Below, in pieces: positions 1 to 64,000 of a stretch of DNA of 64,000 bases (position 1 is the first letter of the stretch; every line of letters begins with the position of its first letter). The translations under genes and the position numbers were made by a program. The stretch covers positions 124,001-188,000 of the forward strand of contig WVSM01000007.1 in assembly GCA_015689645.1 (NCBI GenBank). Reading direction: 5' to 3'. The DNA comes from Rhodobacterales bacterium HKCCE4037 (GTDB taxonomy: Bacteria; Pseudomonadota; Alphaproteobacteria; Rhodobacterales; Rhodobacteraceae). Under the pieces are notes generated by a model. That model did not search any database. It was given only the letters and a program-made list of their open reading frames with translations, and was not told the origin of the DNA.

Positions 1-821
1 ACGGGATGGCTGAGCGCGTGGATCGCGCCGAGGCCCTTTTGGAAGGCCGTCGCACCCATGGCCGCGGCGCTCATCATCTGGGCGCGCGCTTCAATATCCG
101 TGCCGTCCGCGAACGCGCGCGGCAGGTTGTCGATCACCAGCTTCATGCCCTCCAGCGCAATCCCTTGGCTCATCGGGTGGTAATGCGGGCTGGAGAAGGC
201 TTCGACGCAATGGGCAAAGGCGTCGAGCCCGGTGCCCGCCGTGATCGCAGGCGGCATGCCTACGGTCAACTCCGGGTCGCAGATCACGACCGTCGGCAGG
301 ACCCTGGGGTGGAAGATGATCTTCTTTTCGTGGGTCGCGCTGTCGGTGAGGACCGAGGCGCGCCCAACCTCGGACCCCGTCCCTGCCGTCGTCGGCACCG
401 CCACGATGGGGGCGATGGCATTGGCATCCGCCCGTGTCCACCAATCGCCGATATCCTCGAAATCCCAGACGGGCCGGGTCTGGCCGGCCATGAAGGCGAC
501 CATCTTGCCAAGGTCGAGACCGGACCCGCCGCCGAAGGCGATGACGCCGTCGTGGTCTCCGGCGCAATAGGCTTCGATCCCGGCGGCGAGGTTCTTGTCG
601 TTCGGGTTCGGGTCGACCTCGGCGAAAAGCGCACGGCCAAGGCCGGCGTCCTCCAGCACGTCGAGTGCCTGCGCGGTGATCGGTAGACCTGCGAGCCCGC
701 GATCCGTAACCAGAAGGGGCCGCGTTATCCCGGCCTGCGCACAGGCCTCGGCCAGTTCGGCAATCCGGCCCGCGCCGAAACGGATGGCGGTGGGGTAAGA
801 CCAATTGGCGGTGAAGGTCAT
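1..821 (-). CDS. Iron-containing alcohol dehydrogenase (3' end cut by window edge)
   Basis: Group III (iron) alcohol dehydrogenase, probably an NAD(P)H-dependent alcohol/aldehyde oxidoreductase. About 273 N-terminal residues of a family of about 380 are visible. The nucleotide-binding GGGSGLDLGK stretch and the TTAGTGSEV motif are clear, and the frame runs off the window near the metal-site histidines (ending IHALSHP). The ATG shares the sequence ATGA with the stop of the upstream glutamine-synthetase-like gene, so the two are translationally coupled. Together with that ligase and the decarboxylase it forms an amine/aldehyde-type catabolic operon; the substrate is not shown by the sequence. 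Maleylacetate reductase is an alternative within the same fold. Confidence 0.9.
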   Translation of the reverse strand, partial: MTFTANWSYPTAIRFGAGRIAELAEACAQAGITRPLLVTDRGLAGLPITAQALDVLEDAGLGRALFAEVDPNPNDKNLAAGIEAYCAGDHDGVIAFGGGSGLDLGKMVAFMAGQTRPVWDFEDIGDWWTRADANAIAPIVAVPTTAGTGSEVGRASVLTDSATHEKKIIFHPRVLPTVVICDPELTVGMPPAITAGTGLDAFAHCVEAFSSPHYHPMSQGIALEGMKLVIDNLPRAFADGTDIEARAQMMSAAAMGATAFQKGLGAIHALSHP

Positions 822-2179
822 GCTTTCTCGAATCCTCGCTGGATTTCGTAATCTGTGACCGCGCGGTCGAATTCGTCGATCTCCCACTTGGCGGCGTGGG
901 CGTAATGGTCGATGACCGCGTCCCCCATCGCCGCGCGCAGCATGTCGGAGTCGAGCAGCGCGTCGCGGGCATCGCGCAGGGTGCGCGGAATTTCCGCCGC
1001 GCCGGTGTCGCCATAGGCATCGCCACCAAAGGCGTCGGGAAGCGACAGCCCTTCGTCGATCCCGGCGAGGCCCGCGGCCAGCATCGCGGCCTGCCCGAGA
1101 TACGCGTTCATGTCCGAGCCCGGGATACGGCATTCGACGCGAATGCCCTTGGTTCCCTCGCCCACAAGACGGAACGCCGCTGTCCGGTTGTCGACAGACC
1201 AGACCAGCCGCGTGGGCGCGAAGGTGCCCGGCGCGAAGCGTTTGTAGCTGTTGATATAGGGGGCGAGGAAATACATCGCCTCGCCCGCGTATTTCAGAAG
1301 TCCCGCCATGTAGCTGTCCATCAGGGCAGATTTTCCCATCGGAGCGTCGGCGTCGTGGAAGGCGTTGGCGCCATCGCGGACCAGGGATTGATGGATGTGG
1401 GAGGCAGAGCCGACCGAATCCGGCGACAGCTTGGGCAGAAAGGTTGCCGCGTAGCCCTGCTGATGCGCGATCTCTTTCACCGCGTGCTTTGCGATCGTGT
1501 GATGATCGGCACAGGCCAGCGCGTCGGCGTAACGGATATTCAGCTCCTCCTGCCCGGCTTCGGCCTCGCCTTTCGTGCCTTCCACCGGCACCCCCATGGC
1601 GCGCAGGTGATTGCGGATCGGGCGCATCACCGGCTCTTCCTTGGAAGTCTGGAAGATATTGTAATCCTCGTTGTAGTGGCTGATCGGGCGCAGGGCGCGG
1701 AAACCCGAGGCAGCGATCTCGTCATGGGTGCCTTGGAAGAGGAAGAATTCCAGCTCGGTCGCCATCACGGGGCTCAGGCCCATCTTCTCGGCCCGCGCGA
1801 TCTGGCGTTTCAGCATCTCGCGCGGGGCGTGTGGGACGGCTGCGTGGGTGGTGTGATCGATGATATCGCAGAGGACCATGGCGGTGCCGTCGAGCCATGG
1901 GACCGGGCGCAGAGTGGAGAGGTCGGGCTTTAGCGTGTAATCGCCGTAGCCCCTGCTCCAACTCGCCGCCGCGTAGCCATCGGGGGTCGCCATGGCGAGG
2001 TCGGTCGCCAGCAGGTAGGTGCAGCAATGGGTCTCGTCCTCGGCCATGTCGAGGAAGGCTTCGGCGTGGAAGCGTTTGCCCATCAGGCGGCCTTGCATGT
2101 CGACGAGGCACACAAGGACCGTGTCCACCGCGCCGGACTTGATCTGCGCCTTCAGCGCGTCGAAAGTGAGTGTCGTCAT
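818..2179 (-). CDS. Glutamine-synthetase-family ligase (gamma-glutamylamine synthetase-like)
   Basis: A 453-aa type I glutamine-synthetase fold protein. The beta-grasp region (QGRLMGKRF), the metal-site segment ATELEFFLF, the EAEAGQEELN stretch, the ATP-binding segment around KLSPDSVGSASHIHQS and a C-terminal RVECRIPGSDMN are all recognisable. With an amino-acid decarboxylase upstream and an alcohol dehydrogenase downstream, a role like PuuA/GlnA3 (gamma-glutamylation of an amine) is more likely than ammonia assimilation; this is inference. The start chosen (MTTLTFDALK) has an AGGGGA ribosome site just upstream; the frame stays open further 5' but without a better site. Confidence 0.85.
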   Translation of the reverse strand: MTTLTFDALKAQIKSGAVDTVLVCLVDMQGRLMGKRFHAEAFLDMAEDETHCCTYLLATDLAMATPDGYAAASWSRGYGDYTLKPDLSTLRPVPWLDGTAMVLCDIIDHTTHAAVPHAPREMLKRQIARAEKMGLSPVMATELEFFLFQGTHDEIAASGFRALRPISHYNEDYNIFQTSKEEPVMRPIRNHLRAMGVPVEGTKGEAEAGQEELNIRYADALACADHHTIAKHAVKEIAHQQGYAATFLPKLSPDSVGSASHIHQSLVRDGANAFHDADAPMGKSALMDSYMAGLLKYAGEAMYFLAPYINSYKRFAPGTFAPTRLVWSVDNRTAAFRLVGEGTKGIRVECRIPGSDMNAYLGQAAMLAAGLAGIDEGLSLPDAFGGDAYGDTGAAEIPRTLRDARDALLDSDMLRAAMGDAVIDHYAHAAKWEIDEFDRAVTDYEIQRGFEKA

Positions 2180-2219
2180 CGTGTCCCCTTTTCCCGTCAC
2201 TGTGCCAAGCTCTGCCCGG

Positions 2220-3617
2220 CTAGGCGAGGGTCGAATTGACCTCGGCAATGACGTCGGCGGCCATCATGACATGGTCGCGCGTGGTGTCGAACTGGCCAAC
2301 CTGGAAGCGGATGACCTTTCGACCGGCGTGCATCCCTTGGGTCAGGTAGATCCGCCCGTCGTCGTTCAGCGCATCGACAAGGCGCTGCTGACGTGCGTCG
2401 TCACCGGGGCAGCGGAACGAGAACAGGCTGAAAATGGGTTCGGTCACGATCTCGAACCCATCCATGGCACGGATCGCTTCGCAGATTTCAACGGCCCAGG
2501 TGATGTGGTTGCGAATGCGCTCGCGCAGTCCGTCGAGGCCATAGGAGCGGATCAGGAACCAGATCTTCAGGGCCCGGAACCGGCGGCCTAGGGGGATGGT
2601 CCATTCCGAGTAATTCGTCACAGGGTTTCCCGAGGTCTTGAGGTATTCCGGTTCGATCTTGAGCGTATTCAACTGCGGCTGCGGATCGCGCAGGAACTGG
2701 ACGGAGCAGTCGAATTGCGCGCCCATCCACTTGTGCGGGTTGAAGACGATGCTGTCGAACCGCTCCACCCCCGGCCAGAAGTCGGCACGGAGTTCCGGGC
2801 AGATCATCGCGGCCCCGGCCCAGGCGGCGTCGAGATGGGTGTAGAGTCCTTCCCGTTCAGCAATGTCGGCAATCGGCGCAAGGTCATCGGCGGCACCGAT
2901 GCCGGTCGCGCCGGTCACCGCGATCATGCCCGCCGGAACGTGACCCGCCGCGCGGTCGGCCTCGATGGCGGCTTGCAAGGCGTTCGGGTTCATCGCGTAG
3001 CGCGGCCCGTGGGTCGGCAGCTTCACGAGGTTTTCCTGCCCGATCCCGGCGACCCAGCAGGCGCGGTCGATCGACGAATGCACCTGGTCCGAGCAATAGA
3101 TGCGCAGATTACCCTTGTTTGCCAGCCCCTCGCGATTGCCGGTGAAGCCTGTCGCCTTCTCACGCATCGTCAACACAGCGGAAAGCGTGGCGGACGACGC
3201 GCTATCCTGAATGACGCCGGTGAAGCCATCGGGCAGGCCCATCGCCTGGCGCAGCCAGTCGATCATCACGCCTTCCACCTCGGTCGCGGCGGGCGAGGTC
3301 TGCCACAACATGCATTGCGCGGCGATGGTCGTCACGAGGAACTCGGCCAGCATCGACGGCGGCGCGGCGTTGGCGGGGAAATAGGCGAAGAAACGCGGGT
3401 GCTGCCAATGGGTGATGCCGGGCATCACGATCCGCTCGAAATCGTCGAGGATGCGCGCCATGCCCTCGGGCGCGTCGGGCGGCGCGGTGGGCAGTTTCGC
3501 GGCGATCTCGCCCGGCTCGGTTTGGGCGCGGACCGGCTTTTCGGCCAATGTCTGGTGGTATTCGGCCGCCCATTCGCTGATCCGCGCGCCCCATTCGGCG
3601 AATTCGTCCCAATCCAT
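2220..3617 (-). CDS. PLP-dependent amino acid decarboxylase (group II, aromatic-L-amino-acid decarboxylase family)
   Basis: A 465-aa group II decarboxylase that would release CO2 from an aromatic or other amino acid to give an amine, in the cytoplasm. The PLP lysine lies in NPHKWMGA (K296), the cofactor-ring aspartate in HLDAAWAG (D263) and the substrate-side histidine in QVHSSIDRA (H180), as in dopa/tyrosine/tryptophan decarboxylases. Start at MDWDEFAEWG is supported by AAGGAGG a few bases upstream. It is first in an operon with the glutamine-synthetase-like ligase (40-base gap) and the iron dehydrogenase, and diverges from a DeoR-type regulator 109 bases away that probably controls it. The exact substrate is unknown. 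Confidence 0.88.
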   Translation of the reverse strand: MDWDEFAEWGARISEWAAEYHQTLAEKPVRAQTEPGEIAAKLPTAPPDAPEGMARILDDFERIVMPGITHWQHPRFFAYFPANAAPPSMLAEFLVTTIAAQCMLWQTSPAATEVEGVMIDWLRQAMGLPDGFTGVIQDSASSATLSAVLTMREKATGFTGNREGLANKGNLRIYCSDQVHSSIDRACWVAGIGQENLVKLPTHGPRYAMNPNALQAAIEADRAAGHVPAGMIAVTGATGIGAADDLAPIADIAEREGLYTHLDAAWAGAAMICPELRADFWPGVERFDSIVFNPHKWMGAQFDCSVQFLRDPQPQLNTLKIEPEYLKTSGNPVTNYSEWTIPLGRRFRALKIWFLIRSYGLDGLRERIRNHITWAVEICEAIRAMDGFEIVTEPIFSLFSFRCPGDDARQQRLVDALNDDGRIYLTQGMHAGRKVIRFQVGQFDTTRDHVMMAADVIAEVNSTLA

Positions 3618-3726
3618 CCTGGCCTCCTTGCTGACGTCCGGCGGACCGTATGCGCCCCCCGAGGGCTTGTCGATGGGACGCAATTGCGGCTTGCTTGCGA
3701 AGGTTCGGATGGGGGACAAGGCGGGC

Positions 3727-4506
3727 ATGAAAAGCAGTTTTCGCCAGACCGAGATCCTCGACATCGCGCGCCGCGACGGCAAGGTGATGGTCGATGACCT
3801 GGCCGCGCATTTCGGCGTGACGGTGCAGACCATCCGACGGGACCTCAGCGATTTGGACGACGGCGGACTATTGGCCCGGGTGCACGGCGGGGCCGTGCTG
3901 AAGTCCGGCACGACGAACCTCGCCTACGGTGAACGTCAGAAGGTCCTGACCGAGGAGAAGCTGGCAATCGCGCGGATCTGTGCCGCAGAAATCCCCGACG
4001 ATTGCTCGATCTTCCTGAACATCGGTACCAGCACGGAAGCCGTCGCCGCGGAATTGCTGAACCACAGGAACCTGCTGGTGGTGACCAACAACCTCAACAT
4101 TGCTCATATCCTCGAACGAAATCCGGATTGCGAGGTCATCGTGACAGGTGGGACGCTGCGGCGCGGTGACGGCGGCTTGATTGGAGCGATCACGGTGGAT
4201 GCAATCCGCCGGTTCAAGTTCGACGTGGCCGTGATGGGCTGCTCGGCACTGGATGCCGAGGGCGACGTGCTGGATTACGACATTCAGGAGGTGGGTGTGA
4301 GCCAGTCGATCATCGCGCAGGCCCGACGCGCCTTCCTGGTGGCGGATCATTCGAAATTCCAACGCTCCGCACCGGGGCGCATTTGCTCACTCGCGGATGT
4401 TGACGCCCTGTTCACTGACCGTGCCCTGCCCCGCGCCCTGTCCGCCGCGTGCCAAGACTGGGGCACGGAGGTGCACGTCGCCTTCGCCGCCGACAGGGCC
4501 ACCTAG
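3727..4506 (+). CDS. DeoR/GlpR-family transcriptional regulator
   Basis: A 259-aa DeoR-type repressor: an N-terminal winged helix-turn-helix (VDDLAAHFGVTVQTIRRDLS, about residues 20-40) followed by the family signature LLARVHGGAV and a C-terminal DeoRC sensor domain (NIGTSTEAVAAELL, VTGGTLRRGDGGLIG) that usually binds a phosphorylated effector. The start with GGGGGACAAGG upstream is chosen over in-frame upstream codons because it gives the normal family length. It is divergent from the decarboxylase operon, its likely target, and its stop is 5 bases from the convergent end of the reductive dehalogenase gene. Confidence 0.9.
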   Translation: MKSSFRQTEILDIARRDGKVMVDDLAAHFGVTVQTIRRDLSDLDDGGLLARVHGGAVLKSGTTNLAYGERQKVLTEEKLAIARICAAEIPDDCSIFLNIGTSTEAVAAELLNHRNLLVVTNNLNIAHILERNPDCEVIVTGGTLRRGDGGLIGAITVDAIRRFKFDVAVMGCSALDAEGDVLDYDIQEVGVSQSIIAQARRAFLVADHSKFQRSAPGRICSLADVDALFTDRALPRALSAACQDWGTEVHVAFAADRAT

Positions 4507-4511
4507 CCCGT

Positions 4512-7500
4512 TCAAAGATCGAGTTCGATCACGCCACCCGCATCGGCGGCGCGGGATTGGCAGGTAATGATCGCCGTCTTGCGCTGTGTGTTCGACAGGA
4601 CAAAATCGCGGTGCTCGACCTCACCGGAGACGAGCCCACATTTGCACACGCCACAAATCCCATCCGAACACTTCAAATCCACCGGGATACCGTTCTCGAT
4701 CAACACATCCGCGGCCGTCCGGTCGGCTGGAACCGGGAATTCCCGGCCCGATCTCGTCAGGCGGATGGTGAACGGGTGGTTCTCGTAATCCGGCAATTCG
4801 GGGACGGAGAAGTATTCGAGGTGCAGGTTGTCTTCGTCGAACCCCGCCGCGCGGGCGGTATCGAGAACGGCGGTCATGTAGGCTTCGGCGCCGCAGGTGT
4901 AGACATGGGCACCGTCGACCGGGCGAAGGATCGAGGCAAGATCCGCACGGGATCCTTCATCGGAGACGTGCAGCGTGGCGCGGTCCGACCACGGCGCATT
5001 CTTCAGCGTCTCGAGATACCCCATCGTCTTTCGCGACCGTCCGGAATAATGCATCTCGAACGGCTGGCCCAATGCATGCAGCCGATGTGCCATCGCGATC
5101 ATCGGTGTGATGCCGATCCCGCCACCCATGAGGTAGGTCATCGGAGCCTCTTCGTGCAGCGGGAAATGGTTGATCGGCTTGGAGATGAAAACCTTGCGGC
5201 CCTCGTTGAAGATACGGTGAAGCAATGCGGAGCCGCCCCGCCCTGCCGCCTCCCGTAACACGCCGATCTGGTATTTCGTCCGGTCCGCCGGATCACCGGA
5301 CATGGAATACTGGCGCAGGAATTCGGGGGCGACGACGATATCGAGATGCGCGCCGGCGTCCCATGCGGGCAAGTCACTGCCGTCGAGGCTGGCGAATTCG
5401 TAGATCGTTATGTCTTCGGCCGACCGTTCGGCCTTGGTGATCTCGACCCGCAGCACAGGGCTTTCATCATAATCGCGGGTCGTGTGGGCCGGCATCTCGC
5501 CCTTGGCAAGTCGCGCCTTGTATTCCTCTGCCGTGATCATGGCCTGGTAGGCCTCGATCCCGGCCTCGCGGTCCATCGGGTAAGGATAGGGATAGGGGTG
5601 CGGGACGAGGGGCGCGGGATAGACGGCAAGTGTCTGATCCTCGTAGCGCAGGTCCAGATCCTTTTGCAGTCCGCGCGCGTTCACCGGCTTTTTCGTCGGG
5701 CGATAACCGCCATCCTCGTCAAGTTCGAGGTCCCACCACCATTTCTTGACCGGGTTCAGGTCGCCCCGCCCCAGCATGTCGTCAAGCCTAGCCAGCGCCG
5801 GTGCGGAGCCGGGAACCTTCATCGCTGTCCAGCGGAACACCGCGTCGCCCAGAACCCCTTCGAGGTTCCACGGGCAGGTCTTCATGCAGCGCCCGCACAT
5901 CGCGCCACCCTCGGTCGTGATCCGGTAGGTCGCGCATTTCTGGCTGTCGGATTTCCAGATTTCGTAGCCGTTGAACATGAGCTTCGGCCCCGCCGTGATC
6001 GCACCCGAAGGGCATTCGCGGGCGCATTTCAGGCAGGAGCCGCAGAAGTCCTGCAAGCCGAAATCGATGGGCTTGTCATGGGCCAGCGGCAGATCGGTTG
6101 TGACCACGCCGGATTTCAGGCGCGGCCCGAGATAGGGGTTCAGGATCACCTCGCCGATGCGACTGACCTCGCCTAGACCGCTCAGCAACAAAAGCGGCGG
6201 TTGAAGCACTTCGCCGTCCATGACCGTATGCGCCTTGGCCTTGTAGCCGAGATTGCGGAGTTGCCGCGCCACGACCCCGCCCAGAAGCGAGAAGCGAAGG
6301 TAGGCCCGCATGGATTGGGCGACGCTGATCCAGTCGTCACCGGATGCGCCCTCCATCGTCTCGTAGCCCTGGTCGATGATCATCGAGATGGCGTTATCGT
6401 GGGGCGGATCGATGGGCTCGCCTGCCGCATCGTGGGAATACCATGTCCAGTCGGGGCAACGGCTGAGACCGACCGCGTCGACGCCGAGGAAGTAGCTGGT
6501 CGCCTTTACGAGGTCGGCGGCCTTGCCGGGGTCGAGCGCGATTTTCTCTGGCGCCGCCTCTCCATCTTGTAGAAGAACGAAGGCCCCGAGCGCGCGCCGT
6601 TGCGCGGACGACGGCGCCGCCTTGCGGGCGTAGCGGCCGCCCGCCGCCCCGTCCTGCAATGGCTTGCCCATATCGCCGAACTGGGCGCGCGCGAACATGT
6701 CGGTGCGTTTGGGCACGCGCGGCACGTTGGCCTCGTCGATGAATGTCGTCGGTTCGTCCACGCGTTTCAGCTTTTCGAACGGGTGCGCGCCTTCGACGAA
6801 TTTCCTCTTTGCATAGGGCTTCGACCCGACCGGCAGGATCGCGGAGGGATGCAGCGGCCGATCCGGCGCGATGTCGAAAGATGTCGTGATGGCCGCGATC
6901 CCGAAATCGGAACCGATGAAAGGGGCCAGCAGACCTCCCTGCCCCGGCACCGCGAGCCCCGCCGCGACAGCAAGGCGATTGAGGTCCACGTCGGACGACG
7001 AGGCCGTATGCGCCCGCGCATCGTGGCCCAGAAGCCGGATGTAATTGGCAATCACCACGGCCGTCTCAGCCGCCAGCAGACCGGAGCGATGGTCGGATGC
7101 CCCCATGATCCAGTCCGTTCCAGGCTCGGCAGCGTCCGGTGCGCGGGGGTGCTGGTAGAGGAAGACGATAGCGTGCGTATGGCCGTCGATCGTGGTCGGC
7201 GGCGCTTCCATCGATTCCTTCAGGTCCGCCATGATCATGTCGATACCCGAGGCCAGCGTCTTGGTCTGCCGAGTGCGCAAGTCCTGCGCGAGGCGCGCAA
7301 TGTCCGGGTTAAGGTGCGGGGTATCCAGTACGGCCTCTCGCGGTAGGGCACAGGTTCCGATCAAGGAGGCATCGCAGAAATAGCCGAATGCTTTCAGGTG
7401 ATTGGCCCGCTCCACCGGATCGTCCGGCGTCTCGGCCATTGCCTTGTTCACGAGACCGTTGCGGATCGCGTCGAGCATCGCGGCGTGATCGCGCATCGCG

Positions 7501-7658
7501 TTCACGATGGAGGCCGGATTGTTATGGTCGACAAAGGACAGCGGCCGAAATTCCGGAACACCGGAGAGATCGACCGCCTCCGTCCGTGCAAGCCGCTCAA
7601 CCCTGTGGCGGCCAAGATGCACAGGGCGGGACTTGTCCGAGAAAATGCGAAATCCCAT
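4512..7658 (-). CDS. rdhA: Self-sufficient cytoplasmic reductive dehalogenase fused to ferredoxin reductase (BhbA/NpRdhA type)
   Basis: A 1048-aa multidomain enzyme. Residues 1-350 are a divergent N-terminal region and residues 360-650 the cobamide-binding reductive dehalogenase core. It has two ferredoxin-type motifs: C539-x2-C542-x2-C545-x3-C549, and C575-x12-C588-x2-C591-x3-C595 ending CPWN. Residues 735-950 are a flavin reductase module (RQYSMSGD flavin motif, GGGIGITPM nucleotide site). A C-terminal plant-type 2Fe-2S domain carries C997, C1002, C1005 and C1033. Y453, K515 and R579 have the same spacing as the catalytic Tyr/Lys/Arg I recall for NpRdhA (426, 488, 552). There is no TAT signal and no membrane anchor gene, which fits a respiration-independent catabolic enzyme taking electrons from NAD(P)H. 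It is last in the homogentisate operon; a halogenated phenolic substrate is inferred. Confidence 0.9.
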   Translation of the reverse strand: MGFRIFSDKSRPVHLGRHRVERLARTEAVDLSGVPEFRPLSFVDHNNPASIVNAMRDHAAMLDAIRNGLVNKAMAETPDDPVERANHLKAFGYFCDASLIGTCALPREAVLDTPHLNPDIARLAQDLRTRQTKTLASGIDMIMADLKESMEAPPTTIDGHTHAIVFLYQHPRAPDAAEPGTDWIMGASDHRSGLLAAETAVVIANYIRLLGHDARAHTASSSDVDLNRLAVAAGLAVPGQGGLLAPFIGSDFGIAAITTSFDIAPDRPLHPSAILPVGSKPYAKRKFVEGAHPFEKLKRVDEPTTFIDEANVPRVPKRTDMFARAQFGDMGKPLQDGAAGGRYARKAAPSSAQRRALGAFVLLQDGEAAPEKIALDPGKAADLVKATSYFLGVDAVGLSRCPDWTWYSHDAAGEPIDPPHDNAISMIIDQGYETMEGASGDDWISVAQSMRAYLRFSLLGGVVARQLRNLGYKAKAHTVMDGEVLQPPLLLLSGLGEVSRIGEVILNPYLGPRLKSGVVTTDLPLAHDKPIDFGLQDFCGSCLKCARECPSGAITAGPKLMFNGYEIWKSDSQKCATYRITTEGGAMCGRCMKTCPWNLEGVLGDAVFRWTAMKVPGSAPALARLDDMLGRGDLNPVKKWWWDLELDEDGGYRPTKKPVNARGLQKDLDLRYEDQTLAVYPAPLVPHPYPYPYPMDREAGIEAYQAMITAEEYKARLAKGEMPAHTTRDYDESPVLRVEITKAERSAEDITIYEFASLDGSDLPAWDAGAHLDIVVAPEFLRQYSMSGDPADRTKYQIGVLREAAGRGGSALLHRIFNEGRKVFISKPINHFPLHEEAPMTYLMGGGIGITPMIAMAHRLHALGQPFEMHYSGRSRKTMGYLETLKNAPWSDRATLHVSDEGSRADLASILRPVDGAHVYTCGAEAYMTAVLDTARAAGFDEDNLHLEYFSVPELPDYENHPFTIRLTRSGREFPVPADRTAADVLIENGIPVDLKCSDGICGVCKCGLVSGEVEHRDFVLSNTQRKTAIITCQSRAADAGGVIELDL

Positions 7659-7732
7659 CGTGGCCTATCCATCCCTTGCCGTGCAGTGTCGCGAAGTCTC
7701 AACCGGAACTGCAGGCATTGGCAATGCCACGA

Positions 7733-7918
7733 TTAAGGACGCGCCGCTTTCAGGGCATCGCGCAAGACGGCGCGGTCGCCGACGTGGTTTGCGAGGATCA
7801 GGATCAGTCTCGCGTTCAGGGCGTCGGATTGATCCTTTGTGAGGCCGTGGTGAGCGGCGATCAACTCGTCGTAGAAGCCGTCCGGCTCGGGGATGTTGGG
7901 CTGCGTGTTCAGGGTCAT
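7733..7918 (-). CDS. DUF2783 family small protein
   Basis: A 61-aa protein (begins MTLNTQPNIPEPDGFY) with the DUF2783 pattern DELIAAHHGLTKDQSDALNARLILILANHVGD. Members are commonly found directly after FAD monooxygenase genes, as here: its ATG overlaps the upstream TGA in an ATGA sequence. The function is unknown; a partner or stabiliser of the monooxygenase is the simplest guess. An in-frame upstream codon exists but lies inside the monooxygenase gene. Confidence 0.8.
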   Translation of the reverse strand: MTLNTQPNIPEPDGFYDELIAAHHGLTKDQSDALNARLILILANHVGDRAVLRDALKAARP

Positions 7919-9516
7919 GACTGGCCTGTTGCGATGGCGAGGGCGGCGAGGATAGCGGCCGGGTCGGCTTCTGGCCAACGCGCCGCGACATGCTGGTCGG
8001 GACGGATCAGGTAAAGTGCCTGAGGCGCTTCCCCGAGGTAGCGCTCGCGCAGGGCATCGCTGAGGTCCGCGTCGGTCAGGGCGAGGTGATCCAGCGGGAG
8101 GGTGCTTTCAACCTCCGGCACCTCCGTTCCAAGCGCGAGCAGCGTGAATTTTCCCTTCAGATGATCGAGCAGAAACCCGTCGGCCAGCGGCGCGTCGGGG
8201 CATGGGCTGCCCGGTCTTGTGCGGGCTGGCCCGTCCAGAGCGTCGGGCCCGTTCAAGGCCATGCCGTCATAGGTGCACGGCACCGAAAGACGCCCGGAAT
8301 TGACCATGGGTCGGGCAAAGGCATGATCCCTGGCGAGTGTCAGGACCGCGTTACGAAAGATCTTCGACATCTCGGATTTCGGCGTCAGGAAGTCCGTGGC
8401 GCGGGTGGAATTCAGGATGTTTTCGTCCGCCCCGTGGGCGCGTTCGTCATGATAGGTGTCGAGCAGGCTGTCGGGGGCCAGACCCTTGAGAACGAGATCC
8501 AGTTTCCACGCAAGATTGTCGGCGTCCTGGATCCCGGAATTCGCACCACGTGCGCCGAAGGGACTGACCTGATGCGCGCTGTCCCCGGCAAAGAGCACGC
8601 GGCCATGGCGGAAGCGTTCCATCCGACGACACTGGAAGGTATAGATCGAGGTCCAGACAAGCTCGTATTCGGTGCCGTCGGGCAGGAACTCGTCGATGCG
8701 TTTGCGGATGCGGGACTCGTCCAGCTCGGCTTTCCGGTCGATGTCCCAGCCAAGCTGGAAATCGATGCGCCAGACATCGTCGGGCTGCTTGTGGAGGAGC
8801 GCGGATTGCGGGGCCTCGGCCAGCGGCGGCTCGAACCAGAACCAGCGCTCGGTCGGGAAATCGGCCTTCATGCGGACATCGGCGATCAGGAAGTTGTCCT
8901 CGAACACGCGGCCTTCGAAGCTGAGCCCCATCATCGCGCGCGTGGGTGAGCGCGCCCCGTCACAGGCGATGACGTAATCGGCCGTCAACTGGTAGGGACC
9001 GTCAGGCGTGTCGATGTCGAGGGTAACGTGCTCGGCGGTCTGCGTGAGCCCGGTCACCACGTTGCGACCCCGAATTTCGATCGGCTTCCCCTCGCCTTCG
9101 GCACGCCGCAGGGCGTCGATCAGGAACTTCTCGAAATAAGGCTGCTGAAGATTGATGAAGGCCGGATTCCGATGGCCATCTTCTGGTAGAAGATTGAAAT
9201 TGAACACTTCGCCGTCGCCGTGAAAGACCCGGCCGACATTCCAGACCACGCCCTTTTCGACCATGTCGCGACCGGCGCCGAGGCGATCGGCGATTTCCAG
9301 CGTGCGCTTGGCAAAACAGATCGCGCGAGACCCCTGCCCGACCCCGTCATGGTCATCAAGGATCAGCGTGGGCGTCCCCTTCTGCGCAAGATCGAGGCCC
9401 GTAGCGACGCCGATGGGACCGCCGCCGATGATGATGACGGGATGGTGCCCTTCGCGCGCGGCCTCCGGGCGGTAGGGGTAGAGTTCGTGGGCAAGGGCGT
9501 AGGTGGCGCCGACCAT
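7915..9516 (-). CDS. FAD-dependent aromatic-ring monooxygenase (MhpA/PheA-like)
   Basis: A 533-aa class A flavoprotein hydroxylase. The Rossmann motif is VIIIGGGPIGVATGLDLA near residue 30, and the second FAD motif RVLFAGDSAHQVSPFGARG is in the normal place. The C-terminal thioredoxin-like tail ends with a typical LYLIRPDQHVAARW segment. Such enzymes hydroxylate phenols with NAD(P)H and O2. Since hmgA, maiA and fahA are upstream in the same operon, a reaction that yields homogentisate (for example from a hydroxyphenylacetate) is the best inference; the substrate is not proven. The start MVGATYALAHE is chosen because AAAGGACGG lies just upstream; a TTG or ATG 7 codons earlier is less well placed. 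Confidence 0.87.
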   Translation of the reverse strand: MVGATYALAHELYPYRPEAAREGHHPVIIIGGGPIGVATGLDLAQKGTPTLILDDHDGVGQGSRAICFAKRTLEIADRLGAGRDMVEKGVVWNVGRVFHGDGEVFNFNLLPEDGHRNPAFINLQQPYFEKFLIDALRRAEGEGKPIEIRGRNVVTGLTQTAEHVTLDIDTPDGPYQLTADYVIACDGARSPTRAMMGLSFEGRVFEDNFLIADVRMKADFPTERWFWFEPPLAEAPQSALLHKQPDDVWRIDFQLGWDIDRKAELDESRIRKRIDEFLPDGTEYELVWTSIYTFQCRRMERFRHGRVLFAGDSAHQVSPFGARGANSGIQDADNLAWKLDLVLKGLAPDSLLDTYHDERAHGADENILNSTRATDFLTPKSEMSKIFRNAVLTLARDHAFARPMVNSGRLSVPCTYDGMALNGPDALDGPARTRPGSPCPDAPLADGFLLDHLKGKFTLLALGTEVPEVESTLPLDHLALTDADLSDALRERYLGEAPQALYLIRPDQHVAARWPEADPAAILAALAIATGQS

Positions 9517-9605
9517 GGTGGCCGTCCTTTCAATCAAGTGCGTCGGCCAATAGAGGTGTCGTTCGGTTCATGGGGTTCTTTCACCAACTTGGCAGACTGT
9601 CCGGG

Positions 9606-9893
9606 TCAGTTCGGTAAGGACCATGAGGTGCTCACGATCCACACGGCGATGAGACTCCCTCCGGCCACGTATCGCCCGAGGTTACGTTTTCTTCGGCATG
9701 CGACGAGCCCGGGACGCGCCAACATTTGCGCCATGTCCTCGTCTCGGTAATATGGCCGGTCTGGGGTACCGAGGTTTTGCAATCTTCCAAGTTCACGTCC
9801 GTACAACGTCCAATATTCTCGTCCCCAATATCGCGAAAAGAACACCGCTCCGATCGCAACGAGAATGAGGCCGATGTTCAGGGCGACAGTCAT
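9606..9893 (-). CDS. Small membrane protein of unknown function (95 aa)
   Basis: A 95-aa protein with two hydrophobic segments, one at residues 2-18 (ALNIGLILVAIGAVFF) and one near the C terminus (GGSLIAVWIVSTSW), separated by a charged loop. I do not recognise the family. Its start overlaps the stop of the MBL-fold gene as ATGA, which strongly supports that it is translated in the homogentisate operon. A second tiny membrane protein is encoded between hmgA and maiA; both may serve an uptake or membrane-association function, which is speculation. Confidence 0.65.
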   Translation of the reverse strand: MTVALNIGLILVAIGAVFFSRYWGREYWTLYGRELGRLQNLGTPDRPYYRDEDMAQMLARPGLVACRRKRNLGRYVAGGSLIAVWIVSTSWSLPN

Positions 9894-10840
9894 CCCTGCA
9901 ATTGTTCCCACATCTCTACATCGCGCTCGGCAGTCCAGATGCGCGGATGGTCGATTCCACGCGCTTCGTCATAGGCGCGGGCGACGTTGAACGGCAGGCA
10001 GTGTTCGTAGATCGCGTAGTCACTGAATTTCGGATCACAGGCTGCGCGCACCGCGTCCCACGCATCCTTGAGCGAGCCGTTCTTGGCGGCAACGCGCGCG
10101 GCCGGGCGGTATGTGCTGTCGACAAAATCGCGGGTGCTTTCGATCGCCCGGTTCACGGCTTCGGAGCCGATCAGCGCGCCGCCCCGCCCCGGTGCGATGG
10201 CATCGAGATCGTAGGCCTTGATCCTGTCCAGCGTGCCACCCCAATCGGCGAAGTGTCCATCGCCGCAGTAGCAGGCGGAGTGGTCTTCGACGATATCACC
10301 GGTGAACATGACGTTTGCATCCGGAACATGGATGACCGCATCACCGGCGGTGTGGGCACGGCCGATCTGGCGAATGTCGACGCGACGGCTGCCGAGGTAA
10401 ACGGTCATGGAGTCAGAGAACGTCGTCGTAGGCCATGTCAGGCCAGGGATGCTTTCGTGGCCTTCGAAAAGGCGCGGGAACCGCTGGAATTCGCTTTCCC
10501 AATCCTCCTGTCCGCGTTCGACCACCATGGAGCGCGCGATGTCGGACATGATCACCTGCGGAGCCTCGTACGCGGACGCGCCAAGCACGCGCACGGCGTG
10601 GTAATGGGTCATCACGAGGTGGGAAATCGGCTTGTCGGTGACCGACCGCACGCATTCGATGACCTTGTTGGCAAGCCGCGGCGTCGCCTGCGCCTCGACA
10701 ATCATCACGCTGTCATCACCGATGATGACGCCCGAATTCGGGTCGCCCTCGGCGGTGAAGGCATAGAGACCATCTCCGATCTCGTCGAAGGTGATGGTCT
10801 TTTCGGTCATGTCACCCTGGGAGGCGAAGGCTTTGGCCAT
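9890..10840 (-). CDS. MBL-fold metallo-hydrolase-like protein with atypical metal motif
   Basis: A 316-aa metallo-beta-lactamase fold protein: N-terminal DGLYAFTAEGDPNSGVIIGDD, an active-site strand HLVMTHYHAVRVLGAS (residues 74-89) and a later GRAHTAGDAVIHVPDANVMFTGDIV segment. The usual HxHxDH motif reads H79-Y-H81-A-V-R, so the Asp and third His are missing, whereas the downstream His/Asp motifs are kept. It could be a single-metal hydrolase or a different activity. The start at MAKAFASQGD is uncertain; MTEKTITFDE ten codons later has a better AGGGTG site. It lies between fahA and a small membrane protein in the homogentisate operon, and its substrate is unknown. Confidence 0.8.
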   Translation of the reverse strand: MAKAFASQGDMTEKTITFDEIGDGLYAFTAEGDPNSGVIIGDDSVMIVEAQATPRLANKVIECVRSVTDKPISHLVMTHYHAVRVLGASAYEAPQVIMSDIARSMVVERGQEDWESEFQRFPRLFEGHESIPGLTWPTTTFSDSMTVYLGSRRVDIRQIGRAHTAGDAVIHVPDANVMFTGDIVEDHSACYCGDGHFADWGGTLDRIKAYDLDAIAPGRGGALIGSEAVNRAIESTRDFVDSTYRPAARVAAKNGSLKDAWDAVRAACDPKFSDYAIYEHCLPFNVARAYDEARGIDHPRIWTAERDVEMWEQLQG

Positions 10841-10918
10841 GGTTAAGTATCCTTGTCGGTGGTGCGGGAGACAGCGTCGGTGGCCTCCGGCGGGAGTTTT
10901 TCTTGCAAGATGAAAGGG

Positions 10919-12169
10919 TCAGGTTGCGAATGGGTCTTCCGCGGCGGGGTGAACTGCACCGGTGCAGGGACCGAACCCGACACGGTAGCCGTTGCCGATC
11001 GCCGCACCGTGGAGCGATAGGGTATCACCATCCTCGATGAAAGTCCGCAGGCCGGACGCGGTCTGGAGTGGTTCTTTTCCGCCCCATGTCAGTTCCAGCA
11101 GGCTGCCGCGCTGATGCTTTTCGGGCCCGGAAATCGTGCCGGTGCCGAGCAGGTCTCCACTGCGCATCGGGCAACCCGACGAGGTATGATGGGCGAGTTG
11201 TTGCGCGGAAGAATAGTAGAGTTCATTCGCGTTCGTTTCGGCAATCGTCTCGCCATTCAGGATCACCGACAGGGCGATGTCATGGTTCATTGGCGTCGTG
11301 TCCTGCAAATGCGCAAGGAGTGGTCTCTCACGCTTCGGCGTGGCTGTCCGGAACGGTGCCAGCGCCTCGGCCGTGACAATCCATGGGCTGATCGTGGTTG
11401 CCGTTGCCTTGGCCTGGAACGGCCCAAGCGGCTGGTATTCCCAGGCCTGGATGTCACGGGCAGACCAGTCGTTCAGCAGCACGTAGCCGAAGATATTCTC
11501 GAACGCCTGATCGACGCTGATCGGGCCGTTCGATGCCACACCGACAATGGCACCCATCTCGAGTTCGATATCGAACCGGCGGGACGGTGCGAAAATCGGG
11601 GTCTCGTGCTCGGGCGATTTCAGCTGGCCCCAGGGGCGCCGGATCGCGGTGCCTGAAACAACCACCGAGGAGGCCCGACCATTGTAGCCGATGGGCATAT
11701 GCAGCCAGTTCGGCGGCAGAGCATTCTCGGGGCCGCGGAACATCGTGCCCACGTTGCTGGCGTGATGGCGGCCGGCGTAGAAGTCGGTGTATTCCGCAAC
11801 CCGGATAGGCAGATGCAGCGTGGCCTCTCCCATTGGCACCGAATAGATGGTGATCGCATCCTGTGCAGCCTCGTTCGCGCCCTCTTCGAGCATGGCGGTC
11901 AGGGCAGCACGATAGGCCGACCACGCCTTGGGCCCGAGTTCCATGAAGTCATTCCAGAACGGCGCGTCGAGCACATCGGCCTCCAGGTCGGCCCGCAGGA
12001 TACCGGCGGCCTCAAGGCCGGTTGCGTCGATGATGCGGTCGCCCAGTGCCACGCCGCATCGCAGGTCGCCGTCCTCGACTGAAAACACCCCGTAAGGCAG
12101 GTTGTTCAGCGGGAAGTCGGCGTCGGGCGCATTGGCGCTCTCGAGCCAGGAACGTTTCAGGTCCGTCAT
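10919..12169 (-). CDS. fahA: Fumarylacetoacetase
   Basis: A 416-aa fumarylacetoacetate hydrolase, the last step of the homogentisate pathway, giving fumarate and acetoacetate. The catalytic/metal region D129-x-Y131...H136 (TDFYAGRHHASNVGTMFRG) has the Asp-to-His spacing of mouse FAH, followed by NDWSARDIQAWEYQPLGPF and the late GTGTISGPE segment. It has full eukaryotic-type length, not the short FAH-superfamily form. The start MTDLKRSWLE shares a base with the maiA stop (TGATG). A 78-base gap separates it from the next gene of the operon. Confidence 0.95.
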   Translation of the reverse strand: MTDLKRSWLESANAPDADFPLNNLPYGVFSVEDGDLRCGVALGDRIIDATGLEAAGILRADLEADVLDAPFWNDFMELGPKAWSAYRAALTAMLEEGANEAAQDAITIYSVPMGEATLHLPIRVAEYTDFYAGRHHASNVGTMFRGPENALPPNWLHMPIGYNGRASSVVVSGTAIRRPWGQLKSPEHETPIFAPSRRFDIELEMGAIVGVASNGPISVDQAFENIFGYVLLNDWSARDIQAWEYQPLGPFQAKATATTISPWIVTAEALAPFRTATPKRERPLLAHLQDTTPMNHDIALSVILNGETIAETNANELYYSSAQQLAHHTSSGCPMRSGDLLGTGTISGPEKHQRGSLLELTWGGKEPLQTASGLRTFIEDGDTLSLHGAAIGNGYRVGFGPCTGAVHPAAEDPFAT

Positions 12170-12807
12170 CAGGTCTCCGTGGCGTCGGGTTGGTTTTCTG
12201 GCGCAGCGGCCAGGATTTCGGGAACGGCGAGGCAGGCCTGCTCGATCCGGGCGATCTTCGGATATGGATTGAGCGACAGGCCCCAACGATGAGCATTGAC
12301 GCATTGCGCGACGATGCAGAGGTCGGCGAGGTCCGGCGCATCGCCGAAGGCAAAACCTTCCTTCTCGGGGAGCATCGCCTGGAGGGTGGCGAAGCCCTCG
12401 GCCATCCAATGCTGCATCCAGTCGCGCTTGCCTGCCACGTCGGCGCCGAAGCGAGCCTCCAGTTGACGGAGCAGGCGCAGATTGTTGACCGGGTGAATGT
12501 CGGTCGCCACGACGAGCGCGGCCGCGAGCTGCCTCGAACGCGTGATGGCATCGTTCGACACCATCGGCGGGTCCGGATAAGTCGCATCGAGATAATCGAT
12601 GATCGCAAGGCTTTGGGTCAGGATCGTGCCGTCGTCGAGTTTCAACGCCGGCACGCCGTAACCGGCGTTGATCGCACGGTACGCGGCCTCGTGTTGTTCG
12701 CCGGTGTAGAGGTTCACGGAGATCTGCTCGTACTGCACGCCCTTAAGATTGAGCGCCGCACGCACGCGGTAGGAAGTGGTAGACCGCCAGTAGCCGTAAA
12801 GGATCAT
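12169..12807 (-). CDS. maiA: Maleylacetoacetate isomerase (zeta-class glutathione S-transferase)
   Basis: A 212-aa zeta GST that isomerises 4-maleylacetoacetate to fumarylacetoacetate using glutathione. The N-terminal thioredoxin domain carries GYWRSTTSYRVRAALNLKG, a variant of the SSCS-YRVR signature with Thr instead of Cys, then NAGYGVPAL and the glutathione-binding LTQSLAIIDYLD. The all-alpha domain follows. It overlaps the gene upstream by ATGA and the gene downstream by TGATG, so it is tightly coupled between the 45-aa peptide gene and fahA. Confidence 0.93.
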   Translation of the reverse strand: MILYGYWRSTTSYRVRAALNLKGVQYEQISVNLYTGEQHEAAYRAINAGYGVPALKLDDGTILTQSLAIIDYLDATYPDPPMVSNDAITRSRQLAAALVVATDIHPVNNLRLLRQLEARFGADVAGKRDWMQHWMAEGFATLQAMLPEKEGFAFGDAPDLADLCIVAQCVNAHRWGLSLNPYPKIARIEQACLAVPEILAAAPENQPDATET

Positions 12808-12941
12808 GAGCGCTCACCGTTCCGCTCACCGGTGTCGCGTGCCCGGGCTCCGGCCCGCCTTGCGATGGCAATCACCGCAAACGGTGCCGCCGTCGTGACG
12901 ACGATGACCAGGCCGATGATGATCCAGGCGGTCGTTGTCAT
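12804..12941 (-). CDS. 45-aa single-helix membrane peptide in homogentisate operon
   Basis: The frame begins [20 protein letters not shown] and ends [13 protein letters not shown]: one transmembrane helix (about residues 5-28) and a basic, hydrophilic tail. The ATG overlaps the hmgA stop (ATGA) and its own TGA overlaps the maiA ATG (ATGA). A frame that fits exactly between two genes with both overlaps is strong evidence for translation despite its size. No family is recognised. It resembles other one-helix peptides found in catabolic or transport operons; its function is unknown. Confidence 0.65.
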
Positions 12942-14293
12942 TTCTTGCCCGGTGTGCCGTCGAATTTCTTCTCCAGCGAGGTCCAGCAGTCGATGTAGTC
13001 ATCCTGCAGCGGTGCTTCGGATGCCGCGAACGCGGTCAGGTGCTGCGGGAACCGGGTCTCGAACATGAAGGACATGGTGTTGTCGAGCTTGTCCGGCCCG
13101 AGGTTCGCATTCGACGCTTTCTCGAACGCTTCGCGGTCCGGACCATGGGGCAGCATCATGTTGTGCAGGCTCATGCCTCCGGGGATGAACCCCTGAGGCT
13201 TTGCGTCGTACTGGCCGTAGATGTTGCCCATCAGCTCGGACATTATGTTCTTGTGATACCACGGCGGGCGGAAGGTATCCTCGGCCACCATCCAGCGTTC
13301 GCGGAACAGGACGAAGTCGATATTGGCGACCCCCTCCTGACCGGAGGGCGCAGTCAGCACCGTGAAGATCGACGGGTCGGGATGGTCGAACAGGATCGCG
13401 CCGACGGGGCAATAGGTCTTCAAATCGTATTTCAGGGGTGCGTAGTTGCCGTGCCAAGCCACGACGTCGAGGGGCGACTGCCCGATCTCGGTCCGGTGAA
13501 ATTGTCCGCACCATTTTACGGTGACGGTCGAGGGGACCTCGCGATCTTCATAGGCGGCCACCGGAGCCTTGAAGTCGCGCGGGTTGGCCATGCAATTCGC
13601 GCCGATGGGCCCCCTGCCCGGAAGCGCGAACTTGGCGCCGTAGTTTTCACAGACGAAGCCGCGCGCAGGACCATCGAGCACTTCAACCCGGTAGAGCAAC
13701 CCGCGTGGGATGATAGCGATTTCTTGCGGCTCGATATCTATGATGCCAAGCTCGGTGCAGAACCGCAGCCGGCCTTCCTGCGGCACGATCAGCAACTCGC
13801 TGTCCGCGGAATAGAAGTAATCATCCACCATCGACGCAGTGACAAGGTAGATGTGGCTTGCCATGCCGACCTGGGTATTCACGTCACCGGCTGTCGTCAT
13901 GGTGCGCATGCCCGTGAGCCATGTCAGCGGCGTCTCGGAATGCGGCACGGGCGACCAACGGTACTGGCCAAGCGACGTGACATCGGGATCGACGTTCGGC
14001 GCGGACTGCCAATACGGCAGGTCGATTTTCTCATAGCGATGCGAATGTTTGACCGAGGGTCGAATGCGGTAGCACCACGTCCGCTCAGGGCGCACATCGG
14101 TGAAGGCCGTGCCCGAAAGCTGTTCGCCATAGAGACCGTAATTCACCTTCTGGGGCGAATTCATGCCTTGTGGCAAGGCACCAGGCAGCGCCTCTGTTTC
14201 GAAATCGTTGCCGAAGCCGGGCATATAGCCCTCGTGCGCGCCGGGATGCGACGGGGCCTGCACCATGGGCCGGGGCGTGGATTGTTCTGTCAT
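12938..14293 (-). CDS. hmgA: Homogentisate 1,2-dioxygenase
   Basis: A 451-aa ring-opening iron(II) dioxygenase converting homogentisate to maleylacetoacetate. The N terminus has the family pattern [19 protein letters not shown]. The iron ligands are in [14 protein letters not shown] and [13 protein letters not shown], with His-to-Glu and Glu-to-His spacings (6 and 30) equal to those of the human enzyme (H335, E341, H371). It is the first gene of the operon; a perfect palindrome and the probable promoter lie directly upstream. Tyrosine/phenylacetate-type aromatics are the usual source of homogentisate, but no hydroxyphenylpyruvate dioxygenase is present in this window. Confidence 0.96.
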
Positions 14294-14760
14294 GGCATCC
14301 TCCCAAGTTGCCTTAATGCATAACGGTTACTTTTGTAACCAACAACCCCGATAGCTGGCGACGAAGTGTGCATGGATTGCGATACATGCGCAGTCGACTC
14401 TCCACGCGTCATGCAGTCGGGGCAGTCGGTTTCTCAGTTAGATCACTGTGGCACGCGTGACGCTCGATGCGGCTGCATGACCACTTTCGAATACCGACCA
14501 CCGAGAGTGTTTGTGACCTTGGAAAATGTTCTTGAGCGGACTCTGGGTCGGCAGCGGAAGAAACCGTAGCGGCATTGGCGAGAGACGGATGGATGCCGCG
14601 AGCCCGAACCGTCGAAAGTTAGCCACTTGATCGGCGCACCAATCTTCGCCAACGCGCGCATTGCGAATTCACGTGCTTGCTCGGGCAAATGGGTATCCAG
14701 GACCCGTCCTGATTGGCCCGGGACTTTGGGAGGCGCGGGCTTCTGATCAACGCAGCGGGT
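14294..14760. other. 467-base region without a convincing gene
   Basis: It lies between hmgA and the end of the chemotaxis operon. It holds the hmgA palindrome. On the minus strand the frame continuing after the stop of the 117-aa che protein is open for about 105 codons (down to 14443) and has no recognisable domain. A 67-codon plus-strand frame (14366-14569) overlaps it. Neither has a good ribosome site. It may be a decayed gene or element. Confidence 0.4.
14325..14340. promoter_or_regulatory. Perfect palindrome upstream of hmgA, candidate operator
   Basis: GGTTACTTTTGTAACC: 6-base arms around a TTTT spacer, 32 bases before the hmgA start codon. The position suits a repressor site overlapping the promoter or leader of the homogentisate-dehalogenase operon. 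No regulator gene is adjacent, so the binding protein is unknown. Confidence 0.45.
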
Positions 14761-15114
14761 TCAGAAAATCAGATCGTCCTCACGAGAGACAGTTGTATCT
14801 CCGTGATATCCATCCTGCGAACACCCCACGCGGACAGACTCCAACAAGACGCCGTCGACCAATGTCGACTTCTCTAAGGCGACCGTGTTCGGACCGAAGG
14901 GAACCGCGTTCTCTGTCACCCGCCGCACCGCCGACAACGATTGGTACAAAAGGTCGATCTTCTGCAGCGTGTGGTAATCCGGTTTGCCGGTAGCCCCCTT
15001 CGACAGTACCAGGTCTGCAACCGACCCGTCGACGTCGCCTGCCAGCGCCTCGAGTTCTCCCAGCATCTCGGCAAGATTGAGGAGAGCCTGGCGCATCGAC
15101 AAGTGGCCTTTCAT
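14761..15114 (-). CDS. Chemotaxis-operon protein with DxxxQ motif, CheT/CheZ-like phosphatase candidate
   Basis: A 117-aa protein ending the minus-strand che operon, 14 bases after cheY2. Residues 8-70 look helical, with a coiled-coil-like heptad pattern, and contain LQKIDLLYQSLSAV. D54-L-L-Y-Q58 matches the DxxxQ catalytic motif of the CheY-P phosphatase CheZ, which the rhizobial protein CheT (encoded at the end of its che operon) is also described as sharing. The location, size and motif therefore point to signal termination on CheY. The C-terminal 45 residues are not recognisable. Start MKGHLSM is chosen; MRQALLNL six codons later is an alternative with AAAGG upstream. Confidence 0.65.
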   Translation of the reverse strand: MKGHLSMRQALLNLAEMLGELEALAGDVDGSVADLVLSKGATGKPDYHTLQKIDLLYQSLSAVRRVTENAVPFGPNTVALEKSTLVDGVLLESVRVGCSQDGYHGDTTVSREDDLIF

Positions 15115-15128
15115 GTCATGTGATCCCG

Positions 15129-15515
15129 TCAAAGCGGCCCCACGACTTGCTGGATGCAGGTCTTGAGCGCATTGGGGGAAAACGGTTTCTTGAGAAAGTT
15201 GTTCATTTGTAGCCGGCGGCCTTCGTCGATGATTTTCGGGTCCACCGATCCGGTGATAAGGATGAATCCTATCCGTTCCGTCATCTTGTTCGTCCGCAAT
15301 GCATGCAGCAGTTGCAGCCCATCCATGCCAGGCATGTTGTAGTCCGAAATCACCAGGTGCACCGGCGCCTTGCTGATCTTTGCGAGCGCGGTCTGACCAT
15401 CGGCGCTGTAGTCGTATTTTTTGATCTGCATCCAGTCGAGCGCCTGCGTGATGAGACCGCGGCTTGTCGACATGTCGTCCACGACCATGACGTGCAGATT
15501 GTCCTTCGTGCTCAT
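15129..15515 (-). CDS. cheY: Chemotaxis response regulator CheY (second copy)
   Basis: A 128-aa single-domain receiver. The acidic pocket D13-D14, phosphoacceptor D58 (VISDYNMPGMDG), switch residue in LITGS and the lysine in FLKKPFSP are all intact. The output is probably the flagellar motor switch, while the other CheY of the locus could act as a phosphate sink, as in rhizobia; which does which cannot be told from sequence. The ATG overlaps the cheR stop (TGATG). The DxxxQ protein follows. Confidence 0.92.
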   Translation of the reverse strand: MSTKDNLHVMVVDDMSTSRGLITQALDWMQIKKYDYSADGQTALAKISKAPVHLVISDYNMPGMDGLQLLHALRTNKMTERIGFILITGSVDPKIIDEGRRLQMNNFLKKPFSPNALKTCIQQVVGPL

Positions 15516-16408
15516 CAGAGCGTATCCTCATGTTGCTTTGCCCCTGAGGGCGCCTTGACGTAATGGGTGACCCCGCCGGCCCTGAACGTCGATTTCGCCG
15601 GGCCCGACACGCGTTCGGAGTGGCCGACGAACAGATGACCATCCGGCGACAGGGTTTCCGCGAAGCGGACCCACAAACGCTCCTGCGTCTGGCCGTCGAA
15701 ATAGATGACCACGTTGCGGCAGAAGATGACGTCGAAAAGCCCCCTCATCGGCCAGTCGCGAAGCAGGTTGAGTTCGGTGCAATGGACCAGGGCGCGAACC
15801 TCCGGCTTGACGAGCAGCAGGTCGGGGGAGCCCTGCGCCGTTTCGAAATAGGTCCTGCGCGCGTTTGCCGGGATCTGGTCCGGCTCGGTCATCCGGTAGC
15901 GCCCGTCACGTGCGGCGGCGACCATGCGGGCGTCGATGTCGGTGGCGAGAATGCGCACGTCGCGGGACGCCGCCTCGGGCATGACGTCCAGCAGAGTCAT
16001 CGCAATCGAATAGGGTTCCTCGCCGCTGGAGCAGCCCGCCGACCAGATGCGCACCCGCCCACCTTGCCGTGCCCGCGCGACGAGGGGCGGCAGAACGGTT
16101 TCCCGGAGCATGTCGAAATGATGCGGCTCCCGAAAAAACCGCGTGACGTTCGTGGTAAGCGAAAACAGCATCTCGCGACGCTCCTCCGCGCTATCGTCCC
16201 GCTCGAGAAGGTCACAGTAGCTGGAGAAATCAGGCAACTTGAGCTGACGAAGACGACGGGCAAGGCGTGAAACGGTCAGCGAACGCTTCCCTTCGCCGAG
16301 CACGATACCGCTCTCGGCGCGCATCAGATCGGCGATGCGTTGGAACGACCGCGTGTCGATCGCCGTCATCGGCGGCGACGCCACCTCGGGGTAACCGCCG
16401 TCCGTCAT
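15515..16408 (-). CDS. cheR: Chemotaxis protein methyltransferase CheR
   Basis: A 297-aa S-adenosylmethionine-dependent methyltransferase that methylates glutamates of chemoreceptors. It has an N-terminal helical CheR_N domain (residues 15-75) and the Rossmann domain with SAM motif RIWSAGCSSGEEPYSIAM, then FDVIFCRNVVIYFD and FVGHSERV. TTNVTRFFREPHHF is the characteristic CheR substrate-side motif. The start overlaps the cheW stop (ATGA). MTAIDTRSF at residue 14 is a possible alternative start. Confidence 0.95.
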   Translation of the reverse strand: MTDGGYPEVASPPMTAIDTRSFQRIADLMRAESGIVLGEGKRSLTVSRLARRLRQLKLPDFSSYCDLLERDDSAEERREMLFSLTTNVTRFFREPHHFDMLRETVLPPLVARARQGGRVRIWSAGCSSGEEPYSIAMTLLDVMPEAASRDVRILATDIDARMVAAARDGRYRMTEPDQIPANARRTYFETAQGSPDLLLVKPEVRALVHCTELNLLRDWPMRGLFDVIFCRNVVIYFDGQTQERLWVRFAETLSPDGHLFVGHSERVSGPAKSTFRAGGVTHYVKAPSGAKQHEDTL

Positions 16409-16872
16409 GCCGCAACCGACCGGGTCTGCGGCAGGACGCTGGACAGGTTCAGTTTTCGCACCATTGTATCCTTCAGCATCAGCACGCCCGAGATGAACGC
16501 ACCGGACGAGGCCGCCGCCATTTCAGGAACGGGTTGCAGACCGTCATCGAGGATCGAGATGATATCGGACACGACATCGGCGAGCAGTCCCACGGTCTGG
16601 TCCTCCACCACAACGATGATGATCACGTTGCGCGGACCGGGTTCGGTCGTGCCCAATCCGAGGCGCGCCGAAAGGTCGATCACCGGCACAACCGAGCCGC
16701 GCAGGTTGATCACGCCCTTCACGAAGGCTTCGCAATGGGGCAGGATCGTCGTCTCCGACCAGCCGCGAATTTCCCGCACAGACATGATATCACAGCAGAA
16801 ATCCTGACCGTTGACGCGGAAAGCAACGACCTCGTTATCGGAGCTGCGGGTTTTGTCGAAGGTGTCAGCCAT
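16405..16872 (-). CDS. cheW: Chemotaxis coupling protein CheW
   Basis: A 155-aa two-subdomain CheW adaptor that couples receptors to CheA. Typical segments are NEVVAFRVNGQDFCCDIMSVREI, GVINLRGSVVPVIDLSARLGL and VGLLADVVSDII. The start at MADTFDKTRS is preferred because GAGG lies 6 bases upstream; an ATG four codons earlier overlaps the cheA stop as ATGA and is also possible. Confidence 0.94.
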   Translation of the reverse strand: MADTFDKTRSSDNEVVAFRVNGQDFCCDIMSVREIRGWSETTILPHCEAFVKGVINLRGSVVPVIDLSARLGLGTTEPGPRNVIIIVVVEDQTVGLLADVVSDIISILDDGLQPVPEMAAASSGAFISGVLMLKDTMVRKLNLSSVLPQTRSVAA

Positions 16873-16880
16873 GGAAGACC

Positions 16881-19028
16881 TCATACAGATGCGGCGGCAG
16901 GCTCAGGCGCCGGGACTACGGAAGGGCCGACGCGTGCTACGATGCTTTCCGGATCGATGATCAAAGCGATCCGTCCGTCGCCGAGAATTGTTGCTGCCGC
17001 TATGCCATCAATGTGCTGATAATTCGTTTCCAGGCTCTTGATGACCACCTGGCGCTGGTCGCGGATCGCGTCGACAAGCAGGGCGCAGCGGCGACGCGCC
17101 TCGGTTTCGACGATCAGCAGGATATGATTGTCGAGCGGATCCGGCGCGGATCGAAGGCCGAAGACGTTGCCCAGATCGATGATGGGCAGTAGCCCGTCGC
17201 GCGTCGCCAGGACCTGAGCGTTCGTACCTATGGCATGGACCGAAGACGCTTTGGGCTGTTGCGTCTCGTGTACGGCGGTGATCGGCACGACCATGGTCTC
17301 GCCTGCGACGTCGATGACCATACCTTCCAAGACTGCCAGCGTAAGCGGCAGGCTTATGGAAAAGGTGGTTCCGAAGCCGGGATTGGATTGGATGGTCAGC
17401 CGCCCGCCGAGAGACAGGATCTCGTTTCGCGCCACGTCCAGACCGACACCACGACCCGAAAGCTCGGACACTTCTTCTTTTGACGAGAAACCCGGCAGGA
17501 ACAGAAGGGAATCGATTTCGGAGGGTGTCATTTCAGCATTCGGCGAGATTAGGCCCTTATCTTCGGCGATTTTGCGTACATTCGGACGGTTGATGCCGGC
17601 GCCGTCATCGCTGATCTCGATGACGACCCGGCCGGACCGGTGGGCCGCCGACAAGGTCACTGTGCCCTCCTCGGCCTTGCCTGCCGACTTGCGGCCTTCC
17701 GCATCCTCGAGGCCGTGATCGACCGCGTTTCGGATCATGTGAGTAAGGGGGTCGACAAGCCGTTCAAGGACGGTCTTGTCCACCTCGGTATACTCGCCGT
17801 GGGTCACGAGGTTCACCCGTTTGCCGGTGGCGAGGCTCGCGTCACGCACGGTGCGCGCCATGCGCTGGAAGACCGGTTTGATCGGCTGTGCGCGGATCGC
17901 CATCACGCCTTCCTGGATTTCGCTTGCCAGTTGTTTCAGGCTCGCAAGGCTTGAGGCGACGTCGCTTTGCGAAGGCAAGCCAAGCTCGGTGATGGATTGC
18001 GAGAGCATCGCCTCCTTGATCACCAATTCGCCTACGAGATTTATCAGCTTGTCGACCCGGTCGAGATCAACCCGGATCGTCGAGGGCGTGCGGTTGCGGG
18101 AATGCGCAGCCGGCGGCGCGGCGATTTTCCCGGACGAAGCGACTTCGGCATCCTCTGACGGGTCTTCGGCTGACGTGGGCCCCTTCTGCGTCTCCGGTTC
18201 ATCGGCGTTCTCCGGTTCATCTTCGCCGGAAGCTGCGGGTCTGCCGCTGTCGCCCGGGTCAACTTGCCGGTCGATGAACGTCAGTGTCGCACAATCGTCG
18301 ACGAACTCGAAAACCTCCCGCACATCCGCTTCGTCGACTGCGGCGTCGATCGTCACGATCCATGTCATATGCGGCACTTCAGGATGGAGACCCGAGAGCA
18401 GCGGCACCTCATCCAGGATTGCGCTGACACTGACGGGGCCGTAGCGCTCCAATGCTTTTAGCAGGGTTGCGGGTTCATTGCCGGTCTTGAAGAGATCTGC
18501 CGAGGCTTGGAACGTGAAACACGTGGCCTCTAGATGGCCTGTCTCCACCTCATCTTCGGAACCGATGTCACCGAACAAGCTGAAATCCAGCGTGGCCGGT
18601 TGGAAATCGGTCACCTCTTCGACGGCTTCGGGGCCGGTCGCACCGGTCATTTCGGTCAGGGTCTCGCACAAAGCATCCGATTGCGCGGCCTCGATTGCGC
18701 CATCTCCGCGAGCCGCGGCAACCTGGTCGGACAGATGGTCTCCACAGCGCTGGAAGAGGACCAGGAGATCGTCTGTGACACTCACTTCACCGGAGCGCAC
18801 CGCGTCCAATCCGGTTTCGAACCGATGCGCGAAGGCGACGAGGTTGTCGAGACCGAACGCACTCGCGCCCCCCTTGATCGAATGAACGGCACGAAAGATC
18901 GCGTGCAGCGTCTCGATGTCATCGAAATCCGTGCCCAGGGCAGAAAAGCCGTCGTTCAGGGTTTCGAGAAGTTCGTCACATTCCTGGAAAAAGGTTTCCC
19001 GGAAATCTTCGCTGCTGGTCTGGTTCAT
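16881..19028 (-). CDS. cheA: Chemotaxis histidine kinase CheA
   Basis: A 715-aa cytoplasmic kinase. The P1 HPt domain has the phosphorylated His in RAVHSIKGGASAFG (H49), followed by a CheY-binding-like P2 region near residues 170-260 and an acidic linker (about 265-315). The dimerisation domain starts at DRVDKLINLVGELV. The ATPase domain has the N box HMIRNAVDHGLE, the G1 box ISDDGAGIN and GRGVGLDVARNEI, and a C-terminal CheW-like domain completes the protein. It overlaps cheY1 upstream by ATGA, so kinase and regulator are coupled. Complete and normal in length. Confidence 0.96.
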   Translation of the reverse strand: MNQTSSEDFRETFFQECDELLETLNDGFSALGTDFDDIETLHAIFRAVHSIKGGASAFGLDNLVAFAHRFETGLDAVRSGEVSVTDDLLVLFQRCGDHLSDQVAAARGDGAIEAAQSDALCETLTEMTGATGPEAVEEVTDFQPATLDFSLFGDIGSEDEVETGHLEATCFTFQASADLFKTGNEPATLLKALERYGPVSVSAILDEVPLLSGLHPEVPHMTWIVTIDAAVDEADVREVFEFVDDCATLTFIDRQVDPGDSGRPAASGEDEPENADEPETQKGPTSAEDPSEDAEVASSGKIAAPPAAHSRNRTPSTIRVDLDRVDKLINLVGELVIKEAMLSQSITELGLPSQSDVASSLASLKQLASEIQEGVMAIRAQPIKPVFQRMARTVRDASLATGKRVNLVTHGEYTEVDKTVLERLVDPLTHMIRNAVDHGLEDAEGRKSAGKAEEGTVTLSAAHRSGRVVIEISDDGAGINRPNVRKIAEDKGLISPNAEMTPSEIDSLLFLPGFSSKEEVSELSGRGVGLDVARNEILSLGGRLTIQSNPGFGTTFSISLPLTLAVLEGMVIDVAGETMVVPITAVHETQQPKASSVHAIGTNAQVLATRDGLLPIIDLGNVFGLRSAPDPLDNHILLIVETEARRRCALLVDAIRDQRQVVIKSLETNYQHIDGIAAATILGDGRIALIIDPESIVARVGPSVVPAPEPAAASV

Positions 19029-19408
19029 TGTGCGGCCTCTCCGGTTCCCGCGACCCGCTGAATGGCCCAGACCAGTTTCTCCTCGTCAAAGGGCTTCACG
19101 ATCCAGCCTGTTGCCCCTGCCGACCGCGCGCGGGCTTTCATCTCCGGGGCGCTTTCCGTGGTCAGAACAAGGATCGGAACGATGCGGTCGCGGGTGAGGG
19201 CGCGGGCCCCTTCAATGAATCCGAAGCCATCTAGGTGCGGCATGTTGATATCGGTGATCACGACGTCCGGATCGCTCTCTTCGAACTGTCGCAAGCCATC
19301 GGCGCCGTCTTCGGCGAGCGTACAATCGAAGCCTGCGTTGGAGAGCGCGGCCTTCAGCAGGTTTCTCATCGTGCGCGAGTCGTCGATGGCAAGGATGTTC
19401 AATGTCAT
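19025..19408 (-). CDS. cheY: Chemotaxis response regulator CheY (first copy)
   Basis: A 127-aa receiver domain with D9-D10, phosphoacceptor D53 (VVITDINMPHLDGFGF), the LTT switch residues and K in IVKPFDEE. It sits between the STAS-domain gene and cheA, the cheY1 position of the rhizobial che operon. There CheY1 drains phosphoryl groups from CheA with help from a small protein; the same role is plausible here but not demonstrated. Confidence 0.93.
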   Translation of the reverse strand: MTLNILAIDDSRTMRNLLKAALSNAGFDCTLAEDGADGLRQFEESDPDVVITDINMPHLDGFGFIEGARALTRDRIVPILVLTTESAPEMKARARSAGATGWIVKPFDEEKLVWAIQRVAGTGEAAQ

Positions 19409-19411
19409 TGT

Positions 19412-19696
19412 CTATTTCGCTTCCGCCGTTGCGTAACCGATGTCGGCTGGTGTGATGCCGAGGGTGTGACACGAGGCCAAAAGGGCGTCGCTTGCATTTA
19501 CGATCGCGTAATCGCAGCAGTCTTTTTCCCATTGCCGCGCAGCGGCGATGAGCACCTGAAGCCCCAGCGTTCCGGCGCTTTCGACCCCTGCACCGTCCAG
19601 CATTATCGGCGCATTCATCCGCGCGCGCAGTGCTTCGGCGAGGCCCGGGGCTGCTGTGGTGTCGAGGCGGTCTGGCAAAATGTAGCTTTGTGTCAT
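19412..19696 (-). CDS. STAS-domain protein of the chemotaxis operon (CheS-like position)
   Basis: A 94-aa single STAS fold protein: N-terminal LPDRLDTTAAPGLAEALRARM, the loop GAGVESAGTLGLQVLIAAARQW carrying a Ser/Thr pair (a typical STAS phosphorylation loop) and a short C-terminal helix. It lies exactly between the globin-coupled receptor and cheY1, where rhizobia have the small CheA-binding protein CheS. I infer an analogous accessory role in CheA-CheY1 signalling. An anti-sigma-factor antagonist is less likely in this context. Three bases separate it from cheY1. Confidence 0.8.
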   Translation of the reverse strand: MTQSYILPDRLDTTAAPGLAEALRARMNAPIMLDGAGVESAGTLGLQVLIAAARQWEKDCCDYAIVNASDALLASCHTLGITPADIGYATAEAK

Positions 19697-19732
19697 GTCT
19701 ATAACTCTCTGACCCGAACGGCTTGGTTGAAG

Positions 19733-21187
19733 TCAGTTGTACAATTGAAAGCGGTCGACCTGAGACGACATGCCCCGCGATTCCGACGCCAGCGACGCGC
19801 TTGCAGCCGATGTCTGTTCCACCATGGCCGCGTTCTGTTGGGTCATCTGGTCGAGGTATTCGATCGCTGTGTTGATTTCAGCGATGGCGCTGGATTGGCT
19901 GCCCGCTGACTCACTGATCATGCGGACCTTCTCTCCGATCTCCTCGAAGGCTGCGACGGCCTCGGTCAGTACGGTCGACGTCTTGCGAACGAGATCGACC
20001 CCGATCGCAACGTTGCCGTTGCTTGCCCCGATCAGGGACTTGATGTTCTTGGCCGCCTCGGCTGAGCGTTGGGCCAGCGACCGGACCTCGGATGCGACAA
20101 CCGCGAACCCTTTGCCAGCCTCCCCGGCGCGTGCGGCTTCGACCCCGGCATTGAGCGCAAGAAGGTTGGTCTGGAAGGCGATCTCGTCGATGACACCGAT
20201 GATCTGACTCATCTCCTCGGCGGAGGTTGAAATCCGGACCATCGCGTCGTCCGTTTCCTGCACGACTTCGGTCCCGGATTTCGCTTTCTTGAGCGCTCCG
20301 TCCAGGGTCGCATCGGTCTGCCTTGCCAGATCCGCGGTTTCAGCGACGCTGTTCGTCAGGGACGCGACGGCGGCACTCGTTTCCTCGAGGCTCGCGGCCT
20401 GTTGCTCGGTCCGCCGCGCCATGTCGTCGGAGGCATGGGCCATCTCGGTCGATCCGGTCAGGATCCCATCGGCCGCACCCTTCGTTTCTTCGATGATCTC
20501 ACGCAGGCTGTTCACTGTCGCGTTGAACGCATCGTTGAGGCGCGCGCTGTCATAGCCGGACACCTGGTCGACAGACACGCGCAGATCGCCGGCTCCAAGG
20601 CGCTCGAGTGCCTCCGTGAACACATCCAGCGTATCCTGGACAGCCTTTGCGTCATCCTGGCGCAGCTGCTCGATGCGATCGATATAGGTGCTGATCGACA
20701 ATTCGATGTCCAGAAGCGCGGCCCCGACGACGGCCGAAATCCGACCACCCAGTGCATCCGCACTGCCTCCTAATCGACGAAACGGTCGTCCATGCTTGCC
20801 GCCGCCCGCGACGATTGAGCGTATCAACCGGTCCAGCACGACGGCGTAGCCGCTGACATACCATGTGGGTTTCAGGCCGATCCGGGCATGGGCATGACCG
20901 ATCGCCCTGACCCCCCGGGCATAGGTCTCGTCGAATTCGCCTGAAAGTATGCGACTCCAATGTTCCAATTGCTTCTGCTTTGCGCCCTGCATGTGCGCCT
21001 CGTCACGGAACATGTCGCGCAGGGAAGGACGTTTGCGGATTTTCTCGTAAAGATCCTCGAGCGCGGGCTGCATCTCGCGTTCCACCAGCGGCTTGCAGGA
21101 CCGCAAGGTGGCGCGCATTTCCTCATCGATCCCCGCGAAGTTCAGAAGCGTGGCAAAATCTTCTCCGGAATTGATATCAACGTCCAT
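19733..21187 (-). CDS. icpA: Globin-coupled soluble chemoreceptor (IcpA/HemAT-like)
   Basis: A 484-aa cytoplasmic receptor without transmembrane helices. Residues 10-170 form a globin-sensor domain with the proximal-haem-type segment [18 protein letters not shown] (candidate ligand H100). A HAMP-like linker and the methyl-accepting signalling hairpin with tip [22 protein letters not shown] follow. It probably senses oxygen or another haem ligand for aerotaxis. The start [11 protein letters not shown] has GGAG upstream; the open frame further 5' is non-coding in appearance. It is first in the minus-strand che operon, 230 bases from the divergent cheB. Confidence 0.88.
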
Positions 21188-21417
21188 CTCGGGGCTCCAA
21201 ATCAACACAAGAGAGACATCGCATGCTGGCGGACGTCTCGTTGCGATCAGGCATAGACCGCAGGAAGTGAATTGGACGTTAAGGTGCGAAGGCACCGGTT
21301 CGGGGTGAATCATTAAAACTCGAAATATCCGGAGGGCGTTTCATTAACGCATGCCCATTAAGCACGGATCATTCCCTGCCCGCGCGCCATTCGCGTGCCA
21401 TCGAAGGACCTGCACAC

Positions 21418-22401
21418 GTGCCCCCTGCCCTACCCGCCTTGATCAAGGTCGCCATCGTGGACGAGGTCAGATCGCGCGCTCAGCGCCTGACAGATGAAAT
21501 CTCGCATCACGATCGGTTCGACGCGCCGGTGTGGTACTCGACGCTCAATGAGGCCTTCGTAACGATCGAAGCGGCGCCACCCGATATCGTCCTTGTCTCA
21601 CCCGGCCTGGCTTGCCGCAGCGAATATCCGATGTTCGATGCGTTGCTTGAAATGTTGAAGGTCCGGCGGCTTTACCTCGTCGGTCGTCTCGGTCAATCGG
21701 ACTTCGGAGGCGCGCAGGCGCCGGTGCGCACCGATGCGGAGGTACGGGAATTCTGCGCGTCGCTCCTCCACCTTCTGGGCCTTGCCCCAGCGGCGATGCC
21801 GCCGAAACCGCCGACGGACAAGTCCCGCCTTGTCGTGATCGGAAGCTCGACCGGCGGGATCGAAGCACTGCTCAAGGTTCTTCCCTGCTTTCCCATCGAT
21901 TGCCCTCCGACACTCATCGTGCAGCACATCAAGGCAGATTTTCTGCCCGGGCTCGTCAAACGGCTGGATACCGCATGCGCAGCGCAGGTGCGCGAAGCCA
22001 AAGAGCGGGACGTCGCAACGCCAGGTGTTGTGCTTGTCGCTCCGGGGAACGAGGCGCATCTGGTCCTCCGCCCCAGCGGCAGGAGGTGCCTGCTGGTGGC
22101 CGAACCTCAGGAATCCGGCCATCGTCCGTCAGTTGACCGCCTTTTTCATTCGGCCGTTCCCTACGGCCCCGACGTCGTGGCCGCGCTGTTGACGGGAATG
22201 GGCCGCGATGGTGCACGGGGCATGTGCGCGATCCGGGAGGCCGGCGGATGGACCATTGCCCAGGATGAGGCGACCTGTGTTGTCTACGGAATGCCACAGG
22301 TGGCCAAATCAATGGGCGGCGTCTGCGAACAACTCCCGGTCGATCGCATCGGCCCCGCAATTCTCAAGGCCGCAACCCAGGAAATGGCGCAATCTGCATG
22401 A
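21418..22401 (+). CDS. cheB: Chemoreceptor methylesterase CheB with degenerate receiver domain
   Basis: A 327-aa glutamate methylesterase/deamidase. The C-terminal catalytic domain is intact: S144 in IGSSTGGIEAL, H170 in LIVQHI and D264 in LLTGMGRDGARG. The N-terminal 120 residues keep the receiver fold (IKVAIVDEVRSRAQRL) but the phosphoacceptor position reads PDIVLVSPGLA, with S61 where Asp is expected, and the KP motif is absent. Classical CheA-driven activation seems impossible. It starts with GTG, with AAGGA 10 bases upstream. It overlaps cheD by ATGA, and the pair diverges from the rest of the che operon. Confidence 0.93.
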   Translation: MPPALPALIKVAIVDEVRSRAQRLTDEISHHDRFDAPVWYSTLNEAFVTIEAAPPDIVLVSPGLACRSEYPMFDALLEMLKVRRLYLVGRLGQSDFGGAQAPVRTDAEVREFCASLLHLLGLAPAAMPPKPPTDKSRLVVIGSSTGGIEALLKVLPCFPIDCPPTLIVQHIKADFLPGLVKRLDTACAAQVREAKERDVATPGVVLVAPGNEAHLVLRPSGRRCLLVAEPQESGHRPSVDRLFHSAVPYGPDVVAALLTGMGRDGARGMCAIREAGGWTIAQDEATCVVYGMPQVAKSMGGVCEQLPVDRIGPAILKAATQEMAQSA

Positions 22402-22922
22402 CGTTTCAAACTCCATTCCGCACCAAGCACATCATTCAGGGTGAGTATTTCGTCACAGATGATCCGAACTTGGTGCTATCCACCCTTCTCGGGTCCTGCG
22501 TGGCAGCCTGCTTTCGCGATCCGGCTTTGGGCATGGGAGGGATCAATCATTTTCTTCTGCCCGGAAATGATCCAGGCGTATCGAGCAGCATTCGATACGG
22601 CGCCCATGCCATGGAGCAACTGATCAACGCGATGCTGCGCCGTGGCGCCCGGCGACACGGGATGGAGGTCTGGCTGTTCGGCGGGGCAAACGTGCTGAGC
22701 GGCATGACGCAAATCGGTGACTCGAACGCCAAGTTCGCGCGGAAGTTCGTGCATGACGAGGGCTTCAAGCTGCGCGGAGAGGATCTCGGCGGCACACGCG
22801 GCCGCAAGGTTCGCTTCCATCCCGCGACAGGTCGGTTTGAAGTCACGCCACTGGCAGAAGCCATCGCGGAAAAGCCGCGTCCGCGTCCAGCCAGCACCGG
22901 CGGCGAGATCGAGCTTTTCTGA
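22398..22922 (+). CDS. cheD: Chemoreceptor glutamine deamidase CheD
   Basis: A 174-aa CheD that deamidates receptor glutamines. The catalytic Cys and His are in LGSCVAACFRDPALGMGGINHFLLPG (C34 and H51), with the 17-residue spacing of the Thermotoga enzyme. The family features GGANVL and KFARKFVHDEGF are present. It is translationally coupled to cheB and followed by a membrane receptor gene after 115 bases. Confidence 0.94.
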   Translation: MTFQTPFRTKHIIQGEYFVTDDPNLVLSTLLGSCVAACFRDPALGMGGINHFLLPGNDPGVSSSIRYGAHAMEQLINAMLRRGARRHGMEVWLFGGANVLSGMTQIGDSNAKFARKFVHDEGFKLRGEDLGGTRGRKVRFHPATGRFEVTPLAEAIAEKPRPRPASTGGEIELF

Positions 22923-23037
22923 ATTGACTAGCGTTTTAGCGACCCGGTGCGAAAGAAACCTGGCATTAGCAATTGCCCGCATAGGTTCGTCCTACGGGTC
23001 CCGGGCCGACCTGCACCCGCACGGATAGGAGTTCTCG

Positions 23038-24960
23038 ATGTTCAGGTGGAAAACAATTCGGGCGCAGGTTCTGACTGCCGTTCTCCTCATATTCGCGCTC
23101 GGCATGGGATCACTTGCCACTGTCCTCACGCTCAAGGAACGTTGGCTCATCGCGGAAGATGCAAAACATCGTCAGAATATCATGCTCAGCGTGCTGAGCT
23201 TCGATCTGGAGTCACAGTTCGGCGCCCAGGGCTTTGAACGCAGTCTCGAGCCCGATGGCCGTCTCGCCGGTGTGACCTGGCCGGAAATACCCGAATTCGA
23301 AAGCCACTCCATAGCCGACAACTCGGCGACACGGACCTTCGGGCTGGTGTCCGTATTACGCTGGGATCCCGTCACCAGCCGGTTCACGCGCGCCAGTACG
23401 TCGGCAATGGATGCAGCCGGTCAGCGTGTCACGACCGCGGAGCTCTCGAGCGAGACGGTCGCCGCCCTGCGCGAAGGCGAAGCAGTCACGGCGCGCCACG
23501 TCATAGGCGAGTCAGAGTTCGATCAGCTGTTGATACCGGTTTTCGGTTCTGATCGGTCTGTCGTGGGCGCTTTGGAAGCGGCCATTCCAGCGACGGACTT
23601 GAGCGGCAAGACCTGGACAACGATCCTGATCAGTTTGGTTGCAACCCTTGTTTGCTTGGGAAGCGCCAGCATTCTGCTCGTCGTCGCGGTTGCCCGAGCA
23701 TTGCGTCCGGTCGCAAGATTGAATGCGTCCATGAGCAAGATCGCGGACGGCGAGTACACCACCGAAGTGCCGCACACGACCATGCGCGACGCGGTCGGTG
23801 ACATGGCCCGCACACTGAAGGTTTTCGCCCAGGATCTCGACACCGGGAAAAGGGCCCGCGACCTGCAATCTAGCGCCGAGCAAGAGGCATTGGCGCGCGC
23901 CGAAAAGGAGCGTGACATTCAGATGCGCGTCGTGGAGGAGATTTCCGACGGGCTGACCCGACTGGCGGACGGCGACCTGATGAAAGCAATCGAAAGCCCC
24001 GCCGACAACCCCTTCCCCGAGCAATACGACGGACTGCGACTGCGCTTCAACGCGGCGTTGGAACAACTGAGCCATGCCATGACAACGGTCCTTGCCTCGG
24101 CCGACAATGTGCGCACAGGGGCCAAAGAAATCGACCAGGTCGCTGGAGACCTGTCGAGCCGGGCGGAAACCCAGGCCGCAACGCTCGAGGAATCTGCGGC
24201 TGCCCTGAACGAGCTGTCGACCTCGGTCCGTCAGGCCAGCGAAAGCGCCGGTCAGGCCGAGCAGGCCGGCCGATCTGCCCGCAATCAGGCAGAAGAAGGG
24301 GCAGAGGTGATGCGGCAGGCCATCGAAGCGATGGAAAAGATCGCCGAAAGCAGCGACAACGTGAGCCGCATCATCGGCGTGATTGATGACATCGCCTTCC
24401 AGACCAACCTCTTGGCGTTGAATGCCGGGGTCGAGGCCGCTCGTGCTGGCGAGGCCGGGAAAGGTTTCGCGGTGGTTGCATCCGAAGTGCGTGGATTGGC
24501 GCAGCGCGCCTCGGAATCCGCGCGCCAAATCAAGGAATTGGTCAGCGCCAGCACGTCGCAGGTCAACGAAGGAACGAAACTGGTGCACGCCACCAGTGAT
24601 CATCTCGATGGCATTCTTGACCAGGCTCGCACCCTGCAGGAGCTGATGAGTGCGATCGCTGCAGCCGCAAGGGATCAGGCCACTGGCCTCGACGAGATCA
24701 GCGCGGGCGTCAACCAGCTCGACTCGGTGACGCAACAGAATGCAGCAATGGCCGAACAAACCAATGCCGCGGCCTCCGGGCTTGCGAGCGCCTCGGACGA
24801 GTTGACGCAGGCCCTGGCAATGTTCCGTCTGCCCGGTGGCAAGATTGTTGCTATGAAGAAAGCGCGTGACCCTGCGCCAATACCGATACCCGCCACTGAC
24901 AATTGGGTGAGCCGCAGCGAGCGTGCACCCATCGCCGTGAACGATTTTGAAGGCTTCTGA
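23038..24960 (+). CDS. Transmembrane methyl-accepting chemotaxis protein
   Basis: A 640-aa receptor: transmembrane helix at about 10-32, periplasmic ligand-binding region (about 33-190) with no ligand motif I recognise, second helix at about 194-217 ([21 protein letters not shown]), HAMP domain, a second HAMP-like segment near 295-345, and a signalling domain whose tip is [22 protein letters not shown]. It ends in VNDFEGF, which could be a weak CheR/CheB-tethering tail, though it lacks the usual Trp. The start has TAGGAG upstream. It follows cheD on the same strand and is likely expressed with cheBD. Confidence 0.93.
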
Positions 24961-25125
24961 AGGCCAGGGATCGGAGGAACGCGACGGCTACCTCGTTCGA
25001 TACTCGAAACCGCCCCGACACAGTGTTTTTATCGGTGCGTGCAGAGCCTCCACATACGCCTAGAGCGGTGGAGTAGTGTCCTGAGTCGAGGCGCCTGCCG
25101 CTGCACCGGCGATCCTTGAAGGACG

Positions 25126-25797
25126 TCAGAGACGATACTCCGGATCTGCATGTGTCAGGTGATCCCACATGCGTTCGAATATCCCGCCGGACGAGGTTGC
25201 GCGACGTTCGGCTTCTGCCACGTCAATCGTGGGCGCGTCCTCGGCAAGTCCGGCTGAAAGCGCGGCCAATTCGACCCGTGCCGCATCCTCCAGGTACCAC
25301 GCCAACACCAGTGCCTGCTTCAGATCCCGCGCCCGAACGACGGCCCCGTTGCCTCGCATGACCACCCCGGCACTCGTCCCCATCGCGTCAATCACGCCAA
25401 TCGCCCGATCCTCGTCGCGCACAAGTTGTGGGTCGTTCCAGTACCCCGCCCCGGGATGAAAGTAGCACCCGAAACCATGCCGCATTTTCGGTACACGCCC
25501 GAGCGCCCCAAGTGCTATCAGGTTCGGCCCCATGAAGCGGATCACGCCTCCAATTTCGAAATCCCTCGCGTAAATCTGCTGATGCAGTCGCACCTCGCCC
25601 AGGACGCCCTCCGGCAGTTGCCCTGAAACCGGCACCTCGGTGCAGGCCGCCCCCACCGGCGTCAGACCCATGGGCATTGGCGGGCAGACACGAAATGACG
25701 TGTCGTTCAGCCGCGCAGAGCAATGGCCATAGGCATGAACCAACCCATGCCGCGAAAGCGACCGCGCGGTGATCCGGATGATCGTATCAAGGTCCAT
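25126..25797 (-). CDS. Class II aldolase/adducin-fold protein with altered metal site
   Basis: A 223-aa class II aldolase-like protein. HGLVHAYGHCSARLNDTSFRV matches the N-terminal HGxxSxR region, and LGEVRLHQQIYAR the Glu/His catalytic segment (E68). The metal HxH normally found about 15 residues later reads RFM (87-89), and the late NHG segment reads GNG, so the three zinc histidines of fuculose aldolase appear absent. It may be a decarboxylase/dehydratase-like variant or a non-metal enzyme. It is last in an operon, 4 bases after an extradiol-type dioxygenase gene. Confidence 0.8.
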   Translation of the reverse strand: MDLDTIIRITARSLSRHGLVHAYGHCSARLNDTSFRVCPPMPMGLTPVGAACTEVPVSGQLPEGVLGEVRLHQQIYARDFEIGGVIRFMGPNLIALGALGRVPKMRHGFGCYFHPGAGYWNDPQLVRDEDRAIGVIDAMGTSAGVVMRGNGAVVRARDLKQALVLAWYLEDAARVELAALSAGLAEDAPTIDVAEAERRATSSGGIFERMWDHLTHADPEYRL

Positions 25798-25801
25798 CGG
25801 A

Positions 25802-26656
25802 TCAGCTGAACGCCGCGATGTTGGGCTTTGCGCCCCAGTGGCAGAATCCACGCGGCTCGGCGTGGAACTGGCGATCGCGCCAGAGCGGCTCGTCATGGAT
25901 TTCGCAAACGCCCGTCGAGTACTCGTAGGTCATCCCGTCCGGACCGGTGAAATACAGGAAATGCGCGGACGAGGTGGGGTGCGCGCCCGGCCCGAATGTC
26001 ACGTCGATCTGGTTGTCGCGGACAAAATTGAAGGCACGCTGGATATCGTCGGTGCTCGCCACCTGGTGGTTGATATGCTGGATACCCGCCTTCTTGAACG
26101 GAAACAGCGCAAGCGAGTGGTGGATCGTGCCAAGCCGCAGCAAAGGCGCATCGCCGATCCTGTCGGACACCCGCGCGTTGCAGACCTGGGTCCAGAACGC
26201 TTCATCCCGCTCGGCATTGGTGGTGCAGAGGCCGACATGGCTGAACCCGGTGATACCGGCGTCACGGTTGCCGTGGTAACGCGTTCCGGTCATCTCGGGC
26301 CCGACAACGAATTCGATGCGATTGCCGGTCGGGTCGCGGAACGAGATGAAGGCACGCACCATGCGCATGTCACATTCGTCTGTGGTGCCGACATGCACCT
26401 CGTGGCCCAGGTCTTCAAGCGTGGCTGCAACCTGATCGAGGTCCGCCTTGCGACCCAATTCGAATGCCGTCGCCTGATCCTCCGGATCGCCCTCGAAATA
26501 GCACAGTGTCTGGGCCCGATCGTCGGATTTGAAGTAGATCGTACCGCGCCGGCGCTCGGCCACTTCCAACCCAAGCACGTTGGTCGCGAACCACTCCGCC
26601 CCTGCCAGGTCGCGTGTGCCAAGGCGGCAATAGACGACGTCTTTCAGGTCGATCAT
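25802..26656 (-). CDS. Type I extradiol dioxygenase-like VOC protein (iron ligands present)
   Basis: A 284-aa protein with two glyoxalase/VOC modules, the architecture of catechol 2,3-dioxygenase and 2,3-dihydroxybiphenyl dioxygenase. The C-terminal module carries the 2-His-1-Glu set: H140 in TGFSHVGLCT, H197 in IQHINHQVAS and E245 in MTYEYSTG. A ring-cleaving dioxygenase acting on a catechol-like compound is likely; the substrate is unknown. The start overlaps the upstream paralogue by ATGA. The protein ends FCHWGAKPNIAAFS, a tail shared in pattern with its neighbour. Confidence 0.82.
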   Translation of the reverse strand: MIDLKDVVYCRLGTRDLAGAEWFATNVLGLEVAERRRGTIYFKSDDRAQTLCYFEGDPEDQATAFELGRKADLDQVAATLEDLGHEVHVGTTDECDMRMVRAFISFRDPTGNRIEFVVGPEMTGTRYHGNRDAGITGFSHVGLCTTNAERDEAFWTQVCNARVSDRIGDAPLLRLGTIHHSLALFPFKKAGIQHINHQVASTDDIQRAFNFVRDNQIDVTFGPGAHPTSSAHFLYFTGPDGMTYEYSTGVCEIHDEPLWRDRQFHAEPRGFCHWGAKPNIAAFS

Positions 26657-27507
26657 GATCTCTCTCCTTTGAATTCCGGCATCTCCGCGGGCGAGCCCCA
26701 CTGGCAGTGAGATCGCGCCTCGTCCCGGAATTGTCGCGGCCCAAGCTCCGGCGGGGCTGACATCTCGGTGGCGTAGCTCATCAGGAAGCCTGCGGGTGTG
26801 CGCAGTGACAAGAATACCGCGTCCGACGTGGGCTGTCGCCCCGGCCCGTGAGCAATCGGCACCTGCCGATCGCGCATGTAATGCCAATGGCGCATGACGT
26901 TATCGAGCGTCTCGACCTGCCAGATCGCCCCGAGCACACCGTCTTCGTCAGATGGATAAAGCGCGACCTGGTGATGTGAACCGCCGATCGTCATGAACTG
27001 TGCCCTGCCGGCGTAGTCGCTTACGTCGAGCCCCGGCACATTCTCCCAGAAGGCCGTGTTGGCGTCGATATCTGCGCAAGCCAGTTGGACGGCTGAAAAC
27101 CCGTTCAAACCCGTGTGGCGACCCCCATGGAACGGTTGGCCGCTTTCCATATGTCGCCAGACGATCTCCAAGCGCACGCCGTTCGGAGTCGGGACAGAGA
27201 TGCCGCGCTTGATGATCCGGCGCGACGCGTCATCACCGTCCAACCACGTGACGTCATGGCCCGCATCCCCGAATGCTTGGGCATATTCGTCGAGGTCGGC
27301 GGCCCGGCCCACGCTGAACCCGATGGCGGAAGGCATATCTGTCGCGATGCACAGGGAGTAAAATCGCTTGTCGGCTCGGAACAAAGCACCGGTCTCGGTT
27401 CGGCCTTCGCACATCATTCCGAACATCTGCTCGGCGAAATCCGCGGTCGTCGCGATGTCATCCACCTTGCAGCGGACGTATCTCAATTCGCGAAAGGCAA
27501 GTGTCAT
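26653..27507 (-). CDS. VOC-family paralogue of the extradiol dioxygenase lacking iron ligands
   Basis: A 284-aa protein, clearly homologous over its full length to the next gene (shared HHxxALxP, GPxxxPTSxAxFLxxxxPxG and a C-terminal HCQWGSPAEMPEF tail). The ligand positions are replaced: GFSAVQLAC (Ala for His), GAIWQVETL (Trp for His) and FLMSYATEM (Ser for Glu). It cannot bind iron in the standard way. It may be a non-catalytic partner subunit, a binding protein or an enzyme with another mechanism. First gene of the three-gene operon. Confidence 0.78.
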   Translation of the reverse strand: MTLAFRELRYVRCKVDDIATTADFAEQMFGMMCEGRTETGALFRADKRFYSLCIATDMPSAIGFSVGRAADLDEYAQAFGDAGHDVTWLDGDDASRRIIKRGISVPTPNGVRLEIVWRHMESGQPFHGGRHTGLNGFSAVQLACADIDANTAFWENVPGLDVSDYAGRAQFMTIGGSHHQVALYPSDEDGVLGAIWQVETLDNVMRHWHYMRDRQVPIAHGPGRQPTSDAVFLSLRTPAGFLMSYATEMSAPPELGPRQFRDEARSHCQWGSPAEMPEFKGERS

Positions 27508-27949
27508 TTGGTCTTGTCCCGTTCATTACGTGAGCGACATTGCGCGCCGCGCCGTAGTCCTTCACGCCCTTCCCCAAACGTGCGCGAGAAGGGGCAAAAT
27601 GCTGCTTGGCAGAGCGCGTGTCGGCACACCTTCTCCCGCCGGCTGCGCTTGTGCTTTGGTATGTATACTTTCTAATTAGCGGCCCGATTACCAATACTTT
27701 TTCGGGCGATCGAAAATTATCGGCTCGGCCTGCCCTCCCGCCGAAAGCTGCACCAATGTCGCTCGTACGTATGCGGAAGGGTAGTCAGAAATCGTTCGAG
27801 AGGCTCTTCACCGGCGCTTGGGTCCTTTGGCACAATGGAACCGCCAGGTGCAGCGGTGCGAGATGGCCCAAAACACAGCGAATCACAGGAGAACGAAGCC
27901 CCGTTAGGAGGAGGCCATAGGACCGAAGAGTATCCTCAACAAACGAAAA
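27508..27949. other. Intergenic region of about 440 bases, no gene supported
   Basis: It lies between the start of the VOC operon and the csbD terminator and should contain the VOC operon promoter. Open frames here have no ribosome site or recognisable domain. Base composition is locally more AT-rich near 27660-27720. Confidence 0.4.
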
Positions 27950-27976
27950 CACGCCGCCCGTCGTCCGGGCGGCGTG
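27945..27976 (-). terminator. Rho-independent terminator after csbD-like gene
   Basis: An 11-base perfect stem (CACGCCGCCCG with its complement) and a 5-base loop, followed in minus-strand direction by TTTTCG. It stands 27 bases after the stop of the CsbD-family gene. Confidence 0.85.
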
Positions 27977-28003
27977 GCAAATTAAATTCTCACGTCCAGT
28001 GGT

Positions 28004-28201
28004 TTACAGCTTCGCGAGAATGTCGTCGACGGTCTGCCGAGCTTCGGCTTTCGACTGGCCAAGCCGCTGCTGAAGCTGGCCTTCCAGCTGCTCGCGGTCA
28101 CCTTTGGCCTGCTCGAGATCGTCGTCGGTCAGGTCGCCATAGGCCTCGCGCAATTTGCCCTTGATTTCAGTCCACTTGCCTTGGATCTGGTCGCTGTTCA
28201 T
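28004..28201 (-). CDS. CsbD-family stress protein
   Basis: A 65-aa protein with the CsbD pattern: MNSDQIQGKWTEIKGKLREAYGDLTDDDL at the N terminus, then charged helical repeats. CsbD-like proteins are small, hydrophilic and abundant under general stress; the molecular function is unknown. AAAGGAG precedes the ATG. A perfect EcfG-type promoter (GGAAC-N16-CGTT) lies about 47 bases upstream and a strong terminator follows, so this is a monocistronic member of the local stress regulon. Confidence 0.92.
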   Translation of the reverse strand: MNSDQIQGKWTEIKGKLREAYGDLTDDDLEQAKGDREQLEGQLQQRLGQSKAEARQTVDDILAKL

Positions 28202-28247
28202 GACGGAACTCCTTTCGCGTCCGATTTGATCGTTTCTCTGCAAATGA

Positions 28248-28272
28248 AACGCGACAGGAGGTGATTGGTTCC
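28248..28272 (-). promoter_or_regulatory. EcfG-type promoter of the csbD-like gene
   Basis: GGAAC at 28272-28268, 16-base spacer, CGTT at 28251-28248, reading toward the CsbD-family gene. It matches the alphaproteobacterial general stress sigma consensus exactly. Confidence 0.8.
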
Positions 28273-28343
28273 TGACAGCCGACCCCGCACTAACCGAGGT
28301 TCAGCGGGCCAGAGCGTGATGGTCCGAGGTTGAGTGACCCGCG

Positions 28344-28380
28344 TAAAAAAGGGCAGCGAGTCGGTGCGACCTGCTGCCCT
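28344..28380 (-). terminator. Rho-independent terminator after DUF1328 gene
   Basis: Stem AGGGCAGC/GCTGCCCT (28350-28357 with 28373-28380), with a second small GTCG/CGAC stem inside the loop. In minus-strand direction it is followed by TTTTTT. It lies 32 bases after the stop of the DUF1328 gene. Confidence 0.8.
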
Positions 28381-28411
28381 CGAGAAAAGTTTCTGGACTT
28401 CCACACGCGCT

Positions 28412-28579
28412 TCAGGATGACCTGCCAACCACGCGCATGATCAGCGTGATCACGAAAAGCGCGATGAAAATGAAAAACAGGATCTGCGCGATGCCAGCAG
28501 AAGCGCTGGCGATTCCGCCGAAGCCAAACAAGGCCGCGACGAGCGCGATTATCAAGAATGTGAGTGCCCAACCGAGCAT
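28412..28579 (-). CDS. DUF1328 (YtjA-like) small membrane protein
   Basis: A 55-aa protein, [20 protein letters not shown] at the start and a second hydrophobic stretch [19 protein letters not shown]. Two helices and the N-terminal MLxWALxFLxxALxAAxxGFxG pattern define DUF1328. It is a common general-stress membrane protein of unknown function. AAGGAGG precedes the ATG. A near-consensus EcfG promoter (GGAAC-N17-GGTT) stands upstream and a terminator follows. The gene is too short for most gene lists but is clear. Confidence 0.92.
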
Positions 28580-28613
28580 GATGTGCCTCCTTCGATAGCG
28601 GTTTCAGCAGGTC

Positions 28614-28639
28614 AACCCTCTTGCCCTAACGCAGGTTCC
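28614..28639 (-). promoter_or_regulatory. Probable EcfG-type promoter of DUF1328 gene
   Basis: GGAAC at 28639-28635, 17-base spacer, GGTT at 28617-28614. One base differs from CGTT; the same GGTT variant occurs at the phyR/nepR promoter. Confidence 0.5.
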
Positions 28640-28647
28640 CGACTGGC

Positions 28648-29001
28648 CTAGAAAACCTTCAGCTGTCGCAGGAGAGCGATCACATGCTCTGACCGAAAGG
28701 GCTGTTCCAGGATGTGGACACCGGGTTGCACCTCCGCCTCACCGTTCGAACCATCCAGCGCAACAACAGGCGTTTCGAGTGCAAGCCACGCGGCAACGCT
28801 GGGTTGAGTTGGGATCTCGCGGGCGTCGCCTTCGATGAAGACCACCGCGTCAACGCCCGCGGCAACGTCCGCAAGTTTTGAGGAGATAACCACCTCGTCA
28901 GCCCCCTCGGCCAGAAGCGTTTGCTTCAGGTCCTCGGCGATCAGTCGGTTCGAATGTATGATGACACACCTTCTCCGAACCTTGTCGACCATGCGATCCA
29001 T
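28648..29001 (-). CDS. Degenerate receiver-like protein
   Basis: A 117-aa protein with the outline of a response-regulator receiver: RRCVIIHSNRLIAEDLKQTLLAEG as first strand and helix, DAVVFIEGD where the phosphoacceptor strand should be, and LEQPFRSEHVIALLRQL at the end, where the KP motif has become QP. The acidic pocket is absent, so phosphorylation is unlikely. It could be a pseudo-receiver that binds a partner protein. It is encoded within the stress island and diverges from the Crp/Fnr gene. GGGCAAG precedes the start. Confidence 0.65.
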   Translation of the reverse strand: MDRMVDKVRRRCVIIHSNRLIAEDLKQTLLAEGADEVVISSKLADVAAGVDAVVFIEGDAREIPTQPSVAAWLALETPVVALDGSNGEAEVQPGVHILEQPFRSEHVIALLRQLKVF

Positions 29002-29026
29002 TTTCTTGCCCTACTTGAACTGGAAT

Positions 29027-29051
29027 GGAACCGGCCCCATCCGCACGCGTT
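29027..29051 (+). promoter_or_regulatory. EcfG-type promoter of the Crp/Fnr gene
   Basis: GGAAC at 29027-29031, 16-base spacer, CGTT at 29048-29051, about 70 bases before the Crp/Fnr-family gene. Perfect match to GGAAC-N16-CGTT. Confidence 0.8.
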
Positions 29052-29121
29052 TCAAGCGGAAGGTCATCGCATGAATATGAGGTTCGTGCATTAAACTACG
29101 ACATAGCTGACGCAGGGACAC

Positions 29122-29850
29122 ATGGTAACAAATTGCGCGAACTGCCCGCTTCGAAAGATTGATGTATTCAAGGATCTTGACCGCGATGAACTCGCCTACA
29201 TGCAACGGTTCAAACACGGTGAGCTGAAAATCGACTCGCAATCCACGGTCTTGATGGAAGGCTCCAACAGCCCGCAATTATTCACCGCCCTCAAAGGCAT
29301 GGGCCTGCGCTACAAGACACTCGAAGACGGCCGCAGGCAGGTGGTGAATTTCGTCCTGCCCGGCGATTTCATCGGCCTGCAGGCCGGGGTGATGGGAGAA
29401 ATGAAGCATTCGGTCGAGGCAACGACGCCGATGGTCCTTTGCGTCTTTGACCGCTCCGAACTGTGGTCACTTTTCAAGACACAACCCGAACGTGCTTTCG
29501 ACCTCACCTGGGCTGCGGCGATCGAAGAGCATTTCCTCGGAGAGGCGCTGGCGACGCTAGGACAAATGGATGCCATCGAACGGATGAGTTGGGGTCTCAT
29601 CCGGTTTTTCATGCGGTGCGAGTCCCTGGGCCTGGTCGATGGCGACCGATGCCCCTTCCCCTACAGACAACAGGATCTCGCCGACACGCTCGGCTTGTCG
29701 CTGGTTCATACGAACAAGACGCTGATGAAATTGCGGCAACGCCAGTTGCTTTCACTGGAAGCCGGTATCCTGACCCTCCACGATCCCGAAGCGCTGAAAG
29801 AACTCGCCGCTCTGGAGATCGAGCCTGTGGTACAGCGCCCCCTCATCTAA
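29122..29850 (+). CDS. Crp/Fnr-family transcriptional regulator
   Basis: A 242-aa regulator: cyclic-nucleotide-type beta-roll (about residues 30-120, GRRQVVNFVLPGDFIGL), dimer helix, and a winged HTH with YRQQDLADTLGLSLVHTNKTLMKL. There is an N-terminal CANCPL pair of cysteines, but the four-cysteine arrangement of oxygen-sensing FNR is not evident, so an iron-sulphur sensor role is doubtful. The ligand is unknown. A perfect EcfG promoter upstream makes it a second-tier regulator of the general stress response. Confidence 0.9.
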   Translation: MVTNCANCPLRKIDVFKDLDRDELAYMQRFKHGELKIDSQSTVLMEGSNSPQLFTALKGMGLRYKTLEDGRRQVVNFVLPGDFIGLQAGVMGEMKHSVEATTPMVLCVFDRSELWSLFKTQPERAFDLTWAAAIEEHFLGEALATLGQMDAIERMSWGLIRFFMRCESLGLVDGDRCPFPYRQQDLADTLGLSLVHTNKTLMKLRQRQLLSLEAGILTLHDPEALKELAALEIEPVVQRPLI

Positions 29851-29851
29851 T

Positions 29852-29879
29852 GAAAAAGCCCGGCGCTTCGGCCGGGCTT
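29852..29879 (-). terminator. Stem-loop terminator between Crp/Fnr gene and the 57-aa membrane protein gene
   Basis: Stem AAGCCCGGC/GCCGGGCTT with a 6-base loop. In minus-strand direction it is followed by TTTTCA, so it suits the leftward 57-aa gene; on the plus strand the T run is missing, but the hairpin starts a few bases after the Crp/Fnr stop and may act in both directions. Confidence 0.6.
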
Positions 29880-30027
29880 GGATCGTGTGTCGTGTCGTAA
29901 GACGCTGGACATCGCATTTTTCAGACTCTGGCGTCTGACGGAAAGCGGTGTCAAATGCGTCAACCCGTTTGCGCGTTCGGCGTAGGTTCGAACCGGCGCG
30001 TTCCGACGGATCAGCCGCCGGAGATCG

Positions 30028-30201
30028 TTACTGGGAGTCTTCCACCAGAGCAGGAGCTGCCTGCTCTCCGTCCGGAGCGGCGTCCCAGCCGATGAAAAAT
30101 ACCGCTGCCACGCCCGCAATGATCAGCGCCAGCGCAATTCCGATCAGAGATGGACGATGGTTGCGCGCCTGCTTTTCAACGTTGGTGTCGGGTGCCGACA
30201 T
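30028..30201 (-). CDS. 57-aa single-pass membrane protein
   Basis: The frame begins MSAPDTNVEKQARNHRPSLI, followed by one transmembrane helix (GIALALIIAGVAAVFFIGW, about residues 20-38) and an acidic C-terminal tail. No named family is recognised. AGGAGAA lies upstream of the ATG and a perfect EcfG promoter 32 bases further, so expression under general stress is likely. A leftward terminator lies about 150 bases downstream. Confidence 0.8.
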   Translation of the reverse strand: MSAPDTNVEKQARNHRPSLIGIALALIIAGVAAVFFIGWDAAPDGEQAAPALVEDSQ

Positions 30202-30232
30202 GATTGTTCTCCTTTTCGTCGTTCATCCCGCC

Positions 30233-30257
30233 AACGTTTGGCCGGCGGGTCGGTTCC
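30233..30257 (-). promoter_or_regulatory. EcfG-type promoter of the 57-aa membrane protein gene
   Basis: GGAAC at 30257-30253, 16-base spacer, CGTT at 30236-30233. Perfect consensus, read leftward. Confidence 0.8.
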
Positions 30258-30272
30258 AAACTTTTTTTGAGC

Positions 30273-31091
30273 TTAGCCCGCAGTGTCCGGTTCGGTTGCA
30301 GGCTCGACTTCGTCCTTGACCTGCCCCCACGCGAGCAGCGCGAAAACCAGAGTGCCGCCGACAATGTTGCCCGCTAGGACCGGGATGAAAAACCGGAACA
30401 CCGCCGGACCAACTCCAAGATCTCCACGCAGGGCGAGGAACCACATTTCGACGGAACCGGCGATGATATGGGTGAAGTCGCCCGCTGCGATGAGCCAGGT
30501 AAACAGGACGATCAACAACAACTCACCGCCCTTTTGACCCGGCAACATCCAGACGATGGATGCCACCAGCACGCCCGCAGGGATCGCCTTGAAGAACGCC
30601 TGACCGGCGGGGAAGCCCGTCGCATGATGCGACAGGTCGGAGATGACCGAAAGAAGCCCGGGTTCAAATGCTCCGCTGAAGGCCATGAAAGCGGCAGCCC
30701 CGGCCGCACCGATGATGTTCGCGGTAAGAACGATTGTCCAAAGCCGCATGACCGACATCAGGCACGTCATGGATCGTTCAGCCGCCAGAGGCAGGATCGT
30801 GGTGATGGTATTCTCGGTGAACAATTGCATCCGCCCGAGAATCACGAGCAGAAATCCAAAGCTGTAACCGAGATTCTCGATGATATAGCGCCACGGCGTA
30901 TCCGGCAGGTGCGTGCGCAGCACAGCCTCTCCGAGGACCGAGAAGGCGATCAGCACGCCGGCGGCGATACCGGACCAGACCAGAGACCTGAACGGACGTT
31001 CCAGTTCTTCGTCGCCGTCGCGACGGATCACCTCGTATATCAACTTCGAGCTGAGCCGCGTTGCGTCGCGGACGGCTATTTCATCATGCAT
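30273..31091 (-). CDS. Formate/nitrite transporter (FNT) family channel, YfdC-like
   Basis: A 272-aa membrane protein with six predicted helices. GYSFGFLLVILGRMQLFTENTIT is the FNT signature around the second half-helix, and HATGFPAGQAFFKAIPAGVLVAS with IAAGDFTHIIAGSVE marks the second repeat. FNT channels conduct small monocarboxylate or nitrite anions. The YfdC subgroup has no assigned substrate. AAGGAG lies 7 bases before the chosen ATG. A perfect EcfG promoter is upstream, so it is a stress-induced channel. Confidence 0.87.
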   Translation of the reverse strand: MHDEIAVRDATRLSSKLIYEVIRRDGDEELERPFRSLVWSGIAAGVLIAFSVLGEAVLRTHLPDTPWRYIIENLGYSFGFLLVILGRMQLFTENTITTILPLAAERSMTCLMSVMRLWTIVLTANIIGAAGAAAFMAFSGAFEPGLLSVISDLSHHATGFPAGQAFFKAIPAGVLVASIVWMLPGQKGGELLLIVLFTWLIAAGDFTHIIAGSVEMWFLALRGDLGVGPAVFRFFIPVLAGNIVGGTLVFALLAWGQVKDEVEPATEPDTAG

Positions 31092-31117
31092 CAAGGAGCT
31101 CCTTCAACAGACGCAGC

Positions 31118-31142
31118 AACGCTTGGATCGCGAATAGGTTCC
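31118..31142 (-). promoter_or_regulatory. EcfG-type promoter of the FNT channel gene
   Basis: GGAAC at 31142-31138, 16-base spacer, CGTT at 31121-31118, 27 bases before the ATG. Perfect consensus. Confidence 0.8.
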
Positions 31143-31192
31143 CCCATTGGCAGATCACCGAACTTATTGTCGTTGTAGATCAGGTTCGAAGC

Positions 31193-31222
31193 GAAAAAAG
31201 GCCTCGCGACAAGCGCGAGGCC
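31193..31222 (-). terminator. Rho-independent terminator of phyR
   Basis: Stem GGCCTCGCG/CGCGAGGCC with a 5-base loop, then TTTTTT in minus-strand direction, 27 bases after the phyR stop. Confidence 0.85.
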
Positions 31223-31248
31223 CGCTCCGTGCTTCGTCTTACGTTCAC

Positions 31249-32073
31249 TCAGACGGCGACGTGCATTTCTTCCGTGGTCGCGAAGAACATTGCCTGGCTG
31301 ACGGCTGCGCGCACCTGTTCCTCGGAATAGGGTTTGGTGATGAGGAACGCAGGTTCAGGCCGGTCCCCTGTCAGCAAACGTTCAGGGAACGCCGTTATGA
31401 AGATGACCGGACGATCGCCAAGGTCGGCCAACAGCGCGTTCACCGCGTCGATGCCCGACGATTTGTCGGCAAGCTGAATGTCCGCAAGGATGAGATCCGG
31501 GACATCACCCTTGCCCATCTTGATGGCTTCGTCCCGCGTGCGGGCGATGTTGGTAACATTGTGGCCCATGCCGGACACGATGGACTTGAGATCCATCGCG
31601 ATGATTCCTTCGTCCTCGATGATCAGAACGTCGCCAGTCACCAGTTTGCCCATCTCGTCCATGGCACGGGCATATAGTTCTTCGACCTCTGATTGAGGGA
31701 GGTCCATGATCTCGGCAATTGCACTGAACCCGAAGCCTTCAACCGCGCGAAGCAGAAGCACTTCGCGAGAGTTCTCGGTCAGGTGCTTCAGGCGCCACTG
31801 GGCCTGCCGTTCGAGCAGGTCGGAATCTGCCTGGCCCTCCAGCACACCGCCAGAAGACGCCCAGATACCGTGGAAAGTCCGGAACAGGTTCACCCGACTG
31901 TCGGGCCCCGATGTCACAAGGCTTGGGTCTGCGACAATGGTTTCAAGCGTCGCGATTGCGTATTGGTCGCCACTTGTCTGACCACCTGTCAGAGCGCGTG
32001 CGTACCGACGCAGATACGGCAGATCGGCAGCCACGATCGACCCCACATCCACCGGGTTTTTCGCGTCATCCAT
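31249..32073 (-). CDS. phyR: General stress anti-anti-sigma response regulator PhyR
   Basis: A 274-aa protein made of an ECF-sigma-like domain without DNA-binding competence (residues 1-145: DLPYLRRYARALTG, SREVLLLRAVEGFGFSAIAEIM) and a C-terminal receiver (DVLIIEDEGIIAM, phosphoacceptor D198 in LILADIQLADKSSGIDA, ITKPYSEE). When phosphorylated, PhyR sequesters NepR and frees EcfG. AGGAG lies 7 bases before the start MDDAKNPVDV. It diverges from nepR-ecfG across a palindromic promoter region. Confidence 0.97.
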   Translation of the reverse strand: MDDAKNPVDVGSIVAADLPYLRRYARALTGGQTSGDQYAIATLETIVADPSLVTSGPDSRVNLFRTFHGIWASSGGVLEGQADSDLLERQAQWRLKHLTENSREVLLLRAVEGFGFSAIAEIMDLPQSEVEELYARAMDEMGKLVTGDVLIIEDEGIIAMDLKSIVSGMGHNVTNIARTRDEAIKMGKGDVPDLILADIQLADKSSGIDAVNALLADLGDRPVIFITAFPERLLTGDRPEPAFLITKPYSEEQVRAAVSQAMFFATTEEMHVAV

Positions 32074-32101
32074 AAGTTTTCTCCTGTCCATGCTTTTTCA
32101 T

Positions 32102-32128
32102 GGAACCTTTTCTGGTTTAGTTGGTTCC
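32102..32128. promoter_or_regulatory. Symmetric divergent EcfG-type promoter between phyR and nepR
   Basis: GGAACC at 32102-32107 and its inverse GGTTCC at 32123-32128, 15 bases apart. Read rightward: GGAAC-N16-GGTT toward nepR-ecfG. Read leftward: the same toward phyR. Each -35 element doubles as the other strand's -10, giving autoregulation of both arms. Confidence 0.65.
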
Positions 32129-32161
32129 ACCTTGAACGAAAAATTTCCTGGTTGCGAGCAC

Positions 32162-32335
32162 ATGGACAATAATCCCAAAGACGCAAGCCGCGGCGCCGAA
32201 GCGGTGGCGCGGCAAATTGACGAAAATTTGAGGCGTGTCTACGACGCCGCCATCAACGAAGACCTGCCCGACAGGTTCAAGGATCTCCTGGCTCAATTGA
32301 AGTCCAGTGACGGAGATCACGCGAATGGCAAATGA
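32162..32335 (+). CDS. nepR: Anti-sigma factor NepR
   Basis: A 57-aa anti-sigma factor: QIDENLRRVYDAAINEDLPDRFKDLLAQL is the conserved NepR core of two helices that bind EcfG or phosphorylated PhyR. It precedes ecfG and overlaps its start by 11 bases, so the sigma and anti-sigma factors are made together. Divergent from phyR, the usual arrangement in alphaproteobacteria. Confidence 0.95.
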   Translation: MDNNPKDASRGAEAVARQIDENLRRVYDAAINEDLPDRFKDLLAQLKSSDGDHANGK

Positions 32336-32873
32336 TCCCCGCGATGAAATTGTCGAGCATCTGCCGTCAATGCGGGCCTTTGCCCGATCGCTGACGCGCA
32401 ACGCTGCGACCGCCGACGACCTCGTGCAGGACACGGTCGTGAAGGCGTGGTCCAACATCGACAAGTTCGAGCCAGGCACCAACATGCGCGCATGGCTGTT
32501 CACCATCTTGCGCAACACCTACTACTCGTTGCACCGCAAACGGTCCCGCGAAGTTGCGGATGTGGACGGCGTCATGGCCGGTCGGTTGTCTGAAAAGCCC
32601 GCCCATGACGGGCGCCTGGTCATGAAGGATTTCACCGCCGCATTCGCACTGCTCCCCGATGAACAGCGTGAGGCGCTTCTGCTCGTGGGCGCGTCAGGGT
32701 TCTCGTACGAAGAAGCCGCGGAAATGTGTAAATGTGCCGTCGGCACGATCAAAAGCCGCGCCAACCGCGGACGCAAGCGGCTGGCGGAACTGATGTCTCT
32801 GGATGAGAACGAACCGCTGGAAATCACCGATCAGGCCACCATGGCCGTGGTGAACAGCGGATCCGCTGCATGA
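32325..32873 (+). CDS. ecfG: General stress ECF sigma factor EcfG
   Basis: A 182-aa ECF15-type sigma factor. Region 2 (SMRAFARSLTRNAATADDLVQDTVVKAW, then MRAWLFTILRNTYYSL) and region 4 (LLPDEQREALLLVGASGFSYEEAAEM, VGTIKSRANRGRKRL) are complete. It is predicted to recognise the GGAAC-N16/17-CGTT sites found throughout 28-41 kb. The start MANDPRDE has GGAG nine bases upstream; a GTG six codons earlier is less likely. Confidence 0.96.
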   Translation: MANDPRDEIVEHLPSMRAFARSLTRNAATADDLVQDTVVKAWSNIDKFEPGTNMRAWLFTILRNTYYSLHRKRSREVADVDGVMAGRLSEKPAHDGRLVMKDFTAAFALLPDEQREALLLVGASGFSYEEAAEMCKCAVGTIKSRANRGRKRLAELMSLDENEPLEITDQATMAVVNSGSAA

Positions 32874-34651
32874 TGACAAAACATCGGCGCCAAGAGGGGT
32901 TTTGGTCCTCTTTACGGGCGCGTCTTGCCGTATTGCTGAGTATCGCGATCCTGCCTCTTGGCGTGGTCGCGGTGCTGCAAACGGCAGACGTCGTCGCAAA
33001 GGCGCAACGGTTGGAACGGAGTGACCTGCTGGAGCGGACGCAGCGCGCGGTGAACGCCGAACGGGCGCTTCTGCGCCATGCGCTCGGCGCAGCGGAAGCC
33101 TTGGGGATCTCGGCGGCGACCGTCGGATCCGAAAGTCCGGCGTGTTCGCAATTGATGGAGGACTACGTCGCCCGGAACGCCTCGATCGTTTTCGCTGGTT
33201 ATAGTGACGCCGATGGTATTCTGCGGTGTGCCAGCAACGGAAGGGTTGTTGACATCAACGGTCGGCCGACCTGGGAGAACGTCTCCGGCAACCCACGTCC
33301 GCTGATCACTTACAGCGCTGTTGGAGCCGCATCCGGGCAGGAAGTACTGGTTGCGACCATGCCCGTGCTGGATCCTGAAAACGGCAGCCTGCGCGGCGCT
33401 GCGTTCGTCTCACTGCCCGGTGCGTTGTTCGATACCCTGCTCGGCCCCGGCCTCGATGGCGTGGAACTGGCGCTGCTTGATCATGACGGTACGGTGCTGG
33501 CGACGTCCGCCGAGAACGCAGAGCGGATTGAGGCGTTGGGAATCATTCCAAGCGAGCTGGAGATCATCAATGGCGGATATACGCGGGACCTCGAGGATAC
33601 AGCCACCGCTGAACTCGCCGTTCTGGTCCCGCTGATCTCCGATCGTGTCTATGTCCTGGGCATCTGGGAAGGCATGCGCGGCAATTTTTCCGTCTCGCCC
33701 TTCGGCCTGAGCGCGCCGTTGTTCCCATTGGTGATGTGGGCGGTTGCGATGGGCGTGGCGATCCTTGCCGTCGACAGGCTGGTGTTGCGGCACCTTCGTA
33801 GCGTCCGGAGTCACATGGCGCGTTTTTCTTTTGACGATCCGGGCGACAGCTTCGCAACGCTCGATGATCCGCCGCGCGAGATTGCCGATATCGCAGACAC
33901 CTATAATCGCATGGTCGACCGCATCCTGGGCGATCGTACCGTTTTGGCTGAAGCCTTGCAGGAGAAGGAATTGCTTCTGCGAGAAGTCCACCACCGTGTA
34001 AAAAACAACCTGCAACTCATCGCGTCGATCCTGAACATCCAGATCCGCTCCGCCCCGCCGGCATCGCGTCATATCCTGCGCCGCATGCAGGATCGGGTCA
34101 TGGGCCTGTCGTCGATCCACAAGGCGCTGTACTCCGGGAATACGCTGTCGGAAGTGCGTGTCGACCGCCTGTTGGACGAACTTCTTCAGTCGACGATCTC
34201 GATCGGCCTGCCGGCCGGATCGACCGTCAAGATCGAATTCGATCTCGATCCGATCTCGCTTGACCCGGACCAGGCTGTGCCGTTGACGCTGCTGGCGCTG
34301 GAACTGGCAACCAACGCGGTGAAATACGTGGGGCGCAGACCGGACGGAGACGCCTATATCCGCGTTTCCCTGGACCTGCAGGGCAAAGATGTTCTGCTGA
34401 GTATCGAGAACACGCTCGGCCTTCCGATCCAGGACCAGGAAGTCACGGAGGGGACGGGCCTGGGCCACCAGTTGATCGAAGCCTTCGTATCGCAGCTCGG
34501 TGGGAAGATGGAAACCGAGGCATCTGACGCGCTGCATTCTGTCCGCGTCCATTGCGCGGACCTGCTGGTGGGCGAAATCGAAGAAGCCGAACCGGCGGGT
34601 GAAGAGGAACCAGATGAGCAGCGCGGCGTTGGAAACCGTCGCGCAAGCTGA
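32870..34651 (+). CDS. HisKA_2-type membrane sensor histidine kinase for the PhyR system
   Basis: A 593-aa kinase: helix at about 19-38, periplasmic sensor region (about 40-275, Cache-like, containing a Cys pair at C92 and C120), second helix at about 282-303, HAMP-like linker, then HisKA_2 with the phosphorylated His in LLREVHHRVKNNLQLIAS (H375) and a C-terminal ATPase domain (LLALELATNAVKYVG, GTGLGHQLIEAF). Its ATG overlaps the ecfG stop (ATGA). Position and family make it the cognate PhyR kinase (PhyK-like role); the stimulus is unknown. Confidence 0.9.
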   Translation: MMTKHRRQEGFWSSLRARLAVLLSIAILPLGVVAVLQTADVVAKAQRLERSDLLERTQRAVNAERALLRHALGAAEALGISAATVGSESPACSQLMEDYVARNASIVFAGYSDADGILRCASNGRVVDINGRPTWENVSGNPRPLITYSAVGAASGQEVLVATMPVLDPENGSLRGAAFVSLPGALFDTLLGPGLDGVELALLDHDGTVLATSAENAERIEALGIIPSELEIINGGYTRDLEDTATAELAVLVPLISDRVYVLGIWEGMRGNFSVSPFGLSAPLFPLVMWAVAMGVAILAVDRLVLRHLRSVRSHMARFSFDDPGDSFATLDDPPREIADIADTYNRMVDRILGDRTVLAEALQEKELLLREVHHRVKNNLQLIASILNIQIRSAPPASRHILRRMQDRVMGLSSIHKALYSGNTLSEVRVDRLLDELLQSTISIGLPAGSTVKIEFDLDPISLDPDQAVPLTLLALELATNAVKYVGRRPDGDAYIRVSLDLQGKDVLLSIENTLGLPIQDQEVTEGTGLGHQLIEAFVSQLGGKMETEASDALHSVRVHCADLLVGEIEEAEPAGEEEPDEQRGVGNRRAS

Positions 34652-34666
34652 AACTGGGGCCTCGAA

Positions 34667-36151
34667 ATGACGAACGAAACCGATCCAATCCAGACGTTCA
34701 AGCTGCTTATAACGGCAGACGAAGGGTTTGTTGCATTCGAGAACCTTATCCTCGACGCGCAGGATAGCGTGATCGGCGGGTTCCGCGTGTTCGATCTCAC
34801 CACGAAGCTGCACGGTGAGCGCGCGAAGGCGATCGGCACAACGTGGTTCGACCTTCTCCTGGACGCGCTGAACCGTGGCGTGTCCATCGAGATCACCGTC
34901 ACCGACTTCGACCCCGTTGCCGCTACCTTGGATCACCGCCGCAGCTGGATGAGCGCGCGCCAATTCGCGGGCCTGAACGAGCTTTCAACCGGCGCGCAGA
35001 TCAAGTGGTCGATCGCAACCCACGCCGCCCGAGTGGGCGTGCTGGCCAGAACCGTCCTGCAAGTCAAATCTCGCGCCAAGATGGCGGCGCAGAAACCGGA
35101 TGAACTTTCGCCCGGCCTGAAGGAACGCATGAAGGGGGTTGATCTGCCCCTGGTGCCCACGACGCACCACCACAAGCTGGCGGTGGTAGACGGCAAGACA
35201 CTTTATATCGGCGGGCTGGATTTGAACGATCGCCGGTATGACACCTGGGAACACGACCGCGATGCCGACCAGACGTGGCAGGATATTCAGGCCATCGTCA
35301 CCGGACCCGTGGTCGATGCAGCGGCACGGCACCTCAGGTGCTTCCAGGCTGTCACCGCTGGAGAGGTCGAGCCATCCGATCCGGCACCGGGCTTCCTGCG
35401 GACGTTATCGACACGGCGAACCGTCGAATTGACCAACCTCGGTCCTCGTGAATACATCCACGAGCTTGAGGAGGCGCACCTTGCCCTGATCGAGAAAACC
35501 GAAGGCCCGATCTATCTGGAGACCCAGTTTTTCCGTCACAAGGCGCTGGCGAATGCTTTGGCAAAGGCTGCGGAGAACAATGCTGCCCTGACCTGCACGC
35601 TGGTACTTCCCGCCGCCCCGGAAGACGTTGCGTTCGAGGGGAACCGTGCGGAAGATGCCAAGCTCGGCGCGCAGCTTCAGATGGATTGTATCGACATCGT
35701 AACGGAAGCGTTCGGCAAACGGGTCGCAATCGCGTCCCCCGCTCGTCCGGTGAAGGCGCCGCCCGAGACCAACGGATACGCCCGCCTGTTCGACGCGCCG
35801 ATCATCTACGTGCATTCGAAGCTGTCACTCTTCGGAATGCACGATGCAATCCTTTCGTCGGCGAACCTGAACGGTCGCAGTATGAAATGGGACACGGAGG
35901 CTGGAATTCACCTGACCAATCCCGACCACATCCGAACCTGCTGGAACCGCGCACTGAAACACTGGCTGCATGATGTGCCGGTCGATCCGAATGAAGATCA
36001 GTTGGGGTTCGTGGAGTGGCTGAACGAGGATCTTGCCCGCAACCGCGCGGCAATCCCCTCGGAGCGCAAGCACTTCCTGTTGCCCTACCCGATGGGACGG
36101 GAAGCGGATCTTGCGTCGCCCCTGCCCGGCGTTCCCGATGCGATGGTTTGA
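34667..36151 (+). CDS. Phospholipase D-family protein
   Basis: A 494-aa PLD superfamily protein with two catalytic HKD motifs: THHHKLAVVDGKTLYIGGLDLND and YVHSKLSLFGMHDAILSSANLNGRSM. The order and spacing suit a phosphatidyl hydrolase or transphosphatidylase such as cardiolipin-type enzymes, but there are no transmembrane helices and no signal peptide, so a cytoplasmic role is implied. It begins 15 bases after the sensor kinase gene and is probably co-transcribed with it, tying membrane-lipid remodelling to the stress response (inference). Confidence 0.88.
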   Translation: MTNETDPIQTFKLLITADEGFVAFENLILDAQDSVIGGFRVFDLTTKLHGERAKAIGTTWFDLLLDALNRGVSIEITVTDFDPVAATLDHRRSWMSARQFAGLNELSTGAQIKWSIATHAARVGVLARTVLQVKSRAKMAAQKPDELSPGLKERMKGVDLPLVPTTHHHKLAVVDGKTLYIGGLDLNDRRYDTWEHDRDADQTWQDIQAIVTGPVVDAAARHLRCFQAVTAGEVEPSDPAPGFLRTLSTRRTVELTNLGPREYIHELEEAHLALIEKTEGPIYLETQFFRHKALANALAKAAENNAALTCTLVLPAAPEDVAFEGNRAEDAKLGAQLQMDCIDIVTEAFGKRVAIASPARPVKAPPETNGYARLFDAPIIYVHSKLSLFGMHDAILSSANLNGRSMKWDTEAGIHLTNPDHIRTCWNRALKHWLHDVPVDPNEDQLGFVEWLNEDLARNRAAIPSERKHFLLPYPMGREADLASPLPGVPDAMV

Positions 36152-36202
36152 ATCACATGACGGGCCGATCATCGGGCCTGTCCGCTTTCCGAGCGATTTG
36201 CA

Positions 36203-37213
36203 TTAGGTCAACAGGTCGAGAAGCCCACCCTCTCCCGCCCGCATTTTCGGCCTGTTTTTCCCGTCATTGGGCAAGGCTTTGCCCTCGCGGACAGTTGCGA
36301 TGATAGCCGGATGAATGTAGCTCGACCGCGCGATGGCAGGCGTATTGTGCAATTCCTGCGCTGCGGCTTCGGATACGGACTTGAGCGTTGCGTTCTCCAC
36401 GCCACGGGCGGCGAGAAAGGCAGCGCGACTTCCATTCCAGGTCCTTAGCAGGCGCGGTGTGACGTCCAATCCGACAATGTCGCTCAACCGCTCTCTTACT
36501 GCTGCGGGCGACACGGCACGCCACTTGCCCTGCCCGTCCCGCCAACCTGCCAGAACGGAGCCCGGAGAGTCCGGACCTTGGCCCAAGCGCTCTATAAGCG
36601 TGCGTCCTCGCAACGGCTTTTCCACGTCGCGTCCGCCCTTGGCCGTGTAAATCAAGGTGCCTTTCGTACCCTTGATGTGAAGGTGACGGCGCTTGAGCGT
36701 GGTCGCGGCGAAGCTTCCGTTCTCGAGGCTGTATTTACGGTTACCCACCCTGAGCGAATGACGCTCCATCAGGCCAATCACGGCGGCAACCGCGCCATCA
36801 TGACCCTCTGCGTCCTCGCTCAATCGACGCGCCACCCACGATCGCAGTTTCGGCAGGCGCTCACCCAACTCGGCGAGGCTCGCGAATTTGCGAGACTGTT
36901 GGAAGCTGGTCCATTTCGGATGATAGCGGTACTGCTTGCGCTCCGCCTCATCGAGGCCCGTTGCGATCAGATGGCCGTCGTCAAACGGGCAGATCCAGAC
37001 ATCGGCATATGCGGGCGGGATCGCGAGGGCGTTCAGGGCGTCGCGCTTTGTCGCGTCGGTGATCCGAGCCCCATCTGGCGCGATGTACGAGAAGCCGCGT
37101 CCGCGCCGTTCCCGGCGTATACCCGGCTCACAATCGGGGTAGTGGCGCAGCCCAATCTGGCGGCAGACAATCGCGGCCATGTCTGAAGTGCCGCCTGCGG
37201 CCGAGCGAACCAT
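36203..37213 (-). CDS. DNA topoisomerase IB (poxvirus-like)
   Basis: A 336-aa type IB topoisomerase. The N-terminal domain has GRGFSYIAPDGARITD and the catalytic core has RVGNRKYSLENGSFAATTLKRRH, KGTKGTLIYTAKGG and the RTWNGSRAAFLAARG segment. The active-site tyrosine lies in IARSSYIHPAII. It relaxes supercoils through a 3'-phosphotyrosine link. It is encoded 2 bases after a DUF7218/Rho-N protein and convergent with the PLD gene. The start is uncertain: MVRSAAGG or MAAIVCRQ eleven codons later. Confidence 0.92.
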   Translation of the reverse strand: MVRSAAGGTSDMAAIVCRQIGLRHYPDCEPGIRRERRGRGFSYIAPDGARITDATKRDALNALAIPPAYADVWICPFDDGHLIATGLDEAERKQYRYHPKWTSFQQSRKFASLAELGERLPKLRSWVARRLSEDAEGHDGAVAAVIGLMERHSLRVGNRKYSLENGSFAATTLKRRHLHIKGTKGTLIYTAKGGRDVEKPLRGRTLIERLGQGPDSPGSVLAGWRDGQGKWRAVSPAAVRERLSDIVGLDVTPRLLRTWNGSRAAFLAARGVENATLKSVSEAAAQELHNTPAIARSSYIHPAIIATVREGKALPNDGKNRPKMRAGEGGLLDLLT

Positions 37214-37215
37214 CT

Positions 37216-37473
37216 TCAGTGATCACGCAGAGCGTCGATCAGCTCATCCTTGGTCATGTCGGAGCGACCGGTGATATCCAGCTCCCGTGCACGCTCCATA
37301 AGCTCCTCTTTCGTCCAATCCTCATACGGCGGTTGCGATCCGCCCTTTTTCGAAGGTGAGCTGTCTGGGTCTGCCTGCGCGTTGGCGATGCGCGCCGCTT
37401 TTTCCTTGCTGGCGCCATCTTCACGCAGGGCCTCATAGGTTTCTTCGTCTTTGATGCTGGGACGGGCGGACAT
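37216..37473 (-). CDS. DUF7218/Rho-N-type small DNA-binding-like protein
   Basis: An 85-aa hydrophilic protein: SIKDEETYEALREDGASKEKAARIANAQA (a plasmid-stabilisation-like helical repeat) followed by a Rho-N/SAP-like module, DWTKEELMERARELDITGRSDMTKDELIDALRDH. Such SAP-like modules bind nucleic acids. GAGGAGAG lies upstream. It immediately precedes the topoisomerase gene, suggesting a shared DNA-protection task under stress. A probable EcfG promoter (GGAAC-N17-GGTT) is upstream. Confidence 0.82.
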   Translation of the reverse strand: MSARPSIKDEETYEALREDGASKEKAARIANAQADPDSSPSKKGGSQPPYEDWTKEELMERARELDITGRSDMTKDELIDALRDH

Positions 37474-37514
37474 TGCGGCTCTCCTCACAAATCTCGTGAT
37501 AAATCTCAGCCTCA

Positions 37515-37540
37515 ACCCGTCAGGGGCGCGCTCAGTTCCC
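37515..37540 (-). promoter_or_regulatory. Probable EcfG-type promoter of DUF7218-topoisomerase operon
   Basis: GGAAC at 37540-37536, 17-base spacer, GGTT at 37518-37515. One mismatch to CGTT, same variant as at the DUF1328 gene. Confidence 0.5.
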
Positions 37541-37562
37541 GCCGAAATCGTCGTGAACGGAT

Positions 37563-37587
37563 GGAACTCAAAAGGGGCTCAATCGTT
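37563..37587 (+). promoter_or_regulatory. EcfG-type promoter of the DUF883-like/holin/DUF3618 operon
   Basis: GGAAC at 37563-37567, 16-base spacer, CGTT at 37584-37587, 45 bases before the first ATG. Perfect consensus. Confidence 0.8.
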
Positions 37588-37632
37588 TTCCTCGCAAGAA
37601 CGAACCGAACTGTCAGCGGAAGGAGAAAATTC

Positions 37633-38091
37633 ATGACCGCTCAGAATACGAACCCGAAAGACGTCGCCCAAGATGTGGCCGCGAAAGCGAAGGCAGAAGC
37701 TGTAAACGCTGCCGAACACGTCAAGGACACCGCCGCGGCAACAGCCGAGGATCAGGCCGCCAAGCTGCGCGAAGCCGGTGCAGCTTTCGACGACAACCCG
37801 TACGCTCGTCAGGCTGCCGAGCAGATTTCGGACAGCCTAAGCCATCTGGCGGACAATATCCGCGACGCCGATTTTGGCACGTTGCACCAGGACGTGTCCG
37901 ACTTTGCACGGCGCAATCCGCTCCTTTTCTTTGGGGGCGCCGCAGCACTTGGCTTCGTCGTCGGGCGCGTTCTGAAAGCGTCTGAACGGGCGGAAGGCGC
38001 CGCGCAGCCGGTGGCACGTGCGCCTCGCACGACACCCCCTGTCGATCATGCACCGGCTTATTCCGGCCACGCGCGCTGGGGTCATGTGTAA
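37633..38091 (+). CDS. DUF883/ElaB-like membrane-anchored stress protein
   Basis: A 152-aa protein: Ala-rich charged helices (DVAQDVAAKAKAEAVNAAEHVKD) and a C-terminal hydrophobic, glycine-rich helix RRNPLLFFGGAAALGFVVG, the hallmark of ElaB/YqjD/DUF883-type inner-membrane proteins that tether ribosomes or stabilise membranes under stress. AAGGAG precedes the ATG. It heads a three-gene operon with EcfG promoter; its TAA stop shares a base with the next ATG. Confidence 0.85.
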   Translation: MTAQNTNPKDVAQDVAAKAKAEAVNAAEHVKDTAAATAEDQAAKLREAGAAFDDNPYARQAAEQISDSLSHLADNIRDADFGTLHQDVSDFARRNPLLFFGGAAALGFVVGRVLKASERAEGAAQPVARAPRTTPPVDHAPAYSGHARWGHV

Positions 38092-38486
38092 TGGCACTCG
38101 ACGGCTCCCCTTCCGCACGCACGAAGGTCGCTCGACTCGTTGACCTGGTGCTGAGGCTGGCCAGCGATGAATGGCGATTGGCCAAGGCGGAAGTGTCCGA
38201 AAACCTCGGACACGCCCGTCTCGGCGCGACGCTTCTGGCTTGTGCCTTTGGACTTGGTCTGGTGGCTGTCTTCGTCCTGTCCGGCGCTGCCGTCGCAGGA
38301 CTGGCCGCCGCCGGGCTGGAGCTTTGGCTGTCAGCCCTGATCGTAGGCGGGGCGCTGGCAATGATTGCAGCCATTCTGATTGCAATCGGTGTCTCGAACC
38401 TCAAGGCCAAGCGGCTGGTTCCCGATCGGACGCTGTCGAATATCCAACGCGACATGGAGATGGTGAAGGAGGCTCTGAATGCCTGA
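38091..38486 (+). CDS. Phage-holin-family (DUF1469-like) membrane protein
   Basis: A 131-aa protein with an N-terminal amphipathic region (LVDLVLRLASDEWRLAKAEVSENL) and two transmembrane helices (LLACAFGLGLVAVFVLSGAAVAG and ALIVGGALAMIAAILIAIG). It matches the Phage_holin_3_6/DUF1469 class, found with ElaB-like and DUF3618 proteins in stress operons of alphaproteobacteria. Despite the name it is not a phage gene here. The start overlaps the upstream stop (TAATG) and its end overlaps the DUF3618 start. Confidence 0.87.
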   Translation: MALDGSPSARTKVARLVDLVLRLASDEWRLAKAEVSENLGHARLGATLLACAFGLGLVAVFVLSGAAVAGLAAAGLELWLSALIVGGALAMIAAILIAIGVSNLKAKRLVPDRTLSNIQRDMEMVKEALNA

Positions 38487-39417
38487 CCTGAAAACGATCG
38501 AAAGCGAACTGGAACGCGACCGCGCTGCCCTGCGTGCGGAGATCGCCGCAGTGGGTGAGGAACTTCGGCCCGCACGCATCGTGGAAACGGTGGCAAGTCA
38601 AATTGGACTCGGTCGCTCCGGCGTGGGGCCCATCCTGAGCGATCCCAAGATGCCCATGGCGCTGACAGGGCTTGGCCTAAGCTGGCTAACGGCAAACTTG
38701 CTGACCCGGCGGCCCGCGCCACGCCCCGCCGCCGTCTACGACGATCGTCCGACGCACACCGCGCCCGGCTTTCGCGATACCCGACCCGAACCCGCCAGCA
38801 TTGCAAATTTCGATGCACGTGTCCGTGCAGCGGATGCCGCCGACACGGCTGGACGGTTCGGCACCGAAACATACAATTCTGAAGGAGAACCCCTCATGAG
38901 TACCGACATCCAAGCAACCAACCCGACCCTTCGCGACCGCGCCTACGCATCCGTCGACAGCCTGAAATCGCGGATCGAGGACGGCCTGGAACATCTGCCC
39001 GACGCCGCCAAGTCGCGGATCCGCGCGGCCCGAGAGGCTGCAATCGAGGCGCATGGCCAAGTCGAGTATCACGCTCGTCGCACCGCTACGGCTGCACGTC
39101 AGACAGCGCGCGAGAACCCGCTTCTGGTCGGTGCCTTGGCATTTGCGGCCGGTGCACTCGTTGCAGCAACCCTGCCCCGCACTTCGGCCGAGAACCGCGC
39201 CGTGGGCGCTCACCGAGACCGCCTGTTCGACGAGGCCGACCGTGTCTTCCGCGAGGAAGTCGAAAAGGCGAAGCTGGCGGCACGGGACGCCGTGGCCAAG
39301 GGCGAAGAGCACGTGAAGGAGCAGATCGAAGCTGCCGCCGATTCCGTCGGTGAAGCGGCCAAGAACGCGAAGAGCGGCTCCTCGTCGTCGACCCGCAATG
39401 GCTCTGCGCACGCCTGA
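38479..39417 (+). CDS. DUF3618 protein with a second, ElaB-like half (fusion or internal start)
   Basis: A 312-aa protein. Residues 1-80 are DUF3618 (IESELERDRAALRAEIAAVGEEL, then a short hydrophobic helix near 60-76). Residues 140-312 look like a separate protein: helical charged region, glycine-rich membrane helix (RENPLLVGALAFAAGALVAATLP, about 210-232) and a long charged C-terminal coil. The in-frame M140 is preceded by GAAGGAGAACCCCTC, a textbook ribosome site at 38881-38895. A separate 173-aa product is therefore likely, made alone or in addition to the fusion. Last gene of the operon; a strong terminator follows. Confidence 0.8.
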   Translation: MPDLKTIESELERDRAALRAEIAAVGEELRPARIVETVASQIGLGRSGVGPILSDPKMPMALTGLGLSWLTANLLTRRPAPRPAAVYDDRPTHTAPGFRDTRPEPASIANFDARVRAADAADTAGRFGTETYNSEGEPLMSTDIQATNPTLRDRAYASVDSLKSRIEDGLEHLPDAAKSRIRAAREAAIEAHGQVEYHARRTATAARQTARENPLLVGALAFAAGALVAATLPRTSAENRAVGAHRDRLFDEADRVFREEVEKAKLAARDAVAKGEEHVKEQIEAAADSVGEAAKNAKSGSSSSTRNGSAHA

Positions 39418-39444
39418 CACCCAAGCATAGCGAAAATCAAACAG

Positions 39445-39476
39445 GCCCCCGGGATCATTTCCCGGGGGCTTTTTTG
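39445..39476 (+). terminator. Rho-independent terminator of the DUF883-like/holin/DUF3618 operon
   Basis: Ten-base stem GCCCCCGGGA/TCCCGGGGGC, 5-base loop, TTTTTT tail, 27 bases after the DUF3618 stop. Confidence 0.9.
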
Positions 39477-39712
39477 TTCTGCGAAGTACAGGCGGCCTTA
39501 CAATGCTCGGGACTTGCTTCAGTTTGCTGCTTGGATGGTGGTGCACGGCGCGCCGGTCCGGCCGCGGCCAGCGATAGCACGACCCGAACCTTTTGTAATT
39601 CGAGGGTGTCGCTTCGGGGTGCTACTACGCATCGCCGACCGGCGGCAGCGGGCAACCTTTGTTCGGGGGGCTCACCTATCGCTCAAGCCGACAAACCTCG
39701 GGCCAACAGGCG

Positions 39713-40774
39713 TCAGGCCCCGGCCTGATCGCTCCGGTATTTGCTTGCAAACATGACCAGTGCCCAGACCAGCACCGGAATGGCCACGAGCCCGCCGACC
39801 GGTCCCCAAAGCCAGAGCCAGGCGATCAGCGACAGGAAGACCAGCAATGGGTTCAATTTCATGTGTTGCCCGACCAGCGTCGGCGTCGCGAACTGCGCTT
39901 CGATCATGTTGAACGTCAGGAAAATGGCCACAGGTGCAAAACTGATGGCGCCCTCGAATGTCACAAGGCCGACGATCAAAAGCGCCAGAGCCAGTACGGC
40001 CGGTCCAAGGTAGAGGATGAAGTTCATCAGGAACGTGGCGATCCCCCAGACCCCGGGCTGTGGCATGCCGAGGAGCATCATCGCAACGGTCACGAGAATT
40101 CCGAAGGTCGCGTTGATGCAGGTGATCGTCAGGAAATAGCGTGCGACCTGCCGCTCCGCCGCATGAAGACGTTCGGTGCGCCAGCTCGGGATGGTGCGCG
40201 CGACTTGGCGATAAAGGCCAGTGCGGCTTGCCAGGAAGAAGTACAGCGTCCCAAGGAACATGAGGATCGCCCCAAGCACCGCTGGCCCGTAGGAGAGCGC
40301 ATCGAAAAGACTGGGGATCGGAAGTTCCTCCTCGTCCGCACCTCCGCCACCGGCATCACCGCCGCTGTCACCAGTCGCCACAACGCCCTGAGCCGCCGGT
40401 TCCAGCGCGTCTTGCACGGATTCCTGCAGGTTGCGGAGGCCAGAGCTTGCGTCTTGCGCCAGTTCCACGAGGCTTTGGAGTTCGGCCCAGATCAAAGGGG
40501 CCTGCGCTATTGCGGCAGAGATGCTCGGTTCCAGGGCGACGATGAGGGCGAGCGCAAAAATAAGGAACAACAGCAAGGTCGCTGCCGCCGCGACCGTTGA
40601 CTTGACACCCAATCGACAGAACAGGTCGACAATGGGTGACAGCACGACGCCGATGACGATGGCGCTCAGGATCGGAGCGATCAAAGGTTGTGCAAGTTCG
40701 AGCGCCGCGATCACCAGCAGGGCACAAATGATGTAGATTGCGATGCGGGTGTGGTCAGACGACGAATTTTCCAT
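39713..40774 (-). CDS. AI-2E/PerM-family transporter
   Basis: A 353-aa polytopic membrane protein: two N-terminal helices (IAIYIICALLVIAALELAQPLIAPIL), a soluble loop region, and a C-terminal helix set with the family pattern LPQPGVWGIATFLMNFILYLGP and the late LNPLLVFLSLIAWLWLWGPVGG. The family includes TqsA exporters and Na+/H+ antiporter-like proteins; no substrate can be assigned. The start MENSSSDHTR is chosen because an EcfG-type promoter lies only a few bases upstream, so longer starts would lie inside it. Confidence 0.88.
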   Translation of the reverse strand: MENSSSDHTRIAIYIICALLVIAALELAQPLIAPILSAIVIGVVLSPIVDLFCRLGVKSTVAAAATLLLFLIFALALIVALEPSISAAIAQAPLIWAELQSLVELAQDASSGLRNLQESVQDALEPAAQGVVATGDSGGDAGGGGADEEELPIPSLFDALSYGPAVLGAILMFLGTLYFFLASRTGLYRQVARTIPSWRTERLHAAERQVARYFLTITCINATFGILVTVAMMLLGMPQPGVWGIATFLMNFILYLGPAVLALALLIVGLVTFEGAISFAPVAIFLTFNMIEAQFATPTLVGQHMKLNPLLVFLSLIAWLWLWGPVGGLVAIPVLVWALVMFASKYRSDQAGA

Positions 40775-40782
40775 AGAGCGCG

Positions 40783-40808
40783 AACGCGTGGTAACGCGAT
40801 TTTGTTCC
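40783..40808 (-). promoter_or_regulatory. EcfG-type promoter of the AI-2E-family gene
   Basis: GGAAC at 40808-40804, 17-base spacer, CGTT at 40786-40783. Full consensus with the longer allowed spacer. The -10 is very close to the ATG, implying a short leader. Confidence 0.7.
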
Positions 40809-40842
40809 CGGCACCGGCGCGAAATCGGGAACGGAAAACAAG

Positions 40843-40867
40843 GGAACCATCGCCTTGGGAACGCGTT
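40843..40867 (+). promoter_or_regulatory. EcfG-type promoter of the 53-aa protein gene
   Basis: GGAAC at 40843-40847, 16-base spacer, CGTT at 40864-40867. Perfect consensus, 57 bases before the ATG. Confidence 0.8.
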
Positions 40868-40924
40868 TATTTCCAGATACGTCGATCGGTTCGGTCGACC
40901 CACTTAATACGGAGGCGCGCCCGG

Positions 40925-41086
40925 ATGGCCCACATCTCGAAAGACGAAAACCTCGATAAGCTTCGCGGATCAGAGTTGCACCACGACCTGAAGAACCGGC
41001 CCGGCGAAGAAGGTAACCCGAACCACATGAATGACGGAAAGACCCTAAAGCCGAAAAGCGACGAAAAAGACGCTGACAAGGCCTGA
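40925..41086 (+). CDS. 53-aa hydrophilic stress protein
   Basis: The frame begins MAHISKDENLDKLRGSELHH and is highly charged, with no hydrophobic core and a lysine/aspartate-rich end (KPKSDEKDADKA); it is probably disordered. No family is recognised. GGAGG precedes the ATG and a perfect EcfG promoter lies upstream, which is the main support that it is a real gene. It is the rightmost member of the stress island. Confidence 0.75.
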   Translation: MAHISKDENLDKLRGSELHHDLKNRPGEEGNPNHMNDGKTLKPKSDEKDADKA

Positions 41087-41381
41087 ATGATTTTTCGAAG
41101 GGGTCGCGGCGGCCAATCTTGGCCTCTGCGCCCCCTCCCGTTTCAAGCGAACGTATCGCTGACCAAGTCATGAAAGAAAGGCGGGGGCAAGGTCCTCCGC
41201 GGCCGAACCGATCGCCTCGCCCACATCACCACGCTGCGTGCCGATTCAGGCGATTACAGCTGTTTGGTGGTTCGTTCCCCTCACCTGTTCGACGGCACTC
41301 TTCCCGCATTACCTCTGCAGCGGCCGATCCAAGCACCACTTCGGCCCGTGGTCCGCCTCCCGACCCGAATTTCCGGCATTT

Positions 41382-43682
41382 TCAAGCTGCGGACGGGGCG
41401 GCGCTTCGGTGGGCGGTGATGGCGTGGAGCGCGATCACACAAACGGCAAGGCCGACACCGACCAGCATGACAGGCACCGTTTTCCAAAGAACCAGCACGG
41501 CCAGAAACAAGCGAAGGGCGGATTCCCATCGCGGCATCGGGCCTCTGTCGAACCGTGTGAGGGCCGATGAGATCAAGTAAAGCGCAAGGATCAGCCTCAA
41601 CGTCAGCAGACCCAGGGCGCCCCATTCCACTTCACCGCTGTAGCCTTCGATCAGGGTGGCCGCCCCGGTGTCGCTTGTGACCGTCACGGCCTGTTCGATG
41701 AGCAGGAGTTCAGGATACCACGCAAAAACAAAGGGAATGGTAAACAGCACGATGCCGACGCGCACGGCTGCGATGCCGGTACGCATCGGCTCGGTCTTGG
41801 TGATGGAGGCGGCGGCAAATGCCGCGATGGCGACCGGTGGCGTGATGGCCGACGCCACGGCGAAGTAGAAGACGAACATATGCGCGGTGAACATGCTGAC
41901 GCCGAGATTGGTCAGCAGCGGCCCCAACAACAGCGCTACGTTCACGTAGGCCGGAACCGTGGGCATCCCCATCCCCAGAAGGATCGCACATAGCATCGCG
42001 CAGAACAGGGCCAGCATGAGGTAGACCCCGCCGACGATCTGGACCTCCAGACCGAACAGCGAAATGACCTGTGCATTTTCGAGCCACGTCGTGACAGCGC
42101 GTGTCAATTCGCCGGTCAGGCCGCTCTCGTTCAGGAAGGCCGAGATGATCGACACCGCGAAAAGCAGCAGGAACAGGCCAGAGATAAGGATGCCACCATC
42201 CGCCAGCGCATGCAGTACCTTGCGCGGCCGCTCGCGTGTCTCGCGGTCGAGGAACATGAGCGGCACAAGAATGGCGACCGCCCACCACCCGGCGGATACA
42301 GCATCACCAGTGGCGTTGACGATGGTTTGCAATACGGCGTCGGGCAGGATGTAGGACAGGATGCCCCCGCTCACTGCATCCTTGTTTCCCAACAACAGGA
42401 ACAGGATCGTCAGGATCGGCACGAAGATGATGACCAGGTTCAGCCTGTCCTGCCGGTTCATCACCAGGTCTTCCGGGATCTCCGTCATCGGTTCGACCTT
42501 GTCGCGCCGCGCCTGGAATACGACCGCAAGGAAGATCGAGAAGAAGAAGAACATCGCGGGCAGGAACGCCGCCGTGATGACATCGGTGTAAGGCACGGCA
42601 GTCAGTGCCACGAGAACGAAGGCGGCCACGCCCATGACCGGGGGCATGATCTGCCCGCCGGAGGAGGCCGCCGCCTCGACCCCGCCCGCGAATTGTGGCG
42701 AGAAGCCGTTGCGCTGCATCATCGGGATGGTCAGTCGCCCGGTCGACAGAACGTTGGTCACCGGTCCGCCGGTGATCGTCCCGAACATGGCAGAAGAGAC
42801 GATGGCGGCATGGGCCGGCCCGCCGCGCAACCGCCGAGTCAATCGCACCGCCAGCTTGATGAGCGATTTGCCCCCGGCGCTGTTGCCGAAAAGTGCGCCA
42901 AGGATCACGTAGGGAAAGACCTGGTTCACGACGATATCCATGAACCGGCCCATGAAGCCGTCCGGCGTGATGAAGACGTTGGTTGCCTTCTGGATCGCCG
43001 CCGCACGCGCGTCGCCCCCATCGGCCCCCAGCTTGGTGAGCAGGAAATTATTGTCGCTGAGGTCGAACATCCAGATCAGCGCCGTGCCAACCGTGTAAAG
43101 AACCACAACGCTGGCCACGACCACCAGCGGCAGGCCCCAGACCCGAACGTTGTAGAGGAAGAACAACGTAATGATGGTGAACAGAAGCGGGATGATCCAG
43201 ATGCCGAACCGCGCCTGACATGCTGGCACTTCGGCCTCGAACGAGATGCCGGGTATGGCACCCTGCGAGCGCTCCAATGCTTCGGCGATCAGCCGCGCTC
43301 GTTCTCCGGTGATCTGGTCGATCAAGCAGATCGAGTCATTCTCGACGAGGTAGCCGAAGGCGCCTAGGAACGCCGCGAGGATCAAACCGCAGTCCAGCAG
43401 CAGCCCCTGCCATGCACGGCCCGTGCCCTTTGCCTTCATGTCGCGGTAAACACTGGAATTCAGCGCCACGATCAGCATCATCGTGAAGAAGACAGGCGGG
43501 TAGAAGAATTGCGGCGGAAATCCCGAGATACGGAAGAACGGGCGCCCCGTAACCTCCCTTGCCCAATCCTGTAGCCCCTCGATCTCGGGCATCGTGTTGA
43601 TCATGCCCACGACCACCAGGATGAAGGCGAGCACATAGGCGATCTTCTGGCCAAGCGGTACGGAGCCGGATTGAACGGTCAT
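41382..43682 (-). CDS. TAXI-type TRAP transporter, fused DctQM permease
   Basis: A 766-aa membrane protein with many helices: an N-terminal four-helix DctQ-like part fused to the large DctM-like permease, as in TAXI-TRAP systems. Permease signatures include GAAHAAIVSSAMFGTITGGPVTNV-like and GVEAAASSGGQIMPPVMGVAAF segments and ILLGMGMPTVPAYVNVALLLGP. It imports an organic anion driven by a sodium gradient, using the binding protein encoded upstream (67-base gap). Substrate unknown; the divergent sulfatase and cupin genes suggest a sulphated, phosphonated or related compound. Confidence 0.92.
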   Translation of the reverse strand: MTVQSGSVPLGQKIAYVLAFILVVVGMINTMPEIEGLQDWAREVTGRPFFRISGFPPQFFYPPVFFTMMLIVALNSSVYRDMKAKGTGRAWQGLLLDCGLILAAFLGAFGYLVENDSICLIDQITGERARLIAEALERSQGAIPGISFEAEVPACQARFGIWIIPLLFTIITLFFLYNVRVWGLPLVVVASVVVLYTVGTALIWMFDLSDNNFLLTKLGADGGDARAAAIQKATNVFITPDGFMGRFMDIVVNQVFPYVILGALFGNSAGGKSLIKLAVRLTRRLRGGPAHAAIVSSAMFGTITGGPVTNVLSTGRLTIPMMQRNGFSPQFAGGVEAAASSGGQIMPPVMGVAAFVLVALTAVPYTDVITAAFLPAMFFFFSIFLAVVFQARRDKVEPMTEIPEDLVMNRQDRLNLVIIFVPILTILFLLLGNKDAVSGGILSYILPDAVLQTIVNATGDAVSAGWWAVAILVPLMFLDRETRERPRKVLHALADGGILISGLFLLLFAVSIISAFLNESGLTGELTRAVTTWLENAQVISLFGLEVQIVGGVYLMLALFCAMLCAILLGMGMPTVPAYVNVALLLGPLLTNLGVSMFTAHMFVFYFAVASAITPPVAIAAFAAASITKTEPMRTGIAAVRVGIVLFTIPFVFAWYPELLLIEQAVTVTSDTGAATLIEGYSGEVEWGALGLLTLRLILALYLISSALTRFDRGPMPRWESALRLFLAVLVLWKTVPVMLVGVGLAVCVIALHAITAHRSAAPSAA

Positions 43683-43749
43683 GTCAGGATGTCCTCGACA
43701 GTGGCGCGATGCGGCCACGACACTGGCCGCATCGCGTTAGGGTCATGGA

Positions 43750-44805
43750 TCAGGGACGCAGGCAGTCCGCGACACTGTGCCCGGCATCCTCGAAGGCACG
43801 AATGGCACCGGGATGCATCGCGATCTGAACCGCCCCGCAGACGCCTTGGGACACACCATCCAGATCACCGAAGCTCAGGAACAGGTACGGACCGCGCGGC
43901 GAGCCGGTCAGGAATCGATCCTCGGCGTTCAGGTAAGCGGTGACGATGTCGTAGGCGAGTTGCTCATCCATCGACGCGGACACGATTTGGCCGAACGCCG
44001 TGGCAAAGCTATCGAAGCTGTCATCATCGACTACGACCGTGATGTCGTTGCCCGCATAGGCTGCACGGAACTCTTCGATCGGCATCGAGAATGGCGCATG
44101 TCCCGGGGCTGCGACGATCTGCTGGCCAAGCTCGCTGTTCAAAAGGTCCGCCGGGACGTCATGGATCGTGATCCCGCCCGCGGCCGCGATGGAGATCTGG
44201 CGACCGGAGGGCAGCCCCTCGGGTATCGTCCATGCGTCCACACCGCCACCGGTGATGGTGGAAACCGTATCGGGCCACTCGTTCTGAACGCCTTCATAGC
44301 CTTCTCCGTCCTGCAGACCGGACAGAAGCTGGATCATCGCACGGCCCGATGTTAGCGCGGCACCGCGCGGCGGGCCGTTCCAGATGCGCAGACCTTCGAG
44401 CTCGGTGATGTCTTCGACCGGGTTCGAGTTGTAATAGCCGAACATCTGCGCCGACCCGGCGTTGAAGAAGAGCACTCGAATGTTTGCGGCGAGTTCCGCG
44501 CCCTGCTCCGGCCCGATACCGCTGTAGGGGCCGATGCCGCGTGACAGAAGGAATGGCAGGATCAGCGGTGCCGGCGCCATGTCCAGCCGGCCCTCGGCGA
44601 CCGCCTGAACCGAATTGGTGAGCGTGGCACCTTCGGTGATCTGAAGGGTTGCAACCCCTGCGCTGTCCAGCACGGCGGCAAGCGTGGTGTCGATGTAATG
44701 CGGGGTCGAGCCCGGCGTCGTGGTCTCCGCCGTCAGCGTGGTCTGAGCCCCGGCAGCAAGTGGCGCCAACGCCAGCAGACCGCCGCAAAGTGTCTTGCGA
44801 AGCAT
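43750..44805 (-). CDS. TAXI-family TRAP solute-binding protein
   Basis: A 351-aa periplasmic binding protein with a cleavable signal peptide (MLRKTLCGGLLALAPLAAGAQ). It follows the TAXI pattern: ITEGATLTNSVQAVAEGRLDMA near the start of the mature protein, then GLRIWNGPPRGAA and AWTIPEGLPSGR. It delivers substrate to the fused permease downstream. GGGAGG lies upstream of the start. It diverges from the marR-type gene, whose product likely controls both directions. Confidence 0.9.
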   Translation of the reverse strand: MLRKTLCGGLLALAPLAAGAQTTLTAETTTPGSTPHYIDTTLAAVLDSAGVATLQITEGATLTNSVQAVAEGRLDMAPAPLILPFLLSRGIGPYSGIGPEQGAELAANIRVLFFNAGSAQMFGYYNSNPVEDITELEGLRIWNGPPRGAALTSGRAMIQLLSGLQDGEGYEGVQNEWPDTVSTITGGGVDAWTIPEGLPSGRQISIAAAGGITIHDVPADLLNSELGQQIVAAPGHAPFSMPIEEFRAAYAGNDITVVVDDDSFDSFATAFGQIVSASMDEQLAYDIVTAYLNAEDRFLTGSPRGPYLFLSFGDLDGVSQGVCGAVQIAMHPGAIRAFEDAGHSVADCLRP

Positions 44806-44943
44806 GATAGTCCTCCCGTTGTTCTTCGCCCTCCTCCAAAGGCGACCACCCGCTCGAGCAGGTGTAGGCAAAACGATCCCAGAAATTATATGACTTGTCA
44901 CGCAATTTTTTTTCGGTTTCTATCAAGCGCATGGAGGAGCGTT

Positions 44944-45453
44944 ATGACCGCAAGTGCCAAGGTTGATCCCGAACGGATCCGCGACAGACGCGCGCATGAA
45001 GACCTGAACGTTTTCTCGCGCCTGCCCGCTGTCTACGCAGCGTCCCGCACACAGGGCTTGCAGTTCCTGAAAGCTGGCGGCGGGCTGTCGATTGTCGAAT
45101 GGCGTACGCTATGGGATCTGTCCGAAGGTGGGCCGATGACGATCCGCGACCTTGCCGCGATCCAGCGTGCCGATCATTCGCTTCTCAGCCGCGCGCTTCC
45201 CGCGATGCGGGACAAGGGATACATCACCATGCGGCGCGACGAGACGGACAAACGTCAGACGTTGGTGGAGATCACCTCCAAAGGACGCGACGCCTATCGC
45301 AAAGCCGCCCCGATCATGGCGCGCCGCCGCGCCGCGCTGCGCGAGGCCATGGGCGAAGACGATCTCCGGACATTGATCATGCTTCTCAATAGGTTGGACG
45401 CCTTCCTTCATGTGCCGGCCGAACATATCCTGGAAACGGAGACCACCCGATGA
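44944..45453 (+). CDS. MarR-family transcriptional regulator
   Basis: A 169-aa winged-helix regulator: dimer helices, recognition region MTIRDLAAIQRADHSLLSRALPAM and the wing RRDETDKRQTLVEITSKG. GGAGGAG lies a few bases before the ATG. It overlaps the sulfatase gene by ATGA and diverges from the TAXI-TRAP genes. A weak TTG-N5-CAA element at 44895-44905 in the intergenic region could be its operator. Confidence 0.92.
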   Translation: MTASAKVDPERIRDRRAHEDLNVFSRLPAVYAASRTQGLQFLKAGGGLSIVEWRTLWDLSEGGPMTIRDLAAIQRADHSLLSRALPAMRDKGYITMRRDETDKRQTLVEITSKGRDAYRKAAPIMARRRAALREAMGEDDLRTLIMLLNRLDAFLHVPAEHILETETTR

Positions 45454-47108
45454 CGGATCGCCCCAACGTTCTGTGGATCATGGCCGACCAATTGCGGTTC
45501 GATTACCTGAGCTGTTACGGCCATCCGCATCTGCACACGCCCCACATCGACGCTCTTGCAGCGCGCGGGGTCCGGTTCACGAACGCCTACGTGCAGTCGC
45601 CGGTTTGCGGGCCTTCTCGGATGTCGGCCTACACCGGGCGCTACGTGCGCAGCCATGGCTCGACCTGGAACGGCATGCCCCTGCGCGTCGGCGAACCGAC
45701 GCTCGGCGATCATCTGCGCGAGGTCGGGGCGCGTGCGGTTCTGGTCGGAAAGACCCACATGACCGCCGATGCGGAAGGCATGGCTTGGCTTGGCATCGAC
45801 CCGAAAAGCGAAATCGGTGTGCGGGTGTCCGAATGCGGGTTCGAGCCTTTCGAACGGGATGATGGTCTTCACCCCGACAGCGCCCGCCAGCAATGGTCGG
45901 CCTATGACGATTACCTCGTATCCCATGGCTTCGAAAGCGAGAACCCATGGGAAGATTTCGCAAATTCCGGCCTCGATGCAGACGGGGTGCTGCTCTCGGC
46001 CTGGCTTCTGAAGAATTCACGGCTCGCGGCAAACGTGCCCGAAGAGCATTCGGAAACCGCCTACATGACGAACCGGGCCATCGACTTCATGAAGGAGGCT
46101 ACCGCAGATGGCCGCCCATGGATGTGCCACCTGTCCTATATCAAGCCGCATTGGCCCTACATCGTGCCCGCGCCTTATCACGACATGTATGACGAGCGGC
46201 ATATCGTTCCGCCGGTCCGATCCGACGCCGAGCGGCAGACCGACAATCCCCTTGTGCGGGCCTACCAGGAATCCCGGGTGTCTCGCAGCTTCAGCCGGGA
46301 TCATGTCCGCGAACACGTGATCCCGGCCTACATGGGCCTGATCAAGCAACTCGACGACAACCTCGGTCGCCTTTTTGCCTGGATGGACGAGACGGGCCTG
46401 AGTGAGACGACCATCGTCGCCGTCACGTCGGACCACGGCGATTACATGGGCGACCACTGGATGGGCGACAAGGATTTCTACCACGAGATGGCCGTGAAGG
46501 TGCCGCTGATCATCTGCGACCCGCGGCCCGAGGCGGAGACGGCCCGTGGCAGCGTCTCTGACGCGCTGGTCGAGATGATCGACCTTGCACCTACGTTCAT
46601 GAATGCCCTTGGTTGCAAGCCGAAGCCACATGTCATCGAAGGCCGCGACCTGACGCCGATCCTGCACGGAACAGGCGGATTTTCCCGCCGCTACGTGATC
46701 AGCGAGCATGATTACCACTGGTCGGACATGGCCCGTACATTGGGGCAGCCGCAGGAAGACGCCCACACCACGATGATCTTTGACGGGCGCTGGAAATACG
46801 TGCGCTGCGAAGGCTTCGCGCCGGTGCTTTTCGATCTGGAAACCGACCCCGACGAACTCGTCGATCTGGGCGGCTCGGACGACCCCGACCATGTGGCCGT
46901 ACGCGACCGCATGGCGGCGGCGCTGCTCGATTGGGCAACGCGCCACCATACAAGGATCACGGCCACTCCCGAGGTGCTGGCACGTCAGAAAATCGCCGCG
47001 GAAAACGGAATCCTGATCGGGTTCTGGGACGAGGCGGAATACGAGGCGGCGACCGGCAAGGCTTTCAGTGCCTTGCAGCCCGTGGGCAATCCCGCAAATC
47101 GTCGATAG
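45450..47108 (+). CDS. Sulfatase-family hydrolase (arylsulfatase/phosphonate monoester hydrolase-like)
   Basis: A 552-aa alkaline-phosphatase superfamily enzyme. The formylglycine motif is C53-G-P-S-R, in [18 protein letters not shown]. Metal residues are in NVLWIMADQ (D13) and [16 protein letters not shown]. No signal peptide is seen, so it acts in the cytoplasm, which fits phosphonate monoester hydrolases/type I sulfatases of the PMH group. It needs a formylglycine-generating enzyme, not encoded here. Co-transcribed with marR; the TAXI-TRAP system probably imports its substrate. Confidence 0.88.
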
Positions 47109-47167
47109 AACCGTCGGCAAGCTCGGCCGCCCGCGTGGCCGAGCTTGCACCTGACAGGAGACACGAC

Positions 47168-47596
47168 ATGAAAATCACCAGAGCCGGCACGGCCCCTTCC
47201 CGCCCGGGCCCCGAGGAGTGGTTCACGGGCCGCGTCCGTGTCGACCCCCTCTTCGAAGCCGAGGACCCCGGACGCGTGGCAGGTGCCCATGTCACCTTCG
47301 AGCCCGGCGCCCGCACCGCCTGGCACACACATCCCGCAGGCCAGACCCTGATCGTCACCTTCGGACGCGGCCGCGTCCAGCGCGAGGGCGGGCCGGTCGA
47401 AGAGATCTCGCAAGGCGATGTGGTCTGGTTTCCGGCGGGCGAGAAGCACTGGCACGGCGCCGCGCCCGATACGGCGATGAGCCATATCGCCATCCACGAA
47501 AGCATCGACGGCTCCGCCGTCACCTGGATGGAAAAGGTCACGGACGAGGATTACCAGCCCTGTTCCCTGACGCACGGCGTTGGAAAGTGCACGTGA
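47168..47596 (+). CDS. Cupin-domain protein
   Basis: A 142-aa single cupin. Motif 1 is [25 protein letters not shown] and motif 2 [22 protein letters not shown], giving a complete His/His/Glu-or-Gln/His metal site. It is close in pattern to mandelonitrile-lyase-like or hydroxy-acid-type cupins; the reaction is unknown. AGGAG lies upstream. It follows the sulfatase gene after 59 bases and likely acts on its product. Confidence 0.85.
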
Positions 47597-47704
47597 CAGC
47601 AAGCCGCCGCCGTTGACATCACACCTGACAATCCTTTGACCCGCTTGGACTTGTATCTCGTCACTCTACATTCCATCGTAGCTTTTTTCGGGGGGTCTGC
47701 GGAG

Positions 47705-48355
47705 ATGCATGCGTCTCACGCGCGTTCGGCGATCAGCGAACGCGGTCGATATTCCAGCCTGATCGGGTGCCCGGTATGCGACGCGCTATACCAAATGCCC
47801 GAGGATCGCGCCGGCAGGCCAACGCGATGCCGCCGGTGTGGTCATTGGCTCACCTACGGGAAGTCCACCGCGCTGACCTGGATCGTCAGCCTGTCCGTCA
47901 CGAATGTCGCGCTGCTTGTCGCGATCGTCTTCTTGCCGTTCCTCGAATTGCGTGCGGGGCAATTCGACAATGCCGTTTCCGTCATCGACGTTGTTCTGGG
48001 GTTCAGCTCCGGGATCATGGTGCCTTTGGCGCTTGCAGTCCTGGCCTTCATCCTGATGCTGCCGCTCTGCCGGTTGCTCCTGGTTCTTTACGCGCTGACA
48101 CCCGTCGTTCTGGGACGCCAGAACTTGCCGGGCGCAGAGCGTGCCCTGGCCTGGTCGTTCCTCCTCAAACCTTGGGCGATGGCAGAGATTTTCATGCTCG
48201 GGGTCGCGGTCGCGTTGGTGAAACTCGCCGATCTTGCAACAATTTCCATTGGCGCTGCGTTCTGGATGTTCGTGGTGATCGTATTGTTGAACGCGTATCA
48301 GGACACTCTCGTGAACCGACACTCGCTTTGGACGGCCCTGACATGGCAGCGATGA
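47705..48355 (+). CDS. pqiA: PqiA-like membrane protein, first half
   Basis: A 216-aa protein equal to one PqiA domain: an N-terminal zinc-ribbon (GCPVCDALYQM...RCRRCGHWL) followed by four helices (from TWIVSLSVTNVALLVAIVFLPF to FWMFVVIVLLNAY). E. coli PqiA has two such domains in one chain; here they are separate genes. It probably forms the inner-membrane part of a PqiABC lipid transport system. The start MHASHARSAIS is preceded by a purine-rich GGGGGG stretch; a TTG 23 codons earlier is less likely. Confidence 0.88.
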   Translation: MHASHARSAISERGRYSSLIGCPVCDALYQMPEDRAGRPTRCRRCGHWLTYGKSTALTWIVSLSVTNVALLVAIVFLPFLELRAGQFDNAVSVIDVVLGFSSGIMVPLALAVLAFILMLPLCRLLLVLYALTPVVLGRQNLPGAERALAWSFLLKPWAMAEIFMLGVAVALVKLADLATISIGAAFWMFVVIVLLNAYQDTLVNRHSLWTALTWQR

Positions 48356-48966
48356 TCTCGGCACGGGAGGCAGGGTGCGTCGTATGCCAGACCTGCGGCA
48401 ATGTCGCCTCGATACACGAGGAGCGTTGTCCACGCTGCACACATCGTCTGTCCAGCCGCGATACGTTGAGCGAACAGAAGGTCTGGGCTTGGCTGATCGC
48501 GGGGCTCATCGCGTACATCCCTGCCAACATCTACCCAATGCTTCTGACGACGCAGAATTTCCGGACGACGGAAAGCACGATCATCGCCGGCGTCATAGAT
48601 CTGTATGACCATCACGCCTACGCGGTTGCGATCATCGTCTTCGTGGCGAGTATCCTGATTCCTGTCGGGAAATTCGTGGTTATCGGTTATCTGGCCATAC
48701 TTACGCGCAGCGCGCACAGAACCGATCCGCATCGCCTTCTGCGTTTCTACGAGATCGTGGAATTCATCGGTCGTTGGTCGATGATCGACGTGTTCGTGGT
48801 TGCGATCCTGACGGCACTGGTCCAATTCGATGTTCTGGCGTCGATCAACCCCGGCATCGCCGCCGTGTGTTTCGCGTTGTCGGTTGTATTCACCATGCTG
48901 GCTGCTCAAAGCTTTGACTCCAGGCAGATTTGGGACCGTTTGGAGGATGGGGCACACCATGGATGA
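48343..48966 (+). CDS. pqiA: PqiA-like membrane protein, second half
   Basis: A 207-aa second PqiA domain: zinc-ribbon CQTCGNVASIHEERCPRCTHRL, then four helices including WLIAGLIAYIPANIYPMLLTTQ and VAIIVFVASILIPVGKFVVIGYLAIL, with the conserved EIVEFIGRWSMIDVFVVAIL segment. It overlaps the first-half gene and ends 8 bases inside pqiB. ATG 48343 is used here; ATG 48352, three codons later, would make an ATGA overlap. Confidence 0.9.
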   Translation: MAAMISAREAGCVVCQTCGNVASIHEERCPRCTHRLSSRDTLSEQKVWAWLIAGLIAYIPANIYPMLLTTQNFRTTESTIIAGVIDLYDHHAYAVAIIVFVASILIPVGKFVVIGYLAILTRSAHRTDPHRLLRFYEIVEFIGRWSMIDVFVVAILTALVQFDVLASINPGIAAVCFALSVVFTMLAAQSFDSRQIWDRLEDGAHHG

Positions 48967-51034
48967 ACGCGATTTGCCGGAACCTGAGCAGGCAGAGCCT
49001 CGGCGCAGCCGTGTCTCCTGGGTATGGCTTGTCCCGGTGGTGGCGCTTGCGATTTCGGTGCTGGTCGTCTGGCAGACCTACAGCAACCAAGGGCCGGTGA
49101 TCATCGTGAGCCTTCCGTCCGCCTCGGGCGTGGAAGCCGGGGAAACCCCCCTGCGGTTCCGCGATGTCGAGGTCGGCCTGGTCGAGGACGTGACCTTCGC
49201 CACCGGCCTCGAAGCGGTGGAAGCCCACATACGCCTCGATAGCGAGGTGGCCCAGTATGTCGATGCGGATGCCCAGTTCTGGCTGGTCGAACCGCAAGTG
49301 ACGACACGTGGGGTGTCGGGGCTGTCGACGGTCCTGTCCGGTGTGTATCTCGAAGGCACGTGGGACGGCGAGATCGGCAGGCCCGCCGTGCGGTTCGAGG
49401 CCCTCGAAAACACGCCCTTGTCCCGCCCAGGCGAAGAGGGAACGCGGATCGTTCTGCGGTCCCGCGATGGCGGCCAGCTCTCCCCCGGCGCTCCGGTTCT
49501 CTACAACGGGATCGAGGTCGGGCGGCTGGGTGAGGCCGAGTTGTCCGAGGATGGAACTCTCATCACGATGGACGCCTTCATCGAAGCCCCCCACGATCAG
49601 CGCCTGACGACCAACACGCGGTTCTGGGATATCTCGGGCATTTCCATCGACCTCAACACGAGCGGACTATCGGTGAATTTCGAAAGCCTCGCGTCGCTGG
49701 TGGAAGGCGGTGTTGCCTTTGAAGCACTGGTGACCGGCGGCGAAAGCATCGAACCTGGACAGGCCTACAACGTCTACACCAGTCGCGCGGAAGCGCAGCG
49801 CAGCGTGTTCGAAGCCCCGGTGGATCAGGCCCTGGACCTGGCCGTGATCCTGCCTGCGGACGATCTGCGCCTCGTTCTCGGGGCACTGGTGCGATACGGC
49901 GGCATCCGAGTGGGCGAAGTCACGAATATCGTGGGCTATACAGATCCGCGCAATCCGGATGCAGGCGTTCAGGCGCTGGTGAATTTCACCGTCTCGCCGG
50001 CCCGCATCGGGCTGCGCGATGCTGAAACGCCCGAGGCCCTCATCGAGGCGCTGGAGCGTCGGGTGGAAAACGGCCTGCGCGTGCGCGTCGCGTCCGAGGG
50101 TCTTCTTGGAACCACGCTGATCCTGGAAGTATTCGAGGATGAAGACCACGACGACCGCCAACTGGAAACGGAGCTGGTCGAGAATCCCCTCCTGCCGGCA
50201 GCAGCAGCCGATATCGCGCAATCCTCGACCGATCTCGATGCCATCGTCTCCCGCGTGGCCGCCCTTCCGATCGAGGATCTCATGGCCTCCGCCATCGACA
50301 CACTCGACGGGATCACGGCGCTGGCGACGGGTGAAGACATCCGCGCGCTGCCCGGCAACGTCAACGATCTCGTTGCCGAAATCCGATCCGTCGTTGCCGC
50401 AGAAGAGATCGGCCAGGCCCTGACCGACCTATCCGGTGCGGCAGAGGCGCTCGAAACGCTGGTCACGGGCATCTCTGAAAGCGAGGGTCTCAGCACGACG
50501 CTAACCGCGCTGGAAAACAGCGAGACGATCATCAGCAACGTGCAGACCTTCACAGCCGGTCTGCCAGGTGTCCTGACCTCGGTCGAGGAACTGGTGGCCG
50601 AGTTGGACGCGACGCCCGTAACCGCCGCCGCGTCCTCCGCCGACCGTGTGCTGCGGCGGCTGGAACGTATCCTTTCCGCCGAGGCGGCGACGGATCTTCC
50701 AGACTCGCTCAACAGTTCATTGGAAGAACTGGCCGGGCTACTGACGGAACTCCGCGAAGGTGGCGCGGCCGCGAACCTGAACGGCACGCTCGCCTCTGCC
50801 GATAGCGCTTTCACCTCGCTCGAAGCGGCGGCTGGACAGGTGCCCGCCATCGTGGAGCGCCTGAATTCCCTGGTTGCGTCGCTTCAGGGTGTCGCCGCGG
50901 ATTATGACGACGGCTCGGCCGTCTATGGCGAGCTGCGCGCGGCCATAAACGATATATCGCAGGCCGCCGACGCTTTCCGGTCGCTTGCGCGCGCGATCGA
51001 GCGCAACCCGAACTCACTTATCACTGGACGTTGA
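48959..51034 (+). CDS. pqiB: PqiB-like MCE-domain lipid transport protein, extended
   Basis: A 691-aa protein: N-terminal signal-anchor helix (WVWLVPVVALAISVLVVW), three MCE/MlaD domains (about residues 45-130, 160-220 and 290-390), then a long helical C-terminal part of about 290 residues full of Leu/Ala/Glu heptads. In E. coli PqiB (about 546 aa), MCE rings and a coiled-coil needle span the periplasm. The extra length here suggests a longer needle. It acts with PqiA (inner membrane) and PqiC (outer-membrane lipoprotein). Confidence 0.93.
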   Translation: MDERDLPEPEQAEPRRSRVSWVWLVPVVALAISVLVVWQTYSNQGPVIIVSLPSASGVEAGETPLRFRDVEVGLVEDVTFATGLEAVEAHIRLDSEVAQYVDADAQFWLVEPQVTTRGVSGLSTVLSGVYLEGTWDGEIGRPAVRFEALENTPLSRPGEEGTRIVLRSRDGGQLSPGAPVLYNGIEVGRLGEAELSEDGTLITMDAFIEAPHDQRLTTNTRFWDISGISIDLNTSGLSVNFESLASLVEGGVAFEALVTGGESIEPGQAYNVYTSRAEAQRSVFEAPVDQALDLAVILPADDLRLVLGALVRYGGIRVGEVTNIVGYTDPRNPDAGVQALVNFTVSPARIGLRDAETPEALIEALERRVENGLRVRVASEGLLGTTLILEVFEDEDHDDRQLETELVENPLLPAAAADIAQSSTDLDAIVSRVAALPIEDLMASAIDTLDGITALATGEDIRALPGNVNDLVAEIRSVVAAEEIGQALTDLSGAAEALETLVTGISESEGLSTTLTALENSETIISNVQTFTAGLPGVLTSVEELVAELDATPVTAAASSADRVLRRLERILSAEAATDLPDSLNSSLEELAGLLTELREGGAAANLNGTLASADSAFTSLEAAAGQVPAIVERLNSLVASLQGVAADYDDGSAVYGELRAAINDISQAADAFRSLARAIERNPNSLITGR

Positions 51035-51035
51035 A

Positions 51036-51590
51036 ATGCGATTTTTCTGGATAGCGTGCGCCTTCATCCTGACCCTTGCCGGTTGCGGCGGTGACCCTTC
51101 ACGGCTGACGGTCACGCACGCCCCTTCGGTCTTGCAGGAAAGCGTGTCAGTTCGCTCCGTCGTTCTGGCCGATATATCGCTGCCGGAATATGCGAACGGC
51201 TCGGATGTCGTTCGCCAGGCGGAAGACGGGTTGATCGAACCGCTCCCCGGCCTGATCTGGGCCGATATCCCAGAAGACGCCATGGCCAACGACATCGTGC
51301 GCCACCTGTCGCGGATCACGAACGTGCCGGTGGCGCGCGCGCCTTGGCCGCTGAGCTCTTTCCCGGATGCGGAGCTGACGATCCGGGCAGACGAAATGCT
51401 GCTGCGGGCCGATGGTTTGCTCCACCTCACCGGTCAATTCGCCATCAGCCGCGATGACAACCCGTGGGCCGACCGCATCCGGTCCTTCGATGTCACCGTT
51501 CCGGTCACCGGGACCGAACTGTCTGACATCGCCGATGCCCATGCGCAGGCATGGCGGCAATTGTCAGAGCAAATCGCAGGGGCGCTTTGA
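51036..51590 (+). CDS. pqiC: PqiC-like outer-membrane lipoprotein (ABC-type transport auxiliary family)
   Basis: A 184-aa lipoprotein. The signal peptide ends in the lipobox LTLAGCGG, with the lipidated Cys at residue 17. The mature part follows the PqiC/YmbA pattern (VVLADISLPEYANGSDVV, LPGLIWADIPEDAMANDIVRHL). It starts just after the pqiB stop and completes a pqiA-pqiA-pqiB-pqiC operon. It should anchor the PqiB needle at the outer membrane. Confidence 0.9.
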   Translation: MRFFWIACAFILTLAGCGGDPSRLTVTHAPSVLQESVSVRSVVLADISLPEYANGSDVVRQAEDGLIEPLPGLIWADIPEDAMANDIVRHLSRITNVPVARAPWPLSSFPDAELTIRADEMLLRADGLLHLTGQFAISRDDNPWADRIRSFDVTVPVTGTELSDIADAHAQAWRQLSEQIAGAL

Positions 51591-51610
51591 ACGGACCACG
51601 GGTTCGGGGA

Positions 51611-52798
51611 TTAGCGTTCCCACCGACGTGTAACGAGCGCCGCGCAAAGGCTCAGAACCGCGGCACAGAACTGCAGCGCGACAAGTTTGATTGCACCGTT
51701 TACCGGATCCAGGAAGGTGCCCGCCCAACTTACCAAAACGGCGCCGCCCCCGATCATCAGCGCGCCGCCGATCCCGCTGGCGGTTCCGGCAAGGTGCGGC
51801 CGGACTGACAGGAATCCGGCCGTGGCATTCGGCACGATCAGACCGTTGCCGAGGCTCACAAGGATCATGAGGCCGAAGAACGTCCACGCGCTGCCATACC
51901 CCGACAGCAAGACGATCAGGGATATACCGAGCGAGAGGCTTTGCACCAATGCCCCGGCCAACAGCATCATGTTGATCCCGAACCGGCCCGAGTATCGCCC
52001 CGACAGGAAATTGCCCGTCACGTAGCCGAAGGATGCCGAGCCGAAGAACAGCCCAAGCGTCGGCGGGTCGAGCCCGAAGACCTGGCTGCCGACATAAGGC
52101 GCACCGCCGAGGAAGGTGAAAAAGGTGGCGCCGCCAAACGCGCCGGCCGCCGCATAGCCCCAGAAGCGCCGCGACCGAAATAACTCGGGGTAATGGCCGG
52201 CCTGTTCGGCAAAGCTGGCGCTTCGGGTGACATGGGTTTCCCCCACCGCCAGAATTGCCAGCGCGCAGGCGAAGACCCCAAGGATGGCAACCAGCACGAA
52301 ACTCGCCTGCCAGCCATAGGCGGCGTCCAGCAACCCTCCGATCGTCGGGCTGACCATGGGCACGACCGCCATGCCCATCGTCACGTAGCCGATCATCGAG
52401 GCCGCCTTGGTACCAGGCACCATATCGCGGATGATCGCCCGCGAAAGCACGACCGACGCGAACCCCGTGGCCTGAAAGGTGCGGAAGATCAGAAAGACCT
52501 CGACGCTCTTGGCCAGGGCGCAGCCGATGCTGGACACCGCGAAGATGGCAAACGCCGAGACCATCAGCGGGCGCCGCCCGAAGCGATCCGACAAGGGGCC
52601 GAGCATCAATTGCAGAACGGCGTTGATCGCAAGAAACAGCGCCACGGCCAGCTGCATCACCGCGTAATCGGTCTCGAAATAGTCGGCCATCCCGGCCAGC
52701 GACGGCAGGAAGATATTGGCCGACATGGCGGCGATCCCGGTCAACACGACCAGCGTGAACAGTCGTGGCGGGGGAACGCTCTGCAGGGACGGGATCAT
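51611..52798 (-). CDS. Major facilitator superfamily exporter, Bcr/CflA type
   Basis: A 395-aa 12-helix transporter of the drug-resistance DHA1 group: N-terminal LTGIAAMSANIFLPSLAGMADYF and the motif A sequence LGPLSDRFGRRPLM. Typically it exports hydrophobic compounds by proton antiport. It is last in an operon with a Rieske protein and two amidohydrolases (gap 10 bases), so it may export an intermediate or the substrate. It is convergent with the pqi operon. Confidence 0.9.
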   Translation of the reverse strand: MIPSLQSVPPPRLFTLVVLTGIAAMSANIFLPSLAGMADYFETDYAVMQLAVALFLAINAVLQLMLGPLSDRFGRRPLMVSAFAIFAVSSIGCALAKSVEVFLIFRTFQATGFASVVLSRAIIRDMVPGTKAASMIGYVTMGMAVVPMVSPTIGGLLDAAYGWQASFVLVAILGVFACALAILAVGETHVTRSASFAEQAGHYPELFRSRRFWGYAAAGAFGGATFFTFLGGAPYVGSQVFGLDPPTLGLFFGSASFGYVTGNFLSGRYSGRFGINMMLLAGALVQSLSLGISLIVLLSGYGSAWTFFGLMILVSLGNGLIVPNATAGFLSVRPHLAGTASGIGGALMIGGGAVLVSWAGTFLDPVNGAIKLVALQFCAAVLSLCAALVTRRWER

Positions 52799-52808
52799 GT
52801 GGCGGCGC

Positions 52809-53219
52809 CTAGATGGTCAAAACGACATAATCCTCTTCAGTCGCGATCTGGTAGACGTCGATCTTGTAAGGACCTTCGGACAACCCCTCCCCCGGTGCGA
52901 CATCCACGTCGAAGGCGCGCACCCGCACACGGGCCGGATCGACATAGGATTGCCCCGTCGAGAGGTCGAATTCCCAGCCGTGCCATGGGCAGCGCAGCAT
53001 CCGCTTTCCAGTGCCCTCGTATTCGCCCGCTCCTTCGGCGGCGAAGAATTGGCGGATCAGCCCGTGGCATAGCTCCGCACCCTCGTGCGGGCAGCGATTG
53101 CCAAGCGCGGCAAGCCGTCCCTCATCGTTGAACACCGCGATTTCCCGGCCCTCGATATCCACCCTGCGAGAGCTTCCCGGCGGCAGCTCCTCAAGCCTGC
53201 AAATGACGTGTTTGCCCAT
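52809..53219 (-). CDS. Rieske 2Fe-2S ferredoxin-like protein
   Basis: A 136-aa single-domain Rieske protein. The cluster ligands are C43-P-H45 and C77-P-W-H80, in GNRCPHEGAEL and RCPWHGWEFDL. It probably supplies electrons to, or is part of, an aromatic-ring oxygenase, but no oxygenase alpha subunit is next to it. It lies 8 bases after the amidohydrolase gene and before the exporter in the same operon. Confidence 0.9.
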   Translation of the reverse strand: MGKHVICRLEELPPGSSRRVDIEGREIAVFNDEGRLAALGNRCPHEGAELCHGLIRQFFAAEGAGEYEGTGKRMLRCPWHGWEFDLSTGQSYVDPARVRVRAFDVDVAPGEGLSEGPYKIDVYQIATEEDYVVLTI

Positions 53220-53227
53220 GTGCCCTC

Positions 53228-54328
53228 TCAGAACCCGTAAACCGCGCGGGCATTGTCACGCAGGATCGCGCTTTTTTCTTCCGGCTTCAGGCCGATCCGG
53301 AAGGCGCGGTGCGGATCGTCGAAGTCCCAATGGGGATAATCGGACGAGAACATGATCCTGTCGGCCCCAAGCCACCGGATCAGGTGTTTGAGGTCGGCAT
53401 TCCTTGGCGGCTCTTCCACCGGCTGGGTTGTCAGCCAGACCTGACGGCGGACATAGTCCGAGGGCGCGCGCCTGACCGCCGGGATCTCGTCGCGCATCCG
53501 CGCCCATTCGCGGTCCATCCGCCACATCAGCGGCGCGGCCCAGGCAAACCCGCCTTCCACCAGAACCAGCTTGAGGTTGGGCAGACGCTCGAACACGCCT
53601 TCGAAGATCAGCGAGGTCATCGCGGACTGGATCGGATTGGCGACGGCGTAGTGCTCTTCCAGGTAGAACGACGCATTGCCGGCACCGGTATTTTCCCGCC
53701 AACCGTAGGGTGCAGTATGCATCGCAACCGGAAGACCGTGCTTGGCGGCGGCCTCGTAGATCGGCCAATAGCGGCGGCGGCCCGATGGCTCGATCCCACG
53801 CGGTACGAATGCCACCTGCACGAAGCGCGGATCGGTCGCGCGCGCCTCGATCTCGGCCACGGCGGCGGCGGTGTCCTCCTGCGGGATGACGATGGTTCCC
53901 CGCAGCCGCGGCTCCTGCGACAGCCAGCGGTCCACCTGCCAATCGTTCATCGCCGCGCAATAGGCGGCGGAGAAGTCGAGATCCATCAGCGACGGCCCGG
54001 GATTGAGGCAATGCAGGATGCCGACCTCGATATTCAACGGGTCCAGATGCTGCGCGCGCATGAACTCAAGGTCCGAGGCGGGAGGGCCGCCCGTGGGCGG
54101 CCAAGCATCCTGCCGCATGCCGCCGCCCATCCTCGGATAGGCCAGTGCACCGGTCATCGAATTGGGCGGCCGGATGCCGAACGCCCGGGCATGGTCCCGC
54201 CAGCGCGATGGTAAGTAATCGAGGATTTCGGTCGGTGTCCGGAACGAGGGGTGGATGTCGCAATCCACGACCTTCGTCGCGGTCTCGGCCGCCGTTTCGG
54301 GTCTCGGGTCGGTCAGCACGTCGCTCAT
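53228..54328 (-). CDS. Amidohydrolase-family protein (amidohydrolase_2, decarboxylase-like)
   Basis: A 366-aa TIM-barrel protein of the ACMSD/gamma-resorcylate decarboxylase group. The N-terminal metal motif reads VDCDIHPS, with a single His, then LPVAMHTAPYG, KLVLVEGGFAW and MFSSDYPHWD (the metal Asp). These proteins are decarboxylases or hydrolases of aromatic acids. It is paralogous to the gene upstream. Start ATG 54328 with GGAG eight bases upstream; a GTG six bases earlier overlaps the upstream stop and is possible. Confidence 0.88.
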   Translation of the reverse strand: MSDVLTDPRPETAAETATKVVDCDIHPSFRTPTEILDYLPSRWRDHARAFGIRPPNSMTGALAYPRMGGGMRQDAWPPTGGPPASDLEFMRAQHLDPLNIEVGILHCLNPGPSLMDLDFSAAYCAAMNDWQVDRWLSQEPRLRGTIVIPQEDTAAAVAEIEARATDPRFVQVAFVPRGIEPSGRRRYWPIYEAAAKHGLPVAMHTAPYGWRENTGAGNASFYLEEHYAVANPIQSAMTSLIFEGVFERLPNLKLVLVEGGFAWAAPLMWRMDREWARMRDEIPAVRRAPSDYVRRQVWLTTQPVEEPPRNADLKHLIRWLGADRIMFSSDYPHWDFDDPHRAFRIGLKPEEKSAILRDNARAVYGF

Positions 54329-54330
54329 GG

Positions 54331-55419
54331 TCACAGCTCCAGCCGGGGATAGGTCGCGATCACGTTGTTTCGGGCCACGTCTGCGGCCCAGTCCTGTGGC
54401 AGCTCCTTCGGCCAGACTCCGAGATCTCCACCGTGATCATGCGGGAAATCCGTCGCGAACAGCAGCTGATCCGAGCTGCCCGTACAGGCCATCAGCGCCG
54501 CCATCTCCTCGGGTCCGCCGGGGGGCGCATCGAGCGGCGCGGTCGTCATGCGGATCTGGCGCTCGATGACTATCTCCGGGCTTTCCTTGAGCCAAGGCAC
54601 TTCCAGCCGTATGCCGCGCCATTCCTTGCAGAGCCGCCAGATCGTGGCGAACAACCACGAAACGCCACTTTCGGCCATGACCACTTTCAGTTCCGGATGC
54701 CGGGTCAGAACGCCCTCTGACAGAAGGCTCGCCACCGAGTTGGCGGCGGCTTGCGACCAATGCACCATTTCCTCGGTCAGACTCGACGGCCACCCTGATT
54801 GGGTCGGTGCGTGGCGGAACACACTGCCGCCATGGACACACAACGAGAAGCCATTCTCGACTGCTGCGTCGTATATAGGCCAGAAGGTGCGCCGCCCGAG
54901 GGGTTCCTCCCCCATCCCCATCGCCAGCACCTGCACGAACCGCTTGTCATCGCGATAGCGGCGGATCTCCTCCACTGCCGCTTCCGGGTGGCGAAACGGC
55001 ACCAGAAGCGAGGCACGCAGGCGCGGGTCCCTGTCCAGCCATTCCGCGGCGATCCATCGGTTGGTCGCTTCGCACGCGGCCGCCTGAAGGTACGGGTCGT
55101 AAAAACCCTGCGCGCCGGACACGACGTTCAGGATCGCCCCCGACAGGTCCAGTGGATCGAGATGGGCCTTGGCCAGCGCCGAAACGTCCTTGTTGCCGCC
55201 CTCGCAATCAGGCCGGTTGAACGGCTGTGTGCCGACCGGATAGCCCACAAGCTCCATCCGGTCGATCGCGCGGTAAGGGAACATGTCCTGCCAGTAGTCG
55301 GAGAGGTAGGGCATGAGATCGGCGCGCATCGGTAAACGCGGGTGCACGTCACAATCAACGGCCCCCAGCCCCGCGATGCGAAGGTCCTGTTTCGGCTGAT
55401 CAATGGTCAGAGTAGACAT
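54331..55419 (-). CDS. Amidohydrolase-family protein (amidohydrolase_2, paralogue)
   Basis: A 362-aa homologue of the downstream gene (shared DCDVHP, HLDPLDLSGAILN/HLDPLNIEVGILH, RDPRLRASLLVP, FWPIYDAAVENG, FATDFPHDHGGD). First gene of the minus-strand operon amidohydrolase-amidohydrolase-Rieske-MFS. Two adjacent non-identical copies may form a hetero-oligomer or perform successive steps. It diverges from a LysR-type gene across 121 bases containing two inverted repeats, so LysR control is likely. Confidence 0.88.
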   Translation of the reverse strand: MSTLTIDQPKQDLRIAGLGAVDCDVHPRLPMRADLMPYLSDYWQDMFPYRAIDRMELVGYPVGTQPFNRPDCEGGNKDVSALAKAHLDPLDLSGAILNVVSGAQGFYDPYLQAAACEATNRWIAAEWLDRDPRLRASLLVPFRHPEAAVEEIRRYRDDKRFVQVLAMGMGEEPLGRRTFWPIYDAAVENGFSLCVHGGSVFRHAPTQSGWPSSLTEEMVHWSQAAANSVASLLSEGVLTRHPELKVVMAESGVSWLFATIWRLCKEWRGIRLEVPWLKESPEIVIERQIRMTTAPLDAPPGGPEEMAALMACTGSSDQLLFATDFPHDHGGDLGVWPKELPQDWAADVARNNVIATYPRLEL

Positions 55420-55505
55420 GTCACTCCTCCTGACAGGCGTGCCGGGCGGAACCGGGCAGGTATTTCGTGCAATCCGCGAAAGAATAGTGAAGTCTCGTTA
55501 CTGAT

Positions 55506-55524
55506 CCTTCGCGATTTGCGAAGG
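55506..55524. promoter_or_regulatory. LysR-type operator before lysR
   Basis: CCTTCGC-GATTT-GCGAAGG, a perfect 7-base inverted repeat containing a T-N11-A core, 16 bases before the lysR start. A weaker TTTCG/CGAAA pair lies at 55463-55481. A 15-of-19 match occurs upstream of the aconitase X operon. Confidence 0.6.
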
Positions 55525-55540
55525 CAGGAAAGGAGCGGAG

Positions 55541-56437
55541 ATGCCGCAACTGATCGACATCGAGGCGTTTCTTGTGACCGCCCGGACGGGGAGTTTTTCG
55601 GCCGCCGCGCGTGACCTGAGTGTCGCCCCGTCGGTGATCACCAAGCGTGTCGGACGGCTGGAAGACGAAATCGGCTCGAAACTTTTCGTGCGCTCCACGC
55701 GCCGGCTGACCCTGACCGCCGAGGCGGAGCGGATGCGTCCGCGTCTGCAACTGCTTTTGGGCGAGCTGGATGAAGCGTTGAGCGGCGCGGCCCCTCCCGA
55801 ACGCGGCATTCGCGGACATCTTCGGATCAAGTCGCCCACCACGGTCGGCACGCTGTTCGTCGGCCAGTCCATCGTTCGATTCCTGTCCGAGAACCCCGCG
55901 ATCACAGCCGATCTTCAATTGGTCGACAAGTCGCTCAACCCGCTCGAAGAGGGGCTCGACATCGCACTTGGGGCGCTGCCGCAATCCTATGCGAGCGTGA
56001 TCGAGACACCACTGTGCCCCTATCCGCGTGTGCTGGTCGCTTCGCCCGGCTACCTTGCGCGGAACGGAACGCCGACCACGCCCAATGAACTGGTCGAACA
56101 TCGCTGCCTCGCCTTCCTGCCGGTCGGACTGAGCTGGTCGTTCGAAAGCAACCGGGGGCCGATCGTGGTGGACCTGCACGCGACCTTCACGGTCAACGAC
56201 AGCCGCGCGCTGGTCTCCGCGGCCTGCGAGGGCCTCGGCGTGACGTCGGTGCCGATCTTCCTTGTCCAGGATCAGCTCGGCAGCGGCGAACTGGTGCTCG
56301 TTCTTGAGGATTTCCCGATCTCGCCCTTCTGGTTCAAGGCCATGGTCCCGCGCAACAAGGCCCATCGCCCCGAGGTGGTCGCGATGCTGGAGCATTTGAA
56401 AGCGGAATTCGACGTGCCGCCGTGGGAACGGGCCTGA
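55541..56437 (+). CDS. LysR-family transcriptional regulator
   Basis: A 298-aa LysR regulator: HTH at residues 1-60 (ARTGSFSAAARDLSVAPSVITKRVGRLEDEIG) and a periplasmic-binding-like effector domain. AGGAGCGGAG precedes the ATG. It lies between two minus-strand operons: divergent from the amidohydrolase operon and convergent with the dioxygenase end of the aconitase X operon. The shared operator motif suggests it controls both and itself. Confidence 0.93.
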   Translation: MPQLIDIEAFLVTARTGSFSAAARDLSVAPSVITKRVGRLEDEIGSKLFVRSTRRLTLTAEAERMRPRLQLLLGELDEALSGAAPPERGIRGHLRIKSPTTVGTLFVGQSIVRFLSENPAITADLQLVDKSLNPLEEGLDIALGALPQSYASVIETPLCPYPRVLVASPGYLARNGTPTTPNELVEHRCLAFLPVGLSWSFESNRGPIVVDLHATFTVNDSRALVSAACEGLGVTSVPIFLVQDQLGSGELVLVLEDFPISPFWFKAMVPRNKAHRPEVVAMLEHLKAEFDVPPWERA

Positions 56438-56444
56438 CGTCATT

Positions 56445-57329
56445 TCAGCTGGCCATTTCAAGTTCCGGTGCGCGGTCATCGAGCGTCGTTGTCCGGCGTA
56501 GCTCCCGCGGTTCGTCCAGATCGTAGTGCCGTCCACGATGCAGCGTCTGGCGGTTGTCCCAGATCAGCGTATCGCCCACCTCCCATTCGTGGCGGTAGAT
56601 GAATTGCGGCTGCGTCGCATGTTCCAGCAGATCCATCAGGATCATTCGGCCCTCTGGCACCGTCATCCCCTCGATTGAGCGGGCATGGACGCCGATGAAC
56701 AGGTGCTTGCGTCCCGTTGCCGGGTTCTCTCGCACCACCGGCCAATGGGCCGGCGGTATCGCCGCGATCTGCTCCGTGGAATAGCTGTCGTCGCCAAGCA
56801 GGAACCGAGAATGCAGCGCGAAATGCTCGGCGATCTTGCCGTCCAGGAAGTCCTTCATCCGATCCGGCAAAGCGTCATAGGCGGCCCGCAGATCGGTGTA
56901 TTCCGTCTCGCCGCCCCAGGACGGGTTCCGCACCGAATGCAGCATCGAGTATTTCGCCGCCGGTTTCTGGAAGGAACTGTCGGAATGCCAAAGCTGGTTG
57001 GCGATGTTGTTGAGGATGCGCTTGTCCGTGCGTGCCGCGACCTGGCCGTCCTTCGACAGGTTCGAGATATCACCCACTTCGTCGTATTTCTGCGGCGTGC
57101 TGCCCTTGGCGATGACTTTCTTGAAGCCTTGGTCCAGCGGCCCGAATTGCCGCGTCCAGGTCAGTTGCTGGTCCACATCCATCGGCTGGTTGCGGATCAG
57201 GACAAGGGCGTTTTCATCCATCAGCCGGTCGATCTCGGCGATCTGCGCCGGGGTCAGCGGCGTGAGCACGTCGAGCCCGCCGGTGATTTCCACGCCGAAC
57301 GCGCCGTTCAGGGGTCTGGTCTCAAACAT
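56445..57329 (-). CDS. TauD/TfdA-family Fe(II)/2-oxoglutarate dioxygenase
   Basis: A 294-aa dioxygenase. Iron ligands are H115-x-D117 (LWHSDSSF) and H264 (RQTLHRGRHY), and an arginine for 2-oxoglutarate lies in PRELRRTTT. TauD relatives cleave C-S, C-O or C-N bonds by hydroxylation. The start MFETRPLNG has AGGAG six bases upstream; an earlier ATG overlaps that site. It is the last gene of the aconitase X/TRAP operon, 11 bases after the FAD oxidoreductase. Substrate unknown. Confidence 0.9.
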   Translation of the reverse strand: MFETRPLNGAFGVEITGGLDVLTPLTPAQIAEIDRLMDENALVLIRNQPMDVDQQLTWTRQFGPLDQGFKKVIAKGSTPQKYDEVGDISNLSKDGQVAARTDKRILNNIANQLWHSDSSFQKPAAKYSMLHSVRNPSWGGETEYTDLRAAYDALPDRMKDFLDGKIAEHFALHSRFLLGDDSYSTEQIAAIPPAHWPVVRENPATGRKHLFIGVHARSIEGMTVPEGRMILMDLLEHATQPQFIYRHEWEVGDTLIWDNRQTLHRGRHYDLDEPRELRRTTTLDDRAPELEMAS

Positions 57330-57340
57330 CGTCATCTCCT

Positions 57341-58660
57341 TCAGTCAGGGGCCACGCCATCCGTGCGGTTGAGGTTGTCGGACACACGGTCCTGCAAGCT
57401 GCTTATGTCGATCTGATGGACCGATCCGGAGCCAGCCAGGTCGAGCGCATTGGCCGCCGCCATACCCTGCGCCATGCAGGGGCCCATCACGCGGACCGAG
57501 CTGAGCGCCGCCGGATCGCCGTCGATACAACGCCCCACGGCCACGAGATTGTCGGCCTCTGGCGAGATCATCGACGAGAACGGGATATAGTGGGTGTGGT
57601 CTTCATCGAAGACGTCCCACACGAAGCCTTCCGGCGCGTTGTGCAACTCGATCGGCCAGGCCGTCCGCCCGATGGCGTCATCGAACTTCTTCTCGCTGAC
57701 AACTTCGTCGACCACCAGGTGATGCTTGGCCTTGATCCACCGGGTTTGCCGGATACCGGGGAAGCCATAGGAGCGCACCTTGATGTTGCCGAACGCCTCC
57801 GGCCATTGCTCGCGCAACAGCTTGATGCCGCGATCGACCTGTTCCTTGCCGATATGCGATGTCCGCGATGCCTCGATCGGGTCGAGCGGCGTTTCGACAT
57901 GGGTCATGTTCATCACCGCCACTTCCTTGCCGGGGAAGTAGAACATCAGCCCGTTCTTGCGGATCAGACCATAATCTTCAGCCTTTTCGGCGATCCGTTC
58001 CGAGAGTTCCTCGCGCTGCGGCAACTCGACGTTGATGTCGATGCCCTCGACCACGGCCTGCTGGCTGCCATAAACCTTCTCATCCGGTTCGCGACATTCA
58101 AAACCCGCAAGATAGGTCAGCGCCGCGTCGCCGGAGCAATCGGCAAAGCCCTCGGCCCGGATCGTCACGTCGCCGTAGCGGGTTACCAGCTTGACCGACT
58201 TGATACGGCGTCCGTCGGTTTCGGCTTCGCGCAGGATAGCCCCGGTCACCGGGATCACGCCTGCGGTGTCGAGCGAGGTTTCTACCCAACGGCTGAGTGC
58301 GATCTCGTTGTAATGCACGACAGTCGTTGTCGGCCCGTGACGGTAATAGCTGGCATCGTTCCGATCGAGATAGTCGAGCATGTCGTCGACGATCCCGAAG
58401 GTGAACCGGTGACCATGGGTCCCGTTCCGGTAAAGGCCGCAGAACGTGCCGATAATCGAATTCACGGCTTGGCCGCCAAGCGTCGGCAGCCCGTCGACAA
58501 TGGCCACCGTCTTTCCGAGCCGGGCGGCCTCCAGTGCAGTGGTCGTGCCCGAGATGCCGGCACCGATGACGCAAAGATCGACATCGAGTTCACGGTGAAG
58601 CACCTCGCCCGAATGGCGCACGATGGTGGTCGCAGGGTTGATCGGCCGTCCGTGGGACAT
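57341..58660 (-). CDS. FAD-dependent oxidoreductase (FAD_oxidored type)
   Basis: A 439-aa flavoprotein: N-terminal Rossmann motif LDVDLCVIGAGISGTTTALEAARLGKTVAIVD, then GLPTLGGQAVNSIIGTFCGLY (active Cys-containing loop of the family), a central GFADCSGDAALTYLAG segment and a C-terminal GRCIDGDPAALSSVRVMGPCMAQGMAAANA that closes over FAD. Members oxidise hydroxyl or amine substrates; the reaction is not assignable here. Between the TRAP permease and the TauD-like gene in one operon. Confidence 0.88.
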   Translation of the reverse strand: MSHGRPINPATTIVRHSGEVLHRELDVDLCVIGAGISGTTTALEAARLGKTVAIVDGLPTLGGQAVNSIIGTFCGLYRNGTHGHRFTFGIVDDMLDYLDRNDASYYRHGPTTTVVHYNEIALSRWVETSLDTAGVIPVTGAILREAETDGRRIKSVKLVTRYGDVTIRAEGFADCSGDAALTYLAGFECREPDEKVYGSQQAVVEGIDINVELPQREELSERIAEKAEDYGLIRKNGLMFYFPGKEVAVMNMTHVETPLDPIEASRTSHIGKEQVDRGIKLLREQWPEAFGNIKVRSYGFPGIRQTRWIKAKHHLVVDEVVSEKKFDDAIGRTAWPIELHNAPEGFVWDVFDEDHTHYIPFSSMISPEADNLVAVGRCIDGDPAALSSVRVMGPCMAQGMAAANALDLAGSGSVHQIDISSLQDRVSDNLNRTDGVAPD

Positions 58661-58671
58661 GCAGTATTCTC

Positions 58672-60684
58672 CTATTTCGTAATTGGGCTTGCAGCCGCGA
58701 CTTCCGCCTCGGACGTGTCGTCCGCATCAGGCTCGTCGGATTGCGATTGGGGGAAAATGGACGCCGGGATGGCGATCACCAGAAGGGCCAGGACCAGGCC
58801 GCCGACGGTGCTCGTCCATTCGGGAAAGCCGATCAGAAGACCGCAACCGAACAGGATCGGGCGCGCCCACATCCTGAGCTTGCCGCGATACCACAGCTGC
58901 CCTTCGGAGGCCGCCGCGATGATGATGATCGCAAGCACGTTGAGCAGCGTCCAGATGACGGTCAGGTAGAATGGCCCCTGGAGGATCAGGGCGGGCTCGA
59001 AGAGGAAGAAGATCGGCACGAAGTAGAGCACGATACCCAGCCGGGCGGCGTGGACACTTGTGTAGATCGGGTCCGACCCGCTGATCCTCGACGCGAGGAA
59101 CGCGGCCAGTGCCACAGGCGGCGTGATCGCGGCAAGCGAGGCGTAATAGGCAATGAAGAGGTGGATCGCGACGGTATTCAGGCCGGCGATCTGCTCCAGG
59201 GCCGGGGCCAATGTCAGGGCCAGCATCAGGTAGGCCGCCACGATCATCCCCAACATCCCGAAGATGATGCAGACGGCAATCCCGATCAGCAGCACCGGCA
59301 CAACCGCGTCGCCGCCCATCCGCACCAGGCTGGCCGCGATGACGGGCGCAACGCCGGTCGCCATCAGCCCGCCGAGAATGAAACTGGTCGGCAACAGAAG
59401 GCCCATCGTCTGGCTGAGGAGCTTCGAGATCTGGTAGAACATCTCGGGGATCGCCGAGAGCTTCAGACGCAACTTCGGGCTGAAGAAGGTCAGCGCCAGC
59501 AGAAGCGCCGAGGCATAGAACGGTGTCAGCCTTTCCCACCGCATGACCACGAGGCCCCAGACCAGGAAAGCGAGGACCACGATGAATGGCCACCCTTCCT
59601 TGATAGTTTCGCGCACCGACGGAAGCTCGGACTTCTTCATGCCCTTCAGGTCGTTGCGCGCGGCGAAGCCGTCGACGTGGCAATAAAGGCCGAAGTAATA
59701 CAGAACCGACGGGATAAGCGCAGCGAGAACGATGACGCGGTATTCGGTGTTGGTGAAGTCGGCCATGATGAAGGCCACGGCGCCCATGACCGGAGGCATC
59801 AGCATGCCGCCGGTCGAGGCACAGGCCTCGAGCGCACCGGCATAGTGCTTCGGGAAGCCCGCCTTCTTCATCGCCGGGATCGTGACCGAGCCGGTCGAGA
59901 CCACGTTCCCGAAGATCGAGCCTGACAGCGATCCGAAGAAGCCCGAGGCCAGCACCGAGACCTTGGCCGCACCGCCACGGGACGTGCCCATCAGTGACAG
60001 CGCCAGCTTGAGGAAGAAATCCGCCGCCCCGGTGGAGACCATGAGAGCCGCGAGGATGAGAAAGCCGATGATCGTCTCGGCCACGACCCGTGTGACGACG
60101 CCAAGCATGGCATCCCCGGAGAAGATGTTGAAAGCGATCGTGCGGCCAAGCGTCGTGGGCGGCCCCCAGAGGATACCGGGCATGTAGAAGGCGAAGACGG
60201 GGTAAAGCCCGAGAAACAGCACGATGGAGAGGAAGATGTTCCCCCCTGCCCTGCGCGCGGCCTCAAGCACCAGAATGAAGATCCCGCTGGCCACCCACAG
60301 CTGCCAAGGCTCGTTGACCGGCACCCATGTGCCGAAGACCAGATCGCGGGAATTCCACGCCATGGTGAGCATCAGTGCAAGCGTGGCAAGCGCCGGGGCG
60401 TAGCTGGCCCAGGTGACCCCGTTTTCGGTGCGCCATGCCGGCAGCAGCAGGAACACGACGGGCAGGAAGGCCGCCATCAGCAGGAAGTAATACGTGATGT
60501 CGAGCATCGGGACGAGCGAGAAGATGTAGCACACCGACAGGCAGACACCCGCCGCCGACGCGCCCAGGACTGCCATGCGCATCGCGAGCGGCATCGAGGC
60601 GAAACGGCTGCGGTCATGTTCCTGGTAAGCGTCAGGCACGGCATCGCTTACGGCCGGGTCCTGGCCATCGTGGGTCATGGTCAT
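58672..60684 (-). CDS. TAXI-type TRAP transporter, fused DctQM permease
   Basis: A 670-aa membrane protein. TRAP large-permease signatures are clear: LSGSIFGNVVSTGSVTIPAMKKAGF, GALEACASTGGMLMPPVMGAVAF, FGMLGMIVAAYLMLALTLAPALEQ and AITPPVALAAFLASRISGSDP. The N-terminal 180 residues supply the DctQ-like helices. GAGGGATGTC precedes the ATG. Works with the solute-binding protein encoded upstream. It is a second TAXI-TRAP system in this window, distinct from that at 41-45 kb. Confidence 0.92.
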   Translation of the reverse strand: MTMTHDGQDPAVSDAVPDAYQEHDRSRFASMPLAMRMAVLGASAAGVCLSVCYIFSLVPMLDITYYFLLMAAFLPVVFLLLPAWRTENGVTWASYAPALATLALMLTMAWNSRDLVFGTWVPVNEPWQLWVASGIFILVLEAARRAGGNIFLSIVLFLGLYPVFAFYMPGILWGPPTTLGRTIAFNIFSGDAMLGVVTRVVAETIIGFLILAALMVSTGAADFFLKLALSLMGTSRGGAAKVSVLASGFFGSLSGSIFGNVVSTGSVTIPAMKKAGFPKHYAGALEACASTGGMLMPPVMGAVAFIMADFTNTEYRVIVLAALIPSVLYYFGLYCHVDGFAARNDLKGMKKSELPSVRETIKEGWPFIVVLAFLVWGLVVMRWERLTPFYASALLLALTFFSPKLRLKLSAIPEMFYQISKLLSQTMGLLLPTSFILGGLMATGVAPVIAASLVRMGGDAVVPVLLIGIAVCIIFGMLGMIVAAYLMLALTLAPALEQIAGLNTVAIHLFIAYYASLAAITPPVALAAFLASRISGSDPIYTSVHAARLGIVLYFVPIFFLFEPALILQGPFYLTVIWTLLNVLAIIIIAAASEGQLWYRGKLRMWARPILFGCGLLIGFPEWTSTVGGLVLALLVIAIPASIFPQSQSDEPDADDTSEAEVAAASPITK

Positions 60685-60774
60685 GACATCCCTCTTGGGT
60701 TCGCGCGTCAAAGATTGATGGTCTTGATGGGGGCCGGGCGATACCTGCGATACCGCCCGGCTTCAGGGTTCACG

Positions 60775-61980
60775 TCACTCGTCGATCGCGAGAACCAGCT
60801 CACCATAGGTCATGTCGCCAACGGCCGCGGTGCGGTTCGCATCCCAGAGCGCGCGGAACTCCTCGCTTTCCGGGCCGATGTCGAGCCCTTGCTCCCGCGC
60901 CTGAGCAAGCGTTTCCTGCCAAAGCGCCACGCGATCGGTGGCAAGCTGCACCAGCGTGTCATTGCGCGCCTGATATTCTTCGTTCCAGACACCGATCTCG
61001 TCGAGGTAACGGATCGCGCCGTCATGGATCGGCTGCAGATGACCGGCCTCGAGGAAACGCACCATGCTGTCGACGCTCATCATCGGGGCGTGAACAAAAT
61101 CGTCGGCAAAGTCCTCGTAGTGCTCGTCGAGCCACCGCGCCAGCTGATAGACGAACTCCGGATCCTCTTCCGCCCGCACGTGGTTTGCCTGGAACGCGTG
61201 ATCCACGTTCAACCCAAGCGCCGACTCGGTGCCAGAGACGGTCGTCAGGGGTGTGTATCCGGGCATCAGCGCGCGGTAGCGGGCATAGGCCTCGGGGTCT
61301 TCGTCGCGTGTCGGCAGCGGCAGCCAGCGGATGCCGTTGGGATTGGCCTCCGCCTCGTAGGAGGTGCCGGAAATCGGGCCAGTAAAGGCCACGTCAGCGC
61401 GCCCCTCGACCACAACGCTGGTATTGGGCCCGTACCCGCCGACCTCGACGACCTGGACATCGTCCTGTGTCAGCCCGTTGTAGGCCAGAAGCGCATCGAT
61501 GCCGGTCACAAGGAAGGCCGAGGACGCAGCGACCGCAACCCGTGTATCGGGCCCGATATCCGTAAACGACTCGATGTCGCTGTCGCCGCGGACCATGTAG
61601 CTCCACGGCGTGACGAGGTTCATCACCGCCACGCGCGTGTCATAGGGCCCGCCCTGCTCGTTGAGGAAGCCCGAGACGGCATCCATCTGGTCGAAGTAGT
61701 CCGACGCCTGAAGCATGGCGATGCGACCTTCGCCGGTGGCCAGCCATTCGGCGCGGGCAAAGCCGTTCGGCGCCGGAAGCACGCGCGACCGGCTGCTGGT
61801 CTGTGCGCTGAACTCGGACGTCCACGCGACGCCGAGCGAGTGGTTCGCGGTTCCGACCACAGGTGTGACGACGGTGAAGAAGTCGGGCCATTCATAATCC
61901 TGTGCCTTCGCAGCGCCCGAGGCGGACAGGCCAAGTGCTAATGCTGCGCCGATCGTGAAATTCCAACGGGTCTTGGTCAT
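60775..61980 (-). CDS. TAXI-family TRAP solute-binding protein
   Basis: A 401-aa periplasmic protein with a signal peptide (MTKTRWNFTIGAALALGLSA, cleavage near AKAQ). The mature chain begins VVTPVVGTANHSLGVAWTSEF, a TAXI-like ligand site, with EGRADVAFTGPISGTSYEAE later. It binds an organic anion for the fused permease downstream. GGGAGGAAC lies upstream of the start. Operon member between aconitase X and the permease. Confidence 0.88.
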   Translation of the reverse strand: MTKTRWNFTIGAALALGLSASGAAKAQDYEWPDFFTVVTPVVGTANHSLGVAWTSEFSAQTSSRSRVLPAPNGFARAEWLATGEGRIAMLQASDYFDQMDAVSGFLNEQGGPYDTRVAVMNLVTPWSYMVRGDSDIESFTDIGPDTRVAVAASSAFLVTGIDALLAYNGLTQDDVQVVEVGGYGPNTSVVVEGRADVAFTGPISGTSYEAEANPNGIRWLPLPTRDEDPEAYARYRALMPGYTPLTTVSGTESALGLNVDHAFQANHVRAEEDPEFVYQLARWLDEHYEDFADDFVHAPMMSVDSMVRFLEAGHLQPIHDGAIRYLDEIGVWNEEYQARNDTLVQLATDRVALWQETLAQAREQGLDIGPESEEFRALWDANRTAAVGDMTYGELVLAIDE

Positions 61981-62046
61981 GTTGGTCGTTCCTCCCTGGA
62001 TACGTTTCGTGGTCTTTCCCGCGGCACTCCTCCTGCCACGGGTCGT

Positions 62047-62484
62047 TCAGGTTTCGTGTTTCGTTATGGTCACGATCCCCTCATCGGCATCGACCTCCAC
62101 GAGGTCGCCGGTCTCGATCATCTCGAACGGGTCGCCGTCGAGATCCGTGATGGCGGGCACACGCGTGACAACCGCGCCGAGCGCCATCTTTGTCGTCATA
62201 CGGGTGAAGATCATGGCGGCCGGCGCGGTGCCGTTCAGCCGGCACATGTGGAAATAGGCGGACCAGCCGGACGACCCCTTCGCACCGGGAAACACCAGCA
62301 CCTTGCCGGCGAAAGACTGCCCCCGCAGCTCGTGCCGCAGCTCGATCACAGAGCCTTCGCGTTCGTTGATGCCACCCCAGCCCGATATCGTCTGACGGGT
62401 CACGAGGGCTTCGGCGCGGGCCTTGCCCGGAACGACACCCCGTCCGCGCATCACGATCTTTGATGTCGACTGTCCGTCCGGCAT
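62047..62484 (-). CDS. Aconitase X small (swivel) subunit
   Basis: A 145-aa AcnX swivel domain (formerly DUF126): KIVMRGRGVVPGKARAEALVT, then ISGWGGINEREGSVIE, LVFPGAKGSSGWSAYFHMCRLNGTAPAAMI and the C-terminal GDLVEVDADEGIVTI. It completes the catalytic large subunit. The ATG shares a base with the large-subunit stop (TGATG) and has GGGGAGG upstream; a longer start would overlap more and is less likely. Confidence 0.9.
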   Translation of the reverse strand: MPDGQSTSKIVMRGRGVVPGKARAEALVTRQTISGWGGINEREGSVIELRHELRGQSFAGKVLVFPGAKGSSGWSAYFHMCRLNGTAPAAMIFTRMTTKMALGAVVTRVPAITDLDGDPFEMIETGDLVEVDADEGIVTITKHET

Positions 62485-63755
62485 CACGGACCTCCCCGCC
62501 ATTTCCCGGTGATCGCTGCGTCGATGCAGTGCTCGAGCGATCCGAACCAGCCGTCGACCCCGGCAATGGCCGGCAGGTAATGGGCCTGCTTTGCACTGTC
62601 GGTCGCGATGACGCGCACGCCTTTCGGAAGCCTGCGCGAAATCGCAGGACAGGTGTCAGACATGACCACGCCGCCGGCCTCCCGGATGATATCGGTATAG
62701 CCTGAACGCTTGGACACCTCGGCAAGTGCGCGCGGCGTGTGGACCCATAGGGCGACGTCAGCGTGCACTTTGCGTCCTTCAAGCAGCTCGGCCACGCGAG
62801 ACATCTGCTCGATGGAATTGTGTGGACACCCCAGCATGATGAAATCGACGCTGCGGTCCTCGGCCGATTGCAGCCGCTCCCAGGTCGCAACCCGCTCCCG
62901 TTCGCCGAAGACGATGGGATCCGGCATCGGGTTGCCGCCGAAGGCCGCTTCGAGCGTCGGCGCCTCGGGCGTCACGCCGGGAATGTGGTAGATTTCCACG
63001 CCACCGGAGGAGGCCGCCGCCGCGCCGAAATGTTTGAGCTCCCACAGCGTCGGGGTCGCCGAAATGCCGTTCAGGGCAGGTTGAGCTTCCTCGACCTGAA
63101 GGCCAGTGAAATAGCCCAGAACACCCCAGCCGGCCATGTCCTCCACCGGGACCTGCACGTCGATAAGCCGGTCGGCGAGGCGATTTTCCGGAAGATGCAG
63201 ACCCCAATAGGGGATGCGCCCCGTCAGTCCCGCCGCCCCGGTGCTTTCCTTGCCTTCGACATTGGTACGCGCCCCGAGAACGGAGTTCGCATAGATCACC
63301 GCCGAACTTTCCATCCACGCCAGATGCTCGCCCCGGACAGGCACATTCCCCACCTGATAGGGCGTGCAGGTGCACATCATGTTGATCCCGCGCTGACCGA
63401 AAAACCTTTCGCCGTCCTTCTGCATATCGACCAGGCCGGGATCGGCGCCTTGCAGGGCGTGGTTTTCTATGTCGATGCCGGTGATGAGCTGGCACGTCGG
63501 CACGGCCATGTGCGGAATGTCGACGACATCGTCGGAATCGAGATTCAGTTCGGAATACACGCGGTCAAAGCCGTCCTCGGCCATCGACCGGATCGACGGT
63601 GTCGATGCGTTGAACGCCCCCGCCACATTCCGGGTCTCGACCAGGCGCTCGGCGCCAAGGGCCTCTCCGTACCGCACAAGCAAGTCCATCGCACGGGCCA
63701 CGGCCGGTCCGTTTTCGCCACCGAGCATCTGTTTCTCGTAGTCGGTCAGTTGCAA
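62484..63755 (-). CDS. Aconitase X catalytic large subunit (dehydratase)
   Basis: A 423-aa AcnX-type dehydratase with iron-sulphur cysteine candidates in NMMCTCTPYQVGN (C128, C130), LGCPHNS (C310) and SDTCPA (C369). Known AcnX activities include cis-3-hydroxy-L-proline dehydratase in bacteria and phosphomevalonate dehydratase in archaea. The two-subunit form here, in an operon with TRAP importer, FAD oxidoreductase and TauD-like dioxygenase, indicates a catabolic hydroxy-acid dehydratase whose substrate need not be hydroxyproline. First gene of the operon. Confidence 0.9.
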   Translation of the reverse strand: MQLTDYEKQMLGGENGPAVARAMDLLVRYGEALGAERLVETRNVAGAFNASTPSIRSMAEDGFDRVYSELNLDSDDVVDIPHMAVPTCQLITGIDIENHALQGADPGLVDMQKDGERFFGQRGINMMCTCTPYQVGNVPVRGEHLAWMESSAVIYANSVLGARTNVEGKESTGAAGLTGRIPYWGLHLPENRLADRLIDVQVPVEDMAGWGVLGYFTGLQVEEAQPALNGISATPTLWELKHFGAAAASSGGVEIYHIPGVTPEAPTLEAAFGGNPMPDPIVFGERERVATWERLQSAEDRSVDFIMLGCPHNSIEQMSRVAELLEGRKVHADVALWVHTPRALAEVSKRSGYTDIIREAGGVVMSDTCPAISRRLPKGVRVIATDSAKQAHYLPAIAGVDGWFGSLEHCIDAAITGKWRGGP

Positions 63756-63857
63756 GTGACGCTCCCCCCTTCTGCCCGCGATGTGCAGACAATTTCCTCA
63801 CCTGTGAAAAGTTGACATGGATACCTTTATGGATAAACCACCCGATCGGACTTTCAG

Positions 63858-63876
63858 CTTTCTCGATTCGCGAAAG
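63858..63876. promoter_or_regulatory. LysR-type operator upstream of the aconitase X operon
   Basis: CTTTCTCGATTCGCGAAAG, an imperfect inverted repeat with the same T-N11-A core as the element before lysR (15 of 19 positions identical), about 103 bases before the aconitase X start codon. Confidence 0.55.
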
Positions 63877-64000
63877 ATTGATCCAAGGGCGAATGGAAGC
63901 CGTCGACCGCCAGAAGGCCCCGAAGTGCTGACCTGAGCCCGGGAAGGCTTGGCATGGGGAAAGGAGGTAGGGGACCGGGACCGTCCCCGGCCCGGTTCAT
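63877..64000. other. Right window edge, no gene supported
   Basis: It contains a GGGGAC...GTCCCC stem near 63973-63991. The minus strand is open for about 46 codons from the last base down to about 63860, without a recognisable domain; it could be the end of a gene starting outside the window or chance. Between 63756 and 63857 there is a direct repeat ATGGATA-N5-ATGGATA (63817-63835). Confidence 0.35.

Follow-up and report, generated by a model that had tools for sequence, protein, structure and literature searches.

Self-sufficient reductive dehalogenases, in which an RdhA part is fused to a reductase of the phthalate dioxygenase type (RdhA-PDOR), form an enzyme class that is already known and widespread, as exemplified by BhbA from Comamonas sp. 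7D-2 and by JtRdhA from Jhaorihella thermophila, a member of the same order as the genome studied here. JtRdhA is driven by NADPH, is active aerobically and converts bromo- and iodophenols but leaves chlorophenols untouched; its best tested substrates are 4-hydroxybenzoate and 4-hydroxyphenylacetate with bromine ortho to the hydroxyl group, 3-bromo-4-hydroxyphenylacetate being debrominated at 99% of the best rate, and the enzyme enables E. coli W to grow on this compound (PMC10463259). The strings 'homogentis' and 'operon' are absent from the main text of that report. As for the formation of homogentisate, PMC3053370 describes MhaAB of Pseudomonas putida U, a 566-aa FAD protein with a 60-aa coupling protein that converts 3-hydroxyphenylacetate (3-HPA) to homogentisate and whose relatives adjoin hmg genes in B. 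xenovorans; 1-hydroxylation of 4-HPA towards homogentisate is also cited there.

Organization of the gene run

The window, that is, the whole stretch of DNA analysed, comprises 64,000 nt of Rhodobacterales bacterium HKCCE4037 (GCA_015689645.1, contig WVSM01000007.1, positions 124,001-188,000). On its minus strand, from 14293 down to 4512, lie hmgA, maiA, fahA and the genes for an MBL-fold protein, a FAD monooxygenase, a DUF2783 protein and, last, an RdhA fusion (Table 1). An earlier note on this DNA had described these ORFs, in this order, as a single strand-coherent run; the curated models agree, and each of the three homogentisate enzymes exceeds its curated cut-off. The statement that most genes overlap by 1-4 bases holds if two small ORFs that the note did not include are counted (five of eight junctions) and fails for the seven named genes (two of six). 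Neither small ORF found a family match in Pfam/NCBIfam profile searches. Two junctions inside the run have spacers of 78 and 89 bp, and rdhA is separated from the DUF2783 gene by 74 bp, a gap that could provide space for a separate rdhA start. The run ends at a convergent DeoR-family gene, the two stops being 5 bp apart; further on, outside the run, lies a decarboxylase gene whose product is most similar in the PDB to decarboxylases of DOPA and tyrosine (7xin, E=1.2e-115). An Rfam scan of the whole window at gathering thresholds returned no match.

Table 1. Features of the run and its surroundings (window positions).
Feature	Position	Strand	Basis
Aromatic-L-amino-acid decarboxylase, possible tyrosine/halotyrosine decarboxylase	2220..3635	-	PF00282
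DeoR-family regulator	3727..4506	+	PF00455, PF08220
rdhA, RdhA-PDOR fusion, 1048 aa	4512..7658	-	TIGR02486, PDB alignments, motifs
DUF2783, 61 aa, candidate MhaB-like coupling protein	7733..7918	-	PF10932, 108.4 bits
FAD monooxygenase, 533 aa, candidate MhaA-like hydroxyphenylacetate hydroxylase	7915..9516	-	NF006002, 749.3 bits (cut-off 416); FAD_binding_3
Small ORF, 95 aa, partly hydrophobic	9606..9893	-	ORF call
MBL-fold metallohydrolase	9890..10840	-	PF00753; PDB 8d2z, E=1.2e-110, name gives no function
fahA, fumarylacetoacetase	10919..12169	-	TIGR01266, 473.8 bits (cut-off 375.3)
maiA, maleylacetoacetate isomerase	12169..12807	-	TIGR01262, 248.9 bits (cut-off 171.05)
Small ORF, 45 aa, N-terminal half hydrophobic	12804..12941	-	4-base overlaps with hmgA and maiA
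hmgA, homogentisate 1,2-dioxygenase	12938..14293	-	TIGR01015, 633.9 bits (cut-off 510.75)
Operator-like palindrome TTGGTTACAAAAGTAACCGTTA	14321..14342	-	upstream of hmgA

The RdhA fusion

The fusion scores 196.3 bits against the NCBIfam RDH model TIGR02486 (cut-off 160.35); Pfam PF13486 (Dehalogenase) gave no match at E<=0.001. Both 4Fe-4S motifs reported in the earlier note are in place, with cysteines 539/542/545/549 (CGSCLKCARECP at 539) and 575/588/591/595, as are the C-terminal flavin and 2Fe-2S modules: residues 732-1045 resemble phthalate dioxygenase reductase (PDB 2pia, E=1.8e-57), with a Pfam Fer2 domain at 967-1037. The motifs RQYS, GGGIG and CxxxxCxxC, located by eye, we take to be those of PDOR for FMN, NAD(P)H and 2Fe-2S. 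NpRdhA of Nitratireductor pacificus (4ras, 6zxu) aligns with residues 3-106 and 159-718 (E=1e-157), covering the catalytic core and the N-terminal region, in which the duplication is vestigial. The Tyr/Lys/Arg set at 453, 515 and 579, proposed before to have NpRdhA spacing, equals its Y426/K488/R552 (numbering of PMC10463259), and the 4ras alignment is without gaps there. A twin arginine indicative of a TAT signal was sought in the N-terminus, MGFRIFSDKSRPVH, and none was found. The genome carries CobS. A structure prediction for the fusion, made from a 22-row alignment, was discarded (mean pLDDT 60.8, pTM 0.52, pLDDT <50 across most of the Fe-S region).

These sequence features support the prediction of a self-sufficient catabolic RdhA. 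By likeness to BhbA and JtRdhA, it would be cytoplasmic and oxygen-tolerant, with electrons passing from NAD(P)H through FMN and 2Fe-2S of the C-terminal reductase to the two 4Fe-4S clusters and on to cobalamin, which would take off a halogen ortho to the phenol hydroxyl; the latter may be held by Ser449, Lys515 and Arg579, with Tyr453 as the proton donor. The aerobic dehalogenation claimed earlier thus finds support in the analogy with JtRdhA, and an enzyme that behaves similarly should turn over bromo- and iodophenols, not chlorophenols.

Residues S449, M450, Y453, K515 and R579 are invariant in all 96 rows of the family alignment. The pocket is unlike that of NpRdhA at M321, Y343, A/V344, V446 and V479, and across the 96 rows these five positions do not split hmg-linked enzymes from the others. 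Position 344 alone leans: Ala stands in 2 of 15 linked rows and in 34 of the 81 others, and the enzyme of the window has it too. As the pocket residues do not set the linked rows apart, no substrate shift is visible.

The probable hydroxylase pair and a proposed route to homogentisate

The FAD monooxygenase, whose likely start is the ATG at 9516, and the DUF2783 protein (533 and 61 aa) are encoded beside the hmg genes with a 4-base overlap. Compared by size and context with MhaAB as described above, the pair shows the same combination of a large FAD protein, a partner of ~60 aa and adjacent hmg genes, the difference being that the partner here is DUF2783, which has no known-structure relative at E<=0.1. 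By this analogy the two proteins plausibly make homogentisate from hydroxyphenylacetate, in keeping with the hydroxylation step suggested in the earlier note. Profile searches of the window genome gave no recognisable match to HPPD, which scores above its cut-off in 43 of the 61 genomes sampled from the order, and none to HpaB. The genome does have PobA (60% identity), through which 4-hydroxybenzoate left by debromination could alternatively be channelled to protocatechuate.

That outlet bears on a reading modelled on Comamonas plasmid pBHB, in which the substrate would be 3,5-dibromo-4-hydroxybenzoate and the product would go via PobA to protocatechuate, not homogentisate. BhbA is the closest characterised relative among the plasmid records searched, its gene has protocatechuate 4,5-dioxygenase genes ~1 kb away, and in three loci of the order (L044, L060, L061) pobA stands directly 3' of rdhA. 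In the window genome, however, pobA is on a contig other than that of rdhA, and the genes just before rdhA encode the pair that is the probable source of homogentisate; we consider this route improbable. Another possible role would be the debromination of bromohomogentisate or of a brominated quinol, which would keep HmgA unblocked. Bromohomogentisate is likewise an ortho-bromophenol, and the placement of rdhA with hmgA would fit such a task. Yet the best substrates of JtRdhA are of the 4-hydroxybenzoate and 4-hydroxyphenylacetate type, and no hydroquinone is in the substrate lists consulted in PMC10463259, so we consider this role very unlikely.

Regulation

The palindrome upstream of hmgA is retained at 20-22 of its 22 letters upstream of hmgA in eight other loci of the genus, from which the consensus was drawn, and at 10-20 letters in the remaining hmg loci scanned; its core, GTTACAAAAGTAAC, occurs once in the genome. 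It was not found upstream of rdhA genes, where the best site had 16 of 22 letters and a single shuffle of each region reached 15 at most. A promoter in the gap between the DUF2783 gene and rdhA was likewise rejected: the sigma-70 scan gave none, and the gap sequences, compared by eye, show no convincing likeness from genome to genome. The scan yielded a single site, where shuffled sequence would give 2.1, with none on the operon strand and none at hmgA; because it also misses any hmgA promoter, it says little about co-transcription.

Linkage of rdhA to homogentisate genes

Relatives of rdhA are present in 186 of 390 sampled genomes of the order. The earlier note had proposed a search for the same gene order in other Rhodobacterales, and the linkage does recur: of the 171 genomes having both genes, 10 place rdhA no more than 10 kb from hmgA, whereas random placement in a 4.1-Mb genome expects 0.83. 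This exceeds the per-genome random expectation ~12-fold, in four genera and three arrangements, with same-genus genomes not independent. A genus-level chance estimate, which depended on a presumed number of genera, was dropped. In one genus (L023, L114, L115), rdhA stands 46 bp behind an hmg-type MarR gene and is read in its direction, divergent from hmgA. The neighbour family that recurs most often is the FAD monooxygenase, in 9 of 77 loci, compared with 8 for either of two TRAP-transporter families. On the rdhA tree the hmg-linked state changes nine times, at least six changes being forced by the starred branches; 22 of 96 rows with a flank of <4 kb were left out, 4 kb on both sides sufficed for the label 'unlinked', and one locus (L071) was counted as unlinked with the operon end 7.6 kb away and hmgA off the locus.

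In the other 161 of 171 genomes, rdhA lies >10 kb from hmgA or on another contig, the latter in two close relatives (G119, G029). The neighbours of rdhA vary: some loci have genes for TRAP transporters, others MarR genes or PobA, and others nothing that recurs. Such variety, the many unlinked genomes and a pocket that does not tell linked from unlinked rows are what one would expect if rdhA were a broad-specificity module for bromophenol removal that settles in many places, its spot behind the homogentisate genes being opportunistic and its product not bound to enter the operon. The excess of hmg linkage over random placement and the arrangement behind the hmg-type MarR gene speak against this, and we regard it as a rather unlikely explanation, though one to be taken seriously.

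Discussion

Our preferred reading, to which we assign a probability of about 0.55, is that the run serves debromination of a bromo-hydroxyphenylacetate, its hydroxylation to homogentisate and ring cleavage, with rdhA as the last gene under control at the hmgA operator. Reaction, substrate, co-transcription and regulation are what we infer here from the observed gene content and order, the active-site and cofactor motifs, the recurrent linkage and the conserved palindrome. The likeliest substrate would be a bromo-hydroxyphenylacetate, with the brominated tyrosine of marine organisms as one example of a source; after debromination, the FAD monooxygenase and its DUF2783 partner would form homogentisate, and HmgA, MaiA and FahA would convert it to fumarate and acetoacetate. 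A more far-reaching version, which we find doubtful, adds the decarboxylase and sees the whole as an aerobic route devoted to brominated tyrosine. The amino acid would be decarboxylated and oxidized to bromo-hydroxyphenylacetate, RdhA would remove the bromine, and the product would be hydroxylated to homogentisate before its ring is opened. A single MarR operator, responsive to the homogentisate pathway, would govern part of this route, and marine bacteria of the order would have put rdhA and the hmg operon together several times.

The overall reading of the earlier note thus survives as regards the self-sufficient RdhA, the hydroxylase pair, the run and the recurrent linkage, and is weakened by the 161 unlinked genomes, by a pocket that does not distinguish linked enzymes and by the fact that enzymes of this class are already known and common. 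The coupling of rdhA to a homogentisate operon looks new. Roughly one in two of the genomes sampled from the order carries this poorly understood enzyme, for which the cited literature gives test, not natural, substrates; the homogentisate run suggests a natural job. The repeated tie to homogentisate catabolism points to a specific class of candidate substrates and to a hypothesis on the inducer, and connects the enzyme with the marine bromine cycle. If this holds true, halogenated hydroxyphenylacetates would be a further source of homogentisate.

The operon without rdhA is also present in other Alphaproteobacteria. The hmg operons of D. shibae pDSHI02 and S. fredii pSfreNXT3a share hmgA, the MBL-fold gene, a FAD oxidoreductase gene and DUF2783, together with fahA or a fumarylacetoacetate hydrolase family gene and, in S. 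fredii, maiA; in the stretches examined, hmgA adjoins a MarR gene and rdhA is lacking, whereas the window run includes rdhA, and the nearest hmg-type MarR gene of its genome is on another contig. NpRdhA has the identical triad and, unlike the window fusion, is without a reductase domain (PMC10463259). BhbA of plasmid pBHB (NC_021077.1, WP_015585978.1) shares the RdhA-PDOR architecture, with 50.1% identity over residues 3-1048, and also sits in an aerobic ring-degradation cluster; that cluster, however, serves the 4,5-cleavage of protocatechuate instead of homogentisate breakdown and includes a TTT transporter binding protein, and the two enzymes differ at pocket positions 321, 343, 344, 446 and 479. 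JtRdhA, likened here by its description, is likewise a self-sufficient RdhA-PDOR with the same Tyr/Lys/Arg triad and without a TAT signal, and its host, like that of the window, is a marine bacterium (PMC10463259).

Gene run in the window

The earlier note had described a minus-strand run in which rdhA, encoding a reductive dehalogenase–reductase fusion, closes a homogentisate (hmg) operon. Its gene content and order were borne out by ORF reading and curated families: hmgA, maiA, fahA and the dehalogenase exceed the NCBIfam curated cut-offs, DUF2783 exceeds the Pfam cut-off, and the FAD monooxygenase is a member of NF006002 (749.3 bits). The further claim that most genes overlap holds for five of the eight junctions when two small ORFs are counted, among them the 4 bases shared by the FAD monooxygenase and the 61-aa DUF2783 gene. 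It fails for rdhA, which begins 74 bp past DUF2783; at its other end a DeoR-family gene converges on it, with the stops 5 bp apart. The MBL-fold protein, whose counterparts in the scanned hmg operons of relatives show 82–91% identity, is conserved almost as highly as HmgA; it matches PDB 8d2z, and no part in the pathway is known for it.

Features of the window, its genome (G000) and related loci
Feature	Location	Strand	Basis or likeness
hmgA, 45-aa ORF, maiA, fahA, MBL-fold gene, 95-aa ORF, FAD monooxygenase, DUF2783, rdhA fusion (1048 aa)	window 14293-4512	-	ORF reading
MBL-fold gene	window 9890-10840	-	PDB 8d2z
Aromatic-L-amino-acid decarboxylase	window 2220-3635	-	closest to DOPA and tyrosine decarboxylases
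hmg-type MarR of G000	L136:9468-9863, contig C6	-	sequence match
Second reductive dehalogenase of G000, 404 aa, stand-alone	L002:1378-2592, contig C1	-	TIGR02486, PF13486
FAD oxidoreductase with GcvT domains, 811 aa (genome G069)	L103:3232-5667	-	dimethylglycine/sarcosine dehydrogenase-like
hmg-type MarR frame, Jannaschia marina	L059:13198-13623		
Single frame, maiA-like part and hmg-type MarR part	L008:13302-14177		

Linkage of rdhA and hmgA

Across 390 genomes of the order (presence threshold E<=1e-100), rdhA was found in 186, hmgA in 293 and both in 171, on one contig in 52 of the latter. They lie within 10 kb of each other in 10 of the 171, against 0.83 expected from random placement (the genomes are not independent); the ten are a lower bound, given contig ends and the uncounted second hmgA of genomes G271 and G352 and second rdhA of G093 and G223. 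Gene order was read in each of the ten. The window genome shares strand and order of rdhA and the hmg operon with three others of its genus (G069, G079 and G007), rdhA is divergent from hmgA in G003, G028 and G331, and it converges with the operon end in G362, G315 and G347. Beyond the ten, the two genes are 19 kb apart in G244 and 32 kb apart in G030. Among 80 named GTDB loci, many with short flanks, hmgA is within 10 kb of rdhA in eight (L004, L010, L011, L016, L023, L037, L074 and L083), and in L071 the operon end is 7.6 kb from rdhA; the two sets overlap, L004, L023 and L010 being the same contigs as in G079, G028 and G362, respectively. The search for the window gene order that the earlier note had proposed recovered it in G069, G079, G007 and locus L016; the rdhA of L016 does not belong to the window genus clade.

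In a tree of 96 RdhA proteins, 22 of which were excluded from the count of linkage changes, the 15 hmg-linked and 59 unlinked rows require nine changes, at least six of them forced by starred branches, and every linked row sits inside one 54-row part (midpoint root). Elsewhere rdhA neighbours TRAP transporter genes, a different MarR gene or pobA (L044, L060 and L061). The gene acts like a debromination module that can move and has repeatedly come together with a pathway capable of consuming what it makes. Lineages other than that of the window also have the operon, without rdhA: in both Dinoroseobacter shibae pDSHI02 and Sinorhizobium fredii pSfreNXT3a, hmgA is accompanied by a fumarylacetoacetase-type gene and by MBL, FAD oxidoreductase and DUF2783 genes, and a MarR gene adjoins hmgA.

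Some loci show further arrangements. The Sulfitobacter genome G362 has two hmgA genes, the rdhA-linked one on contig C10 and the other on C84. In the J. marina locus the MarR frame directly follows rdhA, hmgA being absent within the locus, and the single frame just past rdhA in L008 may be what is left of an hmg operon.

Putative control region

The palindrome TTAGTTACAAAAGTAACTGTTA lies about 50 bp upstream of the window hmgA, and the eight loci from elsewhere in the genus that supplied its consensus (L103–L108, L110 and L112) match it at 20–22 of 22 letters. Best matches in the other hmg loci scanned were 10–20 of 22, lowest in D. shibae, where hmgA is downstream of the MarR gene; loci L118 and L074 carry a different palindrome, GTTGCATATGCAAC. 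The window genome has a single copy of the core, GTTACAAAAGTAAC, and that copy precedes hmgA. In L023, L114 and L115, hmgA and rdhA are separated by an hmg-type MarR gene that is read on the same strand as rdhA, 46 bp ahead of it, so that rdhA would come under the same divergent control region. The nearest hmg-type MarR of the window genome is 62% identical; a weak operator-like site (16/22) lies immediately upstream of it, and its neighbours resemble, by eye, aldehyde dehydrogenase, enoyl-CoA hydratase and CoA-transferase.

Proposed pathway

The best-supported reading is that a bromo-hydroxyphenylacetate would be debrominated by the rdhA product, the hydroxyphenylacetate hydroxylated to homogentisate, and the homogentisate cleaved. 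Pseudomonas putida U is reported to convert 3-hydroxyphenylacetate to homogentisate with MhaA (566 aa, FAD) and the coupling protein MhaB (60 aa), and genes resembling this pair adjoin hmgA1B1C1 of Burkholderia xenovorans (PMC3053370). We identify the FAD monooxygenase and DUF2783 protein as a candidate MhaAB pair, by size, order and context. The window genome (99.93% complete, 36 contigs) gave no match to HPPD or to HpaB; of 61 genomes sampled from the order, 43 have HPPD above cut-off, including the three further congeners sampled. The candidate hydroxylase was the only homogentisate-forming enzyme found among those searched there.

Against this reading, most rdhA relatives are unlinked to hmg, pocket residues do not separate linked from unlinked rows, and the window genome contains PobA, which could accept debrominated 4-hydroxybenzoate. 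Past the DeoR gene, in the window as in G069, G079 and G007, sits an aromatic-L-amino-acid decarboxylase that could supply a (bromo)tyramine precursor; this is a lead only: genes that by eye resemble an inositol cluster adjoin it. The 811-aa gene of G069 lies between rdhA and deoR, where G079 and G007 have a gap of similar size; the window is without it.

Comparison with known dehalogenases

Among the open-licence papers searched on reductive dehalogenases and halo-hydroxyphenylacetates, mostly through titles and abstracts, we found no description of rdhA in a homogentisate operon. Putative bhbA homologues are reported to be widely distributed in the Roseobacter clade, and a Roseobacter debrominase, Ros_A3X954, was reported in 2026 (PMC13101508); judged by motif positions, it appears to be of the shorter, unfused type. 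Its reported motif, CAICMRVCP, also occurs in the second dehalogenase of the window genome (TIGR02486, 162.4 bits against a cut-off of 160.35; PF13486 also above cut-off).

The window fusion covers NpRdhA with residues 3–106 and 159–718 (phmmer, E=1e-157) and phthalate dioxygenase reductase with residues 732–1045 (E=1.8e-57). Y453, K515 and R579, which the earlier note had set at the NpRdhA spacing, align with NpRdhA Y426, K488 and R552. The hydroxyl-binding and catalytic S449, K515, R579 and Y453, plus M450, are invariant in all 96 family rows, whereas of the pocket residues named in the NpRdhA crystal paper (PMC7565698) the fusion has M321 for F290, Y343 for F310, A344 for P311, V446 for A419 and V479 for N452. 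The closest characterised relative among plasmid records, BhbA of Comamonas pBHB (50.1% identity over residues 3–1048; 51% in our separate alignment), has F, S, V, S and A at the five corresponding positions. The functional precedent is JtRdhA, a marine enzyme reported to work aerobically with NADPH, to turn over bromo- and iodophenols but not the chlorophenols tested, to act on 3-bromo-4-hydroxyphenylacetate at 99% of its best rate and to let E. coli W grow on that compound (PMC10463259). JtRdhA shares the architecture of the window fusion, and the enzyme class is therefore already known.
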